Shown here piece by piece: positions 1 to 64,000 of a DNA stretch of 64,000 nucleotides (positions are counted from its first letter, which is position 1; each line of letters begins with the position of its first letter). The position numbers and the translations under genes were made by a program. The notes below the pieces were generated by a model. It searched no databases. It saw only the letters and a list, made by a program, of their open reading frames with translations, and was not told the origin of the DNA. The stretch lies in assembly GCA_020161615.1 (NCBI GenBank), contig JAIUPD010000002.1, positions 434,001-498,000 of the forward strand, written 5' to 3'. The DNA is from Pseudomonadota bacterium (GTDB taxonomy: Bacteria; Pseudomonadota; Alphaproteobacteria; Rhodobacterales; Rhodobacteraceae).

Positions 1-725
1 ACGCCCTGGTCGAGCGCGGTTTCCAGCGCCTGCACCCGGCCCGACAGCCGCATCCCCAGCGAGAGCGGCCTGTCGCCGGTTTCCGCCCGGGCCGAGATCA
101 GCGAGACGATCCGCACCTCGCCCCCCTCCACCGCGAAGACCGGCGAGCCCGAGGAGCCGAAGTCGATCTGGCAGGAAAAGACCGAAACCCCGTCGCGGCG
201 CTGGTCGAGGACGTGGCAGGTCTCCTGGATCGAGGGGGCCTCCGCCCGGCCGCGACCATAGCTGACCACGGCGACGGCGGTGCCGCTGACGGCGGGAACC
301 TCGCCCACGCGGAAGGGCTGGATGGCGGTGGTGCGCACCGGCCGGTCGAGTTCGAGGACGGCGATATCCTCGGAGACGTTGCTCAGATCGGCCCCGGCGG
401 CGAAATCGAAGGCCGGCCAGATGGCGGCGCGGGTGACGCCGCGAATGGCCTCGGCCCGGCCGGTGCGGAACCCGGCCAGGAATTCGAGCCGGCTTTCGGG
501 CAGGCGGGCGCCGGTCGCGCGGTCAAAGAGGCAATGGGCGGCCGTCAGCACCCGGTCGGGGGCGATGAGCGTCGCGGTGCAGAAGCCCATGCCCTGCATG
601 TCGAGCCTGCCGACGGCCTCCCACCCGCGCGAGGCGTCGCCGGTCTGCAGGGCCTGCAGGCGGCTGTCCTCTTGGGCGGGTGCTGGCAGGGGCAGCAGGG
701 CGAGGATGAGGGCAAGGTGGCGCAT
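1..725 (-). CDS. Trypsin-like serine protease, secreted (3' end outside window)
   Basis: The product is a predicted exported chymotrypsin-fold peptidase. The first ~18 residues (MRHLALILALLPLPAPAQ) form a signal peptide. The catalytic triad is visible: His64 in TAAHC, Asp120 in EDIAVL, and Ser192 in FGSSGSPVF, where GSSGS replaces the usual GDSGG. Cysteine pairs flank the histidine and the serine. The start ATG is at 725-723. The frame stays open to base 1 (241 codons), so the C-terminus lies outside the window. The substrate cannot be told. The closest general class is the V8/trypsin-like peptidases found as single genes in Rhodobacteraceae. Confidence 0.85.
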   Translation of the reverse strand, partial: MRHLALILALLPLPAPAQEDSRLQALQTGDASRGWEAVGRLDMQGMGFCTATLIAPDRVLTAAHCLFDRATGARLPESRLEFLAGFRTGRAEAIRGVTRAAIWPAFDFAAGADLSNVSEDIAVLELDRPVRTTAIQPFRVGEVPAVSGTAVAVVSYGRGRAEAPSIQETCHVLDQRRDGVSVFSCQIDFGSSGSPVFAVEGGEVRIVSLISARAETGDRPLSLGMRLSGRVQALETALDQG

Positions 726-797
726 GGGTCCGGCTATGGGCGGGGCGCGGGCAAGGTGCAAGCGGAAGGTGGCGGAATTGGGGCGGTGGCAGCGCCG

Positions 798-848
798 CGC
801 GGCGGGGCGCAGGCTCCCGCCCGCCCACCACGCCTGCGCCCCGCCGCG
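798..848. repeat. Palindromic repeat, copy 1 (conserved-loop family)
   Basis: Perfect 16-nt inverted arms at 798-813 and 833-848 enclose a 19-nt loop that starts CTCCCGCCCGCCCACC. The same loop recurs with different but still complementary arms at 9319-9367 and 28671-28717. It lies in the 270-nt gap between the protease start and the glcF stop. That gap holds no gene, only this palindrome and the two GGTAGGGTG-type hairpins listed next. Confidence 0.85.
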
Positions 849-895
849 GGTGATAGGGCGGCGGGGAAGGACGTAGGGTGGGCGCGGTTGGGTAG

Positions 896-914
896 GGTGG
901 GGTTTCACCCCACC
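896..914. repeat. Short perfect hairpin (GGTGGGGT-TTC-ACCCCACC)
   Basis: An 8-bp perfect stem with a 3-nt loop, preceded by GGTAGG. The GGTAGGGTG word recurs at 1009-1017 next to the second inverted repeat. It resembles the dispersed GGTAGGGTGGG-type intergenic repeats seen in many bacterial genomes. No promoter or T-run is attached. Confidence 0.6.
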
Positions 915-974
915 ATGCCGGGCCTCCCGAACGCCGCTTCGCCTTGGGACAGCTCCAGGAACGCCTTGCCGCTT

Positions 975-1033
975 CGGTGCGGGCAGGCACACTCCCTATG
1001 GCTGGCGGGTAGGGTGCGTGCTTGCCCGCACCG
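975..1033 (-). terminator. Inverted repeat spanning the end of glcF (possible terminator)
   Basis: Arms 975-990 (CGGTGCGGGCAGGCAC) and 1018-1033 (GTGCTTGCCCGCACCG) pair at 15 of 16 positions across a 27-nt spacer. The glcF stop (996-998) lies inside the spacer, so one arm is coding and supplies the last residues of GlcF. There is no clear T-run, so a terminator or mRNA 3'-end role is a guess. Confidence 0.45.
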
Positions 1034-2315
1034 CTTCGAGGCCGCGCGGCCTCGGCCCGCCCGTGGCCCAATCCACCAGTTCGACCGTATGCACCACCGG
1101 GACGCCGGTGCCCGAGCCGATCTGCATCATGCAGCCGATGTTGCCCGCGGCGATCACGTCAGGGGCTTTCGCTTCCAGCGTCGCCACCTTGCGGCGTTTC
1201 AGTTCCCCCGAGATCTCGGGTTGCAGCAGGTTGTAGGTCCCGGCCGAGCCGCAGCAGAGATGGGGATCGGCGGGTTCCACGACCGTGAAGCCCAGCCGCT
1301 TCAGCAGCGCCTTTGGCGCGTCCTTGATCTGCTGGCCGTGTTGCAGCGAACAGGCGGCGTGGTAGGCGACGCGCAGGGGTTCGGGGGCCGCGCCCTCGGG
1401 TTTCAGGCGGGTCAGGACCTCGGACACATCCTTGGCCAGCGCGGCGATCTGCGCGGCCTCGGCCGCCTGCGGGTCGTTCCTGAACATATGGCCGTAATCC
1501 TTCACCGTCGTGCCGCAGCCCGAGGTGTTGATGACCACGGCGTCGAGGCCGTCGCCCTTCACCTCGGCCATCCAGGCCTTGATGTTCTGCGCCGCCGAGG
1601 CGTGGCTCAGCGCGGTCTGCCCCATGTGATGGGTCAGCGCGCCGCAGCAGCCCGCGCCCCGGGCCACCACCACCTCGCAGCCCAACCGGGTCAGCACGCG
1701 GATCGTCGCATCGTTGATGTCGGTGTTCAGCGCCTTCTGCGCGCAGCCGGTCATCAGGGCGACGCGCATCCGGCGCGGCCCCTGGGCCGGGAAGACCTGT
1801 GGCGCGTCGTTGCGGCTGACCGGCGGGATCTGTTTCGGCGCCATCGCCAGCATCGCCTTCAGCCTTGCGTCCGGCATGAGGAAAGCGAAGGGGCGCCCGA
1901 TCTTGGCCCCCAGAAGCGCCAGCCGGAAGCGGGTGGGATAGGGGATGATCCGGGCCAGCATCCAGCGCAGGAAACGGTCCATCGGCGGGCGCTTGTAGGT
2001 CTTCTCGATATGGTCGCGGGCGATATCGACCAGATGCATGTAATGCACGCCCGAGGGGCAGGTGGTCATGCAAGACAGGCAGGACAGGCAGCGGTCGATG
2101 TGCTTGACGGTCTTTTCATCCGCCGGGCGGCCCTGTTCCAGCATGTCCTTGATCAGATAGATCCGGCCGCGGGGGCTGTCCAATTCGTCGCCCAGCACCT
2201 GATAGGTCGGGCAGGTGGCGGTGCAGAAACCGCAATGCACGCAGGTCCTGAGCACCTCGTTGGCGCGCTGGAGGGCGGGGGTTTTCAACTGCTCGGGCGT
2301 GAAGGTGGTCTGCAT
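996..2315 (-). CDS. glcF: Glycolate oxidase iron-sulfur subunit GlcF
   Basis: Electron-transfer subunit of membrane-associated glycolate oxidase (glycolate to glyoxylate), working with GlcD and GlcE. The N-terminus carries two ferredoxin-type 4Fe-4S motifs, CVHCGFCTATCP (~25-36) and CLSCLSCMTTCP (~75-86). Two CCG-type domains follow, with GAGCCGAL and CCGSAGTYN. It has 439 residues, normal for the family, but the last ~14 (LEAVRASTHPTRQP) are read from a dispersed palindromic repeat and may replace the original C-terminus. It is the last gene of the minus-strand glc cluster, 11 nt after the small membrane-protein gene. Confidence 0.95.
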   Translation of the reverse strand: MQTTFTPEQLKTPALQRANEVLRTCVHCGFCTATCPTYQVLGDELDSPRGRIYLIKDMLEQGRPADEKTVKHIDRCLSCLSCMTTCPSGVHYMHLVDIARDHIEKTYKRPPMDRFLRWMLARIIPYPTRFRLALLGAKIGRPFAFLMPDARLKAMLAMAPKQIPPVSRNDAPQVFPAQGPRRMRVALMTGCAQKALNTDINDATIRVLTRLGCEVVVARGAGCCGALTHHMGQTALSHASAAQNIKAWMAEVKGDGLDAVVINTSGCGTTVKDYGHMFRNDPQAAEAAQIAALAKDVSEVLTRLKPEGAAPEPLRVAYHAACSLQHGQQIKDAPKALLKRLGFTVVEPADPHLCCGSAGTYNLLQPEISGELKRRKVATLEAKAPDVIAAGNIGCMMQIGSGTGVPVVHTVELVDWATGGPRPRGLEAVRASTHPTRQP

Positions 2316-2326
2316 GGGAGAGGCCC

Positions 2327-2692
2327 CTAGAGGAAGACGACGGCGGCGAGGGCGGCCAGCCCGAGCGGCGCGAGGATCATCGCTAGCAGGCGCGGGCCGA
2401 GCCCGGCCTCGCGCCCGGCCGCAAGGCGCCAGCCGAGCGCCGCGAGCGCGGCCGCGACCAGGATGAAGACCCCCAGCATCAGCGCCAGCACCTCGTAGCC
2501 GCGGGCCATGCCGCAGCCGGCGGCGTCGCTGGTGCAGGGCTGGCCCATCGTGCCCAGCGCCAGGGCGGTCAGAAGCGACGCGCCGAGGATCACCCCCGCC
2601 ACCGGAACCCAGAGGGGGCGGGCCAGGGCGATCACCGCAAAGCCGGGCAGGAGGATCAGGGCGAAGGGGATCAGGGCTTCGACAAAGGACAT
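2327..2692 (-). CDS. Small four-helix membrane protein between glcE and glcF, unknown function
   Basis: I do not recognise this 121-residue family. Four hydrophobic segments are visible (about residues 6-23, 27-47, 66-88, 102-121). A loop between the second and third carries two cysteines (QPCTSDAAGCGM). The start ATG (2692-2690) is one base after the glcE stop (2696-2694), and glcF begins 11 nt beyond its own stop, so it should be co-translated with the oxidase. A membrane anchor or partner for the glycolate oxidase complex is possible, but this rests on position alone. Confidence 0.7.
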   Translation of the reverse strand: MSFVEALIPFALILLPGFAVIALARPLWVPVAGVILGASLLTALALGTMGQPCTSDAAGCGMARGYEVLALMLGVFILVAAALAALGWRLAAGREAGLGPRLLAMILAPLGLAALAAVVFL

Positions 2693-2693
2693 C

Positions 2694-3827
2694 TCAGGCG
2701 TCCATCAGGCCGGGGTTGAGCAGGCCGCGCGGATCGAACCTTGCGCGCAGGCCGCGGGTGAGGGCGGCGATGGCAGGGGCCTCGGGCGGGAAGGGGGCGA
2801 TGCGGCGGCGGGTCTCGGGGCTGGCGCGGACCAGCGTGGCATGGCCCGGAAATTCGCCCAGCCGCGCCCGCAGGTCGACGCCCTCGCCGACGCGGAGCCA
2901 GACGAGGCCGCCGCCCCAGTCATAGAGCGCCTCGCCCCCGGCCCTCGCCACCAGCGCGGCGGCTTCCGAGGGTTTGACGGCGATGCGCCAGACGTCGCCG
3001 TCCTGATCGTGAAAGGGCGCCACGTCGCGGATCTGGGCCCAGAGGGTCGCGGTCTCCTCGGCGTCCAGCGTGACCGAGCGGCCGAAGGGGGCCAGCGCCT
3101 TGGCCAGTTCGTCGGCCCGGTAGGCGACGGAACGGGCGAAACCCTCGACGCGCAGCATCGTGCGCTGGTCCGGCAGATGGGCGGCGGCATTGACCTCCCA
3201 CGGTGTTTTCAAGGCTTCGGCCATCAGCCGCAGGGCGCTGGCGCTGTCCAGCCCCTGCCAGAGGATCGTGGCGGCACTTTCGGGGGCGGGCAGCAGCTTG
3301 AACGCGACTTCGGTCAGGACGCCCAGCGTGCCCCAGCTGCCAGCCATCAGCTTGACCAGATCATAGCCGGTCACGTTCTTCATCACCCGCCCGCCGTTCT
3401 TCACCACCGTTCCCGTACCATCGACGAAGCGCACGCCGATCAGGCTGTCGCGGCAGGCGCCCGCCTGCACCCGGCGAGGGCCCGAGGCATTGGCGGCGAC
3501 CATGCCGCCCAGCGTGGGCTCGCCCCCGGTGCGCAGCAGGCCGCGATGGTCCGGCGGCTCGAAAGGCAGGCGCTGGTTCTGGGCGGCGAGCGCGGCCTCG
3601 ACCTCGGCCAGCGGCGTGCCGGCGCGGGCGACCAGCGTCAGCGCGCCGGGCTCGTAGAGCGTGATGCCGGTGAGCGCGCCGGTTTCCAGCAGCGCGCCGG
3701 GCTGGGGGCGGCCGATGGGTCGGGTCCCGCCGCCGCGGATCGCCAGCGGACCCGAGGCGAGGCGGATCGCCTCGGCCAGCTCGGCCTCGGTTTCCGGGCG
3801 CAGGACGGCAAGGGTGTCGGAACTCAT
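2694..3827 (-). CDS. glcE: Glycolate oxidase FAD-binding subunit GlcE
   Basis: Second FAD-binding subunit of glycolate oxidase. The N-terminal half is a PCMH-type FAD domain: AIRGGGTRPIGRP near residue 30, then GEPTLGGMVAANASGPRR and NVTGYDLVKLMAGSWGTLGVLTEVAFKLLP. The end is RGLRARFDPRGLLNPGLMDA, typical of the family. The start at 3827 is chosen because GGAGGTGA lies six bases upstream of ATG and the protein then begins MSSDTLAVLRPETEAEL; a longer upstream frame is arginine/proline-rich and not family-like. It has 377 residues. It lies between a secreted-protein gene (91 nt upstream) and the small membrane-protein gene (1 nt downstream). Confidence 0.95.
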   Translation of the reverse strand: MSSDTLAVLRPETEAELAEAIRLASGPLAIRGGGTRPIGRPQPGALLETGALTGITLYEPGALTLVARAGTPLAEVEAALAAQNQRLPFEPPDHRGLLRTGGEPTLGGMVAANASGPRRVQAGACRDSLIGVRFVDGTGTVVKNGGRVMKNVTGYDLVKLMAGSWGTLGVLTEVAFKLLPAPESAATILWQGLDSASALRLMAEALKTPWEVNAAAHLPDQRTMLRVEGFARSVAYRADELAKALAPFGRSVTLDAEETATLWAQIRDVAPFHDQDGDVWRIAVKPSEAAALVARAGGEALYDWGGGLVWLRVGEGVDLRARLGEFPGHATLVRASPETRRRIAPFPPEAPAIAALTRGLRARFDPRGLLNPGLMDA

Positions 3828-3918
3828 GGCGTCACCTCCGGGGATCGGGATGGGCGAACCCCTCCGGCGGGCGCGGGGCCTGCCGGAGGGGATCCCGCGG
3901 GGGGCGCGGGGGGAGGGG

Positions 3919-4377
3919 TCAGTGGCCGTAGGCGGTGCAGGCCGATCCTGCCGGCCAGCCTCCGGGCAGGGCATGCGCGGCAAAGTAGTATTGCCCCGCG
4001 GCCAGCGCCGGCAGCACGACCGAGCCCTGCATCGAGGTGCCGGTCACGTTCCAATGGGCGACGGTTCCGGCCGCGACCGGGAAATCCGCCCAGATGTGCA
4101 GGTCGTCCGGAAACTCGACCGGCGTGCCGGCGACGGCGCAGTTCAGCCGCAGCCGCAGCCGCAGATGCGGGATCGAGGGGCCGAGGTGGTAGGTCGGCCT
4201 GAGCGTCGGGGTCCGCATGTATTCGGTGCGGTAGAGCCGGGCCGAGGGGGCCTCCATCAGCGCCGAGATCATCGGCATGACCCGGGCGATGGCGGGATCG
4301 GGGGCATGCGCCGAGGCGGCCATGGGCAGCACCAGCGCGACGAGCGAGGCAGTCAGAAGGGATTTGAGCGAAAGCAT
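3919..4377 (-). CDS. Secreted protein of unknown function inside the glc cluster
   Basis: I do not recognise this 152-residue protein. Residues 1-23 (MLSLKSLLTASLVALVLPMA ASA) look like a cleavable signal peptide. The mature part is beta-rich with two cysteines (LNCAVAG and GSACTAYGH) that could form one disulfide. It lies between glcD (156 nt upstream) and glcE (91 nt downstream) on the same strand. Its ribosome-binding region (ACAGGATATCGCCATG) lies in one arm of an inverted repeat at 4384-4437, suggesting translational control. A periplasmic accessory to glycolate metabolism or an unrelated insertion are both possible. Confidence 0.7.
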   Translation of the reverse strand: MLSLKSLLTASLVALVLPMAASAHAPDPAIARVMPMISALMEAPSARLYRTEYMRTPTLRPTYHLGPSIPHLRLRLRLNCAVAGTPVEFPDDLHIWADFPVAAGTVAHWNVTGTSMQGSVVLPALAAGQYYFAAHALPGGWPAGSACTAYGH

Positions 4378-4383
4378 GGCGAT

Positions 4384-4437
4384 ATCCTGTGTTGCAAAAC
4401 GCCGCCCGGGGGCTTCCGGGAGGCATGAACACAGGAT
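4384..4437 (-). promoter_or_regulatory. Inverted repeat over the ribosome-binding site of the secreted-protein gene
   Basis: On the minus strand ATCCTGTGTT (4437-4428) is perfectly complementary to AACACAGGAT (4393-4384). The second arm ends six bases before the ATG at 4377 and contains the only Shine-Dalgarno-like bases (CAGGA). Inside the 34-nt interval CCCGG and CCGGG can form a nested stem. Folding would hide the ribosome-binding site. No effector is identified. Confidence 0.55.
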
Positions 4438-4479
4438 CGGGGCTTTGGCGGGTGACAGACAAGATCGGGTCCGGGTTAT

Positions 4480-4496
4480 CGGGTTGCGTGAACCCG
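4480..4496 (-). terminator. Small hairpin after glcD
   Basis: CGGGTT and AACCCG flank a 5-nt loop, with another CGGGTT-like word just beside it. It lies 38-54 nt after the glcD stop on the minus strand. There is no T-run, so it may only weaken read-through into the secreted-protein gene. Confidence 0.35.
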
Positions 4497-4533
4497 CGTC
4501 GGGGGTGGGACGACCTATCGGATGGCACAGCGC

Positions 4534-5967
4534 TCACGAGGCGCGGCGCGGCGCGCTGGCGGCCAGCGGGAAGACCTTGGCGGGGTTGAGCAACCAGGCG
4601 GGATCGAAAACATCCTTGACACGCATCTGCGCCTCCAGATCCGCGGGCGCGAATTGCACCACCATCAGGTCGCGTTTCTCGATCCCCACGCCATGCTCGC
4701 CGGTCAGGCAGCCGCCCACCTCGACGCAGAGCTTGAGGATCTCGGCCCCCAGCGCCTCGCAGGTTTCCAGATCGCCGGGCTTGTTGGCGTCGAACAGGAT
4801 CAGGGGATGCATGTTGCCGTCGCCCGCGTGGAAGACATTCGCCACGTCGAGCCCGTATTCCCGGCTGAGGTCGCCGATCCGCCGCAGCACGCGCGGCAAT
4901 TCGCTGACCGGGATCGTGCCGTCCAGGCACATGTAATCGTTGATCTGGCCCATGGCGCCGAAGGCCGATTTGCGGCCCAGCCAGATCTTCTTCGATTCCT
5001 CCTCGGACTGGCTTTCACGGAATTCCACCGGATCGTGGCGGGCGGCGATCTGGCGGATGAGGCCCAGTTGCTCGTCGATCTCGGCGTCCGATCCCTCGAC
5101 CTCGACGATCAGCAGTGCCTCGCAATCGGGATAGCCCGCATGGGCGAAAGCCTCGGTCGCGCGGATGCAGGGGCGGTCCATGAATTCGATGGCGACGGGC
5201 AGGACACCGGCCTTGATGATGTCGCTGACGCAGGCCCCGGCGATCTCGTTGGCGGTGAAGCCGATCAGCACCGGCCGTGCGCCCTCGGGCTTCGGCAGGA
5301 TCCTCAGCGTTGCCTCCGTCACCACGCCCAGCTGACCCTCGGAGCCGCAGATCACCCCCAGCAGGTCCAGCCCGCCTGCGTCCATGTAAGGTCCGCCGAT
5401 CTCGACCACGGTGCCGTCCATCTGCACCAGCGTCACGCCCAGCAGGTTGTTGGTCGTCACGCCGTATTTCAGGCAATGTGCCCCGCCCGAGTTCATGGCG
5501 ATGTTCCCGGCAATGGCGCAGGCCAGCTGCGACGAGGGGTCGGGGGCATAGAAGAACCCGTCCGCTTCCACGGCACCGGTGACCGAGAGATTGGTGCGCC
5601 CGGTCTGCACCCGGATGAAACGGTTGTCGTAATCCGCCTCGAGCACCGCGTTCATCCGCGCCACGCCCAGAATGACCGAATCGGCGGTGGGCAGCGAGCC
5701 GCCCGCCAGGCTGGTGCCGGCGCCGCGCGGCACGACCGGCACGCCTTCGGCATGGCAAAGGCTCAGGATCGCCGAGACCTCCTCGGTGGTGCGAGGCAGG
5801 ACGGCGGCGAGCGGCGCGCAACGATAGGCGGTCAGGCCGTCGCATTCATAGGCGCGCGTCTCGTGCGGGTCGTCGATCACCGCATCGGCGGGAAGCAGCG
5901 CGCGCAGGCGCGCGACGATGCTGGCACGGCGGGCGAGGATGTCGGCGCTGGGACGGGGCATCTGCAT
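4534..5967 (-). CDS. glcD: Glycolate oxidase catalytic subunit GlcD
   Basis: FAD-linked 2-hydroxyacid dehydrogenase subunit that oxidises glycolate. The FAD (PCMH) domain shows VPVVPRGAGTSLAGG (~80-95) and SSQLACAIAGNIAMNSGGAHCLKYG split over the pyrophosphate region. The C-terminal FAD-oxidase domain shows FHAGDGNMHPLILFD and LTGEHGVGIEKRDLM, which carry the conserved histidines, and ends in DPAWLLNPAKVFP. The start at 5967 has GAGGAGGA seven bases upstream and gives 477 residues. It is the first gene of the glc cluster; an AT-rich, partly palindromic stretch at 6002-6020 is a candidate promoter/operator. Confidence 0.95.
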   Translation of the reverse strand: MQMPRPSADILARRASIVARLRALLPADAVIDDPHETRAYECDGLTAYRCAPLAAVLPRTTEEVSAILSLCHAEGVPVVPRGAGTSLAGGSLPTADSVILGVARMNAVLEADYDNRFIRVQTGRTNLSVTGAVEADGFFYAPDPSSQLACAIAGNIAMNSGGAHCLKYGVTTNNLLGVTLVQMDGTVVEIGGPYMDAGGLDLLGVICGSEGQLGVVTEATLRILPKPEGARPVLIGFTANEIAGACVSDIIKAGVLPVAIEFMDRPCIRATEAFAHAGYPDCEALLIVEVEGSDAEIDEQLGLIRQIAARHDPVEFRESQSEEESKKIWLGRKSAFGAMGQINDYMCLDGTIPVSELPRVLRRIGDLSREYGLDVANVFHAGDGNMHPLILFDANKPGDLETCEALGAEILKLCVEVGGCLTGEHGVGIEKRDLMVVQFAPADLEAQMRVKDVFDPAWLLNPAKVFPLAASAPRRAS

Positions 5968-6001
5968 GGCGTTCCTCCTCGCAGCCGCCTGATGGCCGCT
6001 T

Positions 6002-6020
6002 TGGTAAGAAAATATAACCA
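6002..6020. promoter_or_regulatory. Imperfect palindrome upstream of glcD
   Basis: TGGTAAGAAAATATAACCA is a 19-bp imperfect palindrome with TGGT and ACCA ends, in an otherwise GC-rich gap, 35 bp upstream of the glcD start. FadR-type GntR regulators, the family that includes GlcC, bind TGGT-N-ACCA sites, usually with a shorter spacer. The AT-rich core could also contain a -10 element. Confidence 0.4.
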
Positions 6021-6123
6021 GTTTCGCGGTGGCGTCCAGCGCGTTTGCGGGACAGGACGGTTGACAGGGGCGCAGGGCGCGTCCGATGTGACGATCTAGC
6101 GCGAAACCAGCCCGGAGACAGCG

Positions 6124-6843
6124 ATGCCGGAAACAGCGATGATTGCCCAGACGATCCTTGCGCTGCTGTCGCCCGCCGATCTGGCGGCGCTGGGGCTGGT
6201 GGCGCTGTCCTGGTACGCGCTGGGCTGGCGCATCGAGCTGACCCGGACCGCCAAGCCCTCGGTCACCGTGCTCATGGCGCAATACCGCCGCGAATGGCTG
6301 CGGCAATTCGTGACCCGCATGCCGCGGATGTACGATGCCTCGGTCCTGGCGAGCCTCAGGCAAAGCACCAACTGGCTGGCCTCGACCACGCTGCTGGCAC
6401 TGGGCGGGCTCTTGGCGCTGATCGGCAATCCCGAGCAATTGCGGGGCGTGGCGCAGGACCTGTCGCTGGAGGCGGGATCGGCGCGGTCCTTCGAGACGCG
6501 GCTCTTGCTGGCGGGTCTCTTCCTGTCGCATGGCTTCCTGAAATTCCTGTGGTCCAACCGGCTGTTCGGCTATTCCTCGATCATGATGTCGACGGTGCCG
6601 AACGAGGCCGCGGATCCGCTGGCCTATCCCCGCGCCCGGCAGGCGGCCGAAATCAACATTCGCGCGGCCTATAATTTCAACCGCGGCCTGCGGGCGACCT
6701 ATTTCGCCCTGGCCTCGCTGGCTTGGTTGCTGGGGCCCTGGGCGCTGATGGCGGCGACGCTGGTGGTGAGCTGGCTGATCTGGTCGCGCGAATTCGCCTC
6801 GCATTCGCGGGGCGTGCTGCTGGACCCGCCGCCGGAAGGGTGA
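6124..6843 (+). CDS. DUF599 family inner-membrane protein
   Basis: A 239-residue integral membrane protein of the DUF599 family, whose function is unknown. Hydrophobic helices lie near residues 18-36, 85-100, 123-141 and 193-222. Family-typical cytoplasmic stretches are YRREWLRQFVTRMPRMYDAS, LWSNRLFGYSSIMMSTVP and AAYNFNRGLRATYF. It is transcribed away from glcD. The stop TGA is the first three bases of a dispersed 3' repeat cassette (6841-7030). The start is the first ATG of the frame; another ATG lies five codons later. Confidence 0.85.
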   Translation: MPETAMIAQTILALLSPADLAALGLVALSWYALGWRIELTRTAKPSVTVLMAQYRREWLRQFVTRMPRMYDASVLASLRQSTNWLASTTLLALGGLLALIGNPEQLRGVAQDLSLEAGSARSFETRLLLAGLFLSHGFLKFLWSNRLFGYSSIMMSTVPNEAADPLAYPRARQAAEINIRAAYNFNRGLRATYFALASLAWLLGPWALMAATLVVSWLIWSREFASHSRGVLLDPPPEG

Positions 6844-7030
6844 GGGCTTTCGCCCTCGTGCCTCGGGCGACCGGGGCGGGGGGTGAGCGGCGTCTCGGAA
6901 ACGCGCCAGTGGCGCGTTTCAGCCGCGAACGCTGCGCCCGTGGCGCGGCCGGGAGCCCGCCCCCCGCACCCCCTGCTTCAAGGGGCGCACGCCCCCCTTG
7001 AAAATCCCTGTGGATATTTAGGGAACAAAG
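6841..7030 (+). repeat. 3'-end repeat cassette, copy A
   Basis: It begins with the stop codon of the DUF599 gene (TGAGGGCTTTCGCCCTCG) and runs through a CCCCCCGCACCCCCTGCTTC block. Next comes a TTCAAGGGGCG...CGCCCCCCTTGAA hairpin. It ends GTGGATATTT...AACAAAG. The same order of modules is seen on the minus strand at 9599-9471 and, in part, at 29085-28834 and 53979-53882. An extra segment, 6890-6950, holds an AAACGCGCCAGTGGCGCGTTT hairpin (arms AAACGCGCCA / TGGCGCGTTT). Confidence 0.8.
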
Positions 7031-7040
7031 AGAGGGCGGG

Positions 7041-8699
7041 TCAGGCCCGTCGGGCGCGTTCGCCCTGGGCGCGGGCGGCGGAAAGGTCCTGGCCAGGGGA
7101 CAGCGCCTCGGGGTCGAGGATCAGTTCGATCACCGCGACGGTGCCCGAGGTCCGGGCGCGGGCGAAGGCCTCGGGAAAATCCTCGGTCCGGTGCACGGTT
7201 TCGCCATGCCCGCCATAGGCCCGCACCAGCGCCGCATAATCGGGGTTGAACAGTTCGGTGCCCGAGACCCGCGCCGGATAGGTGCGTTCCTGATGCGCCC
7301 GGATCGTGCCGTAGCGGCCGTTGTTGGCAAGGATGACGATCGGCGTCGCGCCGTGCTGGCGGGCAGTGGAAAGTTCGTTCAGCGTCATCTGGAAGCAACC
7401 GTCGCCCGCGAAGCAGAGCACGGTTTTCTCCGGGTGTTCGAGGCTGGCGGCGATGGCGGCGGGGAAGCCGTAGCCCATGCTGCCCGAGGTGGGTGCGAGC
7501 TGGCCGGGCCAGGCGCGGGGGCGGAAATAGCGGTGCATCCAGGCGGCGTAATTGCCCGCGCCATTGGTGGCGATGGCATCGTCGGCCACGTTGTCGGAGA
7601 GCCAGCGCATCACCTGTTCCAGCTTCACCGCGCCGGGGGTTTCGCGGGGCGTGGTGAAGGTCTCGTACTCGGCGCGGGCTGCCTGGGTCCAGGCCGACCA
7701 ATCGGGCAGGCCCTGCGGCACGCTCGCTTTCAGCGCGGCGATCATTGCCGGGGCTTGCGCCACCATGGCCAGATCGGGGCGCCAGACATGGCCAAGTTCG
7801 TCAGGGTCGCTGTGGATATGCAGGATGGTCTTGCCGGGCGCTGCAGGGTCGATCAGGTCATAGCCATTGGTCGCCGTATCGCCGAGCCGGGCGCCGACGA
7901 TCAGGACGAGATCGGCTTCTTTCAGCCGCGCGCCCAGTTTCGGGTTCATGCCGACGCCGAGGTCGCCCACGTAATGCGGGTGGCGGTTGTCGATCCGGTC
8001 CTGGCGGCGGAAGGTGACCGCGACGGGAAGGCCGCTGGCGTCGGCCAGCGCAGCGAGATCGCTGGCGGCCTGTGCCGACCAATGCGGGCCGCCGACCACC
8101 AGAAGCGGCTTCTCGGCGCCCTTCAGCGCCTGCCAGATCGCCGCGGTTTCGGGCGGGGCGGCGAGGGGGGCCTTTCGGGGCGGCAGGTCCGGCACGTCCG
8201 AGAGCGCCGACAGCATGTCCTCGGGCAGCGCCAGCACCACCGGTCCGGGGCGGCCCGATTGCGCCAGATGGAAGGCGCGGCTCAGGTATTCCGGCAGGCG
8301 GCGGATGTCGTCCACCTCGGTCGCCCATTTGGCCAGCCCCCCGAAAACCCGGCGGTAATCGACCTCCTGAAACGCCTCGCGGTCGCGGTGGGCGGTGTCG
8401 ATCTGGCCGACGAACAGGATCATCGGCGTCGAATCCTGCTGCGCCACATGCACGCCGGACGAGGCATTGGTGGCCCCGGGGCCGCGGGTGACGAAGGCCA
8501 CGCCGACCTTGCCGGTGAGCTTGGCATGCGCCTCCGCCATCATGGCGGCGCCCCCCTCGTGGCGGCAGACGACATTCTGGATACCGCTGTCATAAAGCCC
8601 GTCCAGGGCGGCGAGGAAACTTTCGCCGGGGACCGAGAAGACGCGCCGCACGCCCTCGGCCTTGAGGTGATCGACCAGGATTTGTCCGCCGTGCCGCAT
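7041..8699 (-). CDS. Thiamine-diphosphate-dependent enzyme (acetolactate synthase-like)
   Basis: A 552-residue member of the ThDP enzyme family that includes acetolactate synthase, benzoylformate decarboxylase and glyoxylate carboligase. Domain order is N-terminal ThDP pyrimidine-binding, with the catalytic glutamate in VFSVPGESFLAALDGL (~21-36). A central domain (~190-330) follows, then the C-terminal pyrophosphate-binding domain with FAGDGCFQMTLNELSTA and the partner asparagines ANNGRYGT. The start at 8699 is preceded by GGAAGGA. There is no regulatory-subunit gene beside it, so it is not clearly ilvB. Reaction specificity is open; a catabolic decarboxylase or carboligase role is as likely as acetolactate synthesis. 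Confidence 0.8.
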   Translation of the reverse strand: MRHGGQILVDHLKAEGVRRVFSVPGESFLAALDGLYDSGIQNVVCRHEGGAAMMAEAHAKLTGKVGVAFVTRGPGATNASSGVHVAQQDSTPMILFVGQIDTAHRDREAFQEVDYRRVFGGLAKWATEVDDIRRLPEYLSRAFHLAQSGRPGPVVLALPEDMLSALSDVPDLPPRKAPLAAPPETAAIWQALKGAEKPLLVVGGPHWSAQAASDLAALADASGLPVAVTFRRQDRIDNRHPHYVGDLGVGMNPKLGARLKEADLVLIVGARLGDTATNGYDLIDPAAPGKTILHIHSDPDELGHVWRPDLAMVAQAPAMIAALKASVPQGLPDWSAWTQAARAEYETFTTPRETPGAVKLEQVMRWLSDNVADDAIATNGAGNYAAWMHRYFRPRAWPGQLAPTSGSMGYGFPAAIAASLEHPEKTVLCFAGDGCFQMTLNELSTARQHGATPIVILANNGRYGTIRAHQERTYPARVSGTELFNPDYAALVRAYGGHGETVHRTEDFPEAFARARTSGTVAVIELILDPEALSPGQDLSAARAQGERARRA

Positions 8700-8784
8700 G
8701 TGATGTCCTTCCGCTCTGCGGCCGGACGGTGGCGCAAATGACGGCGGCATGCAAGATTGCCCGGGAGGCAGAGGCGGAGAGGCG

Positions 8785-9318
8785 ATGAACGGGCCGAGAT
8801 TGCTGGGGTTGTGCGGATCCCTCCGGGCGGAAAGCCTGAACCGCAAGCTGATGCTGGAGGCGGCGCGCGCCTTCGACGGCGATTTCGCCGAGGCGAGCCT
8901 CCGATTGCCGCTCTTCGACGAGGATCTGGAGGCGCAGGGGATACCTGAGGAGGTGGCGGCGCTTGGGGCGGCGGTGGAGGGGGCGGCCGCGGTGCTCATC
9001 GCCTGCCCCGAATACAACAAGGCGCCGCCGGGGGCGGTGAAGAATGCTCTCGACTGGCTGAGTCGGCTGAAGCCCAACCCGCTGCGGGGCAAGCCGGTGG
9101 CGATCGTCACGGCGGCGGACGGGCGGGCCGGGGGCGAACGGTCGCAGATGATCCTGCGCTGGATGCTGGTGCCGCACCGGGTCGAGCCGCTGGCCTGGCC
9201 CGAGGTTCTGGTGGCCCGGGCCGAGACGGAGTTCGACGCCGAGGGGCGGCTCAGGTCCGAGCGCTACCGGGCGCAGTTGGCCGAGCTGATGGGCCGCCTG
9301 CGCGACGCCTGCCGCTGA
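8785..9318 (+). CDS. NAD(P)H-dependent FMN reductase family protein
   Basis: Flavodoxin-fold FMN reductase (177 residues). The FMN phosphate-binding loop is GLCGSLRAESLNRKL near the N-terminus, and the flavin-contacting stretch CPEYNKAPPGAVKNALDWLSR is typical of the azoreductase/chromate reductase group. The start at 8785 is chosen over an ATG 36 nt upstream because GGAGAGG directly precedes it and the protein then begins at the first beta strand. It is divergent from the ThDP enzyme gene with an 85-nt gap. A palindromic repeat follows its stop codon immediately. Confidence 0.85.
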   Translation: MNGPRLLGLCGSLRAESLNRKLMLEAARAFDGDFAEASLRLPLFDEDLEAQGIPEEVAALGAAVEGAAAVLIACPEYNKAPPGAVKNALDWLSRLKPNPLRGKPVAIVTAADGRAGGERSQMILRWMLVPHRVEPLAWPEVLVARAETEFDAEGRLRSERYRAQLAELMGRLRDACR

Positions 9319-9444
9319 GCGGCGGGAGGCACGCTCCCGCCCGCCCACCCCGCGCGCCTCCCGCCGCGGAGAGGGCGGCGCCTGTTGCGACCCCGGGGGC
9401 CGTCTGCCCCCGGACCCCCGAGGATATTTGCAGAACAAAGATGG
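9319..9444 (+). repeat. Composite palindromic repeat, copy 2
   Basis: Starting right after the reductase stop codon, arms 9319-9330 and 9356-9367 enclose the conserved CTCCCGCCCGCCCACC loop. A CCGGGGG/CCCCCGG hairpin (9393-9413) follows, then ACCCCCGAGGATATTTGCAG...AACAAAGATGG. The same three modules in the same order occur at 28671-28795. Confidence 0.85.
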
Positions 9445-9470
9445 AGGTTAAGAGCGCCCCACCCCGTGTC

Positions 9471-9599
9471 ATCTTTGCGCCAGAAATATCCTCGGGAGGA
9501 TTTTCAAGGAGGGTGGAAAACCCTCCTTGAAGCAGGGGGTGCGGGGGGCGGCAGCCCCCCGCCGCCACTCGCCCGAGGCAACGAGGGCGAAACCCCTCA
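9471..9599 (-). repeat. 3'-end repeat cassette, copy B
   Basis: Read on the minus strand it begins at the TGA of the DUF1289 gene (TGAGGGGTTTCGCCCTCG) and has the CCCCCCGCACCCCCTGCTTC block. A TTCAAGGAGGG...CCCTCCTTGAA hairpin follows, and it ends GAGGATATTTCTGG..CAAAG. It matches copy A except for a missing internal segment and compensated changes in the hairpin stem. Confidence 0.85.
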
Positions 9600-9842
9600 T
9601 TCCTCCGCGAGTCTTGCCCCGCGCCCGCCGCGGCGCTTTTTCAGCAGGGTCGAGCGTTCGGGCAGTTGTGCCAGGATCTCGGCGCGGTTTTCCGGGCTCA
9701 TCGCCGACCAAGCGGCGATTTCTTCCAGCGTGCGGAAGCAGCCGGCGCAGATACCCGCCCGGGGATGGATCACGCAGATCTTGACGCAGGGGCTGTCCAG
9801 TTCCTTGCGCATCCAGAGCGTATCGAGCGAGAGGTCGTTCAT
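9597..9842 (-). CDS. DUF1289 family protein
   Basis: Small cysteine-motif protein (81 residues) of unknown function, matching DUF1289: SPCVKICVIHPRAGICAGCFRTLEEIAAWSAMSPENR. The four cysteines (C-x3-C and C-x2-C) suggest a metal site. Upstream start 9842 (MNDLSLDTLW) has AGGT nearby; an alternative start at MRKELDSPC would be 10 codons shorter. It lies 60 nt after ruvX on the same strand and is the last gene of the ccmI-ruvX group. Confidence 0.85.
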   Translation of the reverse strand: MNDLSLDTLWMRKELDSPCVKICVIHPRAGICAGCFRTLEEIAAWSAMSPENRAEILAQLPERSTLLKKRRGGRGARLAEE

Positions 9843-9902
9843 GCGGTAACCTGCGGGGTGGTCCGGGCCAAGATAGGCCTCTGCCGGGGTGTTTCCAGCC
9901 TG

Positions 9903-10376
9903 TCAGCGACGCATGGCGGCCAATCTGTCCAGGAAGCCTTGCAGGATGAACCCGGCCGCCACATGGTCGATCACCTCGGCCCGTTTCGCCCGTGAGGTGT
10001 CGAAATCAAGGAGCGCCCGTTCCGCTGCCACGGTCGACAGCCGTTCGTCCCAGAAGCCGATCGGCAGCTCGGTCAGGGCCGAGAGATTGCGGGCGAAGGC
10101 GCGGGTCGACTGGCAGCGCGGGCCCTCGGTCCCGTCCATGTTGAGGGGCAGCCCCAGCACGAAGCCGGCCAGCCCCCGGGTCCTGGCGATCTCCAGCAGG
10201 CGCCCGGCGTCGAGGGTGAATTTCTTGCGTTTCACTGTCTCGAGGGGCGTCGCCACCAGGCGGCGCAGGTCCGAGACGGCGACGCCGATGGTCTTTTCGC
10301 CCAGGTCCAGCCCGGCCAGCGCGCCCGAGGGCGGCAGAGCAGCGACGAAGGCGCCGGTGTCGGTGAAGACGGTCAT
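9903..10376 (-). CDS. ruvX: Putative pre-16S rRNA nuclease / Holliday junction resolvase YqgF
   Basis: RNase H-fold nuclease of the YqgF/RuvX family, needed for 16S rRNA 5'-end processing in E. coli. It has 157 residues. Visible motifs are [18 protein letters not shown] with the first catalytic Asp, [28 protein letters not shown], and [19 protein letters not shown] with the last acidic residue. The start ATG overlaps the ccmI stop by one base (TAATG), which implies translational coupling. Confidence 0.92.
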
Positions 10377-11620
10377 TATTCGGTGAACCCCGCCTGACGC
10401 GCGGCGGCGTCAATCACGGCCAGCGCCTCGGCCTGGTCGGCGAAGACCAGCCGCGCCTCGGACCATATGGCGCGGGCACGCTCGGTCTGGCCCAGCACCC
10501 CCAGCGCGTTGATCAGCCGGGCCCAATCCTCGGCCGGGCCGCCCTGGTTCGCCAGCCTGGAGGCCAGCCCCTCGACCATGCCGCCGATCATCTGCTGGCG
10601 GTCCTCGTCGCTCATCTCGGACGCGGCGGCGACATCGGCCGCCGAGGGGCCGCGCCCGCCCGCCGTCACCGCCGGCAGCGTGTAGCGCACGCCCGCGGCG
10701 GCGGCCAGTTCCTCGATCGAGGCGCGGATCGCGGGCACCCAGGGGTCATCGGGTTCGCTGTCCTCCAGCAACCCGCGCCAGAGCCGGAAGGTCAGGTCCG
10801 GCCGCCCGGTCTGGGCGAACATCAGGCCGAGGTAATAACGCGCGGTGCCGTTTTGCGGATCGCGTTGCAGGATGCGCTCCAGCACCGCCTCGGCCTCGGG
10901 CGAGATCAGCCCGCCGGTGGCCAGTGCCATGGTCTCGGCCAGCGCGACCAGATCCTCGACCGGGGTATCCTCGCCCTGCAGTTCGATCAGGTGGATCCAG
11001 GCGGCGGCCGAGGCGCTGTAATTGCCGATATTCCCTTCGTTCACCGCCAGCAGCCTGAGGCCGCGCGGATCATCCGGCCGGCTTGCCAGCGCCTCGCGCA
11101 ATTGCGCCATGAGGGTGGCGTATTGCGGATCGACCTCGGGCGTCGGCGGGCGCTGCGGGTCGGCCTCCCAACTGGCCTCCATCGCCGCCTGGCCGGGGCG
11201 GCTTTCGCGCAGGACCTGAGCCTGGGCATAGCGGTCCACCAGCGGCATGTCCTCGTAGCCGGGTGCGCCTTCACGCCAGTAGAGGGCGATGGCCAGGATC
11301 GGGGCCAGCGCCACCAGCACCAGCGCCAGCGTCTTCATCGCGGCGGGCGATTCGCGCAATTCCGCCGCGCCGCGCTTGTCGGCGTCCAGAAGCCGCCGCG
11401 CGGTTTCGGTGCGCAGGCGCTCGGCCTCGTCCTCGGCGATCAGGCCGCGGGCGCGGTCACGCTCGATTTCCTTCAGCTGGTCGCGATAGATGCGCATCTC
11501 GCGCCGCTGGCCGGGCTCGGCGGTTTCGACCCGCGCGCCGCGCCGCAATCCCAGCACCGCCAGCACGACGATCACCGCCGTCAGGGCCACTGCCGGGCCC
11601 AGGAACCACCAGATCGCCAT
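10376..11620 (-). CDS. ccmI: c-type cytochrome biogenesis protein CcmI
   Basis: Component of the system I cytochrome c maturation machinery that presents apocytochrome c for haem ligation. It has 414 residues. An N-terminal membrane helix ([20 protein letters not shown]) is followed by a leucine-zipper-like loop ([14 protein letters not shown]) and a second helix near residues 95-115. A large periplasmic TPR-like C-terminal domain follows. The start at 11620 has AGGAGGTGG directly upstream. It is separated from the other ccm genes, which are not in this window. Confidence 0.9.
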
Positions 11621-11695
11621 GCCACCTCCTGTTCGCAGCCTTTCCCATAGCCGGAAGATGCCCGGGAAAAAAGCCAAACCGCCGTCAAACGCCCG

Positions 11696-11758
11696 CGACA
11701 TAGGGCCCGAACCGGGCGCCGGGCTGCGGCGTGGGGACGCAGCTTTCGGCCTATGTCG
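11696..11758. other. Inverted repeat upstream of the sarcosine oxidase operon
   Basis: CGACATAGG (11696-11704) and CCTATGTCG (11750-11758) are perfect complements 45 nt apart; pairing extends imperfectly inward (GGCCCGAA with TTTCGGC). It sits in the 231-nt gap between the divergent ccmI and soxB starts, 93 nt before soxB. It could be an operator pair or an mRNA leader hairpin. Confidence 0.35.
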
Positions 11759-11851
11759 GTTTTGGCCTCATTGTGCCGCTTGCAGCCAAGGCTTATCCCC
11801 CTGCGCAATCCATCACCGGGGCAAAACCCGGCCCTGAAAGGGAGCACGCCC

Positions 11852-13099
11852 ATGACCCGCTATTCGGCCTTTGCCATCGCCCGCGAAGCCCTGCGCCAGC
11901 ACACGGGCTGGACGCGGGCCTGGGCCTCGCCCGAGCCGGCCGCGCAGTATGACGTGGTCATCGTCGGTGCCGGCGGGCACGGGCTGGCGACCGCCTATTA
12001 CCTCGGCAAGAATTTCGGCATCAAGAATGTCGCGATCATCGAAAAAGGGTGGCTCGGCGGCGGTAACACCGGGCGCAACACCACGATCATCCGCTCGAAC
12101 TATCTGCAGGACCCCTCGGCCGCGATCTACGAGAAGGCGCGCAGCCTCTACGAGGGGCTGAGCCAGGACCTGAACTACAACATCATGTTCAGCCCGCGCG
12201 GCGTCATGATGCTGGCCCAGACCGAACACGAGGTTCGCGGCTACAAGCGTACCGAGATGGCCAACAAGCTGCAGGGCGTGGACACCCGCTTCATCGGCCC
12301 GGCCGAAGTGAAGCGCCTGGTGCCGATCATGAACATCGCCGGGCCGCGCTATCCGGTGCTGGGCGCGCTCTGGCAGCCGCGCGGCGGCACGGCGCGCCAC
12401 GATGCGGTGGCCTGGGGCTATGCCCGGGCCTGTTCCGAAATGGGCATGCATGTGATCCAGAATTGCGAGGTCACCGGCGTCGAAAGCGCGGGCGGCGAGG
12501 TGACGGCGGTGAACACCACCCGGGGCACCATCGGCTGCAAGAAGCTGGGCATCGTCGTGGCCGGGCATTCCGGGCATCTGGCGGCGATGGCGGGCTTCCG
12601 GCTGCCCATCGAATCGGTGGCGCTGCAGGCCATGGTCTCGGAACCGATCAAGCCCTGCATGGATGTCGTGGTCATGGCCAATACGGTGCACGGCTACATG
12701 AGCCAGTCGGACAAGGGCGAGATGGTGATCGGCGGCGGCGCCGACCATTTCAACAACTACACCCAGCGCGGCTCGTGGCAGCATATCGAGGAGACGGTCC
12801 GCTCGCTGATCGAGACCTTCCCGATGCTGTCGCGGCTGAAGATGCTGCGGCAATGGGGCGGGATCGTCGACATGACCGGCGACCGCTCGCCGATCATCTC
12901 GAAAACGCCCTTGGGCAACATCTTCATCAACTGCGGCTGGGGCACGGGCGGGTTCAAGGCGATCCCCGGCTCGGGCTGGGCCATGGCTGAATTGATCGCC
13001 AAGGGCGAGCCGGGCCCTCTCGCGCGCGACTTCTCCATGTTCCGCTTCCGCGAGGGCCGCTTCATCGATGAAAGCGTGGCGGCGGGGGTGGCGCACTGA
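11852..13099 (+). CDS. soxB: Sarcosine oxidase beta subunit
   Basis: FAD/FMN-bearing subunit of heterotetrameric sarcosine oxidase, which demethylates sarcosine to glycine and passes the methyl carbon to tetrahydrofolate. It has 415 residues. The FAD-binding Rossmann motif is YDVVIVGAGGHGLATAYYLGK (~33-53), and GNTGRNTTIIRSNY and TGDRSPIISKTPLGNIFINCGWGTGGFKAIPGSG are typical of the subunit. The start at 11852 follows AAAGGGAG and gives the family N-terminus MTRYSAFAIAREAL. It is first in the operon but separated from soxD by two small-protein genes. Confidence 0.95.
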   Translation: MTRYSAFAIAREALRQHTGWTRAWASPEPAAQYDVVIVGAGGHGLATAYYLGKNFGIKNVAIIEKGWLGGGNTGRNTTIIRSNYLQDPSAAIYEKARSLYEGLSQDLNYNIMFSPRGVMMLAQTEHEVRGYKRTEMANKLQGVDTRFIGPAEVKRLVPIMNIAGPRYPVLGALWQPRGGTARHDAVAWGYARACSEMGMHVIQNCEVTGVESAGGEVTAVNTTRGTIGCKKLGIVVAGHSGHLAAMAGFRLPIESVALQAMVSEPIKPCMDVVVMANTVHGYMSQSDKGEMVIGGGADHFNNYTQRGSWQHIEETVRSLIETFPMLSRLKMLRQWGGIVDMTGDRSPIISKTPLGNIFINCGWGTGGFKAIPGSGWAMAELIAKGEPGPLARDFSMFRFREGRFIDESVAAGVAH

Positions 13100-13202
13100 T
13101 GACCGCATCGGCCGGTTCCTGCCAACGGGCCCTGCGCCCCGGGAACCCGGGGCACGCCCCGGTTGTTTTTTCCGCAAGTGCCATCGCACAGGAGGAGAAG
13201 AC

Positions 13203-13490
13203 ATGGCCTATCCCAACGAACCGCATAACGCCTATTCGCGGATCGAACCGCGCGGCGCCATGGACCGCCAGCGCCCTGCCGGCCGATCAGGCGGCGTCGG
13301 CATCGCCATCGGTGCCGTCGTCGTGGCGCTGCTCATCGGTCTCATGCTCTTCAGCGGAGTCAGCGAGGAACCGCTGCTCGACCCCGCGGCGCCCAATGCC
13401 GCTGGCGAGGTCGCCCCGGCCCCGGCGCCCAGTCTGGTGCCGACCGATCCCGCCGCTGGCGACCCTGTCGCCCCGGCGCCTGCCGAGTAA
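13203..13490 (+). CDS. Small single-pass membrane protein in the sox operon, copy 1
   Basis: I do not recognise this 95-residue protein. A polar N-terminus with an NAYSRIEPRG stretch is followed by a glycine-rich membrane helix (GIAIGAVVVALLIGLMLFSG, ~33-52). An acidic, alanine/proline-rich tail follows (PAPAPSLVPTDPAAGDPVAP). GGAGGAG is well placed before ATG 13203. Its leader and overall plan match the next gene (13776-14120), so the two look like diverged tandem duplicates. They interrupt soxB and soxD. Confidence 0.7.
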   Translation: MAYPNEPHNAYSRIEPRGAMDRQRPAGRSGGVGIAIGAVVVALLIGLMLFSGVSEEPLLDPAAPNAAGEVAPAPAPSLVPTDPAAGDPVAPAPAE

Positions 13491-13566
13491 GGCAGCCAGC
13501 CGTCTCATGACCTGCGGCACCAGGGCCATTGCGCGCCCCGGTGCCGTTCTGTTGCCGATGCCTGGC

Positions 13567-13603
13567 CCGGGGCAGGGGGACGCGCGATCCCCTCTTGCCC
13601 CGG
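13567..13603 (+). terminator. GC-rich hairpin between the two small-protein genes
   Basis: CCGGGGCA (13567-13574) and TGCCCCGG (13596-13603) pair perfectly, and an inner GGGGA/TCCCC extends the stem. There is no T-run. It is the main structure in the 285-nt gap 13491-13775, which holds no other feature apart from the second gene's leader, and it could limit transcription from soxB into soxDAG. Confidence 0.4.
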
Positions 13604-13775
13604 TCTTGCATCACGGCCTCCGCCGCTCCGTCGCCGCAGGGGCAGGGCGCCCTCCGGTCGCCGATTGCGCATCGGCGGATGACCGCTTGCCCGGTCTGAT
13701 CGGTGGAAACGGGCGGAACCGGTTTCAGGGGGGCGGCGTTTTCTGTGCAAATGGACTTCGCACAGGAGACATCCC

Positions 13776-14120
13776 ATGTCGTACACCACGGAAGACGCCC
13801 GCACCCCGAACCACACCACCAACAATTACACCACGAACACGACCGTCCCGCCGCAGCGCTCGGGCGGCGCGGGCGTGGCTCTGGCGATCGGTGCTCTCGT
13901 CGCACTGGCGGCGATCATCGCCTATTTCGTCATCGCCAACCCCGGCCCGGCCGATGACAACGTCAACATCTCTGTCGACGTCCCGGCCTCGGTCGAGAAT
14001 TCTGCCGAACGTGTCGGCGAAGCGGCTGGCGCTGCCGCCGATGCCGTGGGCGATGCCGCGACCGGCGCTGCCCAGGCCGTCGAAGGCGCTGCCGAGCGCG
14101 CCGCGTCGGACACCAACTAA
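13776..14120 (+). CDS. Small single-pass membrane protein in the sox operon, copy 2
   Basis: An unrecognised 114-residue protein. The N-terminus is Thr/Asn-rich (NHTTNNYTTNTTVPPQ), followed by a membrane helix (GVALAIGALVALAAIIAYFV, ~33-52) and an acidic segment. An alanine-rich amphipathic tail (ERVGEAAGAAADAVGDAATG) suits a coiled coil or surface helix. AGGAG precedes ATG 13776. The 30 nt before the gene closely match the leader of the first small gene, and the helix sits at the same distance from the start. Confidence 0.7.
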   Translation: MSYTTEDARTPNHTTNNYTTNTTVPPQRSGGAGVALAIGALVALAAIIAYFVIANPGPADDNVNISVDVPASVENSAERVGEAAGAAADAVGDAATGAAQAVEGAAERAASDTN

Positions 14121-14204
14121 CCCGCTTCACGCGATTGATCACACCGACCGGGCTGGTCGCGGCTTTGCCGTGGCCAGCCCTTTCGCATGGCCAACGGAGG
14201 TTTC

Positions 14205-14525
14205 ATGCTGCTGCTGAGCTGCCCCTGCTGCGGGGTCACCGCCGAGGAAACCGAATTCGCCAATGGCGGCGAGGCGCATCTCAAGCGCTTCGGCCCGGGC
14301 TCCACGGATGCCGAATACGAGGCCTATATGTTCGCCCGCAAGAACCCGCGCGGCGTGCATTTCGAGCGCTGGCGCCATGCCTATGGCTGCGGCAAGTGGT
14401 TCCTGATGGCCCGCGATACGATGACGCTGGAGGTCTATGGCACCTACAAGGCCCAGACCACCGAGCCGCCGGCCGAGCTGCAGGCGCATATCAAGGCCCG
14501 CCGGCCGGAATGGGAGGGTTTCTGA
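14205..14525 (+). CDS. soxD: Sarcosine oxidase delta subunit
   Basis: Small zinc-binding subunit of heterotetrameric sarcosine oxidase (106 residues). The N-terminal CPCCGVTAEETEF carries the first metal ligands, and HAYGCGKWFLMARDTMT carries a further cysteine and histidine. The start at 14205 is preferred over an ATG 18 nt upstream because GGAGG lies 6 nt before it and the protein then starts MLLLSCPCCG. The stop overlaps the soxA start (TGATG). Confidence 0.93.
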   Translation: MLLLSCPCCGVTAEETEFANGGEAHLKRFGPGSTDAEYEAYMFARKNPRGVHFERWRHAYGCGKWFLMARDTMTLEVYGTYKAQTTEPPAELQAHIKARRPEWEGF

Positions 14526-17452
14526 TGAGCCATCGTCTGGGCACCGGAGGGCGCCTCATCGACCGCGCCCGTCCGATGGATTTCACCTTCAACGGCAAGA
14601 CCATGCGCGGCTATGCCGGCGACACGCTGGCGGCGGCGCTGCTGGGCGCCGGGCAGGTGCTGGTCGGCCGGTCCTTCAAGTACCACCGCCCCCGCGGCAT
14701 CATGGCCTCCGGCGCCGAGGAGCCCAACGCGCTGGTCGGTCTGGGTGAGGGGCAGCGCTATGAGCCGAACCAGCGCGTCACCACGACCGAGCTGTTTCCG
14801 GGCCTGAAGGCCAGCAGCCAGAACCACTGGCCGAGCCTCGAATTCGACGTGGGTGCGATCAACGCCAAGCTCTGGCGCTTCTTCCCGGCCGGGTTCTATT
14901 ACAAAACCTTCATCGCCCCGCGCCCCTTCTGGAAACACCTCTACGAGCCGATCATCCGCCGTTCGGCAGGTCTGGGCCGCGCGCCCGATGCCGAGACGCA
15001 TGACGCCGACCGCTACGAACAGATCTATGCCTTCTGCGACGTGCTGGTCGCGGGCGGGGGCATCGCCGGGCTGAAGGCCGCGCGCGAGGCGGCGGATGCG
15101 GGCAAGCGGGTGATCCTGGTGGAGCAGACCGCCCATTTCGGCGGCCGTGCGGTGGTCGACGGGCTGGAGGTCGAGGGGCAAGGCGCCGAGGCCTGGGTCG
15201 CGGCGCAGCTCGCCGCGCTGTCGTCGATGCCGGGCGTGACGGTGCTGAGCCGCACCATGGTTTCCGGCGTCTATGACCACGGCTATGCGCTGGCCTATCA
15301 GCGGATCGCCGACCATACGCCGGGCGCCGAGAAGCCGCGCCATCGCCTGTGGCGGATCCGCGCCGGGCAGATCGTTTCGGCCACCGGCGCCATCGAGCGC
15401 CCGCTCAGCTTCGCGGGCAACGACCTGCCGGGGGTCATGCTGGCCTCGGCCGTGCGGGATTACGTGGTCAACTGGGCGGTGAGCCCGGGCAAATCGGTCG
15501 CCGTGGTGACCAACAACGACGACGCCTATCGCACGGCGCTGGCGCTGCATGCCGTGGGGATCAAGGTTCCCGCGGTGATCGACGCGCGGCGCGAGGCGAC
15601 GGGCGACCTGCCTGCGCGGGTTCGTGCCGCGGGTATCCGGGTGATCGAGGATGCGGCCATCCGCCATGTCGAGGGCGGCAAGGCGGTCACCGGCGTGGCG
15701 CTCTGCCGCTTCAACTCGGACGGCGGCGCGGTGATCGAAACGCTGTCCTGCGACGCGCTGGCCATGTCGGGGGGCTGGTCGCCGGTGGTGCATCTGTGGT
15801 CCCATTGCGGCGGCAAGCTGCTGTGGAACGAGGCGGGGGCCTTCTTCCGCCCCGATCCCGCCCGTCCGCCGCTGGGCGCGGATGGCAAGGGCTTCGTCAC
15901 CTGTGTGGGCGCCGCTAACGGCGAACTGGGCAACGAGGGCGAGGCGCCGATGCTGCCGGTCTGGCTGATGCCCGCGCAGGCCAGCTACGACCTGCGCGCC
16001 AAGGCCTGGCTCGATCCGCAGAACGACGTGAAGGTCTCGGACGTGCAACTGGCCGCGCAGGAGGGCTATGCCTCGGTCGAGCATACCAAGCGCTACACCA
16101 CGCTGGGGATGGCGACCGATCAGGGTAAGCTGAGCAACATCAACGGTCTGGCGATCCTGTCGGATGCGCTGGGCCAGCCGATCCCGCAGACCGGCACCAC
16201 CACCTTCCGCCCGCCCTATACCCCCATTTCGCTGGGCGCGATCGCCGGCGAGGCGCGGGGCGGCATCTTCCAGCCGCTGCGCAAGACGCCGATCTACGAC
16301 TGGCACGCGGCCCGGGGCGCGCATTGGGAGCCTGTCGGCTATTGGCGCCGCCCCTATTGCTATCCGAAAGCGGGCGAAACCCATGCCCAGGCGGTGAGCC
16401 GAGAAATCAACCAGACCCGCAAGGCGGTGGGGATCCTCGACGCCTCGACGCTGGGCAAGCTGGTGGTCAAGGGGCCGGACGCGGGCCGCTTCCTCGACAT
16501 GCTCTACACCAACGTGATGAGCACTCTGAAGGTCGGCAAATGCCGCTACGGGCTGATGTGCAACGAGAACGGCTTCCTGTCCGATGACGGCGTGGTCGCG
16601 CGACTCTCCGAGGATACCTGGCTCTGCCACACCACCTCGGGCGGGGCGGACCGCATCCACGCCTGGATGGAAGACTGGCTGCAATGCGAATGGTGGGACT
16701 GGAAGGTCCATGTGGTCAACCTGACCGAGCAATTCGCCCAGATCGCCGTGGTCGGCCCCAAGGCCCGCGCGCTGCTGGAGAAGCTGGGCGGGGACATGGA
16801 CCTCTCGGCCGCAGCCTTCCCCTTCATGGACTGGAAGGAAGGCCATCTCGGCGATATCCCGGCGCGGATCTTCCGCATCTCGTTCTCGGGTGAGCTGAGC
16901 TACGAAGTCGCGGTCCCGGCGGGGCAGGGGCTGGCGCTGTGGGAAAGGCTGATGGAAGCGGGCGCCGAATTCGGCGTCGCGCCCTATGGCACCGAAGCGC
17001 TGCATGTCATGCGGGCCGAAAAGGGCTTCATCATGATCGGCGACGAGACGGATGGCACGGTGATCCCGCAGGATCTGGGCCTCGGCTGGGCCATCAGCAA
17101 GAAAAAGGCCGACTTCCTCGGTAAACGGGGGATGGAGCGCGAGGCGATGGTCTCGGCCGACCGCTGGCAGCTGGTGGGGCTGGAAACGCTGGACGGCTCG
17201 GTCCTGCCGGACGGGGCGCTGGCGCCCCTGCCGGGCAAGAACGACAACGGCCAGCAGGAAACGCAGGGCCGGGTGACCTCGACCTATTTCTCGCCCACCC
17301 TGGGCAAGGGGATCGCCATGGGCCTCCTGCACAAGGGGCCGGCGCGGATGGGCGAGGTTGTCCAGTTCCAGAACGCAAGCGGCGGCACGGTGGCGGCGCG
17401 GGTCGTCGATCCGTGCTTCTACGACAAGGCCGGGGAGAAGCAGAATGTCTGA
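14525..17452 (+). CDS. soxA: Sarcosine oxidase alpha subunit
   Basis: Large subunit (975 residues) that holds NAD+ and the folate site. Its N-terminal region has a 2Fe-2S-ferredoxin-like fold (FNGKTMRGYAGDTLAAALLG), followed by a pyridine-nucleotide Rossmann motif (DVLVAGGGIAGLKAAREAADAG). The C-terminal third is a glycine-cleavage-T/aminomethyltransferase domain (KRYTTLGMATDQGKLSN, then YGTEALHVMRAEKGFIM). It couples to soxD by TGATG at the start and overlaps soxG by 8 nt at the end. Confidence 0.96.
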   Translation: MSHRLGTGGRLIDRARPMDFTFNGKTMRGYAGDTLAAALLGAGQVLVGRSFKYHRPRGIMASGAEEPNALVGLGEGQRYEPNQRVTTTELFPGLKASSQNHWPSLEFDVGAINAKLWRFFPAGFYYKTFIAPRPFWKHLYEPIIRRSAGLGRAPDAETHDADRYEQIYAFCDVLVAGGGIAGLKAAREAADAGKRVILVEQTAHFGGRAVVDGLEVEGQGAEAWVAAQLAALSSMPGVTVLSRTMVSGVYDHGYALAYQRIADHTPGAEKPRHRLWRIRAGQIVSATGAIERPLSFAGNDLPGVMLASAVRDYVVNWAVSPGKSVAVVTNNDDAYRTALALHAVGIKVPAVIDARREATGDLPARVRAAGIRVIEDAAIRHVEGGKAVTGVALCRFNSDGGAVIETLSCDALAMSGGWSPVVHLWSHCGGKLLWNEAGAFFRPDPARPPLGADGKGFVTCVGAANGELGNEGEAPMLPVWLMPAQASYDLRAKAWLDPQNDVKVSDVQLAAQEGYASVEHTKRYTTLGMATDQGKLSNINGLAILSDALGQPIPQTGTTTFRPPYTPISLGAIAGEARGGIFQPLRKTPIYDWHAARGAHWEPVGYWRRPYCYPKAGETHAQAVSREINQTRKAVGILDASTLGKLVVKGPDAGRFLDMLYTNVMSTLKVGKCRYGLMCNENGFLSDDGVVARLSEDTWLCHTTSGGADRIHAWMEDWLQCEWWDWKVHVVNLTEQFAQIAVVGPKARALLEKLGGDMDLSAAAFPFMDWKEGHLGDIPARIFRISFSGELSYEVAVPAGQGLALWERLMEAGAEFGVAPYGTEALHVMRAEKGFIMIGDETDGTVIPQDLGLGWAISKKKADFLGKRGMEREAMVSADRWQLVGLETLDGSVLPDGALAPLPGKNDNGQQETQGRVTSTYFSPTLGKGIAMGLLHKGPARMGEVVQFQNASGGTVAARVVDPCFYDKAGEKQNV

Positions 17453-18002
17453 GGCGGTGAGCGCATTGGCCGGGGCGCGCGGCTCGGGTCTGGTCGAACT
17501 GGCGGATGCCGGGGTGACGGGCATGATCACGCTGCGCGGCGATCTGCCCCTGCTGGGTGGGGCGCTGGAGTCGGTGCTGGGCCTCGGCCTGCCCGGACAA
17601 CGGCAGGTGGTGACGGGGCAGCGGGGGCAGGTCCTCTGGATGTCGCCCGACGAATTGCTGATCGTCCTGCCCTATGCCGAGGCACCGGGCGTGGCGGCGG
17701 CGCTGAGCGCCGCGCTGGGCGATGCCTTTGCCACGGTCGCCGTGGTTTCGGATGCCCGGGCCCTGATCACGGTGACGGGGGCGCAGGCGCGCGACGTGCT
17801 GGCCAAGCTGATGCCGGTCGATTTCGCCGATTTCCCCGTGGCGTCGGTGCGCCGCACGCGCGCGGCACAGGTGGCAGCCGCGCTCTGGCGCGAGTCGGAG
17901 ACGGAATGGAAGCTCGTTTGCTTCCGCTCGGTCGCCTCCTATGTTTTCGAGGCTTTGGCCACCGTCGCGCAGCCGGGCGGCGAGGTCGGCCTCTACCGCT
18001 GA
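17445..18002 (+). CDS. soxG: Sarcosine oxidase gamma subunit
   Basis: Gamma subunit (185 residues) of heterotetrameric sarcosine oxidase, structurally related to the aminomethyltransferase fold. Family stretches are VLWMSPDELLIVLP, ARALITVTGAQARDVLAKLMPVDF and VCFRSVASYVFEAL. The start ATG at 17445 lies inside the last codons of soxA (ATGTCTGA), an 8-nt overlap that implies coupled translation. It is the last sox subunit gene; a GC-rich hairpin follows. Confidence 0.93.
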   Translation: MSEAVSALAGARGSGLVELADAGVTGMITLRGDLPLLGGALESVLGLGLPGQRQVVTGQRGQVLWMSPDELLIVLPYAEAPGVAAALSAALGDAFATVAVVSDARALITVTGAQARDVLAKLMPVDFADFPVASVRRTRAAQVAAALWRESETEWKLVCFRSVASYVFEALATVAQPGGEVGLYR

Positions 18003-18024
18003 GCGCCCCTCCCGCTGAACCCGA

Positions 18025-18064
18025 GGTGGGCGAACCCGCGCCGAGGGGCGCGGAACCGCCCACC
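18025..18064 (+). terminator. Two-tier hairpin after soxG
   Basis: GGTGGGCG pairs with CGCCCACC (8 bp), then a symmetric AAC/AAC internal loop, then CCGCGCC with GGCGCGG (7 bp) and a GAGG loop. It lies 23 nt past the soxG stop and ahead of the beta-lactamase start. The following CTTTCT is a poor T-run, so termination may be partial. Confidence 0.5.
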
Positions 18065-18106
18065 CCGCGGCTTTCTGCTCCCGGCCGCTTCTGGCACAAG
18101 GGGCGG

Positions 18107-18904
18107 ATGAAACGCTTGCTCCTTTGCCTTCTGCTGCTCGCGCCGCTGCCCGTCCGGGCCGAGGTGATCTGCCTCATGCTCGCCGATGCGCGGACCGGCG
18201 TGGTGCTGCTGGAAGAGGGCGATTGCGACCGCCGCGTCACCCCGGCCTCGACCTTCAAGCTGGCGCTGGCGGTGATAGGCCATGACGCGGGCCTCCTGGA
18301 GGATGCCGAGCATCCGGTGATGATGTGGCAGCCGGGCGATCCCGACTGGGGCGGCGACAGCTGGCGCGGTGCGGTCTCGCCCCATGAATGGATGCGCGAT
18401 TCCGTCGTCTGGTATTCGCAGCGCCTGACCCGGGCGCTGGGGGGCGGGCGTTTCGCCGCCGCGGTGCGGGCGCTGGGCTACGGCAATGCCGATGTCTCGG
18501 GCGATCCCGGTTTCGACAACGGGCTGGAACGCGCCTGGATCGCCTCGTCCCTGACGATCAGCGGGCGGGAACAGGTGGAATTCCTGCAGCGGCTGCTCAA
18601 CCGCCAGCTTCCGGTCAGCGCGGAGTCCATGGCCTTTGCCGAAAGCCTCGCCACCGGGCACGAGGTCGCGGGCTGGACGTTTCACGGCAAGACCGGCGGC
18701 GCCTATCCTCGCCGAACCGACCGCAGTTTCAACTATGCGCGGGGCTGGGGCTGGTACACGGGCTGGGCCGAACGGGACGGCCGCCGGGTGATCGTTGTGC
18801 GGCTGGCGCAGGACGAGGAACGCCACCCGGGTTCGCCCGGGCTGCGCAGCCGGGATGCGGTCTTCGCCGATTGGGCGGGGATCGCCGCCCGGGCCGGGCT
18901 CTGA
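18107..18904 (+). CDS. Class D (OXA-type) beta-lactamase
   Basis: Serine beta-lactamase homologue of the OXA family, 265 residues with an 18-residue signal peptide (MKRLLLCLLLLAPLPVRA). All class D motifs are present: STFK at 48-51 (nucleophile and carbamylatable Lys), SVV at 99-101, YGN at 125-127 and KTG at 195-197. The omega region reads ERAWIASSLTISGREQVEFL. The start has AAGGGG upstream. It lies 104 nt after soxG on the same strand. Hydrolysis of beta-lactams is likely by family; spectrum cannot be read from sequence. Confidence 0.92.
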   Translation: MKRLLLCLLLLAPLPVRAEVICLMLADARTGVVLLEEGDCDRRVTPASTFKLALAVIGHDAGLLEDAEHPVMMWQPGDPDWGGDSWRGAVSPHEWMRDSVVWYSQRLTRALGGGRFAAAVRALGYGNADVSGDPGFDNGLERAWIASSLTISGREQVEFLQRLLNRQLPVSAESMAFAESLATGHEVAGWTFHGKTGGAYPRRTDRSFNYARGWGWYTGWAERDGRRVIVVRLAQDEERHPGSPGLRSRDAVFADWAGIAARAGL

Positions 18905-18950
18905 GCCGCCGCCCCTTTCCGCCGCCGCCAGCCCCGGCTACCTAAGGGCG

Positions 18951-19622
18951 ATGACCCGACCCCTGCATCCCACCGCCCTTGTCACCGGCGCCAATCGCGG
19001 CATCGGCCATGCCATTGCTGCCGGGCTCATCGCCCGCGGCTGCCGCGTCACGCTCGGCGCCCGCAACCCCGAGGAGGGGCAGCGCGCCGCCGATGCCCTG
19101 GGCGCCCGTTTCGCCCGCATCGACCTGCAGGAGCCCGAAAGCTATTTCGAGGCGGTGACCGCCGCCGGTGGTTTCGACATCCTGGTCAACAACGCCGGGA
19201 TCCTCGGCCATCATTCCCTGCTGTCGCCTGACTCGGAGTTCGACACGGCGATGGAGGTGATGGTGCAGGCGCCGCTGGACCTGATCCGCCTGAACGCGCC
19301 GCACTGGTGGCGGACGGGCTGGGGCAGGATCGTCAACCTGTCGTCGGGCTGGGGCGCCCATGCCGAGGGGCTGGAGGGGCCGGGCGCCTATGGCGTGGCC
19401 AAGGCCGCGCTCAACGCGCTGACCCGGGCGCTGCCGCGCGACCTGCCGCCGGGGGTGAAGATCAACGCCTGCTGTCCGGGTTGGGTGGCGACCGCGATGG
19501 GCGGAGCCGGGGCGCCGCTCTCTCCGGCAGAGGGCGCCGATACGCCCGTCTGGCTGGCGCTTCTGCCCGATGACGGGCCAACCGGCGGCTTTTTCCGAGA
19601 GCGTCAGCCGATCCCCTGGTGA
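18951..19622 (+). CDS. Short-chain dehydrogenase/reductase
   Basis: Classical SDR oxidoreductase (223 residues). The NAD(P)-binding motif is TGANRGIGHAIAAGL near the N-terminus, then ILVNNAGILG. The active site is VNLSSGWGAH with the catalytic serine and GAYGVAKAALNALTRAL with Tyr and Lys. An arginine in the first beta-alpha unit (ARNPEE) hints at NADP preference. The ATG at 18951 follows TAAGGG. A strong intrinsic terminator follows at 19648. The substrate is unknown. Confidence 0.9.
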   Translation: MTRPLHPTALVTGANRGIGHAIAAGLIARGCRVTLGARNPEEGQRAADALGARFARIDLQEPESYFEAVTAAGGFDILVNNAGILGHHSLLSPDSEFDTAMEVMVQAPLDLIRLNAPHWWRTGWGRIVNLSSGWGAHAEGLEGPGAYGVAKAALNALTRALPRDLPPGVKINACCPGWVATAMGGAGAPLSPAEGADTPVWLALLPDDGPTGGFFRERQPIPW

Positions 19623-19647
19623 GGCGGTGCAACGCCCCGATCCGACA

Positions 19648-19671
19648 CCCGCGCTTCGGCGCGGGTTTTTT
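19648..19671 (+). terminator. Rho-independent terminator after the SDR gene
   Basis: CCCGCGC-TTCG-GCGCGGG, a 7-bp stem with a stable UUCG tetraloop, is followed by six T residues. It lies 26 nt past the SDR stop and is the clearest intrinsic terminator in the window. Confidence 0.9.
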
Positions 19672-19721
19672 CATGTCGACCGCGGCTTTCCGCAAGTTTC
19701 CGCTTGTCAGGTTCAATTCTC

Positions 19722-19747
19722 TTAGGCTAAGAAAAACTTAGGCAAGA
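19722..19747. promoter_or_regulatory. Direct repeats upstream of the LysR-type regulator gene
   Basis: TTAGGCTAAGA (19722-19732) and TTAGGCAAGA (19738-19747) are near-identical words 16 bp apart, ending 14 bp before the regulator's ATG. CTTAGGCTAAG is itself a short palindrome. A second pair, TTTCCGC at 19688 and 19697, lies just upstream. These suit autoregulation by the LysR-type protein. Confidence 0.45.
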
Positions 19748-19760
19748 AAATATCAAGCAA

Positions 19761-20594
19761 ATGGCCGCCCAGCCCCCGCGCCCGAAACTGCCGCCGCTCA
19801 CAGCGTTGCGCGCCTTCGAAGCCGCCGGGAGGCTGGGCGGTTTTACCCCTGCCGCGCGCGAGCTGGGGGTCACCCCCGCTGCCGTCACCGCCCATCTGAA
19901 GACCCTGGAACAATCGCTGGGCGCCGCTTTGTTCGAGCGTCATCCGAGGGGCGTCGCCCTGACCGATCTCGGCGCCCGGGTGCTGCCGGATTTCACCCGC
20001 GCCTTCCGCCAGCTCGATGCCGCCATGCAAAGGCTCGAGGGCGAGGCCACGCCGGGCCTGGTGCGGATCGCCACAACGGCGGATCTGGCGCAGCTCTGGC
20101 TCTCGCCCCGGCTGCCCCGGCTGCGTCGCGCCGGCTTTCAGGTGATACCCGTCCCGGTCGAGTCGCCTGGGGCCGCGCGGGGCCTCGCCGATCTGGGGCT
20201 GTTCCTGCTGCCGGGCGCTGGGGCAGAGGCGCCGCTGATCGCGGTTTCCGCCCCCGGTCCCGCGGCAGGGCTGATGGCGCTGGACCCGGCTTTCACCCTC
20301 AGCCTGGCGGGGGCGGCAGGGGATTGGGCGCGCTGGGCCGCAGCGGCGGGCATTCCCGCCTTCCGCCCGCGCGGGCCGGTCCATGGCTCGGCCGCGCTGG
20401 CGCTGGAGGAGGCGGCGAATGGCGCCGGGCTTCTGGTTATCGCCCGGCCCCTGGCCGAGGCGGCGCTGGCGCAGGGGCGGCTCATTGATCCCTATGGTAT
20501 CGCGGCGGAAAGCGGCCTGACGCTGGCGCTGTGGCCGCTGCGCGACCTAGCGCCCGATTCGGCGCCCGCGCAGGTGCTGGCGGCGTTGGCCTAG
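19761..20594 (+). CDS. LysR family transcriptional regulator (GcvA-like)
   Basis: A 277-residue regulator. The winged helix-turn-helix is PLTALRAFEAAGRLGGFTPA to HLKTLEQSLGAALFERHPRGVALTD (~10-70), with the Pro/Leu-Arg-Ala-Phe-Glu-Ala start typical of the GcvA subgroup. The rest is a periplasmic-binding-like effector domain. No divergent target gene is present, since the upstream SDR gene runs the same way. Its stop codon overlaps the stop of the convergent hydrolase gene through a shared CTAG. Confidence 0.88.
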   Translation: MAAQPPRPKLPPLTALRAFEAAGRLGGFTPAARELGVTPAAVTAHLKTLEQSLGAALFERHPRGVALTDLGARVLPDFTRAFRQLDAAMQRLEGEATPGLVRIATTADLAQLWLSPRLPRLRRAGFQVIPVPVESPGAARGLADLGLFLLPGAGAEAPLIAVSAPGPAAGLMALDPAFTLSLAGAAGDWARWAAAAGIPAFRPRGPVHGSAALALEEAANGAGLLVIARPLAEAALAQGRLIDPYGIAAESGLTLALWPLRDLAPDSAPAQVLAALA

Positions 20595-21430
20595 GCGATC
20601 AGCCGCGGCCAGAGAACCGCGTTGCGACTGTGGAAGGCCTGGATATGGCCGATGGCAGCAAGCCCGTGATCGCCGGGCCGGATCAGCCGGAGCTCGATCT
20701 CGGCCTCGGGATGCCAGGCGCGCATCCGCTCGACCGAGGCGGGCGGCAGCATCGTGTCATCCGAGAACCCGATCAGGGTCAGCGGGCCGGTGATCCCGGG
20801 CCGCCTGAGCCCGCCCAGGGCCGGGTCGGCGGGCGGTCCGCCCCGGTCCAGCAGCCAGCGCCGCCATTGCCAGAAGACATTCTTCGGCAGGTCCAGACCC
20901 AGCCCGAGCCAGCGCGCGGGCAGATAGCCCAGGGCCGCCGTGCTCAACGGCCCCAGCAGATACCACAGCAGCCAGGCCCGGGCGCGCATCCCCGGCGGGT
21001 GGTCGCCGATATGCCCATGGCCCGCGGCGATGGCGATCACCCGTTCGACCTCGGCGATATCCTCCTGGAACCCGGCGGCGATTCCGCCCAGCGAATGACC
21101 GATCAGCCAGAGCGGCAGGCCCGGAAACCGCGCCCTCAGCGCCTGCCGCACCGCGACGGGGTCATGCCGCACCCAATCCGTCATGCGGGCAGGCGAGCGG
21201 TAGGGCGCGCCCGAGGCGCCGAAATCGCGGTAATCCCAGGTCAGGACGGCGGCGTTCCGCTCGGCCGCCACCCAGCGGGCGAAGGGCTGGTAGAAGCGCG
21301 CCGGCACCCCGGTCGCGCCGTTGATCGTGATCACCCGCGCCGGGTCCGGTGGCACGGCCAGCGTCCCGCGCAGGATCGTCCCCGGCGGACCCAGGGCGAA
21401 GGCCTCCTCGCGGATTTCGGCGGCCGACAC
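20591..21430 (-). CDS. Alpha/beta hydrolase
   Basis: Alpha/beta-hydrolase fold protein (279 residues). The nucleophile elbow is LWLIGHSLGGIAAGF (Ser near 117), the oxyanion region TINGATGVPARFY, and the late acid and histidine are likely SDDTML and GDHGLAAIGH. The start is a GTG at 21430, 7 nt after the deoD stop; no strong ribosome-binding site is seen, so translation may depend on coupling with deoD. The substrate is unknown. Confidence 0.8.
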   Translation of the reverse strand: MSAAEIREEAFALGPPGTILRGTLAVPPDPARVITINGATGVPARFYQPFARWVAAERNAAVLTWDYRDFGASGAPYRSPARMTDWVRHDPVAVRQALRARFPGLPLWLIGHSLGGIAAGFQEDIAEVERVIAIAAGHGHIGDHPPGMRARAWLLWYLLGPLSTAALGYLPARWLGLGLDLPKNVFWQWRRWLLDRGGPPADPALGGLRRPGITGPLTLIGFSDDTMLPPASVERMRAWHPEAEIELRLIRPGDHGLAAIGHIQAFHSRNAVLWPRLIA

Positions 21431-21437
21431 CGCGCGC

Positions 21438-22142
21438 TCAGGAAAAGGCCGCCCCCAGCGCGATCTCGATCATCTCGCCGAACGAGCTTTGCCGGTCCGA
21501 GGCGGGCAGGGCCTCGTGGGTCAGCAGATGGTCCGAGATGGTCAGCACCGCCAACCCCCTGACACCGTGCCGGGCGCAGAGGTTGTAAAGCTCGGCCGCC
21601 TCCATCTCGACGCAGAGGACGCCGTGGCGCTGCATGATCTCGTTGAGGTCCGGCCGCTCGTCATAGAACACGTCCGAGGAATAGATATTGCCGACATGGG
21701 TGGCGATCCCCTTGCCCGTCGCCACCCGATGCGCCGCGGCCAGCAACCCGAAATCGGCCGAAGGGGCGAAGTTCAGCTCGCGGAAGATCCCGCGCGAGGG
21801 GGTCGACAGCGTGCTCGCCGTCTGCGCCAGCACCACGTCGCGGATCTTGACCCGCTCCTGCATCGCCCCGGCGGAACCCACGCGGATCAGCGTCTTCGCG
21901 CCGTAATCGCGGATCAGCTCGTTGGCATAGATCGACAGCGACGGCATCCCCATGCCCGAGCCATGGATCGTCACCGGATGGCCCTGCCAGGTGCCGGTAT
22001 AGCCCAGCATGCCCCGCACCTCGTTCACCAGGCGCGGGCTCTCCAGAAAGGTCTCGGCGGCCCAGCGCGCGCGATAGGGGTCGCCCGGCAGCAGGACGGT
22101 CGGGGCGATGTCTCCGGGCTTGGCGCCGATATGCACGGTCAT
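21438..22142 (-). CDS. deoD: Purine-nucleoside phosphorylase DeoD-type
   Basis: Phosphorolysis of purine nucleosides in salvage. It has 234 residues, matching the hexameric DeoD type: [24 protein letters not shown] at the N-terminus (phosphate-binding Arg), [35 protein letters not shown] and [10 protein letters not shown] with the catalytic Asp. ATG 22142 is chosen because AGGAG lies 7 nt upstream; an upstream in-frame TTG is unlikely. The alpha/beta-hydrolase gene follows closely. Confidence 0.94.
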
Positions 22143-22335
22143 GGGCAACTCCTGTTCTTGTGACCGCTGACGCTAGCAGCAACGCAAGCCCGGCAAAAGC
22201 ATCCCGTCGCGTCGCGCGCCCGCGCTTCTTCGCGCCGAGAAACCCCCGACGCCGGCCCTGGGCGCACGGCCCCTCAGGAGGTGCTTTTCCTTTCCCGTCC
22301 CAGCCCCTAGGCTCTGCCCCGACCAAGGAGGCGCC

Positions 22336-23361
22336 ATGCTGGTTTTTGACGGCCATAACGACGTTCTCAGCCGCCTGTGGTGCGCGGGCGGCGATCCGGT
22401 TCTGCGATTCGCGCGGGACGAGGGGCATATCTCGGTCCCGGCCGCCCGGGCCGGGGGCTTCGGCGGCGGGCTTTTCGCGCTGTATTCCCCGCAGGCGCGG
22501 CGCGCCTTCGATTTCCGGGGCTTCCGGGGCGGCACCATGCCGCTCTCGACCCCCATGGAACAGGGCGCGGCGCTGCAATCGGTGATGGCCGAGGTCGGCA
22601 TCGCCGGTCGCCTGCAGGCCGCGGGCCTGATCCGGCTCTGCACCGAAGTGGCGGGGATCGAGGCGGCGATGGCCTCGGGGCAGATCGCCGCGGTCCTGCA
22701 TCTGGAAGGCGCCGAATGCATCGACCCGGAACTCCTGGTGCTGGATGCGCTCTACGGGATGGGTCTGCGCTCGCTGGGCCCCGTGTGGTCGCGCCCGACG
22801 ATCTGGGGCGAGGGCGTGCCCTTCGGCTATGACCGAGACGGCGACACCGGCCCGGGCCTGACCGCGGACGGCCGCCGCCTGATCGCCCGCTGCGCCGAGC
22901 TGGGGATCGTGGTCGACACCAGCCACCTGACGATGAAGGGCTTCTGGGAGGTCGGCGACATGGGCCTGCCGCTCGTCGCCACCCATTCCAACGCCTGGGA
23001 CCTCTGCCCCACGACCCGCAACCTGACCGCGCCGCAGCTTCGGGCGATCGGCGCGACGGGCGGCATGGCGGGGCTGAACTACGCCACCGTCTTCCTGTCG
23101 CCCGAGGGCTGGAAGACCGGCCGCGCCACGCTCGACGATTGCCTGCGGCAACTGGAGGCGATGATCGAGGGGGCGGGCGAGGATCACGTGGGCCTGGGCT
23201 CGGATTTCGACGGGGCGCCGCTGCCCGAGGGCATGACCAGCGCCGCCGACCTTCCGGCGCTGATCGGCGCCATGGAGCTGGCGGGCTTCGGCGCGACGCT
23301 GATCGAGAAGCTCTGCCAAGGCAACTGGCTGGCCTTTCTGCGCCGCGCCTGGGGCGCCTGA
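22336..23361 (+). CDS. Membrane-dipeptidase-family zinc peptidase (M19)
   Basis: Renal-dipeptidase-family (M19) metallopeptidase of 341 residues that hydrolyses dipeptides. Zinc ligands are visible: His7 and Asp9 in FDGHNDV, Glu124 in LHLEGAE, and histidines in VVDTSHL and VATHSNAWDL; VGLGSDFDG is the C-terminal signature. There is no signal peptide, so it is probably cytoplasmic. AAGGAGG is upstream of the ATG. It is divergent from deoD with a 193-nt gap in which I see no clear operator. Confidence 0.9.
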   Translation: MLVFDGHNDVLSRLWCAGGDPVLRFARDEGHISVPAARAGGFGGGLFALYSPQARRAFDFRGFRGGTMPLSTPMEQGAALQSVMAEVGIAGRLQAAGLIRLCTEVAGIEAAMASGQIAAVLHLEGAECIDPELLVLDALYGMGLRSLGPVWSRPTIWGEGVPFGYDRDGDTGPGLTADGRRLIARCAELGIVVDTSHLTMKGFWEVGDMGLPLVATHSNAWDLCPTTRNLTAPQLRAIGATGGMAGLNYATVFLSPEGWKTGRATLDDCLRQLEAMIEGAGEDHVGLGSDFDGAPLPEGMTSAADLPALIGAMELAGFGATLIEKLCQGNWLAFLRRAWGA

Positions 23362-23415
23362 CGCCCTCTTGCACCCATGGGGCGAAGCGGCTAAAGCAGG
23401 GGGGCCTCAGGCAAC

Positions 23416-23489
23416 GGCGGGTTGGCGGAGAGGTTACGCAGCGGATTGCAAATCCGTGAAGACCGGTTCGATTCCGGTACCCGCCTCCA
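23416..23489 (+). tRNA. tRNA-Cys (GCA)
   Basis: 74 nt with encoded CCA. The acceptor stem GGCGGGT pairs with ACCCGCC, the discriminator is T (U73, the cysteine identity base), and the anticodon loop is TTGCAAA with GCA. The T-arm is CCGG-TTCGATT-CCGG. It lies between the dipeptidase gene and the 3' end of panE. Confidence 0.96.
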
Positions 23490-23521
23490 GGCTCTCCCTG
23501 TTTTCCCGTCCGATCCGTGCC

Positions 23522-24514
23522 TTACCCGGCCCGCGCCCGCTGCAACTCGGCCAGCAGCGCCTTGCCTGACCAGCGGGCAGCCGTGGTCGTGGCGTCGTCT
23601 ACCAGTCGGGTCAGACGGGCGTTGACCGGGGCCTCCCGGTTCAGCCGTGCCGCCAGCCGCGCAACCTCGCCGTTGATGGCGTCCAGTTCCGGGGGGCGGC
23701 CGAGCGCCAGATCGTCGGCCATCGAGGATCGCGCCAGCGGGTCGATCTTCAGCATGTTGCCGGCGATCAGGCGGAACAGGGGATCGGGCAGGCGCAGGAC
23801 CTTCGGCAGGAAGGCCGCAGGCAATGGTGTCAGGCGGGCCAGCGGCTGACCGGCCTCGGCGCAAAGCGCCAGCAATTCCTCTTGCGCCAGCGCCAGGCAG
23901 CGGCGGAAATCTCGGGTCGCCAATTCCTCGCGCAGGGGAAGGCCGGACAGCGCATTGACCGCATTGTTGAGGTTCATCAGAAGCTTGGCCCAGAGGACCG
24001 GCGCCATCTCGGCATGCAGGGTCAGGGGCAGCCCGGCCCGGGCGAACAGATCCAGCGGCAGGCGCGGATCGACGCCCATGTGCAGCCCGCCCTGCGAGCC
24101 CTGGTGAAAATGCCCTCGCCCCTGTTCGGCCACGTTGAAGCCGACCATGCCGGGCAGGACCGGGCGGCCCAGCCCCTCGGCCAGCACATCGGCGTTGCTG
24201 ACGCCGTTCTGCAGGCTGACGACCAGCGCGCCGGGGGCCAGATGCGGGCGCAGGGCGCGGGCGACGGGGGCGCTGGCCTGCGACTTCACGCAGATCAGCA
24301 CCAGACCGGCGCCCTGCGCCCCCTCGGGCCCCTCGGCAAAGGGCAGGGGGCCGCTACCAAGCCGCGCGCCCGTGTAGTCGCTGAGCGTGAGGCCGCCCGC
24401 CAGCGCCGCGCGCATCCGGGCCCGGCCGATCAGCACCACCTCGCCCCCGGCGGCGGCCAACCGCCCGCCGATATAGCAGCCGATCAGCCCCGCCCCGTAG
24501 ATCGCGATCCGCAT
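23522..24514 (-). CDS. panE: 2-dehydropantoate 2-reductase
   Basis: Ketopantoate reductase of pantothenate/CoA synthesis (330 residues). The N-terminal NADPH Rossmann motif is [17 protein letters not shown], followed by [17 protein letters not shown] and [13 protein letters not shown]. The C-terminal helical domain has [19 protein letters not shown], with the conserved Lys and Asn, and [22 protein letters not shown]. The start is ATG 24514; GGGAG is somewhat distant. It is divergent from dapF with a 51-nt gap. Confidence 0.88.
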
Positions 24515-24565
24515 GGCCTGTGCTCCCACTGGAAGGGCACAAGGTTTTCGCCTATATGCCCGCGC

Positions 24566-25393
24566 ATGACACCCTCGGCCGAACCCCTCACCTTCCGCAA
24601 GATGCACGGAGCCGGAAACGACTTCGTGGTCCTCGATTCGCGGGGCCGGTCCCGGGTGACGACGCCCGCGCTGGCCCGCGCGCTGGGCGACCGGCACCGG
24701 GGTGTGGGCTTCGACCAGCTGGCCGAGCTGCACGACGATCCCGAGGCCGATTTCGCGCTCGATTTCTGGAACTCGGACGGGACCACCGCGGGCGCCTGCG
24801 GCAATGCCACGCGCTGCGTCGCCTGGCTGGTGATGCGCGAGACCGGGCGCGATAGGCTGACCATCCGCACCGAGCGGGGCCTGCTGGACGCGGTGAACCG
24901 CAATGGCCGGATCTGGGTGAACATGGGGGCGCCCATGACCGACTGGCGGGAAATCCCGCTGTCCGGGCCGCAGGACACGCTGCATCTGCCGCTGCCGGGC
25001 GATCCCGTCGCTGTCGGCATGGGCAACCCGCATTGCGTCTTTCTGACCCATGACGCCGAGGCCGTGCCGCTGGAGGAACAGGGGCGCGCGGTGGAGCATG
25101 ATCCGCTGTTCCCCCAGCGCACCAATGTCGAATTCATCAGCCTGCTGGGCGAGGACCATCTGCGCATGCGGGTCTGGGAACGCGGCGCGGGCGTGACGCT
25201 GGCCTGCGGCTCGGGCGCCTGCGCGGCGGCGGTGGCCGCGGCTTTGCGGGGCCTGACCGGGCGGCAGGTGGTGCTGGATCTGGACGGCGGGCGGCTCGAG
25301 GTCGATTGGCAGGACACGGGTGTCTGGCTGACCGGCCCGGTGGCCGAGGTCTTCACCGCCACGATCCCTGCCGATTTCCTGGCCACGCTGTGA
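24566..25393 (+). CDS. dapF: Diaminopimelate epimerase
   Basis: Interconverts LL- and meso-diaminopimelate for lysine and peptidoglycan synthesis (275 residues). Both catalytic cysteines are in place: ACGNATRC and [28 protein letters not shown] is the family N-terminus. The start ATG 24566 has no strong Shine-Dalgarno sequence. The stop overlaps the GTG start of mtaB (GTGA). Confidence 0.95.
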
Positions 25394-26646
25394 GCGCGCC
25401 GGTCTTCACCACGCTGGGCTGCCGTCTCAACGCCTATGAGACGGAGGCGATGAAGGATCTGGCGCAGCAGGCCGGGGTGGCGAATGCGCATGTGGTCAAC
25501 ACCTGCGCCGTGACGGCCGAAGCCGTGCGCAAGGCCCGGCAGGAGATCCGCCGCATCGCGCGCGAGAACCCGGGCGCCACGATCATCGTCACTGGCTGCG
25601 CCGCCCAGACCGAGCCCGAGACCTTCGCCGAGATGCCCGAGGTGACGCGCGTCATCGGCAACCACGAGAAGATGCAGGCCGAAACCTGGAAGGGCCTCGC
25701 CCCCGATCTGATCGGCGAGACGGAACGGGTGCAGGTCGACGACATCCTGTCGGTGAAGGAAACCGCAGGGCATCTGATCGACGGTTTCGGCACCCGCGCG
25801 CGGGCCTATGTGCAGGTGCAGAACGGCTGCGACCATCGCTGCACCTTCTGCATCATCCCCTATGGGCGCGGCAATTCGCGCTCCGTCCCGGCGGGCGTGG
25901 TGGTCGAGCAGATCAAGCGGCTGGTCGGCGCGGGCTATAACGAGGTGGTGCTGACCGGGGTGGACCTCACCTCCTGGGGCGCCGACCTGCCGGCGGAACC
26001 CAAGCTGGGCGATCTGGTGCGGCGGATCCTCAAGCTGGTGCCGGATCTGCCGCGGCTCAGGATCTCCTCCATCGATTCGGTCGAGGCCGATCCGGCGCTG
26101 ATCGAGGCCATCGCCACCGAGCCCCGGCTGATGCCGCATCTGCACCTGAGCCTGCAGGCGGGCGACGACATGATCCTGAAGCGGATGAAGCGCCGCCACC
26201 TGCGGGATGACGCGATCCGCTTCTGCGCGGACATGCGGGCCGCCCGCCCCGACCTGATCTATGGCGCCGACATCATCGCCGGTTTCCCGACCGAGACCGA
26301 GGAGATGTTCGCCAATACCTTGGCCATGGTGAAGGACTGCGGCCTGACCTGGCTGCACGTCTTCCCCTATTCGCCGCGCAAGGGCACCCCCGCAGCGCGG
26401 ATGCCGCAGGTGGCGAAACCCCTCATCAAGGACCGCGCCGCAAGGCTGCGGTCGCTGGGCGAGGAATTGGCGGCGGCGCATCTGGCCGCGCAGGTCGGTC
26501 GCCAGCATCAGGTGCTGATGGAAAATCCCCGCATGGGCCGGACCGAGCAATTCACCGAGGTCCGCTTCGACGCCGACCAGCCGGTCGGCGCCATCGTCCC
26601 CGCCCGGATCGTCGGGCATGACGGGGCGCAGCTGACCGCCGCCTGA
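25390..26646 (+). CDS. mtaB: tRNA (N6-threonylcarbamoyladenosine(37)-C2)-methylthiotransferase MtaB
   Basis: Radical-SAM methylthiotransferase that converts t6A37 to ms2t6A in tRNA (418 residues). The first cluster is held by cysteines in [16 protein letters not shown] and [11 protein letters not shown]; the radical-SAM triad is CDHRCTFC in [21 protein letters not shown]-terminal TRAM-like region follows. The GTG start at 25390 overlaps the dapF stop. Order dapF-mtaB is common in Rhodobacteraceae. Confidence 0.93.
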
Positions 26647-26671
26647 CGGGCGGCCAGCACCGGACCCTCGG

Positions 26672-28567
26672 TCAGATCTTGTCCCACTGGACGGCGAATT
26701 CGCCCAGCACTTCGGTCAGTTTCGCCTGATCGACGCCCTCGCCGGTGCGTATCTTCGCCACCAGCCCGCGCTTCTTGTCCTCGATCACCTCGGCCACCGA
26801 CGCGTCGAGTTTGGCCTCCTTCAGCGTCTCGTCGAAGACCCGGGTGATGGCCATGCGCCGCAGATCGGGCTTGAAGACCTTGCCAACGGCGGTCTTGGGC
26901 AATTCGGCCATGATCTCCACATGCTTTGGCACGGCCGCGCGCTCGGGGATGCGGTTCGCGGCATGCTCGGCCAGTTCGCGCGGGGTGACGGATTGGCCCG
27001 CCACCAGTTCGACATAGGCGCAGGGCAATTCCCCCGCCTTGGCATCGGGCTGGCCGATGGCCCCGGCGAAACCGACCGCCGGATGGCTGAGCAGCGCCTC
27101 CTCGATCATCGCCGGGTCGATGTTATGCCCGCCGCGGATGATCAGATCCTTGGCCCGGCCGGTGATCCACAGATAGCCATCGGCGTCGATCCGGCCGAGG
27201 TCGCCGGTGCGCAGCCATTTGCCGTCGGCATAGAGCCCGTTGTTCTTGGCCGTCTCGGTATAGGTCGAGCCGGGGATCACCCCGGGGTTCGAGATGCAGA
27301 TCTCGCCCACCTCATCGGTGGCGCATTCCTTGCTGACGGTGCCGTCCGCGCCGTGATGCAGGATGCGGCAATCGGTATAGGGGAAGGGGATGCCGACCGA
27401 TCCCACCTTCTTCATCCCGTCGACCGGGTTGCAGGACACGAGGCAGGTGGCCTCGGTCAGGCCGTAGCCCTCGACGATGGCGACGCCGGTCGCTTCCTCG
27501 AAACGGCGGTAGAGTTCCATCGGCAACGGCGCCGAGCCGGAAAAACCGCTCTTCAAGGTGGAAATATCGGCATTGACCGGCCGCTGCATCAGCGCGGACA
27601 GGGCGGTCGGCACGGTGATGATGAAGGTGACCTGCCAGCGTTCGACCAGCTTCCAGAAATTGTCGAACACGCCGTCGCCGCGATAGCCCGCGGGCGTCGG
27701 CATGACCATATGCGCCCCCGCCGTGACCACCGACATCAGGATCGGATAGGCGGCGAAGACATGGAAGAGGGGCAGCGGGCAGAGGATCACGTCCTCCTCC
27801 GACATCAGCAGGCTGGCGCCCAGCCAGCCGTTGTACAGGACGCCGGAATGGCGGTGCTGCGCGACCTTGGGCAGGCCGGTGGTGCCACCGGTGTGGAAAT
27901 AGGCGCAGACCGCATCGCCCGAGGCCTGGGCAAAGGTGAGCCGGTCGGCCGGCTGCTTCTGCATCTCGCGATAGAAGCTGAGGACGCGGGCGTTGTGGTG
28001 CACCGGGTTCTTGGGCCGCACCAAGGGCACGATCAGCTTCTTCACCCCGCTGAGGTAATGCAGGAGGTCCACCTCCAGCACCGTCTTGACATTGGGCGCG
28101 TGGCGCAGGGCCTCGGCGACCTTCTGGGCCACGTCGGATTTTGGGAAGGCGCGCAGGGTGACGACGACCTTGGCGTTGGTCTCGCGCAGGATGCCCGCGA
28201 TCTTCTCGGCCTCCAAGAGCGGGTTGATCGGGTTGACGATCCCCGCGGTCATCGCGCCCAGCAGCGTGATGGCGGTCTCGTTCACCGTCGGCAGGATATA
28301 GGCGATGGTCTCGCCCTCCTTGACGCCGAGGCTGCGGAACAGGTTGGCCGCGCGCGTGACCTGGGCGTGGAACTCGTTCCAGGTCAGCGTCTCGGCCTTG
28401 GCGCCATCGTCCGAAAACATCTGGAAGCTGATCGCCTTGCGCGCGCCATGGGCGCGGGCGGTGCGGGTCAGCTGATCATAGACGGTCGCCGGCAGGTCGC
28501 GCGCCTCCCAGGGCTGTTCAGCCTCGATGGCGTCGCGGTCCGCGGCGTTGGCGAATTGACGGGTCAT
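26672..28567 (-). CDS. AMP-dependent acyl-CoA synthetase
   Basis: Adenylate-forming ligase (631 residues) that activates a carboxylic acid to its CoA thioester. The P-loop is YFHTGGTTGLPKVAQH, then GYGLTEAT (adenine pocket), WLRTGDLGRIDADGYLWITGRAKDLI and the C-terminal catalytic lysine region LPKTAVGKVFKPDLR. GGGAGGA is well placed before ATG 28567. Fatty acids or aromatic acids are both possible substrates. It is monocistronic in the window, with a TGACGC-N4-GCGTCA palindrome 44 bp upstream. Confidence 0.9.
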   Translation of the reverse strand: MTRQFANAADRDAIEAEQPWEARDLPATVYDQLTRTARAHGARKAISFQMFSDDGAKAETLTWNEFHAQVTRAANLFRSLGVKEGETIAYILPTVNETAITLLGAMTAGIVNPINPLLEAEKIAGILRETNAKVVVTLRAFPKSDVAQKVAEALRHAPNVKTVLEVDLLHYLSGVKKLIVPLVRPKNPVHHNARVLSFYREMQKQPADRLTFAQASGDAVCAYFHTGGTTGLPKVAQHRHSGVLYNGWLGASLLMSEEDVILCPLPLFHVFAAYPILMSVVTAGAHMVMPTPAGYRGDGVFDNFWKLVERWQVTFIITVPTALSALMQRPVNADISTLKSGFSGSAPLPMELYRRFEEATGVAIVEGYGLTEATCLVSCNPVDGMKKVGSVGIPFPYTDCRILHHGADGTVSKECATDEVGEICISNPGVIPGSTYTETAKNNGLYADGKWLRTGDLGRIDADGYLWITGRAKDLIIRGGHNIDPAMIEEALLSHPAVGFAGAIGQPDAKAGELPCAYVELVAGQSVTPRELAEHAANRIPERAAVPKHVEIMAELPKTAVGKVFKPDLRRMAITRVFDETLKEAKLDASVAEVIEDKKRGLVAKIRTGEGVDQAKLTEVLGEFAVQWDKI

Positions 28568-28610
28568 TGATGTCCTCCCTGCGCGTTTCGGCGCGATTTG
28601 CCGAGGAGTG

Positions 28611-28626
28611 TGACGCCTTTGCGTCA
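28611..28626. promoter_or_regulatory. Perfect palindrome upstream of the acyl-CoA synthetase gene
   Basis: TGACGC-CTTT-GCGTCA, 6-bp perfect arms with a 4-bp centre, lies 44 bp before the start codon, a usual position for an operator. No regulator gene is adjacent; the binding protein is unknown. Confidence 0.45.
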
Positions 28627-28670
28627 TCGATGCAATCGGGGGCAGGGGGATGTCGTCGCGTCGCGCAAGG

Positions 28671-28795
28671 CGGCGGGAGGCGCGCTCCCGCCCGCCCACC
28701 CCGCGCGCCTCCCGCCGCGGAGAGGCCGGTGCTTGCTGCGACCCCGGGGGGCCAGCCCCCCGGACCCCCCGGCGTATTTCTGGCAAAGTGAGGGG
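28671..28795 (+). repeat. Composite palindromic repeat, copy 3
   Basis: Arms 28671-28684 and 28704-28717 enclose the conserved CTCCCGCCCGCCCACC loop. A CCGGGGGGC/GCCCCCCGG hairpin (28744-28763) follows, then ACCCCCCGGCGTATTTCTGG and CAAAG. Module order matches copy 2. It is the one such unit not placed after a same-strand stop codon. Confidence 0.85.
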
Positions 28796-28833
28796 AAGGG
28801 CGGGGTATCCCGTCAGGCGGGTGCGCTTTCTCA

Positions 28834-29085
28834 TCTTTGTTCTGCAACTATCCTCAGGAGTGAGGGCCGCCCGGACGAGGCGCCTGTGGCGCGTCGTCAG
28901 GTCCGAATGCCCGGAGCGCCAGCGCAGGGCCGGACAGGCCATCAGGGGAAAAGGGGGGGGCAGAGGGCCCCCTCCCTTCCGCGTGGCGGCACGCCGCGCC
29001 GCCGGTCGCCCCCCGTTTCGTCTCTTGGGGCCTCGGCGCCGGAGGCGTCGTGGCCGAGGGCGAAACCCCCACCCGGTCGGGGTCA
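28834..29085 (-). repeat. 3'-end repeat cassette, copy C (divergent)
   Basis: Read on the minus strand it follows the TGA of the nitrate-type binding-protein gene. It has GGGTTTCGCCCTCGG near the start and GAGGATAGTTGCAG...AACAAAGATGAG at the end, with a longer, different middle (several GC-rich inverted words and an 8-base G run on the plus strand). Only the two ends match copies A and B. Confidence 0.6.
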
Positions 29086-30435
29086 CCGGGGCGCCACCTC
29101 GCCGTTGATCACGCGCCGGGTGCCGGTCAGGCCCAGCGGCAGGCTGTCGAGATAGGCGTTGGGCGTGCGGCCGTCATAGACGATGCCGTCCAGCAGCGCG
29201 GCGGGGGCGCGGTAGCCGTCGCTGTCGAAGGGGAAATCCGTGACCGAGGCGAGGCCGTCGTCGATCAGGCTTTGCGCGGCATCGAGGTAGATGTCGGGCC
29301 GGTACACGCGCGCCGCCACCTCGTGATACCAGGCGTCGCTGCGCGCTTCGGCAATCTGGCCCCAGCGGCGCATCTGGGTCAGGTACCAGATGGCGTCCGA
29401 GTAATAGGGATAGGTGGCGTTGTGGCGGAAGAAGACGTTGAAATCCGGCACCGCGCGCACATCGCCCGGTTCGTATTCGAAGGTCCCGGTCATCGAGGCG
29501 GCGATGATCCCGGCCTCGGCGCCGATATAGGCCGGGCGGCTGAGGATTTCGGCCGCCGCGGCGCGGTTGGCATTGTCGTCGGCATCGAGCCACATCGCGG
29601 CGCGGATCAGGGCACGGAGGATGGCGCGGGTGGTGTTGGGATAGGCCTCGACGAAATCGGCGCGCAGGGCGAAGACCTTCTCGGGATTGTTCGGCCAGAT
29701 TTCGTAATCGGTGATGACCGAGACGCCGATGCCGCGCCGGACCGCCGCCTGGTTCCAGGGTTCACCCACGCAATAGCCAAAGAGGGCGCCCGCGGCCAGG
29801 GTCGCGGGCATTTGCGGCGGCGGGGTGACCGAGAGGAACACATCGGCGCCGATCTGGCCGCTGGAATCGTCGGGCGCATAGAAGCCCGGGTGCAGGCCCC
29901 CCGCCGCCAGCCAGTAGCGCAACTCGTAATTATGGGTCGAGAAAGGATAGACGATGCCCATGTCGAAGCGGCGGCCTTGGGCGCGGAATTCCTGCACCAC
30001 CGGCGCCAAGGCGTCGGCACCGATCGGGTGTTGCGGGCGCCCGTCGGCCATCGAGGCGACATGCGGGCGCATCCTGTCCCAGACCTCGGTCGAGACGGTG
30101 ATGCCATTGCCGTTGAGGTCCATCGAGAAGGGCGCGACGATCCGCGCGTCCGAGCCATAACCGATGGCGGCGGCGAGGGGTTGGCCGGCCAGCATCTGCG
30201 CGCCCTGCAACGCGCCCGACAGGACGCCATCGCCCAGCACTCGCCAATTGGCCTGCGCTTCCAGCGTGATCTCCAGCCCTTCCTCGGCGAAATAGCCGCG
30301 CTCCAGCGCGATGGCGAGCGGGGCCATGTCGGTCAGCTTGATGAAGCCGAAGGTCAGTTCGGCAATCTCGGGTTCCTGGGCCCAGGCCGGGCCGCTCAGC
30401 ATCAGGGCGAGGAGGGGGGCGAATCGGCGGGTCAT
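29083..30435 (-). CDS. Nitrate/bicarbonate-type ABC transporter substrate-binding protein (NrtA/CmpA family), orphan
   Basis: Periplasmic binding protein of the NrtA/CmpA/NasS family (450 residues). Residues 1-19 are a signal peptide (MTRRFAPLLALMLSGPAWA), which argues against the cytoplasmic sensor NasS. Family stretches are FGFIKLTDMAPLAIALERGYFAEEGLEI, GALQGAQMLAGQPLA, FGYCVGEPWNQAAVRRGIG and EKVFALRADFVEAYPNTTRAI. No permease or ATPase partner is adjacent. Its leader holds a terminator-like hairpin (30494-30545) that could act as an attenuator. AGGA precedes ATG 30435. Ligand is probably nitrate or a similar small anion, by family. Confidence 0.85.
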   Translation of the reverse strand: MTRRFAPLLALMLSGPAWAQEPEIAELTFGFIKLTDMAPLAIALERGYFAEEGLEITLEAQANWRVLGDGVLSGALQGAQMLAGQPLAAAIGYGSDARIVAPFSMDLNGNGITVSTEVWDRMRPHVASMADGRPQHPIGADALAPVVQEFRAQGRRFDMGIVYPFSTHNYELRYWLAAGGLHPGFYAPDDSSGQIGADVFLSVTPPPQMPATLAAGALFGYCVGEPWNQAAVRRGIGVSVITDYEIWPNNPEKVFALRADFVEAYPNTTRAILRALIRAAMWLDADDNANRAAAAEILSRPAYIGAEAGIIAASMTGTFEYEPGDVRAVPDFNVFFRHNATYPYYSDAIWYLTQMRRWGQIAEARSDAWYHEVAARVYRPDIYLDAAQSLIDDGLASVTDFPFDSDGYRAPAALLDGIVYDGRTPNAYLDSLPLGLTGTRRVINGEVAPR

Positions 30436-30493
30436 GGCGGGTCCTGTCCGGGCATCGGGCCGGGCAAGAGTCGCGCGAAAGAATGGAGAAAGG

Positions 30494-30545
30494 AAAAACA
30501 GCCGCTGACCGGATCTGCGGGAGGAGCAGGCCTGCCAGCGGCTGT
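30494..30545 (-). terminator. Intrinsic terminator in the leader of the nitrate-type binding-protein gene
   Basis: On the minus strand ACAGCCGCTG (30545-30536) pairs perfectly with CAGCGGCTGT (30507-30498) and is followed by TTTTT CC TTT. The gene starts about 60 nt further on, so the terminator would block its expression unless bypassed. This layout is typical of attenuation or antitermination. Confidence 0.7.
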
Positions 30546-30581
30546 GCCAAGGTTTCCCAAACGGCGGGAAGAGGTTCTTTC

Positions 30582-30599
30582 GGAGGCGTTTTCACCTCC
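30582..30599 (-). promoter_or_regulatory. Leader hairpin upstream of the attenuator
   Basis: On the minus strand GGAGGT-GAAAAC-GCCTCC forms a 6-bp stem with a six-base loop, about 37 nt before the terminator stem. ANTAR-family antiterminators, which control nitrate-assimilation leaders, bind pairs of hexaloop hairpins; this loop has A at positions 2-5 rather than the A1/G4 pattern, so the match is only suggestive. Confidence 0.45.
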
Positions 30600-30824
30600 A
30601 CAGGATCAGTGTTGCGCACGGGGAACGCGCGGGCAATCCCCGGCTTGCCGCGATCGCATCCCGGTTGCTGCATTGCGGCGAAGGCCGCGCTCAATGCGCG
30701 TTTCCCGGGCAGTCGTGCGGGCTGTGGAGCAGGAAAGCGGCGCTGGGCAAAGGCTGTCCCGGGGCGCGGGCGATTCGATGCCCGCGATGTGCCGCGGGCC
30801 GGTGCTTGTCAGGAAAGGGCGCGG

Positions 30825-31211
30825 ATGGCATGCAGGGCCATGTCTGCCGATCCCGTCCCCACCCGTTTGCGCCTGCGACTGCTCTTTGGCACCGATGCCA
30901 TGCTGGGCCCGGGCAAGGCCGATCTTCTGCAGCAGATCCGCGAGACCGGCTCGATCTCGGCTGCCGGGCGGGCGATGGGCATGAGCTACAAGCGCGCCTG
31001 GTCGCTGGTCGACGAGATGAACGCCGCCTTCCGCGAGCCCCTGGTGCTGTCGGCGCGGGGCGGGGCCAGCGGTGGCGGGGCGCAGCTCACGGCGATGGGC
31101 GAGGCGGTGCTGACGGGCTATCGGCGGATCGAGGAGATCGCCGCCGAGGCCGCGGGGGCCGAGATCGCCGAGCTGGCCGGGTTCCTGCGCGATATGCCTG
31201 ACGGGAAATAA
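30825..31211 (+). CDS. ModE-like winged-helix regulator (DNA-binding domain only)
   Basis: A 128-residue protein matching the N-terminal LysR-type HTH of ModE (LLQQIRETGSISAAGRAMGMSYKRAWSLVDEMNAAF) with LSARGGASGGGAQLTAMGEAVLTGYR after it. The molybdate-binding TOBE domains of E. coli ModE are missing, so molybdate sensing would need another route. Start 30825 is preferred (AGGAAAGG six bases upstream); ATG 30840 is an alternative. It lies 64 nt before modA, with a Mo-box-like palindrome in between. Confidence 0.82.
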   Translation: MACRAMSADPVPTRLRLRLLFGTDAMLGPGKADLLQQIRETGSISAAGRAMGMSYKRAWSLVDEMNAAFREPLVLSARGGASGGGAQLTAMGEAVLTGYRRIEEIAAEAAGAEIAELAGFLRDMPDGK

Positions 31212-31236
31212 CGCTTGCGGCGGCGGGTCCTACTTG

Positions 31237-31260
31237 CGATATGTTTCGTCGAACATATTG
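31237..31260. promoter_or_regulatory. Mo-box (ModE-type operator) upstream of modA
   Basis: CGATATGTT-TCGTCG-AACATATTG: ATATGTT and AACATAT are perfect 7-bp arms around a 6-bp centre, and CG/TG ends add one more paired position. It resembles the CG-TATAT...ATATA-CG Mo-boxes bound by ModE/MopR proteins and lies 16 bp before the modA ATG. The protein encoded just upstream is the likely binder. Confidence 0.8.
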
Positions 31261-31275
31261 CTTGAGGGATTCCCG

Positions 31276-32022
31276 ATGAACCGCAGCCTCTCTGCCCTGA
31301 TGCTGGGCGCCGTACTGGCCACGCCCGCTGTCGCCACCGATTTCAACGTCTTCGCCGCGGCCAGCCTGTCGGATGCGCTGGGCGAGGCGGCGCAGGTCTA
31401 TGAGGGCGCGACGGGCGACCGCGCGGTGCTGGTCTTCGCCGGATCCTCGGCGCTGGCGCGGCAGATCGAGGCCGGGGCGCCGGCGGATCTGTTCCTCTCG
31501 GCCTCGACCGACTGGATGGACGCACTGGCGGGCGCGGCGCTGATCGACAGCGCGACGCGGGTTGACCTGCTGGGCAACAGCCTGGTGCTGGTCGCGCATG
31601 GTGCGGCCGCACCGCTGGAGGGCACGCCCGACATCGCCGCGCTGCTGGGCGAGGGGCGGCTGGCCATGGCGCTGGTCGATGCGGTGCCGGCCGGGGTCTA
31701 TGGCAAGGCGGCGCTCACCTTCCTTGGCCAATGGGCCGCGGTCGAGCCGCAGGTGGCGCAGGCCGACAATGTGCGCGCGGCGCTGGCGCTGGTGGCGACG
31801 GGCGAGGCGCCTTACGGCATTGTTTATGCCACCGACGCCGCCGCCGAGGAGGGCGCGAGCGTGGTCTACACCTTCCCGGCCGAGAGCCATGCGCCGATCC
31901 TCTACCCGGCCGCGGTGACCGCCGGGGCCGCCGAGGCGCCGACCGCCGCGGCTTTCCTCGACTGGTTGCAAAGCGACGAGGCACGGGCGATCTTCGCACG
32001 GCATGGTTTCACCACCCCGTAA
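31276..32022 (+). CDS. modA: Molybdate ABC transporter substrate-binding protein
   Basis: Periplasmic molybdate-binding protein (248 residues) with a signal peptide ending near TPAVAT. Typical stretches are FNVFAAASLSDALGEAAQVYE, VFAGSSALARQIEAGAPADLFLSAS, VDAVPAGVYGKAALTFLG and VYTFPAESHAPILYPAAV. The start 31276 has GAGGGA upstream; a longer frame would read through the operator. It is first gene of modABC. Confidence 0.95.
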   Translation: MNRSLSALMLGAVLATPAVATDFNVFAAASLSDALGEAAQVYEGATGDRAVLVFAGSSALARQIEAGAPADLFLSASTDWMDALAGAALIDSATRVDLLGNSLVLVAHGAAAPLEGTPDIAALLGEGRLAMALVDAVPAGVYGKAALTFLGQWAAVEPQVAQADNVRAALALVATGEAPYGIVYATDAAAEEGASVVYTFPAESHAPILYPAAVTAGAAEAPTAAAFLDWLQSDEARAIFARHGFTTP

Positions 32023-32043
32023 GAACGATCGGACCCTGACGGC

Positions 32044-32736
32044 ATGGACTGGCTCGGCCCCGCGGAATGGCAGGCGATCATCCTGTCGCTGAAAGTCGCC
32101 TTCTGGGCCACGCTCGTCTCGCTGCCCTTCGGCATCGCCGTGGCGCATCTGCTGGCGCGGCGGGACTTTGCCGGAAAGGCGCTGGTCAACGGGCTGGTGC
32201 ATCTGCCCTTGATCCTGCCGCCGGTGGTCACAGGCTATCTGCTGCTTGTCACCTTCGGGGTGCGGGGGCCGGTGGGGGGGCTGCTGCAGCCCCTCGGCAT
32301 CGTCTTCGCCTTCCGCTGGACCGGGGCGGCGCTGGCCGCGGCGGTGATGGGTTTTCCGCTGATGGTGCGGGCGATCCGCCTGTCGTTCGAGGCGGTGGAT
32401 CCGAAGCTGGAAGAGGCCGCCTCGACCCTCGGCGCCTCGCGGTTCTGGGTGTTCCTGACGGTGACGCTGCCGCTGATCCTGCCCGGGGTGCTGGCGGGGG
32501 CGGTACTGGCCTTCGCCAAGGCGCTGGGCGAGTTCGGCGCCACGATCACCTTCGTCTCCAACATCCCCGGCCAGACGCAGACCCTGGCCTCGGCCATCTA
32601 CACCTTCCTGCAGGTGCCGGGGGGCGAGGGGGCGGCGCTGCGCTTGGTCGCGGTTTCGGTCGTGCTGGCCATGGGGGCACTGCTGGCGTCGGAACTGCTG
32701 GCGCGGCGGGTGCAGAAACGGGTGGGCGGGGCATGA
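32044..32736 (+). CDS. modB: Molybdate ABC transporter permease
   Basis: Inner-membrane permease (230 residues) with about five membrane helices and the ABC-coupling EAA loop EEAASTLGASRFWVFLTVTLPLILPG. PLILPPVVTGYLLL is characteristic of ModB. It lies 21 nt after modA and its stop overlaps the modC start (ATGA). Confidence 0.95.
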   Translation: MDWLGPAEWQAIILSLKVAFWATLVSLPFGIAVAHLLARRDFAGKALVNGLVHLPLILPPVVTGYLLLVTFGVRGPVGGLLQPLGIVFAFRWTGAALAAAVMGFPLMVRAIRLSFEAVDPKLEEAASTLGASRFWVFLTVTLPLILPGVLAGAVLAFAKALGEFGATITFVSNIPGQTQTLASAIYTFLQVPGGEGAALRLVAVSVVLAMGALLASELLARRVQKRVGGA

Positions 32737-33812
32737 GCGTGTCCATTCGCGTGACCCATCGGCAGGGCGATTTCCTGCTGGATGCCGCCTTCGAGGCGCC
32801 GGCCGGGATCACGGTCCTTTTCGGCCGCTCGGGCAGCGGCAAGACCACGCTGGTCAATGCCGTGGCCGGGCTGTTGCGGCCGCAGGCGGGACGGATCGCG
32901 GTCGGCGACCGGGTGCTGTTCGACAGCGCGGCCGGGGTCTTCCTGCCGACCCACCGCCGCCGCCTGGGCTATGTGTTTCAGGAGGGGCGGCTGTTCCCGC
33001 ATCTCTCGGTTCGCCAGAACCTGCTCTACGGCCGCTGGTTCGCGCCGAAGGGCGCGCGGCGCGAGGAACTGGGCCGGGTGGCCGAGATGTTGGGCATCTG
33101 CGCGCTGCTGGAGCGGCGGCCGGGGGATCTGTCGGGCGGGGAAAAGCAGCGCGTGGCCATCGGCCGGGCGCTGCTGGCCTCGCCGGGGCTGATCCTGGCG
33201 GATGAGCCGCTGGCGGCGCTGGACGAGGCGCGCAAGGCCGAGATCCTGCCCTATTTCGAGCGGCTCAGGGCCGAAGTGCCGATCCTTTACGTCAGCCATT
33301 CCGCGGCCGAAGTGGCGCGGCTCGCCACCACGGTCGTGGTGCTGGAAAAGGGGCGCGTGGTGCGGCAGGGTCCGGCGGCCGAGGTTCTGGCCGATCCCGC
33401 GGTGACGCCGGTCGGCGCGCGGGCGGCGGGGGCGATCCTGGAGGCGGTGGTCGTGCGCCACCATGCGGACGGGCTGAGCGAGTTGCAGGCGGGGGGCCAT
33501 CCCCTGTTTCTGCCGCGGGTCGGGCAGGCCCCGGGCAGTCGTCTGCGGGTTCGCATCGCCGCGCATGACGTGATCCTGTCGCGGGGCCGGCCCGAGGGGC
33601 TGTCGGCGCTGAACATCCTGCCGGGCATGGTGCACGAGGTCCGGGGCGGCGAGGGGCCGGGGGCCATCGTGTCGGTCGACACCGGGGCGGGGCGGTTGCT
33701 GGCCCGGGTCACGCGCCGCTCGGCCGAGGCTCTGGGGCTGGGGCCGGGCGTCGCCTGCCACGCGGTGATCAAGTCGGTGGCGGTCGCGCCCGAGGATGTC
33801 GGCGGGCGCTAG
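32733..33812 (+). CDS. modC: Molybdate ABC transporter ATP-binding protein
   Basis: ATPase subunit (359 residues). Walker A is FGRSGSGKTTLVNAVAG, the signature LSGGEKQRVAIGRALL, Walker B LILADEPLAALDE, and the switch histidine YVSHSAAEV. The C-terminal third (~285-355) is the molybdate/tungstate-binding TOBE domain (SALNILPGMVHEV, then ARVTRRSAEALGLGPG). The start ATG overlaps the modB stop. Confidence 0.95.
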   Translation: MSVSIRVTHRQGDFLLDAAFEAPAGITVLFGRSGSGKTTLVNAVAGLLRPQAGRIAVGDRVLFDSAAGVFLPTHRRRLGYVFQEGRLFPHLSVRQNLLYGRWFAPKGARREELGRVAEMLGICALLERRPGDLSGGEKQRVAIGRALLASPGLILADEPLAALDEARKAEILPYFERLRAEVPILYVSHSAAEVARLATTVVVLEKGRVVRQGPAAEVLADPAVTPVGARAAGAILEAVVVRHHADGLSELQAGGHPLFLPRVGQAPGSRLRVRIAAHDVILSRGRPEGLSALNILPGMVHEVRGGEGPGAIVSVDTGAGRLLARVTRRSAEALGLGPGVACHAVIKSVAVAPEDVGGR

Positions 33813-33826
33813 GGCGGGGCCAGCCG

Positions 33827-34546
33827 TCACAAGACCTGGGTAACCCCGAACAAGAGGCCCATCAGCACCGGCTGATGCAGCAGATAGATCACCAGCGAAC
33901 GCCGCCCGGCCCAGGCCAGCGCCCGCCCCAGCGGCCCGCCGTCGCCACCCGGCCGACGCCCGACCAGCGCCTGTTTCGCAAAGGCCATGCCCAGCAGGAA
34001 GGGTCCGAACCAGGGGAAGATCGGCTCCAGATCCATGCTGACCGGCTGCAACTCGGCGAAGCCGATCCAAGCCAGCCAGCGGCTGTCGAAGGCCGGGAAT
34101 TGCACCAGATAGGGCAGCGCCCAGACCAAGACCCCCAGCACCGCCAGCGCCCAGACCGGCAGGCGCAGCGCCGGCAGGCCCAGCACCCGGCCGACGGCGA
34201 TGATATGGAGGATGCCGAAGAACACCCAGGCCTCGCCCAAAGCGAAATAGGTCACCACGCTGACCAGCAGCGCCGCAGCCGCCACCTTGCCGGTGTCGCG
34301 CCAGAAGGCCGGCCAGCGCATCCCGCCCCGTGCCGCCAGCACCAGGCTGACCCCCGCGAGGAACACGAAACTGCCGGCAACCAGCCGGGCGAAGGTCCGC
34401 CAGGGTAGCGAGACGATGGTGCCGGGCTCGACCAGGCCGAAGAATTCCAGGTCGAAGGTGAAATGGAACACCGCCATGCCGATCAACGCCACGCCCCGGG
34501 CGATGTCGATCACGGGCAGGCGAGCGGGGCGGATCGGGTCAGTCAT
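33827..34546 (-). CDS. DUF1624 (heparan-alpha-glucosaminide acetyltransferase-like) membrane protein
   Basis: Polytopic membrane protein (239 residues, about seven helices) of the DUF1624 acyltransferase-like family. Marks are DIARGVALIGMAVFHFTFDLEFF at the N-terminus with the conserved HFxxDL, SFVFLAGVSL, and RRSLVIYLLHQPVLMGLLFG at the end. GAGG precedes the ATG. Function in bacteria is not established; the fold suggests transfer of acyl groups across the membrane. Confidence 0.85.
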   Translation of the reverse strand: MTDPIRPARLPVIDIARGVALIGMAVFHFTFDLEFFGLVEPGTIVSLPWRTFARLVAGSFVFLAGVSLVLAARGGMRWPAFWRDTGKVAAAALLVSVVTYFALGEAWVFFGILHIIAVGRVLGLPALRLPVWALAVLGVLVWALPYLVQFPAFDSRWLAWIGFAELQPVSMDLEPIFPWFGPFLLGMAFAKQALVGRRPGGDGGPLGRALAWAGRRSLVIYLLHQPVLMGLLFGVTQVL

Positions 34547-34597
34547 GGAAACCTCGGCCGGAACGGGCCCCGAGAAGGCGCGGAGAGGGCGGCGAAG

Positions 34598-35500
34598 TCA
34601 AGCCTCGCGACCAGGGGCAAGGGGGGCCAGCGCCGCGTCCTGCACGGCGAATTCGGCGATACCCTCGTTGCCGCCGCCGGAAAAGGCCGCTGCCGTCATC
34701 GGGACGGGCAGATCGGGGAAATGATAGACCGCGCAGACGCTGAATGGCCCGCCGCCGCTGTGGCCCAGGACCCGCCCCGCCGCCCCGAACCGGCCGCACA
34801 TCAGCCCCAGGCCATAGCCGCATTCGGTCCAGGGACGGCCCGGCAGGGCGCCGCCAAGCGCGCGGGCGGCTTTCATCCGGGCCAGGGATCCGGGTCCGAG
34901 GATCCCGCCGGTGAAAAGCGCATGCATCAACCGGGCGGCATCCTCGGCGGTGCCGATGAGGCAGCCGTGATAGACCCAGCCCGGGTGATAGAAGCGGGCG
35001 CCGGGAAAGGGCAGGTCGCGGAAATCCTCCCGCCCCGTCGCCAGCCGGATGCTGCGCAGACCAAGGGGCACGCAGATCCGGTCTTGCACCACCTTGCCTA
35101 GCGGCAGGCCCGCCGCCTCCTCGATCACGCGCCGGGCCAGCAGATAGCCGACATTGGAATAGGCCCAGCCCTGTCCGGGGGCAAAGAGCCGGTCCTGCGC
35201 CAGGGCGGCCCGCAGTAAGTCGTCCGGCAACCAGGGCTCGTCATCGCGGGCGACGGACTCGCGGTAGGCGGGCAGGGTGAAATAATCCGGCAGGCCCGCG
35301 GTATGGTCGAGAAGCTGGTGCAGGGTGACGCCGTATTCCGGCAGCGGTGCGTCCAGGTCGAGCCGCCGCTCGTCGGCCAGCCGCAGGGCGCAGAGCGCGA
35401 TCACCGTCTTGCTGACGCTCCAATAGGGCACAAGGGGGGCGTCGGGCGCGGCCATCGGGCCGGGAATGCGGTGCAGGAAAAGGGGCGCGGCGCGGGACAT
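34598..35500 (-). CDS. Beta-lactamase-related serine hydrolase (class C/esterase type)
   Basis: Member of the serine beta-lactamase-like/penicillin-binding esterase family (300 residues). The SxxK motif is YWSVSKTVIAL (~27-37), the tyrosine motif GWAYSNVGYLLAR, and the C-terminal motif HSGGGPFS. LLDHTAGLPDYFTLP is typical. No signal peptide is visible, so it is probably cytoplasmic and more likely an esterase or peptidase than a resistance enzyme. It runs in the same direction as the MFS gene 44 nt upstream. Confidence 0.85.
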   Translation of the reverse strand: MSRAAPLFLHRIPGPMAAPDAPLVPYWSVSKTVIALCALRLADERRLDLDAPLPEYGVTLHQLLDHTAGLPDYFTLPAYRESVARDDEPWLPDDLLRAALAQDRLFAPGQGWAYSNVGYLLARRVIEEAAGLPLGKVVQDRICVPLGLRSIRLATGREDFRDLPFPGARFYHPGWVYHGCLIGTAEDAARLMHALFTGGILGPGSLARMKAARALGGALPGRPWTECGYGLGLMCGRFGAAGRVLGHSGGGPFSVCAVYHFPDLPVPMTAAAFSGGGNEGIAEFAVQDAALAPLAPGREA

Positions 35501-35544
35501 CCGCCGACCCTAGCGCAATCTCGCGCTTCTGCCAGCCGGGCCCT

Positions 35545-36825
35545 TCAGCCCTGCAATCCCCGCCCCAGCCCGCGCCAACCGGCCAGGGTGACGACCATCA
35601 CCCCGGCCGAGGCCACCCAGAAGGGCGCGGTCAGCGCCATTTCGCGGCTCAGGGCCAGCTCGGCCACCCGCACCACAAGGCCCGACAACAGCAGGCCCAG
35701 CGGCATCATCCCCCAGGCCAGCAGCCGGTAGAGGCTGTTGACCCGGCCCAGCAGCGCATCGGGGATCATCCGCTGACGGGTCGAGACCGAGACCGTGTTC
35801 CAGACCAGCCCGCAGAATTCGAACAGCGCGAGGACCAGCGCCAGCGTGACGAGGTTGGGCGCCAGGGCGATGGCGGCGAAGGCCGGGACCGAGGCCAGCA
35901 GTGTCCATTGCGCCGCCGCGCCCTTGCCGATGCGGCCGACGATCCATTCGCCGCTGAGCCCCCCAAGGATGCCGCCGACCGCGCCCGCCGCCAGCACCAG
36001 GCCATAGCCGGTCGAGGAGAGGCCGAGATTTTCCTGCACGTGCAGGATCAGGGCGATCATCACCATCTGGAAGAAGAGGTTCCAGAAACCCGTGAGCCAG
36101 GCCAGCAGCTGCAGGAGCGGGGCGTTCCTGAGGAAGGAGAAACCCTCGGCCAGCTCGGTGCGCCAGGCGCCGCCTTGCGTCCGGGCGGGGCGGAAACGCC
36201 CCGCGATGCCGGCGACGAACAGGGCGGCGAGGGCGTAGAAGGCGGCATTGGCGGCAAAGGCGAGCGGCAGGAAAAGCGCGATCAGCAAGGCGCCCAGCGG
36301 CGGGCCGAGCAGGGCGTTGCCGGTCAGCTCGACACTCCAGAGCCGCCCGTTGGCGGCCTCGAGCCGGTCGTGGGGCACGAGGGCGGGCAGCATGGTCTGC
36401 GCGGCATTGTCGCGAAAGACCTCGGCCCCGCCGACCACCAGCGCGGCGAGCAGGAGCGTGATGAAGACCGGCAGCGACGAGACCCCGCCCTCGGCGGGCG
36501 GATCGAGCGGCAGGGCGAGCCAGAGCGCGACGGCGGCGGTGCCGAAGGCCAGGGCACGCAGCAGGTCCATGGCGAGGATCAGGCGGCGGCGGTCCAGCCG
36601 GTCGGTGACGATCCCCGCAGGCAGGGCAAGGAGCGCCCAGGGCAGGCGCAACGCCACCGCCACCACGGCGATGAGCAGCGGGTCGCGGGTGATCAGCGAG
36701 GCGATCCAGGCCCAGGCGATTGTGGCGATCCCGTCGCCGAGATTGGCCAGCCCGCTGGCCGCGATGAAGCGCAGGACCAGGGCGCCGCCGGGCCGTGCCT
36801 CGGGTAGCAAGCTGTTGTCGCGCAT
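35545..36825 (-). CDS. MFS exporter behind a SoxR-type promoter
   Basis: Major facilitator protein (426 residues, 12 helices) of the EntS-like MFS_3 group. Motif A is GIVTDRLDRRRLILAMDLLRA, and [22 protein letters not shown] and ISTRQRMIPD-like [23 protein letters not shown] are shared with the second MFS gene at 40671-41915, so the two are paralogues. The promoter carries a near-consensus SoxR box, which points to export of redox-active or toxic compounds. Confidence 0.9.
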   Translation of the reverse strand: MRDNSLLPEARPGGALVLRFIAASGLANLGDGIATIAWAWIASLITRDPLLIAVVAVALRLPWALLALPAGIVTDRLDRRRLILAMDLLRALAFGTAAVALWLALPLDPPAEGGVSSLPVFITLLLAALVVGGAEVFRDNAAQTMLPALVPHDRLEAANGRLWSVELTGNALLGPPLGALLIALFLPLAFAANAAFYALAALFVAGIAGRFRPARTQGGAWRTELAEGFSFLRNAPLLQLLAWLTGFWNLFFQMVMIALILHVQENLGLSSTGYGLVLAAGAVGGILGGLSGEWIVGRIGKGAAAQWTLLASVPAFAAIALAPNLVTLALVLALFEFCGLVWNTVSVSTRQRMIPDALLGRVNSLYRLLAWGMMPLGLLLSGLVVRVAELALSREMALTAPFWVASAGVMVVTLAGWRGLGRGLQG

Positions 36826-36850
36826 CGTGAGTCCGGCCTCTTTTTTTCGC

Positions 36851-36881
36851 AGGCTAGTTCCTCAAGGATACTTGAGGTCAA
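36851..36881 (-). promoter_or_regulatory. SoxR-type promoter with 19-bp spacer
   Basis: Minus strand: -35 TTGACC (36881-36876), -10 TAGCCT (36856-36851), spacer 19 bp. Between them CCTCAAG-TATC-CTTGAGG (36877-36860) is an 18-bp palindrome matching the SoxR box (CCTCAAGTTAACTTGAGG) at all but the central bases. Overlong spacers with a central palindrome are the hallmark of MerR-family activated promoters. The MFS start is 26 bp downstream of the -10. Confidence 0.82.
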
Positions 36882-36980
36882 GCGCGATGTTCCGGGATCC
36901 GTTCGCGGCACAGCGCGAAAGCGCGGCCAAAAGCCACGGTTTTCCCCGCGAGGGGATGATGCTTCGTCGATGGGGGGACA

Positions 36981-37057
36981 TGGCGGACCCGGAGCGATTC
37001 GAACGCCCGACCCCCAGATTCGTAGTCTGGTGCTCTATCCAGCTGAGCTACGGGTCC
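36981..37057 (-). tRNA. tRNA-Arg (ACG)
   Basis: 77 nt with encoded CCA. The acceptor stem GGACCCG pairs with CGGGTCC, the D-arm is GCTCAGCTGGATAGAGC, the anticodon loop CTACGAA gives ACG (A34 usually modified to inosine), and the T-arm is GGGCG-TTCGAAT-CGCTC with one G-U pair. The 106-nt gap to the kinase stop shows nothing else. Confidence 0.96.
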
Positions 37058-37163
37058 GCTGTGGGGCGTCATGTATCGCCCGCTGTCGGACAGCGCAAGA
37101 GGGTTTCGGCGCTTTTCTGATCGGGCGGCAAAAGACTTTCCGCGGGTCCGGCGCGGGTGCCGG

Positions 37164-38552
37164 TCAGGCCCCGTGCGGCAGCCAGATGCGGAACTCGGTG
37201 CCTTCTTCGTCACTGCGCACCAGCTCCAGCTTGCCGCCGTGGCCGCGGATCAGCTCGGCGGCGATCACCAGCCCCAGCCCGGTGCCGCCCTTGCGTGCCC
37301 CGCCCTGGAAGGCCGCGAAAAGATTGTCTTTCGCCCGCTGCGGCAGGCCCGGGCCGGTGTCGATGACCCGAATCGCGGTGCCGTCCTCCTTGTCGCGGGC
37401 CGTCACCTCGATCGAGCCCTGCCGGCCGGTCGCCTCGATGGCCTGCCTTGCATTGCGCACCAGGTTGGTGATGACGCGGAACAGCTGTTCGGGATCGGCG
37501 CGCAGCATCATCGTCGGCGGCACGTCGATCAGGAATTCGACGGCGCAACTGGCCTCGCCCGCGGCCATCTTCTCGCCATCGACCAGATCCTCGACCATCG
37601 GCCGCAGCGCGAATTGCGTGAGCCGCGGCGGCGGTTCCTCGGCCTTGCCGAAGGCCAGCGTGCTTTCGCACAGGCTGATGGCGCGGGACAAGGCGTTCAG
37701 CAGTTTCGGCGCGGACCGCACCACGGCCGGGTCGGTCGAGCCCTCAATCCGGTCGGCCAGCAGCGAGGCGGTGGACAGGATGTTGCGCAGGTCGTGGCTG
37801 ATCCTTGCCACGGCGCCGCCCAACTGGGCCAGACGTTCCTTCTGCCTCAGCGCCGCGGTCAGGTCCTCTTGCAGATGCTGCAGCGCTTCCTCGGCCGCGC
37901 GGAGTTCCGTCACCCGCGAATCGGGCTCGATGATCGAGCGCGCGTCCTCGGGCGCCTTGGCATAGGTCGCCATCGAGGCGATGACCCGCTGGATCGGCGT
38001 CACGATCAGCGTCTGCACCGAAAGGAACAGCAGCGCCGCGGTGGCGAGCGTGATGACCAGCGACAGGAACAGGATCCGCAGCGCGTAATCCCTCAGCGTC
38101 TCGCGCAGGGGATCGGCGTTCATGGTGACTTCGATCAGCAAGCCCGCCTCCTGCACCGGGTCGCCGATCAGCCGGATCACGGTATTCTCAGGCGTGAACA
38201 TCGCCGCCAGCCCGTCGCGCATCAGAAGCCAGATCGAGGAATCGCGCAGGTCATAGGTCGCCCGGACCGGCCCCGGCACCGGCGAGGACAGCACCAGCTC
38301 GCGCACCGCGTCGCGCCGGAGGACCACGTTGTAGACCCCGGCGGTGGCCAGCAATTCCTCGGCCAGCTTGTCCGAGATCTGCCCGTCCGAGGCCAGCAAC
38401 GCCAGCGAGGCGATCTGCGCCCGTTCCACGCGCGTCAGCAGATAATCTTCGCGGAACCGGGCGACATAGGGCACGAAGATCAGCACCTCGGCCAGAAGGA
38501 CGAAGAGCAAGGTCAACAGCAGGAATCGGCCCGAGAGCGAACGAAAGAACAT
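37164..38552 (-). CDS. Sensor histidine kinase
   Basis: Membrane sensor kinase (462 residues). Helices at ~8-29 and ~159-179 flank a ~130-residue periplasmic sensor region, then a HAMP-like linker. The HisKA phospho-acceptor is His253 in ARISHDLRNILSTASLL. The ATPase domain has NLVRNARQAIEA (N box), VIDTGPGLP (G1) and KGGTGLGLVIAAEL (G2). Start ATG 38552 is chosen; a TTG 36 nt upstream would overlap the flavoprotein gene. No response regulator gene is in this window. It lies 23 nt after the flavoprotein gene, so it is probably in that operon. Confidence 0.9.
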   Translation of the reverse strand: MFFRSLSGRFLLLTLLFVLLAEVLIFVPYVARFREDYLLTRVERAQIASLALLASDGQISDKLAEELLATAGVYNVVLRRDAVRELVLSSPVPGPVRATYDLRDSSIWLLMRDGLAAMFTPENTVIRLIGDPVQEAGLLIEVTMNADPLRETLRDYALRILFLSLVITLATAALLFLSVQTLIVTPIQRVIASMATYAKAPEDARSIIEPDSRVTELRAAEEALQHLQEDLTAALRQKERLAQLGGAVARISHDLRNILSTASLLADRIEGSTDPAVVRSAPKLLNALSRAISLCESTLAFGKAEEPPPRLTQFALRPMVEDLVDGEKMAAGEASCAVEFLIDVPPTMMLRADPEQLFRVITNLVRNARQAIEATGRQGSIEVTARDKEDGTAIRVIDTGPGLPQRAKDNLFAAFQGGARKGGTGLGLVIAAELIRGHGGKLELVRSDEEGTEFRIWLPHGA

Positions 38553-38575
38553 TAAGTTTCCCGCGATCCGGGCGG

Positions 38576-39985
38576 TCAGGGAACCCAACGCTGGACAGCC
38601 CGAACCACCCGCTTGATCAAGGCATTATCAAACAGCTTGGGGCTAAAATAGGTGGAGGCGGCGCGTTTGGAAAGTTCCGCCATGGTCGGATAGGGCAGAA
38701 CCGTCGCGGCAAGCGCATTGAGTTTCAGCCGATTGGCCAGAATGAGCGACCAAAGGGCGATCTGTTCCCCGGCCCCGGCCCCGCAGATCGTGGCGCCGAC
38801 CGGGCGGGCGCCGACGCTCATGACCTTGAGGAAACCCAGCGTCTCGGCCTCGGCCTGGGCGCGGTCGGCGGCGGCGATATCGTGACGCAGGACGCTGAGC
38901 CTGGCGCCAAAGCGGGCACGGGCCTCAGCCTCGGTCAGGCCGACCTGGGCCAGTTCGGGGGCGGTGAAGGTGACGCGGGGGATGTGATCGGTCCGTACCC
39001 GGGCACGCAGGCCGAGGACGGCCGAGCGTACCACCAGCCCCGCGTGATAGCCCGCCAGATGGGTGAACTGCCCGCGCCCTGCCGCATCGCCGATGGCATA
39101 GACCCGGCGGTTCGAGCTGCGCAGACCCGCGTCCACCTCCACCCCCCTGGCGCTGTGGCGGATGCCCGCGGCGTCCAGGTCCAGCCGGCCGAGCGCGGGG
39201 GCGCGCCCTGTGGCGACCAGCAGATGCGTACCGACCAGGATGGTGCCGCCCGCCACCTCGACCTCGATGGCCCCGGCGCGACCGCCGACGCGGCGGACGG
39301 TGACGCCCTCCAGGATCTCGACGCCCTCGGATTTCAGCCGGGCGATGACCAGCGCCGCGGCTTCGGCGTCCTCATGCCCCAGCGCCCGCGCGCCCTCGAT
39401 CACCGTGACCATGGCGCCGAGGCGGCGATGGGCCTGCGCCATTTCCAGCCCGATCGGGCCACCGCCGATGATCAGCAGATGCCCGGGCGGCTTCCTCTGG
39501 GCGAAGATCGTCTCGTTGGTCAGATAGGGTGTCTCGGCCAGGCCCGGGATCGGCGGGATCAGCGGGCGGGAGCCGGTGGCGATGACGAAGCGCCGGGCAC
39601 GGATGCGCTGGTCCCCGGCCTCGACCTCGCGCGGCGAGACGAAATGCGCCCAGTCGCGGATCACCTGCACGCCGAAGCCCTCGAACCGCTCCTGCGAATC
39701 GTGCGGGGCGATGGTCGCGATGACCCGGGCCACGTGATCCTTGGCGGCGGCGAAATCGAGGTCCGGCTGGTCGGGTGCGACGCCCGGGAAAGGGCGGCGA
39801 TGGGCGGCGGCGGCCTTGGCGGCGGCGAGCAGGGCCTTCGAGGGGACGCAGCCGTAATTCAGGCAATCGCCCCCCATCTCATGCCCTTCGATCAGCACGA
39901 CCCGCGCGCCCATCTGCGCCGCGCCCGCCGCCACCGACAGCCCGCCCGAGCCCGCGCCGATCACGCAGATATCGGTCTCGATCAT
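38576..39985 (-). CDS. MerA/dihydrolipoamide-dehydrogenase-like FAD disulfide oxidoreductase
   Basis: Pyridine-nucleotide disulfide oxidoreductase (469 residues). FAD motif DICVIGAGSGGLSVAAGAAQ, redox-active Cys41/Cys46 in GGDCLNYGCVPSKAL, NAD(P) motif LLIIGGGPIGLEMAQAHRRLG, second FAD motif VYAIGDAAGRGQFTHLAGYHA. Where dihydrolipoamide dehydrogenase and glutathione reductase carry the catalytic His-Pro, this protein has LPYPTMAELSKRAA. That resembles the tyrosine version of mercuric reductase, but the N-terminal metal domain and C-terminal Cys pair of MerA are absent. Substrate unknown. The start overlaps the upstream TVP38 gene's stop (ATGA). Confidence 0.87.
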   Translation of the reverse strand: MIETDICVIGAGSGGLSVAAGAAQMGARVVLIEGHEMGGDCLNYGCVPSKALLAAAKAAAAHRRPFPGVAPDQPDLDFAAAKDHVARVIATIAPHDSQERFEGFGVQVIRDWAHFVSPREVEAGDQRIRARRFVIATGSRPLIPPIPGLAETPYLTNETIFAQRKPPGHLLIIGGGPIGLEMAQAHRRLGAMVTVIEGARALGHEDAEAAALVIARLKSEGVEILEGVTVRRVGGRAGAIEVEVAGGTILVGTHLLVATGRAPALGRLDLDAAGIRHSARGVEVDAGLRSSNRRVYAIGDAAGRGQFTHLAGYHAGLVVRSAVLGLRARVRTDHIPRVTFTAPELAQVGLTEAEARARFGARLSVLRHDIAAADRAQAEAETLGFLKVMSVGARPVGATICGAGAGEQIALWSLILANRLKLNALAATVLPYPTMAELSKRAASTYFSPKLFDNALIKRVVRAVQRWVP

Positions 39986-40671
39986 GCGCCTCTCCTCCGC
40001 CGTATCAGAAGGGGCAGCAGCGACAGCGCCGCCAGCCCCAGGATCGGGCCCAGGATATAGGGCTGGAAGATGACAGTCAGGTCGGGCCTTTCGCCGCGGG
40101 CAAAGACCTCGCCCAGCCCGGCGCCGACCCAGGTGTAGACCAGCGCGCCGGGGATGATGCCGATGAAGGTGGTCCAGGTGAAGCGGGCGGCGGCTACGCC
40201 CAGGAAGGCGGGGATCAGGTTGGCGACGAAGAAGGGAACCACGGGGATCAGGCGCATCGACAGAAGCACCGGCACTTCATTGGCGCGAATCCCCTCGCTC
40301 AGTCTGCGGACCGCGCCGTCCGAGGCGTCGATCCGGGTGCGCAGGCTCTCGCCCAGGCCCGCGCGCACGGCGAGGAACAGGGCCAGCGCGCCCAGCGTGG
40401 CGCCGCTCACGTTGTAGAGGACACCGGGGAAGAGGCCGAAGAGGAAACCGCCGGTCAGCGTGGCCCAGATCGCCCCGGGGACCGAGAAGGCGAGGATCAG
40501 CGCATAGACGGCGACGAACAGGGCGGGGGTCAACAACGGTTGGGCGTCGCGATAGGCGATCAGCGCCTCGCGGTGCCGGGCCAGCGCTTCGAAACTCAGC
40601 TGGTCACGCAGGAAGACGGCGCCGAGGATCGCGCCGGTCACGAGCAGGAGGAGCGGCAGCCAGCGCCGCAT
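39982..40671 (-). CDS. TVP38/TMEM64 (DedA-superfamily) membrane protein
   Basis: Polytopic membrane protein (229 residues) with the SNARE-associated/TVP38 core: FSVPGAIWATLTGGFLFGLFPGVLYNVSGATLGAL, then LLSMRLIPVVPFFVANLIPAFLGV and FIGIIPGALVYTWVGAGLG. The DedA superfamily is linked to lipid scrambling and envelope homeostasis. Start and stop both overlap neighbours (TGATG with the MFS gene, ATGA with the flavoprotein gene), so the three are one translational unit. Confidence 0.9.
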   Translation of the reverse strand: MRRWLPLLLLVTGAILGAVFLRDQLSFEALARHREALIAYRDAQPLLTPALFVAVYALILAFSVPGAIWATLTGGFLFGLFPGVLYNVSGATLGALALFLAVRAGLGESLRTRIDASDGAVRRLSEGIRANEVPVLLSMRLIPVVPFFVANLIPAFLGVAAARFTWTTFIGIIPGALVYTWVGAGLGEVFARGERPDLTVIFQPYILGPILGLAALSLLPLLIRRRRGA

Positions 40672-41915
40672 CAGCCCAGTGCCGCCATTCTGAGGCGCCG
40701 CCAGCCATAAACGGCCAGCGCCGCCGTACCGAAGGCCGCAGCGAGATAGGGCAGGCGCAGGGCCATGTCACGGCCGAAGGGGCCTTCGGCCAGCGAGACG
40801 ATCCAGCCGCCTGCCAGCGCGCCGATCGGCATCATCCCCCAGCCGAAGAAACGGTAGAGGCTGTTGACCCGGCCCAAGAGCGCATCGGGGATCAGACGCT
40901 GGCGGTAGGAGACGGTGACCAGATTCCAGACCACCCCCGCGCCCATGCCGACGAAGAGCGCCGCGCCGACCACCGCCGGCTGGTCGCTGACGGCGATCAC
41001 CAGCCACGGCAGCGGGAAAAGCGCCAGCGCCAGCCTGACACTGCGGTCGGGGCCAAGGCGGGCGACCAGCGCCGGACCCAGCAGGCCCCCGGCGACGGCG
41101 CCCGCGGCCTCGACCGTCAGCAGGATGCCGTAAGCGGCCGGCCCGAGACCCAGCCGGTCCTGCGACACGAGGACCAGCACGGTCAGCGCCATGAGCGTGA
41201 AGGCGTTCAGGATCCCCAGCATGATCGCCAGCCGCAGCACCACCGGATGCGCCCGCATCCAGCGCCAGGCCTCGGCGGCCTCGGTCAGCGGGTGGCGGCG
41301 GGCGGGTCTGGCCCGCGGCGGAAGCGCAATGGCCCAGACGAACCAGGCGGCCAGCGCAAAGCCAATGGCCTCGGCGCCGAAGGGCACGGGCAGGGCCAGG
41401 GCGATCAGCAGACCGGCCAGCGGTGGACCGATGAAGGAACCGGCGATATTCTCGACGCTCCAGATCTGGCCATTGGCGCGTTCGAGGTCGCCGGGCGCGA
41501 CGATGGACGGCAGGACGGTCTGGGCCGCGTTGTCGCGCACCACCTCGGCGCAGCCCAGCAGGAAGGCGAGCGCGGACAGCGACAGAATCGCCGCCAGTTC
41601 GCCCCCCGGCGCGGTGCCGTCCTTCAGCCCGATCGCCAGCGCCACGGCGCCCACGGCCAGCAGCGCGCGAAAGGCATCGGCCCTGAGCATCAGCTGCCGG
41701 CGGTCGTGGCGGTCGGTCAGCACGCCCGCCGGAATGGCCAGCAGGAACCACGGCAGACGCGTGGCAAAGGCCACCAGCGCGATCAGCAGCGGGTCGCGGG
41801 TGATCAGCGTGGCCAGCCACGGAAAGGCCAGCGCGCCGATCCCGTCGCCGAGATTGGCCAGCGCCGCCGAGGACAGAAGCAGCCGGAACGGCCGGTTTCG
41901 CGCGATCAAGGTCAT
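40671..41915 (-). CDS. MFS exporter, paralogue of the 35545-36825 gene
   Basis: Major facilitator protein (414 residues, 12 helices), MFS_3 group. It shares [55 protein letters not shown] (motif A) and [31 protein letters not shown] with the other MFS protein. It is first gene of the MFS-TVP38-flavoprotein-kinase set. Its promoter region shows no SoxR box. Export of an unknown hydrophobic compound is the family-level guess. Confidence 0.9.
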
Positions 41916-41986
41916 GGCGCCATGGGGCGGTGCCGCCGCGGTGCTGTCAAGCGCGCCTTTTTCTGCGAAAAGCAGTGGCGGCTTTG

Positions 41987-42015
41987 TTGACTTGCGCGCG
42001 TGGCCCGGCTATTGC
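41987..42015 (+). promoter_or_regulatory. Promoter of rpmH-rnpA
   Basis: TTGACT (41987-41992), a 17-bp spacer, then TATTGC (42010-42015). The -35 is close to consensus and the spacing is optimal for the housekeeping sigma factor. It lies about 70 bp before rpmH. Confidence 0.65.
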
Positions 42016-42039
42016 CCGGCCCTCGGAACATGACGCCCT

Positions 42040-42059
42040 CGAATCCTCTTTCGGATTCG
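42040..42059 (+). promoter_or_regulatory. Leader hairpin of rpmH
   Basis: CGAATCC-TCTTTC-GGATTCG, a 7-bp stem with a 6-nt loop, 23 nt before the rpmH start codon and inside the predicted transcript. It could serve autogenous control or mRNA stability. No T-run follows, so it is not a terminator. Confidence 0.5.
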
Positions 42060-42082
42060 GGCATGACAGAAGGACCGTTGCG

Positions 42083-42217
42083 ATGAAACGCACCTACCAG
42101 CCGTCGAACCTGGTTCGCAAGAAGCGCCACGGCTTCCGCGCCCGCATGGCCACCAAGGGCGGCCAGAAAGTGCTGAACGCCCGCCGCGCCCGCGGCCGCA
42201 AGAAGCTGTCGGCCTGA
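42083..42217 (+). CDS. rpmH: 50S ribosomal protein L34
   Basis: A 44-residue, highly basic ribosomal protein: [18 protein letters not shown] is the universal L34 N-terminus, ending [16 protein letters not shown] lies before the ATG. It is followed by rnpA after 22 nt, the usual order. Confidence 0.97.
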
Positions 42218-42239
42218 GGCCTTCTGCTTCGGCACGGAT

Positions 42240-42647
42240 ATGACGCCGCCGGACGTGCCCCTGACCAGCCCCGATTCGGCGGCGCAGGCGATCCCGGCGG
42301 CTTCGTCTTGCCTGAGTGTCCTGAAGAAACGGGCCGAGTTCCTGCTCGCCGCCCGCGCCCGCCGCGCTGCCGTGGCGGGTTTCCTGTTGCAGGCGCGTGA
42401 GCGCGCCGCGACCGAGGCCGCGCAGGGTATCCGCGTGGGCTTCACCTGCTCCAAGAAGGTCGGCAATGCGGTTGCGCGCAACCGGGCCAAGCGGCGCCTG
42501 AGGGCGCTGGCGCGCGAGATCCTGCCCGACCTGGGCCGCCCCGGCTGGGATTATGTGCTGGTCGGCAAGCCCGAGGCGACCATCGGCCGGGACTTCGCGG
42601 ATCTGCGCTCGGATCTGCGGCGGGCGATGGAGCGGGTCCACGGCTGA
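42240..42647 (+). CDS. rnpA: Ribonuclease P protein component
   Basis: Protein subunit of RNase P (135 residues), which helps the catalytic RNA remove 5' leaders from pre-tRNAs. The signature is GFTCSKKVGNAVARNRAKRRLRALAREIL, with LKKRAEFLLAARARR before it. The N-terminal ~25 residues are a poorly conserved extension; a later start is possible. yidD/yidC, which usually follow, are not here; a UPF0262 gene comes next after 71 nt. Confidence 0.95.
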   Translation: MTPPDVPLTSPDSAAQAIPAASSCLSVLKKRAEFLLAARARRAAVAGFLLQARERAATEAAQGIRVGFTCSKKVGNAVARNRAKRRLRALAREILPDLGRPGWDYVLVGKPEATIGRDFADLRSDLRRAMERVHG

Positions 42648-42718
42648 GGCCCAAGGATGCCTTGATCCGGCGACGGCGCTGGGGCATGACCGACAGGTCA
42701 CTTCCGAAAGACCGACGC

Positions 42719-43198
42719 ATGAGCCGCATCTGCCACATCGACATCGACGATTCCGGCCTTCCCGCCCCCACGCCCGAGATGGAGCAGGAGCGCAAGGTGG
42801 CGGTCTTCGACCTGCTCGAGGATAACAGCTTCCTTCTTCCCGACCGCGACGACCGCCCGGTGCCGCCCGGTCCCTATCGGCTGGGGCTGGCGATCCGTGA
42901 GCGGCGGCTGGTGGTGGAAATCGCACAGGAGGATGGCGCGCGGGTGGGCGAGCTGCATCTGGCGCTGGGCCCGTTCCGGCAGGTGGTGAAGGATTACGAC
43001 CAGATCTGCGCCAGCTATTTCGACGCGGTGAAGCGCCTGCCGCCCAGCCAGATCGAAGCCATCGACATGGCCCGCCGCGGCATCCACAACGAGGGGGCGC
43101 GGGTCCTGCAGGAGCGGCTGGACGGCAAGGCCGAGATCGACCTCGACACCGCGCGGCGCCTTTTCACCCTGATCAGCGTCCTGAACCGCGGGGCGTGA
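42719..43198 (+). CDS. UPF0262 family protein
   Basis: A 159-residue alphaproteobacterial protein of unknown function. Family marks are SRICHIDID, EQERKVAVFDLLEDNSFLLPD, PPGPYRLGLAIRERRLV and FRQVVKDYDQICASYFDAVKRLPPSQIEAIDMARRGIHNEG. Start 42719 gives the usual family length; an ATG 57 nt upstream is unlikely. The stop overlaps the GTG start of the phosphatase gene (GTGA). Confidence 0.9.
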   Translation: MSRICHIDIDDSGLPAPTPEMEQERKVAVFDLLEDNSFLLPDRDDRPVPPGPYRLGLAIRERRLVVEIAQEDGARVGELHLALGPFRQVVKDYDQICASYFDAVKRLPPSQIEAIDMARRGIHNEGARVLQERLDGKAEIDLDTARRLFTLISVLNRGA

Positions 43199-43656
43199 TC
43201 TTGGGTTCAGGCTTTCCCAGTTCCGTCTTGTTTTGCTGCGATCACAACGCGGTCCGCTCGCCGATGGCCGAAGGCTTCATGAAACAGCTCTATGGCCAGC
43301 GCGCCTATGTGCAATCGGCGGGGGTCCACAACGACCTCGACATCGACGGCTTCGCCATCGCCGTCAGCGCCGAGAAGGGGGTGGAACTGTCGCGCCACCG
43401 CTCGCGCAGTTTCGAGGAAATGATGGATTGGGGCGACGACCTGTCGGGCTTCGACCTGATCGTCGCGCTCTCGCCCGCCAGCCAGCGCGCGGCGCTGGAA
43501 CTGACCCGCTACGCCCATACCGATGTCGAATACTGGCCGATCATGGATCCGACCGGCCTGGGCGAAACGCGCGAGACAAAGTTGCAGGCTTACCGCCAGA
43601 CTCGCGATCAGATCCTCAAGCGGATGCAGGAACGCTTCGGTCCGCCTGAGCGCTGA
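43195..43656 (+). CDS. Low-molecular-weight protein tyrosine phosphatase family protein
   Basis: LMW-PTP/arsenate-reductase fold (153 residues). The CX5R loop is Cys15 to Arg21 in VLFCCDHNAVRSPMAEG, and the general acid is the Asp of WPIMDPTG. The start is a GTG (43195) overlapping the UPF0262 stop. Substrate may be phosphotyrosine protein or arsenate. Its 3' end overlaps the convergent HxlR gene by 41 bp. Confidence 0.88.
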   Translation: MILGSGFPSSVLFCCDHNAVRSPMAEGFMKQLYGQRAYVQSAGVHNDLDIDGFAIAVSAEKGVELSRHRSRSFEEMMDWGDDLSGFDLIVALSPASQRAALELTRYAHTDVEYWPIMDPTGLGETRETKLQAYRQTRDQILKRMQERFGPPER

Positions 43657-44050
43657 GGGCCGCCTGCGCCTCGGCGATGGCGGGGAAATTTGCCTCGATC
43701 CAGCCCGCCAGCGCCACCAGATGCACCGCCGCCCCCTCGCCCAGCGGCGTCAGCGAATAATCGACCCGCGGCGGCACCTCGCCGTAATCGCGCCGGCGGA
43801 CGAAGCCGTCGCCTTCCAGCTGTTGCAGGGTCTGGGCCAGCATCCGCTCGCTGACCCCGCCGATCCGGCGCCGCAATTCCGAGAAACGATGCGTGCCCGT
43901 GGCCAGCGCGGCCATCACCAGCACGCCCCAGCGGCTGGTCAGATGCTGCAACACCGGGCGCGAGGGGCAGTCGGCGGCCATCACATCGGCCCGCGCATAG
44001 GCGTCGAGCATCTGTTGGGCTCGGTCGGCGGTCGGGTCGAAAGTCTGCAT
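43616..44050 (-). CDS. HxlR family transcriptional regulator (QorR/YtfH-like)
   Basis: Winged-helix repressor (144 residues): CPSRPVLQHLTSRWGVLVMAALATGTHRFSELRRRIGGVSERMLAQTLQQLEGDGFVRR is the HxlR domain, with the N-terminal redox cysteine at ADCPSR. It is divergent from a QorB-like gene, the arrangement of ytfH-ytfG in E. coli, and a palindromic operator lies between them. It may sense quinones or disulfide stress through the cysteine. Confidence 0.9.
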   Translation of the reverse strand: MQTFDPTADRAQQMLDAYARADVMAADCPSRPVLQHLTSRWGVLVMAALATGTHRFSELRRRIGGVSERMLAQTLQQLEGDGFVRRRDYGEVPPRVDYSLTPLGEGAAVHLVALAGWIEANFPAIAEAQAALSAQADRSVPASA

Positions 44051-44084
44051 GATCGGCTCCTGGCTATACTAACATTTATGTAGG

Positions 44085-44103
44085 TACTTACATTCCGTAA
44101 GTA
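44085..44103. promoter_or_regulatory. HxlR-type operator
   Basis: TACTTAC-ATTCC-GTAAGTA, perfect 7-bp arms, in the 105-bp gap between the divergent HxlR and QorB-like genes. A TATACT word at 44065-44070 could be a -10 for the plus-strand gene. GTAC/TTAC-rich palindromes are usual HxlR-family targets. Confidence 0.75.
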
Positions 44104-44155
44104 AAGGTCTAGATGGGTCCTCACCAACCCGGAAGACCCTGAAAGGACCGCTCCC

Positions 44156-45007
44156 ATGACCCAGACCATCGCCATCACCGGCGCCACCGGCCAACTCGGC
44201 CGCCTTGCCGTCGCCGCCCTTCAGCGCCGTGCCCCCGGCGCCCATCTCGTCGCGCTGGTGCGCGATCCCGCCAAGGCCGCCGATCTGGGGATCGAGGCGC
44301 GCGCCTTCGACTACGCCGCCCCCGCCACGCTGGAAACGCCGCTCAAGGGCGTTGACGTGCTGGTCTTGATCTCGTCGAGCGATTTCAACGACCGGGCCGG
44401 GCAGCACCGCAATGTCATCGCCGCCGCGAAAGCCGCGGGCGTCGGGCGGCTGGTCTATACCTCGATCCTGAAGGGCACCGACTCGCCGATGATCCTGGCC
44501 GGGGATCACAAGGCGACCGAGATCGCGCTTGCCGCCTCGGGCCTGCCGGCGACGGTGCTCAGGAACGGCTGGTACACCGAGAATTATACCGGCAACCTGG
44601 CCGGCGCGCTGGCCGCGGGGGCCATCGTCGGGGTCAATGCCACCGGCAAGGTCGCGCCCGCCACCCGCGCCGATTTCGCCGAGGCGATCGCGGTCGTGGT
44701 CAGCGAGGACGGGCATACCGGCAATGTCTATGAGCTGGCGGGGGACGAGTCCTTCACCATGACCGAATTCGCCGCCGAGGTCTCGCGCCAGGCGGGCAAG
44801 GAGGTGCCCTATGCGCCGATGCCGCAGGCCGCCTATGTCGATCTGCTGAAGAGCTTCGGCCTGCCCGAGGGCTTTGCCCAGATCCTCGCCGACAGCGACG
44901 CACGCTCGGCCGAGGGGGCGCTTTATGACGACAGTCGCACCCTGTCGCGCCTGATCGGGCGGCCGACGACGCCGCTGTCGGTGGCGGTCGCCGCCGCGCT
45001 GGCCTGA
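44156..45007 (+). CDS. NmrA/QorB-like NAD(P)-binding protein (quinone oxidoreductase 2 type)
   Basis: Atypical SDR (283 residues). NADP-binding ITGATGQLGRLAVAALQRR, then VLVLISSSDFNDRAGQHRNVIAAAKAAGVGRLVYTS and LRNGWYTENYTGNL match YtfG/QorB NADPH:quinone reductase. The divergent HxlR gene supports this. Single-electron-free quinone reduction is the likely reaction. Confidence 0.87.
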   Translation: MTQTIAITGATGQLGRLAVAALQRRAPGAHLVALVRDPAKAADLGIEARAFDYAAPATLETPLKGVDVLVLISSSDFNDRAGQHRNVIAAAKAAGVGRLVYTSILKGTDSPMILAGDHKATEIALAASGLPATVLRNGWYTENYTGNLAGALAAGAIVGVNATGKVAPATRADFAEAIAVVVSEDGHTGNVYELAGDESFTMTEFAAEVSRQAGKEVPYAPMPQAAYVDLLKSFGLPEGFAQILADSDARSAEGALYDDSRTLSRLIGRPTTPLSVAVAAALA

Positions 45008-45109
45008 CCGGGTGGGGGCGGGTCGGTCCTCGGCCTGCCCCTGACGCTTTTGAGGCTTCCGTCTGCGCTCAGGCGCGCTATGTTTCCTGCAAAGAAACAG
45101 GAGACTTCC

Positions 45110-45523
45110 GTGAGCCCGTCAGACACCGCCCGCGCCACGATCCAGGCCTATTACGATTCCTTCAACCGGGGCGACATTCCCGGCATGCTGGACTGCCTGC
45201 ACGCGGATTTCGCCCATCACGTGAACGAGGGCGCGACGCGTCTGGGCAAGGCGGCTTTCGCCGAGTTCTGCGCCCATATGAGCGAGACCTATCGCGAAAA
45301 TCTGACCGACATGGTGGTCTATGGTTCGGAAGACGGGACCCGCGGCGCGGCTGAGTTCACCGTAAACGGCACCTATCTGAAGACCGACCCGGGCCTGCCC
45401 GAGGCGCATGGCCAGACCTATGTCCTGCCGGCGGGCGGCTTCTTCAGCCTGAAGGACGGTCAGATCACCCGCGTCACCACCTATTACAACCTGCAGGAAT
45501 GGCTGCGGCAGGTCGGCGGATGA
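45110..45523 (+). CDS. SnoaL/ketosteroid-isomerase-like protein
   Basis: NTF2-fold protein (137 residues): IQAYYDSFNRGDIPGMLDCLHADFAHHVNEG and GGFFSLKDGQITRVTTYYNLQEWLRQV. The start is GTG 45110 with AGGAG seven bases upstream; an ATG 60 nt upstream has no such site. The stop overlaps the next start (ATGA). It heads a three-gene coupled unit with an acetyltransferase and a nitrilase-family gene. Function unknown. Confidence 0.85.
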   Translation: MSPSDTARATIQAYYDSFNRGDIPGMLDCLHADFAHHVNEGATRLGKAAFAEFCAHMSETYRENLTDMVVYGSEDGTRGAAEFTVNGTYLKTDPGLPEAHGQTYVLPAGGFFSLKDGQITRVTTYYNLQEWLRQVGG

Positions 45524-46104
45524 GGGTCGAGGCGCTTTCCGGCCCGGTGCTGGACGCGGCGCTGGACGGCGTGGCGCGGCTGCGGATCGCGGTGTTCCGG
45601 GACTGGCCCTATCTCTACGACGGCTCGCTGGATTACGAACGCGACTACCTTGCGCCCTATCGCAACAACGACCGGGCGGTGGTGGCCGGGGCCTTCGACG
45701 GCGACCAGCTGGTCGGCGCGGCCACCGGGACGCCGATGGAGGATCACGCCGACGACTTCGCCCAAGCCTTCGCAGCCTCTGGCCTTTCGCTGTCTGACAT
45801 TTTCTATTGCGCCGAATCGGTGCTGCTGCCGGCGTATCGCGGTCAGGGCGTCGGACATCGCTTCTTTGACATCCGCGAGTCGAAAGCGGCGGCGCTGGGC
45901 CGTCGCCATGTCGCATTCTGCCGGGTCGAGCGGCCCGTGGACCATCCCGCCCATCCTGCCGATTACCGGCCGCTTGACGGGTTCTGGCGGGCGCGGGGCT
46001 ATGCGCCCTTGCCCGGCGTCGTCGCCACCTTCCGCTGGAAGGATCTGGGCAACAGCCACGAAACACCCAAACCGCTGCAATTCTGGATCCGGGACCTGCC
46101 ATGA
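45520..46104 (+). CDS. GNAT family N-acetyltransferase
   Basis: Acetyl-CoA-dependent transferase fold (194 residues). Motif A is LLPAYRGQGVGHRFFDIRESKAAALGRRHVAF, and the C-terminal part DGFWRARGYAPLPGVVATFRWKD fits motif B. ATG 45520 overlaps the SnoaL-like stop, and the stop overlaps the next ATG at 46101. The acceptor is unknown. Confidence 0.85.
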   Translation: MRVEALSGPVLDAALDGVARLRIAVFRDWPYLYDGSLDYERDYLAPYRNNDRAVVAGAFDGDQLVGAATGTPMEDHADDFAQAFAASGLSLSDIFYCAESVLLPAYRGQGVGHRFFDIRESKAAALGRRHVAFCRVERPVDHPAHPADYRPLDGFWRARGYAPLPGVVATFRWKDLGNSHETPKPLQFWIRDLP

Positions 46105-47009
46105 CTGACGCCCAGACCGAGGTCACCATCGCCGTGGCCGCCTATCCGCTGGACTGGCTCGACAGCTTCGCCGATTACGAGGCCAAGATCTCGGGCTGGG
46201 TCGGCAATGCCGCCGGGGCCCGGGCGGAGTTGCTGGTTTTTCCCGAATACGGCGCGATGGAGCTGTCCAGCCTGGGCGGCGCCGAGGTCGCGGCGGATCT
46301 GGAACGCGCGCTGCACGAAGTCGCGCGCCACCGCCCGGCCATGGACGCGCTGTTCTGCACCTTGGCGGCGCGGCACGGCATCCACATCCTCGGCCCCTCG
46401 GGCCCCGTCTTTACCGGCGAGCGGCCGGTGAACCGCGCCACGCTCTACGGGCCGGGCGGGGTGATCGGCCATCAGGACAAGCAGATCATGACCCGCTTCG
46501 AGCGCGAGGAATGGAACGTGGTGCCCGGGACCGAGGGGCTGACCGTGTTCGACACGCCGCTGGGCAAGATCGGCGTGGCGATCTGCTATGACAGCGAATT
46601 CCCCCTGCTGGCCCGCAAACTGGCCGAGGAGGGGGCGGAAATCCTGCTGGTCCCCTCCTGCACCGAAACCAAGGCCGGCTATTGGCGGGTGCGCACCGGC
46701 GCCTCCGCGCGCGCGCTGGAAAACCAGTGCGTCGCCGCGCATTCCTGCCTGATCGGCAAGGCCCCCTGGTGCGCCGGGGTCGAGGAGAATACCGGCGCCT
46801 CGGCCCTCTATGGCCCGCCGGATCAGGGCTGGCCCGAGGACGGGCTTCTGGTGATGAGCGGCATGGACGAGGCTGGCTGGATGCTGGACCGCGTGTCGCG
46901 CGATCTGATCGCCTGGACGCGCGCGCATGGCGGCGTGCTCAATTTCCGGCATTGGGAAGAACAGGACGCACGGCTGGCAAACGGAACCGTTTGGCGGGGC
47001 GCAAGTTAA
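46101..47009 (+). CDS. Carbon-nitrogen hydrolase (nitrilase superfamily)
   Basis: Amidase/nitrilase-fold enzyme (302 residues) with the Glu-Lys-Cys triad: Glu49 in LVFPEYGAMEL, Lys127 in GHQDKQIMTRFEREEW, Cys162 in GVAICYDSEFPLLAR. It is coupled to the acetyltransferase gene (ATGA). An amidase acting on a small carboxamide is likelier than a true nitrilase. Confidence 0.9.
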   Translation: MTDAQTEVTIAVAAYPLDWLDSFADYEAKISGWVGNAAGARAELLVFPEYGAMELSSLGGAEVAADLERALHEVARHRPAMDALFCTLAARHGIHILGPSGPVFTGERPVNRATLYGPGGVIGHQDKQIMTRFEREEWNVVPGTEGLTVFDTPLGKIGVAICYDSEFPLLARKLAEEGAEILLVPSCTETKAGYWRVRTGASARALENQCVAAHSCLIGKAPWCAGVEENTGASALYGPPDQGWPEDGLLVMSGMDEAGWMLDRVSRDLIAWTRAHGGVLNFRHWEEQDARLANGTVWRGAS

Positions 47010-47012
47010 TCC

Positions 47013-47041
47013 TTGAAAACCCGCCCTTGAAGGCGCATATG
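47013..47041 (+). promoter_or_regulatory. Possible promoter of infA
   Basis: TTGAAA (47013-47018), 17-bp spacer, CATATG (47036-47041), about 45 bp before infA. The -10 is weak, but an own promoter is expected because infA follows an accessory operon. Confidence 0.35.
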
Positions 47042-47085
47042 GCTCGCGCCTGCTTCATGCGGGCGGATACCCATTTGGAGAGACC

Positions 47086-47304
47086 ATGGCCAAGGAAGAA
47101 CTGCTCGAATTTCCCGGCGTCGTGAAGGAACTCCTGCCGAACGCGACGTTCAAGGTCGAGCTGGACAACGGCCATGTGATCATCGCGCATACGGCAGGCA
47201 AGATGCGGAAGAACCGCATCCGGGTTCTGGCAGGCGACCGCGTTCAGGTCGAGATGACGCCCTACGATCTGACCAAGGGCCGGATCAACTATCGCTTCAA
47301 GTGA
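47086..47304 (+). CDS. infA: Translation initiation factor IF-1
   Basis: A 72-residue OB-fold protein: [20 protein letters not shown], then [40 protein letters not shown] precedes the ATG. The stop overlaps the maf start (TGATG), the conserved alphaproteobacterial arrangement. Confidence 0.98.
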
Positions 47305-47867
47305 TGAAGCTGATTCTGGGTTCGGCCAGTCCCCGGCGGCTGGACCTGCTGGCGACCATTGGCATCGTGCCCGATGCCGTGCGCCCTGCCGATATCGACG
47401 AAACCCCCCGTCCCCGCGAATTGCCGCGCCCCTATTGCGCGCGCATGGCGGCCGAGAAGGCGGCGGCCGTTCAGGCTGCCGGGGATGAAATCGTGCTCTG
47501 CGCCGATACCACCGTCGCTTTGGGTCGCCGCATCCTCGGCAAGCCCGAAAGCGCGGCCGAGGCGGCGAAATTCCTGACCGACATGGCCGGGCGCCGGCAT
47601 ACCGTGATCACCGCCGTGGCGGTGAAACGGGGTGCGCAGGTCTGGGAGCGGGTGGTGGAAACAGCCGTGAAGATGAAGCGGCTCTCGGACGAAGAGCTGA
47701 ACGGCTATCTGGCCAGCGGCGAATGGCAGGGCAAGGCGGGGGGCTACGGCATCCAGGGCCGGGCCGGGGCCTTCATCCCGTGGATTCAGGGCTCGTTCAG
47801 CGCGGTCGTGGGCCTGCCGCTGGCCGAGACGGCGGTGCTGCTCAACACGGCGGGGTATCGGGCATGA
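47304..47867 (+). CDS. Maf family nucleotide pyrophosphatase
   Basis: House-cleaning nucleoside triphosphate pyrophosphatase (187 residues): [18 protein letters not shown] at the N-terminus, then [19 protein letters not shown] and [19 protein letters not shown] 47304 is used; the preceding GTG would add one residue. The stop overlaps the next start (ATGA). Confidence 0.93.
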
Positions 47868-48895
47868 AGGGCAGCGTGATCGCCCTGGGCCATATCGGCG
47901 AGCGCGAGGTCGCGGCGCTGATGGTGGACGGGCTGCTGACCGACCTCGCGCTCGAGGAGGACGGGATCGGTCCGGGCGCCATCCTGCGCGGCGTGGTCGG
48001 GCGGCCCGTCAAGGGGCTGGGCGGCGTTTTTGTCGATCTGCCGGACGGCGTATCGGGCTTTCTGCGCGCGCCCAAGGGGTTGGCGCCGGGGCAGCGCATT
48101 CTGGTGCAAGTGGCGGGTGCGGCCGAGCCGGGCAAGGCGCTGCCCTTGACGCAACGGCTGCTCTTCAAGTCCCGCTATGCCATCGTCACCCCCGAGGCGC
48201 CCGGCTTGAACATCTCGCGCGCGATCCGCGACGAGGGGCTGCGCGCCGAGCTGACGGCGCTGGCCACCGAGGGAATGGACGGCGCGGACGAGAGCCTGGG
48301 CCTGATCCTGCGCTCGGCCTGCGAGGCGGCCTCGGACGAGGAAATCACCACCGACATTGCCCAGATGCGGGTGCTGGCCGAGGCGGTTTTGGCCGATCTT
48401 TCCGGCGGGCCCGAGCTGCTGGTCGATGCCCCAGGGCCGCATGAACTGGCCTGGCGCGACTGGGGCGATGTCGATGAGGTCGATGACGGGCCGGACGCGC
48501 TGGAGCATTCCGGCGCGCTGGACCAGATCGCCGCGCTGTTCTCGCCCGAGGTGCGGCTGGAAGGCGGCGCCTCGATGCATATTCAGGCGACCCGGGCCTT
48601 TGTCGCGGTCGATGTGAACACCGGCGCCGATACGTCGCCCGCGGCAGGGCTGAAGGCCTCGATTGCCGCGGCGCGCGACCTGCCGCGGCAACTCAGGCTG
48701 CGCGGCCTCGGCGGGATGGTGATCGTCGATTTCGCCCCCTGTCCGAAACGCGACCGGCATGTGCTGGAACAGGTGATCGGCAAGGCCCTGCGCGCCGATG
48801 CGGGCGAGGCGACGGTGGCGGGCTGGACGCCGCTCGGGAATTTCGAACTGACGCGGCGGCGGGATCGGGCGCCTTTGCCCGAGTGGCTGGCATGA
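47864..48895 (+). CDS. Ribonuclease E/G family protein (RNase G-like)
   Basis: Short RNase E/G homologue (343 residues). The catalytic magnesium site is seen in [16 protein letters not shown] and [17 protein letters not shown], and an S1-like region lies near the N-terminus ([27 protein letters not shown]). It is shorter than E. coli RNase G because the zinc-link and C-terminal dimerisation parts are reduced. It is coupled to maf and yacG by ATGA overlaps. RNA processing near the ribosome is the likely role. Confidence 0.9.
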
Positions 48896-49050
48896 GCGGC
48901 AAATGCCCGCAATGCGGCAAGCCTGCGGTCGAGGCCTACAAGCCCTTCTGCTCGAAGCGTTGCGCCGATGTCGATCTGGCCCGCTGGCTGCGCGAGGATT
49001 ACCGGATCCCCACCACCGAACCGCCGGTCCCGGACGACGACGAGGCATGA
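48892..49050 (+). CDS. yacG: DNA gyrase inhibitor YacG
   Basis: A 52-residue zinc protein: [19 protein letters not shown], then [21 protein letters not shown]. The four cysteines (C-x2-C and C-x3-C) bind zinc, and YRIPTTEPP is the family C-terminus; E. coli YacG binds GyrB and inhibits gyrase. ATG 48892 overlaps the RNase gene's stop. An acidic tail (DDDEA) ends the protein. Confidence 0.93.
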
Positions 49051-49052
49051 AC

Positions 49053-49083
49053 CGCCGCGCCCCCGCAAGGGCGCGGCGTTCTT
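49053..49083 (+). terminator. Terminator after yacG
   Basis: GCCGCGCCC (49054-49062) and GGGCGCGGC (49069-49077) form a 9-bp stem with a 6-nt loop, followed by GTTCTTC. It ends the infA-yacG operon three bases past the stop and lies just beyond the stop of the convergent alcohol dehydrogenase gene. Confidence 0.8.
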
Positions 49084-49087
49084 CGTA

Positions 49088-50242
49088 TCAGAGGCAGGCC
49101 TCGAACAGCGCGCGGGTATTCTCGGCATTCATCTCGATGGGATTGCCGCCGCAGGAGGGATCCTCCAGCGCCATCTCGGTCAGCGTGGCGAGGTCGGGGT
49201 TGGTGACGCCCAGCGCGGTCAGGTTGGCCGGGATTGCCAGCGTCGAACGCAGGTCCATCACCGCCGCGCGGAACCCCTCATACCCGCCCGCGATGCCGAT
49301 ATAGGCGGCGGCACGGCTCAGGCGCTCCTCGATGGCCGGGCGGTTGAAATCCAGCACCATCGGCATGACCACCGCATTCGTGGTGCCGTGATGGGTGTTG
49401 TAAACCGCGCCGATGGGATGGCTCAGCGAATGGATCGCGCCGAGGCCCTTCTGGAAGGCGACGGCCCCCATGGCGGCGGCGGACATCATATGCGCGCGGG
49501 CCTCCAGATCGCTGGGATTGGCATAGACCTTCGGCAGGTTCTCGAACACCAGCCGCATCCCTTCCAGCGCAATGCCCTGCGACATCGGGTGGTAGAAGGG
49601 GCTGCAATAGGCCTCGAGACAATGCGCCAGCGCGTCCATGCCGGTCCCGGCGGTGATGAAGCGCGGCATCCCCACGGTCAGGGCCGGGTCGCAGATCGTG
49701 ACCTTCGGCATCAGCGCCGGGTGGAAGATGATCTTCTTCTTGTGCGTCGTCGCATTGGTCAGCACCCCCGCGCGCCCCACTTCCGAACCGGTGCCGGCGG
49801 TGGTGGGGACGGCGATGATCGGCGCGATCCTGGCGGCATCGGCGCGGGTCCACCAATCGCCGATATCCTCCAGATCCCAGACACTGAGGGACGCCGGTTG
49901 CCCCGCCATCAGCGCGATCATCTTGCCCAGATCCAACGCCGAGCCGCCGCCGAAACAGATCACCCCGTCATGCGCGCCCGCCTTGTAGACGGCAATACCG
50001 GCGGCCATGTTCGCCTCGGTCGGGTTGGCGTCGACCTCGGAGAAGAGGGCTTTGCCAAGCCCGCCCGCCTCCAGCACCGCCAGCGCCTCGGCGGTGATCG
50101 GCAGGGCGGCCAGCGCCTTGTCCGTGACCAGCAAGGGCGCTTTCATGCCGACCGCCTTGGCGTGATCGGCCAGTTCCTTGACGCGCCCCACGCCGAATTT
50201 CACGGCCGTAGGGTAGGACCAGTTCATGGTGGGGACGTTCAT
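49088..50242 (-). CDS. Iron-containing alcohol dehydrogenase
   Basis: Group III Fe-dependent NAD(P) alcohol dehydrogenase (384 residues). NAD-binding GVICFGGGSALDLGKMIAL, PTTAGTGSEVGRAGV, and the iron ligands in TAGTGMDALAHCLEAY, AIHSLSHPIGAVYNTHHGTTNAVV. ATG 50242 overlaps the aldehyde dehydrogenase stop (ATGA). It is the last gene of the 49-58 kb catabolic cluster, where it would oxidise an alcohol to the aldehyde taken by its neighbour. Confidence 0.92.
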   Translation of the reverse strand: MNVPTMNWSYPTAVKFGVGRVKELADHAKAVGMKAPLLVTDKALAALPITAEALAVLEAGGLGKALFSEVDANPTEANMAAGIAVYKAGAHDGVICFGGGSALDLGKMIALMAGQPASLSVWDLEDIGDWWTRADAARIAPIIAVPTTAGTGSEVGRAGVLTNATTHKKKIIFHPALMPKVTICDPALTVGMPRFITAGTGMDALAHCLEAYCSPFYHPMSQGIALEGMRLVFENLPKVYANPSDLEARAHMMSAAAMGAVAFQKGLGAIHSLSHPIGAVYNTHHGTTNAVVMPMVLDFNRPAIEERLSRAAAYIGIAGGYEGFRAAVMDLRSTLAIPANLTALGVTNPDLATLTEMALEDPSCGGNPIEMNAENTRALFEACL

Positions 50243-51624
50243 TTCGTGACCTTCTTCAGATGGTAAGACTTCGGCCGCGTGACCGATTGATAACCCAGCG
50301 CCGACAGCGCGGCGCCCCGGCCGGTATCCTTGCAGCCGGTCCAGCACAAGGCCGGGTCGAGATAGTCGCAGCGGTTCATGAACACGGTCCCCGTCTCGAT
50401 CCGCGCGCCGATCTCGGCGGCGACCTCGGCATCGGCGGTCCAGATCGAGGCGGTGAGCCCGTAGTGGCAATCGTTCATCAGGGCGAGGGCTTCCTCGTCG
50501 TCTAAGACCTTCATGATCCCGACCACCGGGCCGAAGCTTTCCTCGGTCATCACCCGCATGGAATGGTCCACATTGACCAGGATCTGCGGCGCCAGATAGG
50601 CGCCGCCGTCATCGGCGGGGAAAAGCGCGGGGTCGATCAGGGGCTTGGCGCCGGCGGCCACGGCCTCGGCCACCTGCTCGCGCACGATCCGTGCGAAACG
50701 GGCATGAGCCATCGGGCCGAGGGTGGTTTCCGGCTCGAACGGGTTGCCGAGCTTCAGCGCCTTCACCCAGGCGACCGCCTTCTCGACGAAGGCGTCGTAG
50801 AGGCTCTCGTGCACATAGATCCGCTCGATCCCGCAGCAGCACTGGCCCGCGTTGAACATGGCGCCGTCCATCAGGCTGTCCACCGCCGCATCGAGGTCGG
50901 CATCGGCCCTGACATAGCCCGGGTCCTTGCCGCCCAGTTCCAGCCCGACCCCGGTGAAGGTGCCCGCCGCCGCCTTCTCGATAGCCACGCCGCCGCCCAC
51001 CGAGCCCGTGAAGTTGACGAAGCCAAAGGCCCGGGCGCCGATCAGGGCCTCGGTCGTGGCATGGTCCAGCACGACGTTCTGGAACACATCCGCCGGAACG
51101 CCCGCCTCGGCCATGGCCATGCCGATCCGCTCGCCCACCAGCAGCGTCTGCGAGGCGTGTTTCAGCACCACCGCATTGCCTGCGATCAGCGCCGGGACAA
51201 TCGTGTTCATCGCCGTCATGTAGGGATAGTTCCAGGGCGCGATGACCAGTACCACGCCCACCGCTTCCCGCGCGATGTAGCGGCGGAAGGTGGCGCCATC
51301 CTCGATCATGGTGGGCGCCAGCGCCTCGGCTGCGATGCTGGCCATGTAGCGCGAACGCTCGTTCATGCCGCCGAATTCGCCGCCATAGCGGGTGGGGCGG
51401 CCCATCTGCCAGGCCAACTCCTCGACCACCGGCGCTTTCATCGCGTTCAGCGCCTCGACCCCGGCCATGACCAGCGCGATGCGCTCGTCCAGCGGGCGCG
51501 CGGCCCAGGCCTTCTGCGCCGATTTGGCGCGGGCGGCGGCGGCCCGGGCCTCGGCCAGGGGCAGGGCGGGCCGCTCGGCATAGATCCGCCCGTCGACGGG
51601 CGAGAGGCATTGGATGGTCGTCAT
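50239..51624 (-). CDS. NAD(P)-dependent aldehyde dehydrogenase
   Basis: Aldehyde dehydrogenase (461 residues). Coenzyme motif VIAPWNYPYMTAMNTIVPAL, VNFTGSVGGGVAIEKAA, general base Glu in LELGGKDPGYV, catalytic Cys in FNAGQCCCGIERIY (three adjacent cysteines), and EESFGPVVGI. It is coupled to the alcohol dehydrogenase gene downstream. Substrate unknown; in this cluster a gamma-glutamylamino aldehyde is a reasonable guess. Confidence 0.92.
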   Translation of the reverse strand: MTTIQCLSPVDGRIYAERPALPLAEARAAAARAKSAQKAWAARPLDERIALVMAGVEALNAMKAPVVEELAWQMGRPTRYGGEFGGMNERSRYMASIAAEALAPTMIEDGATFRRYIAREAVGVVLVIAPWNYPYMTAMNTIVPALIAGNAVVLKHASQTLLVGERIGMAMAEAGVPADVFQNVVLDHATTEALIGARAFGFVNFTGSVGGGVAIEKAAAGTFTGVGLELGGKDPGYVRADADLDAAVDSLMDGAMFNAGQCCCGIERIYVHESLYDAFVEKAVAWVKALKLGNPFEPETTLGPMAHARFARIVREQVAEAVAAGAKPLIDPALFPADDGGAYLAPQILVNVDHSMRVMTEESFGPVVGIMKVLDDEEALALMNDCHYGLTASIWTADAEVAAEIGARIETGTVFMNRCDYLDPALCWTGCKDTGRGAALSALGYQSVTRPKSYHLKKVTK

Positions 51625-51683
51625 TCTGGCTCCTTGGTCAGCGCGGGGGCGCGGCGCCTTGGCCCGCCCCCGCCGGTGTTTGT

Positions 51684-52268
51684 CTAGGGATTGGTCCGCC
51701 GGATCGGCCCGCAGAGGCCCCGGGCCCGCTGCGCGCCGCAGTCAATGCGGAAGCTTGCGTCGAGATCGCCCTGATCGACAGTGCGGAACCGGCCGTCGAT
51801 CCGCCCCGCGCAGCCGTTGTCGCCGTCGATCCCGTAGCGCACCAGCACATGCACCACGTCGAAGCGGTCGGTCGGGCAGCAGGCCTCGACCCGCACCCGG
51901 TCCAGAAGGCTGTCCTGCCCATGCGGCAGATGCGGATAGATGCCGACCCAGCGCGTCCAGTTCATGCGGCTGTTGCCGCCGATGGAGGATTGGCAGGCCG
52001 CCGGGATGGCATGGTTGCGCCGCTCGGCCCAGAGCGCGCCGATACAGGCCCTCAGCGCGCCATGGGCGTTGACCCGGCACTGGTTCGGCCGCCCGTTCGA
52101 GCAGGTGCCCGAGGCGTCCATCTCGATCAGGCGCTGGAGATTGTTGTAAATGTTTGGCCCCATGACGGCGATGCTGGCGCGGCAGCCGCGGCTGATATCG
52201 GCGCTGGCGGGGGCGGCAAGGGTCAGGGCAAGCCCGGCCGCAGCCAGGGCGGAGAAACGTCTTTTCAT
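51684..52268 (-). CDS. Cysteine-rich secreted protein of unknown function
   Basis: An unrecognised 194-residue protein with a signal peptide (MKRRFSALAAAGLALTLAAPASA). The mature part has about nine cysteines (RGCRAS, GTCSNGRPNQCR, LRACIG, PAACQSS, EACCPTD, NGCAGR, IDCGAQ, GLCGP), so disulfides in the periplasm are likely. ATG 52268 is chosen because TGAGG lies 7 nt upstream; ATG 52280 lacks one. It lies on the same strand between the aldehyde dehydrogenase and the glutamine-synthetase-like genes, with 59- and 217-nt gaps. Confidence 0.75.
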   Translation of the reverse strand: MKRRFSALAAAGLALTLAAPASADISRGCRASIAVMGPNIYNNLQRLIEMDASGTCSNGRPNQCRVNAHGALRACIGALWAERRNHAIPAACQSSIGGNSRMNWTRWVGIYPHLPHGQDSLLDRVRVEACCPTDRFDVVHVLVRYGIDGDNGCAGRIDGRFRTVDQGDLDASFRIDCGAQRARGLCGPIRRTNP

Positions 52269-52485
52269 GACAAACCTCATGTCAGGCCGCCCCGGCCCGG
52301 ACCGGACAGAGGCGGGTTTCAATGAGGAGGAGAGTATCATTTTTCGCCGCTCCGGCCCAGACACGGGTCCGCGACCCGGCCTGCCCGCGGCGCGCAGGGC
52401 AGGGTGCTGCCCGCCGCCGACCGGGGGCAGGGCCGTCCGCTCAACAGGGTGCCGGGGCTGCGCCATGCTGCAGGGGTCCCGGGGC

Positions 52486-53853
52486 TCAGGCCTGTTCCAG
52501 GCCCCGCTTCAGCTCCCAGTCGGTGACGACCCGGTCGGCCTCGGCGATTTCCCAGCGGGCGGCGTGAACGTAGTGATCGACCACCGCCTCGCCCAGCGCG
52601 CCGCGCAGCCAGACCGAGCTTTCGGCCAGATCCGCCGCCTCGCGCAGCGTCTTGGGGATCTCCCGCGCGCCCTGGGCGGCGTACATGTCGCCCTTCAGTT
52701 CCGGCTCCAGCGTCAGCTTCTGCTCGATCCCGTCGAGCCCCGCGGCAAGAAGCGCCGCGCACGCGGTATAGGGGTTGAGGTCGGCGCCCCCGATCCGGCA
52801 TTCGACCCGCACGCCCTTGGTGCCCGCCCCGCAGACCCGGAAGCCCGCGGTGCGGTTATCGGCCGACCAGACGGCCTTGGTGGGCGCGAAGAGCCCGACG
52901 CAGAAGCGCTTGTAGCTGTTGACATAGGGCGCCAGGAACAGGGTGATGTCCCGCGCATGGGCCAGCTGGCCGGCCAGGAAATGCTTCATCAGCTCGGACA
53001 TGCCATGCTCGTCCGCCTTGTCGGCGAAAGCCGCCTCGCCGCCCGTGGTCCAGAGCGACTGGTGGACATGCGAGGACGAGCCCGCCTTGTCATGGTGATA
53101 CTTGGCCATGAAGGTGACCGATTTGCCCATCGCATGGGCGATCTCGCGCGTGGCGGCCTTGGTGATCGTGTGATGGTCGGCGGTGGTCAGGGCATCGGCG
53201 TAGCGGATATTGACCTCGGCCTGGCCCGCCTCGGCCTCGCCCTTGGTGTTCTCGACCGGGATGCCCGCGCCGTAAAGCCCGTTCCTCAGGGCCCGCATCA
53301 GCGGCTCTTCCTTGGTGGTCTGGAAGATGTGGTAATCCTCGTTGTAGCCCGAGATCGGCACGAGGTTCTGGAAACCCTTGTCGCGGAACTGCTCATAGCT
53401 GTTCTCGAAGACGAAGAATTCCAGCTCTGTCGCCATCATCGCGTCATAGCCCAGCGCCTTGGCCCGGGCGATCTGGCGCTTGAGGATGGCGCGGGGGCTG
53501 ACGGCGATTTCCTCATGCGTGTGGTGGTCGAGCAGATCGCAAAGCACCAGCGCCGTGCCCGGAAGCCAGGGCACCCGGCGCAGCGTCGCCAGATCGGGCT
53601 TCATCAGGTAATCGCCATAGCCCTGCGCCCAACTCGCCGCCGCATAGCCCGGGACCGGATTCATCGCCATGTCCACGGTCAGCAGGTAATTGCAGCAATG
53701 CGTCTCTTCCCAGCCGTGGCCAAGGAAATGCGCGGCATGGAAACGCTTGCCCATCAGCCGCCCCTGCATGTCGATGCCGGCCACGACCACGGTGTCGATC
53801 TCGCCGGCCTCGAAGGCCGCGCCCAGGGTTTCCAGCGTCAGATATCCGCTCAT
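52486..53853 (-). CDS. Glutamine-synthetase-family ligase (gamma-glutamyl-amine ligase type)
   Basis: GS-fold enzyme (455 residues) of the PuuA/GlnA3-like group that joins glutamate to an amine. Metal and ATP sites: MMATELEFFVFENS, GEAEAGQAEVNIRYADAL, FMAKYHHDKAGSSSHVHQSLW, then PTKAVWSADNRTAGFRVCG and VECRIGGADLNPYTACAALL. The adenylylation-site tyrosine region of true GlnA is absent. Its neighbours (alcohol and aldehyde dehydrogenases, amidohydrolase, TRAP importer) suggest gamma-glutamylation of an imported amino alcohol or amine. Confidence 0.88.
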   Translation of the reverse strand: MSGYLTLETLGAAFEAGEIDTVVVAGIDMQGRLMGKRFHAAHFLGHGWEETHCCNYLLTVDMAMNPVPGYAAASWAQGYGDYLMKPDLATLRRVPWLPGTALVLCDLLDHHTHEEIAVSPRAILKRQIARAKALGYDAMMATELEFFVFENSYEQFRDKGFQNLVPISGYNEDYHIFQTTKEEPLMRALRNGLYGAGIPVENTKGEAEAGQAEVNIRYADALTTADHHTITKAATREIAHAMGKSVTFMAKYHHDKAGSSSHVHQSLWTTGGEAAFADKADEHGMSELMKHFLAGQLAHARDITLFLAPYVNSYKRFCVGLFAPTKAVWSADNRTAGFRVCGAGTKGVRVECRIGGADLNPYTACAALLAAGLDGIEQKLTLEPELKGDMYAAQGAREIPKTLREAADLAESSVWLRGALGEAVVDHYVHAARWEIAEADRVVTDWELKRGLEQA

Positions 53854-53881
53854 CTCGTCCTCACCGGGAGCGCGCCGCGCG

Positions 53882-53981
53882 TCCCATCATCTTGCCTGAA
53901 ATACTCACGGGGTTTGCAAAGGGGCCCGTGGGCCCCTTTGGCGGGGGGTGCGGGGGGCTGGCCCCCCGCTTTCCCCGGTCA
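53882..53981 (-). repeat. 3'-end repeat cassette, copy D
   Basis: Follows the distal TGA of the TRAP binding-protein gene on the minus strand. GCGGGGGGC/GCCCCCCGC hairpin (53950-53969), the CCCCCCGCACCCCC block, a perfect AAAGGGGCCC/GGGCCCCTTT hairpin (53918-53939), then CCCGTGAGTATTTCAGGCAAG. The hairpin takes the place of the TTCAAGG stem of copies A and B with all pairs kept. Confidence 0.75.
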
Positions 53982-55016
53982 CGAATAGCGGTAGGGCCGC
54001 CCGGCGCGGTCCATGGCCGCGTTGTAATCCTTGAAGATCTGCACGACCCGCGCCTTGGTCTCGCTTTCCGCGCCGATTTCGTCCCAGAAGGTCCGCGCCG
54101 CGGTTTCGACGGTCGCCCATTCGGCATCGGGGATCGCCGTCAGTTCCAGCTTGGTGCCCTCGGTCCGGTAGCGCGCCTCGCCCGCCCAGTACCAGTGCTA
54201 GCGGTAGTAATGCGACTGCTCGAAGCAGGTCGCGACCAGATTCTGCAGCTTCGGCGACAGTTCGTTCCAGCGGTCCATGTTCGAGAAGAAATGCCCGATC
54301 CAGGCGCCCGAGATGTTGTTGGTCAGGAAATGGCTGGTGACATCGGCCCAGCCGACCGTATAGGCCTCGGTCGCGCCGCACCAGGCCACGCCGTCGATCT
54401 CGCGCGTCTGCAACGCGATCTCCACATCCTCCCACGGCACGGTCACCGGCACCACGCCGAACTGGCTGAGGAAGCGCCCGGCGGTCGGGAAGGTGAAGAC
54501 GCGCTTGCCCTGCAGATCGGCCAGCGAGGTGATGGGCGAGGAGGTGATGAAATGGCAGGGGTCCCAGGACCCGGCCGAGATGTGCTTGACGCCCACCGCG
54601 GCATAGGCCTCGCCCCAGATCTCGTTCAGGCCCCAGTTGTTGAAGAGCGCCGGCACGTCCAGCGAATAGCGGCTGGCGAGCGGGAAATAACCGCCGAACA
54701 CCGTCACTTCCGTGGGGGAGGCCATGGAATCGTCGTCCGATTGCACGCAGTCAATGGTGCCGCGCTGCAGCGCCTGGAACAGTTCGCCCGTCGGCACGAT
54801 CTGATCGGCGTAATAGAGGTCGATCTGCATCTCGTCGCCTGCGATGGCGTTGAACATGTCGACCGCCGGTTTCACCACGAATTCGCCCAGCGCCGCGCCG
54901 GCATAGGTCTGCATCCGCCAGCGGATCGTCGATTGCGCATGGACCGCCGGGGCCGCCAGTGCCGCCGCGCCGCCCAGGGCGCTGGTGGTCAGGAACTTCC
55001 GTCTCGTCGTCGTCAT
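53979..55016 (-). pseudogene. TRAP transporter substrate-binding protein (DctP family) with in-frame TAG
   Basis: DctP-type binding protein: Tat signal (TTTRRKFLTTSALGG), IRWRMQTYAGAALGEFVVKPAVDMF, YADQIVPTGELFQALQRGTIDCVQ and WEDVEIALQTREIDGVAWCG. Codon 273 (54200-54198) is TAG after SHYYR. The same frame then runs 72 codons to TGA at 53981-53979 and stays family-like (HWYWAGEARYRTEGTKLELT ... YNAAMDRAGRPYRYS), with normal GC-rich codon use. One base change (GAG to TAG would fit SHYYREHWYW) explains it. A recent nonsense mutation, a sequencing error or read-through are the options. AAGGAG precedes ATG 55016. Confidence 0.88.
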
Positions 55017-55068
55017 TTCCGTATCTCCTTCTGTTGGGCTTGGGATGGGCCTTCGGGCCTTCTGGGGT

Positions 55069-56397
55069 TCAGGGATCATACAGCGTCTGCGGCATCCAGA
55101 GCGCGATTTGCGGGAAGATCATGATCAGCGCGAGGCCGAGGATCATCACCCCCACGAAGGGCACGATGGAGCGATAGATATCGGCCAGCGAGACCTCTTT
55201 CGGCGCCATGGCGCGCATCAGGAACAGGTTGTAGCCAAAGGGCGGCGTCATATAGGCGATCTGGCAGGTGATCGTGTAAAGGACACCATACCACACCAGA
55301 TCGAATTCCAGGGCCCGGACGATGGGCACGTAAAGCGGCGCCACGATCACCAGCATAGCGGTGTCATCGAGGAAGGTCCCCATCAGGATGAAGCTCAGCT
55401 GCATCAGGATCAGGATCTGCCAGCGGTTGAGGCCCAGGTCGGTGATGAACAGCTCGCGGACGAAATCCACCGCGCGCAGCCCGTCGAAGATCGCCCCGAA
55501 GGCCAGCGCCGCCAGGATGATCCACAGGAACATGCAGCTGACCGACAGGGTCTGCACCAGGCAGGTTTCCCACACCTGCCGCGTCATCCGCCCCTTGAAG
55601 GCCGAGGCGGCGACGGCGGCCAGCGCGCCGATGACCGAGCTTTCCACCAGCCGCGTATAACCCAGGATGAAGGGCACCATCATCACCAGGAAAATGCCCA
55701 GCGGCAGCACGCCCGCCAGAAGCAGCTTGTTCTTTTCGGCGCGCGAGATGCCGGCCCGTTCCTCGGCCGAAAGGACCGGACCCAGCGCCGGATTGATCCG
55801 GCAGCGCAGCCAGATATAGGCGATGAAGAGCGAGGCCATCAGCAGCCCCGGCAGGATCCCGGCGAGCCACAGCTGCGCCACCGGCTGCCGGGCGATCATC
55901 GCGTAAAGGACCATGACCACCGAAGGCGGGATCAGGATGCCCAGCGATGAGCCCGCCTGGATCACCCCTGTCACCATCCTCTTGTCGTAATTGCGTTTCA
56001 GCAGTTCCGGCAGCGCGATGGTCGAGCCGATGGCCATCCCCGCCACGCTGAGGCCGTTCATCGCCGAAATCAGCACCATCAGCACGATGGTCCCGATGGC
56101 GAGGCCCCCGGGCACCGGCCCGAACCAGACGTGGAACATCCGGTAAAGGTCATCGGCCAGCCGCGATTCCGACAGGACATAGCCCATGAAGATGAACATC
56201 GGCAGCGTGATGAGCGGGAACCAGTTCATCAGCTTGAACGCCTGTGAGAAGGCGATGTCATGTCCGCCCCGGTCGCCCCAGAGGAAGAGCGCGGCCACCA
56301 CGGCGACGAAGCCGATCACGCCGAACATCCGCTGTCCGGTCAGCATCAGCAGCAGCAGGCTGCCGAACATCAGCGCGGCGATCATCTCGGTGGGCAT
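55069..56397 (-). CDS. TRAP transporter large permease DctM
   Basis: Large membrane subunit (442 residues, about 12 helices) of a TRAP carboxylate-type importer. Marks: TLPMFIFMGYVLSESRLADDLYR, ISAMNGLSVAGMAIGSTIALPEL, GSSLGILIPPSVVMVLYAMI and TPPFGYNLFLMRAM. The start ATG overlaps the dctQ stop (TGATG). Both permease genes are intact, unlike the binding-protein gene 52 nt downstream. Confidence 0.93.
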   Translation of the reverse strand: MPTEMIAALMFGSLLLLMLTGQRMFGVIGFVAVVAALFLWGDRGGHDIAFSQAFKLMNWFPLITLPMFIFMGYVLSESRLADDLYRMFHVWFGPVPGGLAIGTIVLMVLISAMNGLSVAGMAIGSTIALPELLKRNYDKRMVTGVIQAGSSLGILIPPSVVMVLYAMIARQPVAQLWLAGILPGLLMASLFIAYIWLRCRINPALGPVLSAEERAGISRAEKNKLLLAGVLPLGIFLVMMVPFILGYTRLVESSVIGALAAVAASAFKGRMTRQVWETCLVQTLSVSCMFLWIILAALAFGAIFDGLRAVDFVRELFITDLGLNRWQILILMQLSFILMGTFLDDTAMLVIVAPLYVPIVRALEFDLVWYGVLYTITCQIAYMTPPFGYNLFLMRAMAPKEVSLADIYRSIVPFVGVMILGLALIMIFPQIALWMPQTLYDP

Positions 56398-56903
56398 CAG
56401 ATCTCCTCGCCTTTCAGGCGTCCGATGTCGCGGATGGTGAAGGCCAGGACCTGAAGGATCATCATCAGGATGCCCAGCACCATGATCGCCTTGACCGGCG
56501 CCATATAGGGCCGCCAAAGGCCGCGCCGCCGCTCGCCGTATTCCAGGGCGTATTGCAGGCTTTCCCACCCGCCCCAGAGCAGCACGATCAGGTAGAAGAG
56601 CAGCGAGCCCACGGTCAGGATATCGACCAGCGCCCGCGTCTTGTCGGACCAGCGCGAATAAAGCAGGTCCATGCGCACGGCCGAGCCCAGTTGCAGCGCA
56701 TAGGCGCCGCCGATCATGAAATAGCCCATGAGCAGGAACTGGGCCATTTCGTCGGTCCAGATCGGCGGGGTGCCGAAGGCCCGGGCCAGCGCGCCATAGA
56801 GCATGACCCCCATCAGGGCCAGCAGCGAATACATGGCGATCCGGCCGAAGAGCCAGTTGAACCTTTCGACCCAGCGGACATAGGCGATCAGGAATCCCGG
56901 CAT
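56397..56903 (-). CDS. TRAP transporter small permease DctQ
   Basis: Four-helix small subunit (168 residues). WTDEMAQFLLMGYFMIGGAYALQLGSAVRMDLLYSRW carries the conserved DE-x10-G region of DctQ. ATG 56903 overlaps the amidohydrolase stop; a GTG one codon upstream is possible. It works with the DctM next to it. Confidence 0.9.
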   Translation of the reverse strand: MPGFLIAYVRWVERFNWLFGRIAMYSLLALMGVMLYGALARAFGTPPIWTDEMAQFLLMGYFMIGGAYALQLGSAVRMDLLYSRWSDKTRALVDILTVGSLLFYLIVLLWGGWESLQYALEYGERRRGLWRPYMAPVKAIMVLGILMMILQVLAFTIRDIGRLKGEEI

Positions 56904-57739
56904 CACACGGCCCCCGTCGCGGTCAGCGCCGCCGCCAGCACCGGCGCCAGACGCTCGGCCATCGCCGCCTGCGCGGGGGCGTCGGCGATCAGGTCGTTGC
57001 GGATTTCCAGCATGGTGTTCGGCAGCCGCATCGGCACGGCGTGCAGGCGGATCGTGTGGGTCACGTCGCCGGCCGCCGAATAGGGTTCGTTCAGGCGGGT
57101 GTCCAGGCCGCAGCCCTTCGCCGCCTCGATCACCGCATGGGTCAGGGTCTGGTCGTCGTCATGGATCACCCCGAATTCGACCGCGCGCTTCATGCCGAAA
57201 TAGACCGGGGTGAAGGAATGCACGGCGATCAGCGCCGGGCGGCGGCCCCGGGCGACCAGCCGCGCGATCTCGGTGCCGAGGGTGGCGTGAAAGGGCAGGC
57301 AGATCGCCTCGGTCCGGGCCAGCCGGTCGGCAGGCGTCAGGCCTTTGTTGCCGGGAATTTCGTGGATTTCCGATTTCGCGGGCATGGCGGCGGGGTGGTC
57401 GGGTGCGCGGTTCAGGTCATAGGCCAGCCGCGACAGCGGTGCCGAGACCAGCACCGCGCCCCCCGCGACCGGCGCCAGCCGCGCCGCCAGGCCTCGCGCC
57501 AGGCCCAACGCGCCGATGTCCCAGGCGGCGTGCGATTCCCGCGCCTCGGCCGACAATCCCAGATCGCCGCCCAGCACCGGCCAGTCCAGCGGCAGCACGT
57601 TCGAGGCATGGTCGCAGATCAGCACCAGCCCCGCCGGTTCCGTGCCCGGGCCGGGCTGGCCCGCGGCATCCCACTGCTCCACCAGCCCCTCGAAACGCGG
57701 CAGAGGGGCGTCGGCGGCACGCAGAGCGGAGAGGGACAT
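56903..57739 (-). CDS. N-formylglutamate amidohydrolase family protein
   Basis: HutG/FGase-family zinc amidohydrolase (278 residues). Marks: GLVLICDHASNVLPLDW, ESHAAWDIGALGLA, APLSRLAYDLNRAPDHPAAMP, IAVHSFTPVYFGMKR and LPNTMLEIRNDLI. No hut genes are present, so histidine degradation is unlikely. As first gene of the TRAP/GS cluster it may cleave a gamma- or N-glutamyl amide and release glutamate. Confidence 0.88.
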   Translation of the reverse strand: MSLSALRAADAPLPRFEGLVEQWDAAGQPGPGTEPAGLVLICDHASNVLPLDWPVLGGDLGLSAEARESHAAWDIGALGLARGLAARLAPVAGGAVLVSAPLSRLAYDLNRAPDHPAAMPAKSEIHEIPGNKGLTPADRLARTEAICLPFHATLGTEIARLVARGRRPALIAVHSFTPVYFGMKRAVEFGVIHDDDQTLTHAVIEAAKGCGLDTRLNEPYSAAGDVTHTIRLHAVPMRLPNTMLEIRNDLIADAPAQAAMAERLAPVLAAALTATGAV

Positions 57740-57798
57740 GAGCAGGGACTCCGGGTTCGGTCCCTGAAGCCTCGGCCATCGCGGGCAATTCTGTCAAG

Positions 57799-57815
57799 TT
57801 CTTTTCGGAAAGGAA
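57799..57815. promoter_or_regulatory. Candidate RpiR operator
   Basis: TTCTTTTCGGAAAGGAA is an imperfect palindrome (TTC-TTT-C centre G-AAA-GAA) in the 139-bp AT-richer gap between the divergent amidohydrolase and RpiR genes. GAAATTTC lies beside it. RpiR-family proteins often bind such GAAA/TTTC palindromes. Confidence 0.5.
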
Positions 57816-57878
57816 ATTTCTGTTACAAATCGCACAAACGGCGCTAGGCTGTTTTCTGAGCACCAAGCCGGGCCCCCG

Positions 57879-58754
57879 ATGAACGACACGCCAGCGGATA
57901 CCCCCGAGACGCGCCTGCGCGCCGCCATGCCGGACCTGACCCGGGCCGAACGGCAGCTGGCCGCGCATATGCTGGGCAATTACCCGGTGGCGGTGCTGGG
58001 CTCGGTCGCCTCGGTGGCGCGGGGGGCCGGGGTCTCGGGTCCGACGGTGGTGCGGCTGGTGCAGAAGCTGGGCTATTCCGGCTATCCCGAGTTTCAGGCC
58101 CAGCTGCGCGAGGAGGTGGGCGAAAAGCTGGCCTCGCCCATCGCCAAGCGCGAGAAATGGGCCGGGGCGGGTGCTTCGGACCACGTGCTGGACGCCTTCG
58201 CCGCCAAGGTGGTGGAGAATGTGACCGCCACGCTGGGCCAGATTGACCACGCGGGTTTCGACGCAGTGACGGCGCTGCTGGCGGATCGCGAGCGGCGGAT
58301 CGCCATGCTGGGCGGGCGGCTGACACATCCGGTAGCGGAATATTTCGCCACCACCCTGCGCGTGACGCGGGGCGAGGTGAGCCTTTGGTCCAACCTGCCC
58401 AATTCCTGGCCGCCCGCCCTTCTGGACATGCGGGCGGGCGATGTGCTGGTGGCTTTCGACATCCGGCGCTACGAGGCCTCGGTCCTGCATATCGTCGAGA
58501 TGGCGCGCGCCCAAGGGGCCGAGGTGGTGCTGATCACCGACCGCTGGGTCTCGCCCGCCGCGGCCCATGCCCAGCATATCCTGCCTTGCCATATCGAGGC
58601 GCCTTCTGCCTGGGATTCGATCACCGCGCTGGTCATGCTGGTCGAGGCGCTGCTGGCCGGCGTGCAGAACCGCAGTTGGGACGAGACGGCGGATCGGTTG
58701 CGGCGTATGGAAGCCCTCTATGCCCGGGCGCAGCTTTTCCGCCGGGCGCGATAG
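57879..58754 (+). CDS. RpiR family transcriptional regulator
   Basis: HTH plus SIS domain regulator (291 residues). N-terminal HTH_6: LTRAERQLAAHMLGNYPVAVLGSVASVARGAGVSGPTVVRLVQKLGYSGYPEFQAQLREE. The SIS domain (~130-260) has AMLGGRLTHPVAEYFATTL and GDVLVAFDIRRYEASVLHIVEMA, although the sugar-binding serines are poorly conserved. It is divergent from the TRAP/GS cluster and probably controls it. Confidence 0.88.
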   Translation: MNDTPADTPETRLRAAMPDLTRAERQLAAHMLGNYPVAVLGSVASVARGAGVSGPTVVRLVQKLGYSGYPEFQAQLREEVGEKLASPIAKREKWAGAGASDHVLDAFAAKVVENVTATLGQIDHAGFDAVTALLADRERRIAMLGGRLTHPVAEYFATTLRVTRGEVSLWSNLPNSWPPALLDMRAGDVLVAFDIRRYEASVLHIVEMARAQGAEVVLITDRWVSPAAAHAQHILPCHIEAPSAWDSITALVMLVEALLAGVQNRSWDETADRLRRMEALYARAQLFRRAR

Positions 58755-58763
58755 GGGGCGGGG

Positions 58764-60425
58764 ATGCATCCGATCCTGATCCTGATCAACCTGGCGGCGG
58801 CGGTGATGCTGTTGCTCTATGCCGTGCGCATGGTTCGTACCGGCATCGAACGCGCGCATGGCGCGGCACTGCGGGACCGCTTGCAGGGCGCCTCGGGCAA
58901 CCGGGTGACGGCGGCGCTGGGCGGGATGGTGCTGGCCATGCTGTTGCAAAGCGCGACAGCGGTCGGCGTGCTGGCGGCGGGCTTCGCGGCCTCGGGGATC
59001 GTCACGGTGGCGACGGGGTTGGCGGCGCTTCTGGGGGCCGACCTCGGCTCGGCGCTGGTGGTGCGGCTGTTGGCGCTGGATCTGTCCGAGCTGGTGCCGA
59101 TCCTGATCCTGACCGGCTGCGTGCTGTTCCTGAAGGTCGAGGCGCGGCGCGCCAAGCAATACGGGCGCATCGTGCTGGGCGTGGGCTTCGTGCTGCTGTC
59201 CTTGCAGATGATCGGCGCGGCGACGCTGCCGATGCGGGAATCGGCGGCGCTGCCGGTGATCATGGATTACCTCGGCCGCGACGCGTTGATGTCCTTTCTG
59301 GTGGCGGCGCTACTGGCGTGGCTGGTGCATTCCTCGGTCGCCACGGTCCTGTTGCTCGCCGCGTTGGCGCAGGGCGGCGGGCTGCCAATGACCGCGGCGC
59401 TGCCGATGCTGCTGGGGGCCAATGTCGGCGGCGCGGTAATCGCCGTCTGGCTGACGCGGGGCATGGACCCGGTCTCGCGCCGGATCCCGCTCGGCAACCT
59501 GATCCTTCGCGGTGCGGCGGCGGCCATCCTGCTCTGGCTGGGCTGGATGAGCGGCGCGGGCCTGCCCGAGTGGCTGGGACAGGGGGCCTCGGTCCGCATC
59601 GTCAACGCGCATGTGGTCTTCAACGCGGTGATCGCCGTCTGCGCCCTGCCGCTGATCCGCCCGGCGCTGTGGCTCGCCGAAAGGCTGGCGCCCGAGCAGC
59701 CACAGCCGGTGATCGCCGGGCAGCGGCGCAAGACGGCGCTGGACCGCGCCACGCTGGCCCTGCCGCAACTGGCGCTGGCCTCGGCCAAGCGGGAACTTCT
59801 GCTGATGGGGGCGGCACTGGAGGAAATGCTGCGCCCCGCACCGCAGCTTCTGGACGGCGCGCCGCCCGATCTGCTGGCGGCAACCAGCGCGCTGGACGAG
59901 GAGATGAACCGCCGCCACGCCGATGTGAAACTGTTCCTTGCCGCGCTGAACGAAGGCGGGCTGACCGCCGACGAGGCGCGGGAATCGCTGCACCTGACGG
60001 GCGTTGCCATCAACCTCGAATATGCGGGCGATATTGTCGCCAAATCGCTGCTGCCGGTGGCGCAGAAGAAGACGGCCAGCGGGCGCAGTTTCTCGGCCAA
60101 GGGGCGGGACGAGTTGCAGGCGATGCATGCGCGGGTGCTGACCAACCTGCAACTGGCGATGAATGTGCTGATTTCGGGCGATCCCGACGCAGCGCGGCAA
60201 TTGATGCGCGAGAAAGAGGTCATGCGAGCGCTGGAGCGCGACAGCCATCAGGCGCATTTGGGGCGGCTGAGCGCCGGCAATGCCGAAAGCCTCGCCACCA
60301 GCCATTGGCATCTGGAGGCGCTGAGGGCCTACAAGGAGATCAACTCGCTGCTGGTCTCGGTGGCACTGCCCATTCTGGAGGAACGTGGCGAGGTTCTGCG
60401 CTCGCGCCTCGCGCCGGGTCAGTAG
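58764..60425 (+). CDS. Na/Pi cotransporter family protein with PhoU-like C-terminus
   Basis: NptA/PNaS-family sodium-phosphate symporter (553 residues). Two inverted Na_Pi repeats carry the QSATAVGVLA and HSSVATVLLLA motifs, each before a G-rich re-entrant region (LLGADLGSALVV, LLGANVGGAVIA). The C-terminal ~210 residues are helical and PhoU-like. The start lies 9 nt after the RpiR stop. Its stop overlaps the convergent prepilin peptidase gene by 7 bp. Confidence 0.9.
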   Translation: MHPILILINLAAAVMLLLYAVRMVRTGIERAHGAALRDRLQGASGNRVTAALGGMVLAMLLQSATAVGVLAAGFAASGIVTVATGLAALLGADLGSALVVRLLALDLSELVPILILTGCVLFLKVEARRAKQYGRIVLGVGFVLLSLQMIGAATLPMRESAALPVIMDYLGRDALMSFLVAALLAWLVHSSVATVLLLAALAQGGGLPMTAALPMLLGANVGGAVIAVWLTRGMDPVSRRIPLGNLILRGAAAAILLWLGWMSGAGLPEWLGQGASVRIVNAHVVFNAVIAVCALPLIRPALWLAERLAPEQPQPVIAGQRRKTALDRATLALPQLALASAKRELLLMGAALEEMLRPAPQLLDGAPPDLLAATSALDEEMNRRHADVKLFLAALNEGGLTADEARESLHLTGVAINLEYAGDIVAKSLLPVAQKKTASGRSFSAKGRDELQAMHARVLTNLQLAMNVLISGDPDAARQLMREKEVMRALERDSHQAHLGRLSAGNAESLATSHWHLEALRAYKEINSLLVSVALPILEERGEVLRSRLAPGQ

Positions 60426-61180
60426 GGCACGAAGACCGCGACCAGCGCCGCCGCCAGTGCCAGCGCCGCGCCGAAAGGCACACGGCCCAGCCGCCTGAGG
60501 CTGCGACCCTTCACCAGCGCCCGCAGTACGGCGACGGCCAGCGCCGACAGTGCCGCCAGCAGCACGACCACCGGCAGGCGCGGGATGCCCAGCGCGAGGC
60601 CCAGCGCGGCCGCCAGCAGCACGTCGCCCAGCCCCATCCCCTGCCGCCCCGCGAGGCGCGCATAGACCGCGCGCACCAGCCAGAAGGCCCCGCCCCCCGC
60701 CGCCGCCCCGGCCAGCGCGATGGTCAACCGGTCCTCGGGTGGGGGCCAGCCCAGCCCGTCCCCCGCCATCGCCATCGCGAAACCCAGCACGGCGTTCAGG
60801 GCCAGCAGCGGGAAGGGCAGCCGGAACCAGCGCAGATCAGCCACGGCGAGCGCCAGCAGGCTCCACATCCAGCCCGCCATCAGGAGACCCCGCCACGGGT
60901 CCCAGGCGATCCAGCCCGCGGCGGCGCCCATCAGCGCCCCGCTAATCTCGGCCTGCCAGAGGATCGGCGGGATCCGCGCCTGGCAATGGCGACAGCGGCC
61001 TTTCTGCAGCGGATAGGACACCAGCGGCACCAGCTCGGCCGCGCCCAGCCCCGTGCCGCAGGAGCGGCAGCGCGAGCGCCCGGTGACGAAGCCCTCGCCC
61101 CGCACCAGCCGCTCGGCCAGGAGCGCCGCGAAAGAGCCCATGGCGGCGCCCAGAAGCCCGAGGAGCAGGGCGGGCGTCAT
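60419..61180 (-). CDS. Prepilin peptidase / N-methyltransferase (GspO type)
   Basis: Membrane aspartyl peptidase (253 residues) that cleaves and methylates type II secretion pseudopilins. The cytoplasmic zinc motif is CRSC...CRHC (~38-41 and 63-66), and the two catalytic aspartates are in AVADLRWFRLP and GMGLGDVLLA. About seven helices follow. It is divergent from the gspG operon across 81 bp and would process its products. Confidence 0.92.
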   Translation of the reverse strand: MTPALLLGLLGAAMGSFAALLAERLVRGEGFVTGRSRCRSCGTGLGAAELVPLVSYPLQKGRCRHCQARIPPILWQAEISGALMGAAAGWIAWDPWRGLLMAGWMWSLLALAVADLRWFRLPFPLLALNAVLGFAMAMAGDGLGWPPPEDRLTIALAGAAAGGGAFWLVRAVYARLAGRQGMGLGDVLLAAALGLALGIPRLPVVVLLAALSALAVAVLRALVKGRSLRRLGRVPFGAALALAAALVAVFVPY

Positions 61181-61261
61181 GCTTGTGACGCGCCCGGTTG
61201 TGGGGGAGAGGAAGCGGCGCTAGGGTCGGGCAAGGGCATCTTGAACGGGCGTAGTTGAAGC

Positions 61262-61744
61262 ATGGCAGCGGTTAGTAAAGCGGATTTCCCCGGCACGCGC
61301 GCGCAGAAAAAGCGCGCCCTCAGACGGGATGCGGGGCTCACGCTGATCGAACTCATGGTGGTGGTGGTGATCTTGGCCCTGCTGGCGGTGGTCATCGTGC
61401 CCCGGGTCATCGACCGGCCCGATCAGGCCCGCGCCGCCCGGGCGCAGGCCGATATCGCCGCGATCACCGCCGCGCTGAACCTCTACCGGCTGGATACTGG
61501 CAGCCTGCCGACCACCGATCAGGGGCTGGCGGCGCTCGCCACCCGCCCGACCGCCGCACCCGTGCCGCAGAACTGGGCGCAGGGCGGATATCTGGAGCGC
61601 GTGCCGGACGATCCCTGGGGGCGGCCCTATCTCTATCTCTCGCCCGGGGTGCATGGGGATTTCGACCTCGTGAGCTATGGGGCCGACGGGCGCAGCGGGG
61701 GAAGCGGCGCCGATGCCGACATCACCAGCTGGCAAGGGCGATAG
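61262..61744 (+). CDS. gspG: Type II secretion major pseudopilin GspG
   Basis: Major pseudopilin (160 residues). Prepilin cleavage at AG|LTLIELMVVVVILALLAVVIVPRVI with Glu at +5. The C-terminal calcium-binding loop is DDPWGRPYLYLSPGVHGDFDLVSYGADG. The basic leader before the cleavage site is 25 residues, long for GspG, so a later start is possible. It overlaps gspH by 32 nt. Confidence 0.93.
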   Translation: MAAVSKADFPGTRAQKKRALRRDAGLTLIELMVVVVILALLAVVIVPRVIDRPDQARAARAQADIAAITAALNLYRLDTGSLPTTDQGLAALATRPTAAPVPQNWAQGGYLERVPDDPWGRPYLYLSPGVHGDFDLVSYGADGRSGGSGADADITSWQGR

Positions 61745-62213
61745 CCGCCTCCCCGCGCGGGGCTTCACGCTGATCGAATTGCTGGTGGTGGTGGCGATCG
61801 TCGCCATCCTGTCCCTGGGCGTCGGCCTTTCGGCGGGCGGGCTCTTTGCGCGGCCGGGCGCGGTCTCGGCGGCCGAGCGGCTGGTGCAGGCCGATCGCCA
61901 AGCGCGCGACCGGGCGCTTCTGGGCCGCGGCATGATCGGGCTGTTCCCGCGCGAGGACGGCTGGGCGCTGATGCACCGCACCGGAGAGGACTGGCAGTCC
62001 GAGGGCGCGGCGCTCACCCTCGGCGCCGCGCGGCTGTCCTGGGAGGTCGCCGGCCGACCCATTCTGCCCGGCCTCAACGGTCCCGGAGACGAGGCGCCGC
62101 CCGTGCAGATCGCCCCGGATGGCGGCAGCACACCCTATGCCGTCACCATCCTCAGCGGAAGCGCGCGACAGGTCTGCCGGGCTCCGGCCGGGGGGGCGCT
62201 GACATGCGAGTGA
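61713..62213 (+). CDS. gspH: Type II secretion minor pseudopilin GspH
   Basis: Minor pseudopilin (166 residues): ARG|FTLIELLVVVAIVAILSLGVGLSAGGLF and the H-type body with DGWALMHRTGEDWQ. ATG 61713 is preferred because GGGGAAG lies upstream; it starts inside gspG. Its end overlaps gspI by 10 nt. Confidence 0.85.
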   Translation: MPTSPAGKGDSRLPARGFTLIELLVVVAIVAILSLGVGLSAGGLFARPGAVSAAERLVQADRQARDRALLGRGMIGLFPREDGWALMHRTGEDWQSEGAALTLGAARLSWEVAGRPILPGLNGPGDEAPPVQIAPDGGSTPYAVTILSGSARQVCRAPAGGALTCE

Positions 62214-62557
62214 GGGGTTTCACCTTGATCGAACTGGCGGTGGCCGTGGCGATTCTGGCCATGGGGTCGGTCGCGGCCTATCGCAGCGTCGATCAGGCAC
62301 AGCGCGGCGTGGGGGGGCAACTGGACCGGGCGCTGGCGGCCGAGGTGGCGCTGAACCGCGCCGCGGAACTCAGGCTAGGGGGAATGCATGCCGGACGCCG
62401 CCTGCCCGATCGCGTGTCCCAGGGTCGCATCGACTGGCGCGTCACGGTCGAGGAGGCGGCAACCGCCTCCGGCATGATCGAGGCGACGATCCTCGTCTCG
62501 GCCCCGGGTCGTCCGGGTGCGAGTTTCGTCACCATCGTGCCACGGGAGCGGCGCTGA
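62204..62557 (+). CDS. gspI: Type II secretion minor pseudopilin GspI
   Basis: Minor pseudopilin (117 residues): VRG|FTLIELAVAVAILAMGSVAAYRSVD, then a short domain with GRIDWRVTVEEA. Length and position fit GspI. The stop overlaps the gspJ start by one base (TGATG). Confidence 0.85.
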   Translation: MRVRGFTLIELAVAVAILAMGSVAAYRSVDQAQRGVGGQLDRALAAEVALNRAAELRLGGMHAGRRLPDRVSQGRIDWRVTVEEAATASGMIEATILVSAPGRPGASFVTIVPRERR

Positions 62558-63102
62558 TGCGGCGCGGCTTTACCCTGATCGAGCTTCTGGCGGCGATGGC
62601 CATTCTCGCCGTTGTCTCGGTCATGGGGGTGCAGGCGCTGGGCGGCGTGTTTCAGCAGCGGGCGGTCCTGAACCGGGTCGATGATCGCTCGGCCGCGCTG
62701 ATCCGCACGCTGTCGGCGTTAAGGCAGGATCTGGAGGCAGCGCTGCCCCTGCCGACGACCGGCGGTCTGTCCGAAGCGGTGACCGCGGGAATCCGCGTCG
62801 AGCCGGGCCGTCTGGGCTGGATGCGGGGCGGGCTGGCCGATCTGCCGGGCGATCCGGCGACGGGCGCGGGCAGCGTCGAGTGGTCTGTCACCGAGGCACG
62901 GCTGAGCCGTCGGGCGATCCGGGTGCTGCCGGGCACCGGCGGTTCGTCGCAGGTGATGCTGGAGGGCGTCACCGCCCTGACCCTGGTTCCCCTGGGCCTG
63001 CCCGAGGGCGACGAGGCCGACCCCCGCCTGCTGGCGCCCGGCTATGAGGTGATGCTGGAGACCACGGAATGGGGTCGCCTCCGGCTGGTGGTGGCGCGAT
63101 GA
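62557..63102 (+). CDS. gspJ: Type II secretion minor pseudopilin GspJ
   Basis: Minor pseudopilin (181 residues): RRG|FTLIELLAAMAILAVVSVMGVQALGGVF, then IRTLSALRQDLEAALPLP and GLGWMRGG-like GRLGWMRGGLADLPG. The stop overlaps the gspK start (ATGA). Confidence 0.87.
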   Translation: MRRGFTLIELLAAMAILAVVSVMGVQALGGVFQQRAVLNRVDDRSAALIRTLSALRQDLEAALPLPTTGGLSEAVTAGIRVEPGRLGWMRGGLADLPGDPATGAGSVEWSVTEARLSRRAIRVLPGTGGSSQVMLEGVTALTLVPLGLPEGDEADPRLLAPGYEVMLETTEWGRLRLVVAR

Positions 63103-63947
63103 GGCGCAGCCGGGGCATGGCGTTGATCCAGGCGCTGCTGATCGTCGCGGCCATCGCCGCGGTGGCCGCAGCCCTGCTCTCGCGGGCCGAGACGGCGCGC
63201 GCCCGGCTGGAATGGCGTTTCGAGGGGGATCAGGCGGCGCTCTATCTCGGCGCCGGGGTCGAGGAAGTGCGCCGCCTTCTGCCCGAGCGGGGCGAAGTCC
63301 ATCGCCGCCAGGATTGGGCGCGGCCGCGCGACGCCGTGCCCCTCGACCGGGGCAGCCTGTCCTGGCGGGCCACAGACCTGCAGGGGCGGTTCAACCTGAA
63401 CCTGCTGCGCGGCGACCCGGACCAGAGCTATCAGGCGGCGTTCCGGCGCCTCGCCGCGGCGCAGGGCCTGTCCGAGGCGGCGCAGACCCGCGTTTTGGCC
63501 GACATCGCCGCCGCCACAGAGGACCTGCTGCCCAGCGCGCCGCTTCTGCTGGGCGCGCTGGCCGACGAGCCCGAGGCCTGGGCGGCGCTCGACCCGCTCA
63601 TCGCCGCCTGGCCGGGCAGCGAGGCGATGAACGTCAACACCCTGCCGCCGCCGGTGCTGGCCGCGCTGATGCCCGATCTGGGGGGCTCGGGCCTGGATCT
63701 GCTGGTCCGGCGGCTGGAGAGCGAGCCGGTGCCAAGCCCCGAGGTTCTGGCGGTCTGGCTGCGTCAGCGGCTGGGCGAGCCCGCGGCAACGGCGCTCGAG
63801 TCGTTGCGCCTGGGGGTGACATCGCGACGCTTCGCGCTGGAGGTCGAGGCGCGACTTGACAGCCTGGTGCTGCGCCGGTCTGTTGTGGTGGACACGGGCG
63901 GGGCCGCAGGGCCCGGCGCCGTGCTGATGTCAGTGCCAAGGCCTTGA
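63099..63947 (+). CDS. gspK: Type II secretion minor pseudopilin GspK
   Basis: Tip pseudopilin (282 residues): SRG|MALIQALLIVAAIAAVAAALLSRAE, lacking the +5 Glu as GspK does. LQGRFNLNLL, GSEAMNVNTLPPPVLAALMPDL and the helix-hairpin-like regions are typical. It would cap the pseudopilus with GspI and GspJ. Confidence 0.88.
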   Translation: MRRSRGMALIQALLIVAAIAAVAAALLSRAETARARLEWRFEGDQAALYLGAGVEEVRRLLPERGEVHRRQDWARPRDAVPLDRGSLSWRATDLQGRFNLNLLRGDPDQSYQAAFRRLAAAQGLSEAAQTRVLADIAAATEDLLPSAPLLLGALADEPEAWAALDPLIAAWPGSEAMNVNTLPPPVLAALMPDLGGSGLDLLVRRLESEPVPSPEVLAVWLRQRLGEPAATALESLRLGVTSRRFALEVEARLDSLVLRRSVVVDTGGAAGPGAVLMSVPRP

Positions 63948-63949
63948 GA

Positions 63950-64000
63950 ATGCGTGACTCCGCCTCTGCCCGCCGACGCGCGCCTGCGCCCGCGACCTGG
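63950..64000 (+). CDS. Start of the next secretion gene (gspL expected), cut by window edge
   Basis: An ATG two bases after the gspK stop opens a frame to the window end (17 codons, MRDSASARRRAPAPATW). Only position suggests GspL; the sequence is too short to recognise. Confidence 0.4.
   Translation, partial: MRDSASARRRAPAPATW

Follow-up and report, generated by a model that had tools for sequence, protein, structure and literature searches.

The window, that is, the whole stretch of 64,000 nucleotides that was analysed, carries a TRAP solute-binding-protein gene, very probably etoX to judge from its homology, which is interrupted by a single in-frame amber codon. A recent point mutation, in this strain or in a recent ancestor, most likely converted a conserved glutamine codon of the gene into this stop and would have knocked the gene out. 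The gene and its surroundings are as follows, with the basis of the assignments.

49088-50242, minus strand: iron-containing alcohol dehydrogenase, in the position of GETADH (profile match and operon order; start chosen by eye)
50239-51624, minus strand: aldehyde dehydrogenase, in the position of GAADDH (profile match and operon order)
52486-53853, minus strand: glutamine-synthetase-like protein, in the position of ethanolamine gamma-glutamylase, ETAGA (profile match and operon order)
53979-55016, minus strand: etoX reading frame, TRAP solute-binding protein of the ethanolamine type; 345 codons and a terminal TGA, interrupted at codon 273
53982-54197, minus strand: the 72 post-stop codons of etoX, preserved and without extra damage (comparison with orthologues and with Pararhodobacter aggregans)
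54198-54200, minus strand: in-frame TAG, codon 273 of etoX (translation and orthologue codons)
55069-56397, minus strand: etoW, large TRAP permease (DctM), without internal stop (start chosen by eye)
56397-56906, minus strand: etoV, small TRAP permease (DctQ), open frame
56903-57739, minus strand: N-formylglutamate-amidohydrolase family, in the position of gamma-glutamylglycine amidohydrolase, GGAH (Pfam and operon order)
57879-58754, plus strand: RpiR-family regulator (profile match and operon order)

Translation of 55016-53979 on the minus strand gives 272 residues, a TAG, 72 further residues and the terminal TGA, which bears out the lone in-frame TAG at codon 273 (54200-54198) reported in a preliminary description of this DNA. 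The same description had noted that the frame continues for 72 codons to a TGA with DctP-like residues, and indeed 86 of the 88 other loci compared likewise read on, with closely similar residues. Its statement that the neighbouring genes are intact holds as well: the dctM, dctQ, amidohydrolase, glutamine-synthetase-like, aldehyde dehydrogenase and iron-containing alcohol dehydrogenase genes are open frames with Pfam matches. A twin-arginine-type signal is found on the etoX protein (TIGR01409, 20.2 bits against a cut-off of 16.7). Against Pfam DctP (PF03480, gathering cut-off 23.4 bits) the 272-residue part scores 58.9 bits and the intact P. aggregans protein 65.0 bits, covering positions 20-231 and 20-284, respectively, of the 286 in the profile.

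The preliminary label 'dctP-like' was right at the level of the family and overlooked the ethanolamine type, EtoX. Given that PDB 4uab is the best solved relative and that gene families and order match the ethanolamine operon of Phaeobacter MED193, the gene very probably is etoX, which codes for the ethanolamine-binding subunit of such a transporter, and not a generic DctP. Indeed, 4uab aligns with the intact P. aggregans protein over its residues 27-344 at an E value of 2.3e-170 while the next chain stands at 1.7e-14, so that the closest solved relative is of the ethanolamine type, 4uab being the Chromohalobacter salexigens protein Csal_0678 in complex with ethanolamine. Csal_0678 is described as binding ethanolamine and as lacking the carboxylate-binding arginine found in most TRAP binding proteins (PMC4646407), and ethanolamine appears among the newly found TRAP ligands in another report (PMC5812351). 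For Phaeobacter sp. MED193 the published account gives the operon order RpiR, GGAH, EtoV, EtoW, EtoX, ETAGA, GAADDH, GETADH and reports ethanolamine binding by EtoX (MED193_10041) with a Kd of 7.9 uM (PMC10132767). The succession of families in the window agrees with this operon (RpiR, amidohydrolase, small permease, large permease, binding protein, glutamine-synthetase-like protein, aldehyde dehydrogenase, alcohol dehydrogenase), and its binding-protein gene thereby falls, by families and order, into the place of EtoX. Hence etoX would very probably encode the periplasmic ethanolamine-binding protein of a gamma-glutamyl ethanolamine-utilisation operon.

This arrangement recurs among the relatives. 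In the 61 loci longer than 8.7 kb, out of 80 from relatives, DctQ and DctM are same-strand neighbours in 61/61, the glutamine-synthetase-like protein, the aldehyde dehydrogenase and the amidohydrolase in 58 each and the alcohol dehydrogenase in 56/61, with flanks of 4 kb, so that absences may reflect the end of a locus. An extra open frame of 260 aa, without Pfam match, lies between the glutamine-synthetase-like and aldehyde dehydrogenase genes of the window (51684-52466, minus strand). A specialised ethanolamine permease that could bypass the TRAP system (TIGR00908) gave no match in the genome, a weak negative given that control genomes matched and none did so above the cut-off.

The codon that occupies position 273 in relatives was then read from 88 loci, comprising the best 80 of at least 590 confirmed relatives and 8 loci from the genus, the window's own locus excluded; they correspond to 85 distinct stretches, three pairs being the same sequence twice. 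All 88 have glutamine at this position (80 CAG and 8 CAA), in agreement with the Glu or Gln that had been anticipated, and a stop after residue 272 occurs in 0/88. The orthologues thus carry a conserved sense codon where the window has its stop, as expected of a nonsense pseudogene. Beyond codon 272, 86 of the 88 loci continue for a further 63 to 75 codons, with codon 273 included in the count; three meet the end of their contig after 9, 10 and 63 codons and the remainder run for 72 to 75 codons to a normal stop. Since the relatives read on, the protein has no natural end at residue 272, and the possibility that homologues all finish there is at variance with every one of these loci. Moreover, the region removed by the stop is strongly conserved among relatives.

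The distribution of the gene was examined at an E value of 1e-40 in the 12 genus genomes that are at least 90% complete: 8, this genome included, have etoX and 4 are without a match, and the gene is therefore accessory and dispensable in the genus. Outside it, an etoX that shares 78% identity with that of the window lies on contig JAFKDC010000017.1, whose title names Enemella evansiae TN21-6; Enemella evansiae is an actinobacterium, which suggests contamination or a mislabelled record. Two contigs titled as Saccharospirillum MAGs encode EtoX 84% and 82% identical to the window's, and given that Saccharospirillum is a gammaproteobacterial genus these would represent either horizontal transfer or mis-binning.

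The age of the stop was approached through the nearest relative, P. aggregans, whose gene shares 987 of 1038 bases with that of the window; the DNA of the window matches P. aggregans at 89.6-90.9% identity in five blast pieces. When codon differences were assigned to lineages with genome G005 as outgroup, 28 synonymous differences were placed on the window lineage after its separation from P. aggregans, 23 in the 272 codons before the stop and 5 in the 72 codons after it, and besides the stop there was no amino-acid change on this lineage. The other two amino-acid differences fall on the P. aggregans side, and six further synonymous differences carry no lineage assignment. The 72 post-stop codons taken separately show 8 synonymous differences from P. 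aggregans and 1 nonsynonymous one, which is on the P. aggregans side. With no amino-acid change other than the stop, constraint on etoX must have been strong until very recently.

Of the three origins put forward in the preliminary description, the one with most support is a very recent nonsense mutation, with glutamine in all 88 of the compared loci (the best 80 of at least 590 relatives and 8 from the genus), a single transition and no other damage. A single-base G:C to A:T transition would have made the glutamine codon TAG, and the ribosome would terminate at codon 273, leaving a 272-residue product without the last 73 residues that probably could neither fold nor dock with the permease. 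A product of this kind would cost the strain its high-affinity ethanolamine uptake, and the enzymes would be kept. The removed C-terminal part is conserved and belongs to the solved protein, which makes loss of etoX function by its removal likely.

A second interrupted DctP gene is present in the genome, which comprises 26 contigs and 4.87 Mb and holds 37 DctP matches in a profile search. It lies on contig 16 (59593-60699, plus strand) and has a single TGA at codon 126. The P. aggregans counterpart, identical at 1047 of 1107 bases, has TGG at this position, and tryptophan was found in 9/9 genus relatives compared, four further close matches falling outside this set. This counterpart is nearest to 4pet and to 2hzk, the 2-keto-acid binder TakP, and reaches 4uab at only 1.3e-11, which places the contig-16 gene in a DctP subfamily other than that of etoX. 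The gene is otherwise preserved and its permeases look open (DctM at 61423-62736 is without stop). Internal stops thus affect 2 of the 37 DctP matches, etoX with TAG and the contig-16 gene with TGA. No stop was found in the same genome among 267 matches to four control families, namely ABC_tran (0/133, with 150 of 198 candidates scored), BPD_transp_1 (0/74), DctM (0/43) and SBP_bac_5 (0/17), nor among the 128 DctP matches of four relatives. A genus-wide search with 458 DctP matches in 18 genomes, of which the strongest were listed, had a stop in one of the matches listed, the contig-16 gene. Fisher tests gave 0.014 for 2/37 against 0/267 and 0.049 for 2/37 against 0/128, values that are suggestive only, the tests having been picked after the result was known and domain length being ignored.

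The good state of the rest of etoX is also expected of a stop that is suppressed or that derives from an error, and both readings were weighed. Suppressed or programmed read-through, yielding full-length EtoX despite the amber codon, would be consistent with the full constraint on the remaining gene and with a second binding-protein gene bearing a lone stop, though that one is TGA. Release factor 1 is present (TIGR00019, 472 bits against a cut-off of 423) and TAG is an ordinary terminator that ends 30 of 200 surveyed genes. An Rfam search returned 41 tRNAs, all 41 named by ARAGORN (30 + 11); none has a stop-reading anticodon (CUA, UUA, UCA) in this list, which is incomplete, with one tRNA-Gln (ttg) and without tRNA-Tyr, tRNA-Ile(gat) and tRNA-Ala(tgc), so that a suppressor could be among the tRNAs missed. 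When ARAGORN was run again, on overlapping stretches that add up to 2.2 Mb, it gave 32 tRNAs, none of them stop-reading and none of the three missing types, which were probably missed by the search or lie in unassembled regions. The 86 nt beginning just before the stop fold worse than shuffled sequences (z 1.10), 170 of 200 shuffles being at least as good as the native sequence, so no structural signal was seen after the stop. Furthermore, a stop conserved among relatives, as read-through would lead one to expect, is found in 0/88 of the other loci (again the best 80 of at least 590 relatives and 8 from the genus). Read-through or a change of code was hence rejected as the main reading on the release-factor, tRNA, orthologue and RNA-fold results; this part of the preliminary description found no positive support, and full-length synthesis across the amber codon is very improbable. 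Even more improbable is a natural C-terminal shortening in which the 272-residue product still works as a binding protein. Such a product would keep its signal peptide and the larger part of the DctP domain, but none of those 88 loci ends at residue 272, the region removed is strongly conserved, and the alignment of 4uab over residues 27-344 means that this region belongs to the solved protein.

A sequencing or assembly error, the real genome having a sense codon and an intact EtoX, agrees with a single substitution seen in one assembly and with the undamaged remainder of the gene. The frequency of internal stops bears on this reading, and 507 kb of the genome were surveyed against 500 kb of P. 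aggregans, keeping non-overlapping frames in which synonymous differences exceed nonsynonymous ones; these filters were needed, antisense frames and upstream start extensions otherwise swamping a homology survey. The survey is not a random sample, because contigs 6, 16 and 17 were picked for holding DctP genes. Among 196 non-overlapping gene-like frames, 5 had an internal stop in this genome and two of these, etoX and the contig-16 gene, were judged genuine. The other three were set aside: a frame antisense to a Rieske-oxygenase-like frame (named by eye), without Pfam match; an upstream start extension of a phosphotriesterase-like gene (named by eye); and a weakly checked frame of 178 aa with two stops, judged antisense by eye only. 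Seven more frames had stops only near an end and were read as start-site differences. In the reverse direction, 200 frames gave internal stops in 3 and near-end stops in 4 for P. aggregans. Three P. aggregans stretches, on C9, C11 and C4, contain stops where the genome of the window keeps the frame open, which may be differences of frame or start. A codon-usage scan over 315 kb listed 5 places and recovered neither known interrupted gene, so that its positive controls failed. Internal nonsense codons are thus rare in this assembly, with two judged genuine in 196 frames and none among the 267 control-family matches, and the assembly error suggested earlier is the less likely origin; on balance we consider an error unlikely.

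With a recent nonsense mutation as the preferred reading, the event is of an ordinary kind in a well-described operon, and the one surprise is that a second TRAP binding protein is broken as well. Two TRAP binding-protein nonsense alleles with open partner genes could have arisen by chance, through a relaxation of selection during culture or because costly binding proteins were selected against. A tentative and rather doubtful idea is that the two genes, each silenced by a single fresh nonsense codon with the permeases intact, reflect selection that repeatedly removes costly periplasmic binding proteins, perhaps while the strain was being isolated or cultured, or else a shared stop-suppressing state. 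None of the papers in the library searched joins a premature stop codon with a TRAP transporter solute-binding protein, and none is on a TRAP transporter nonsense mutation in experimental evolution. For annotation and physiology, high-affinity ethanolamine uptake should be defective in this strain despite a complete-looking operon, and ethanolamine use predicted from gene content alone would be wrong for it. If binding-protein genes are repeatedly lost by point mutation, as the second broken gene hints, this would matter for estimates of how frequently genomes are credited with a transport capacity that they lack.

Compared with known systems, the solved protein of PDB 4uab/4xf5, deposited under the name Twin-arginine translocation pathway signal, is intact, whereas the window's gene is interrupted. 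The window likewise differs from the MED193 operon in the premature stop of its etoX copy, the likeness between the two being one of families and order, and the substrate being predicted. As for recent bacterial nonsense pseudogenes in general, they share with the present case a single lineage-specific stop in a frame otherwise preserved; this genome stands apart from them in having two of its TRAP binding-protein genes affected.
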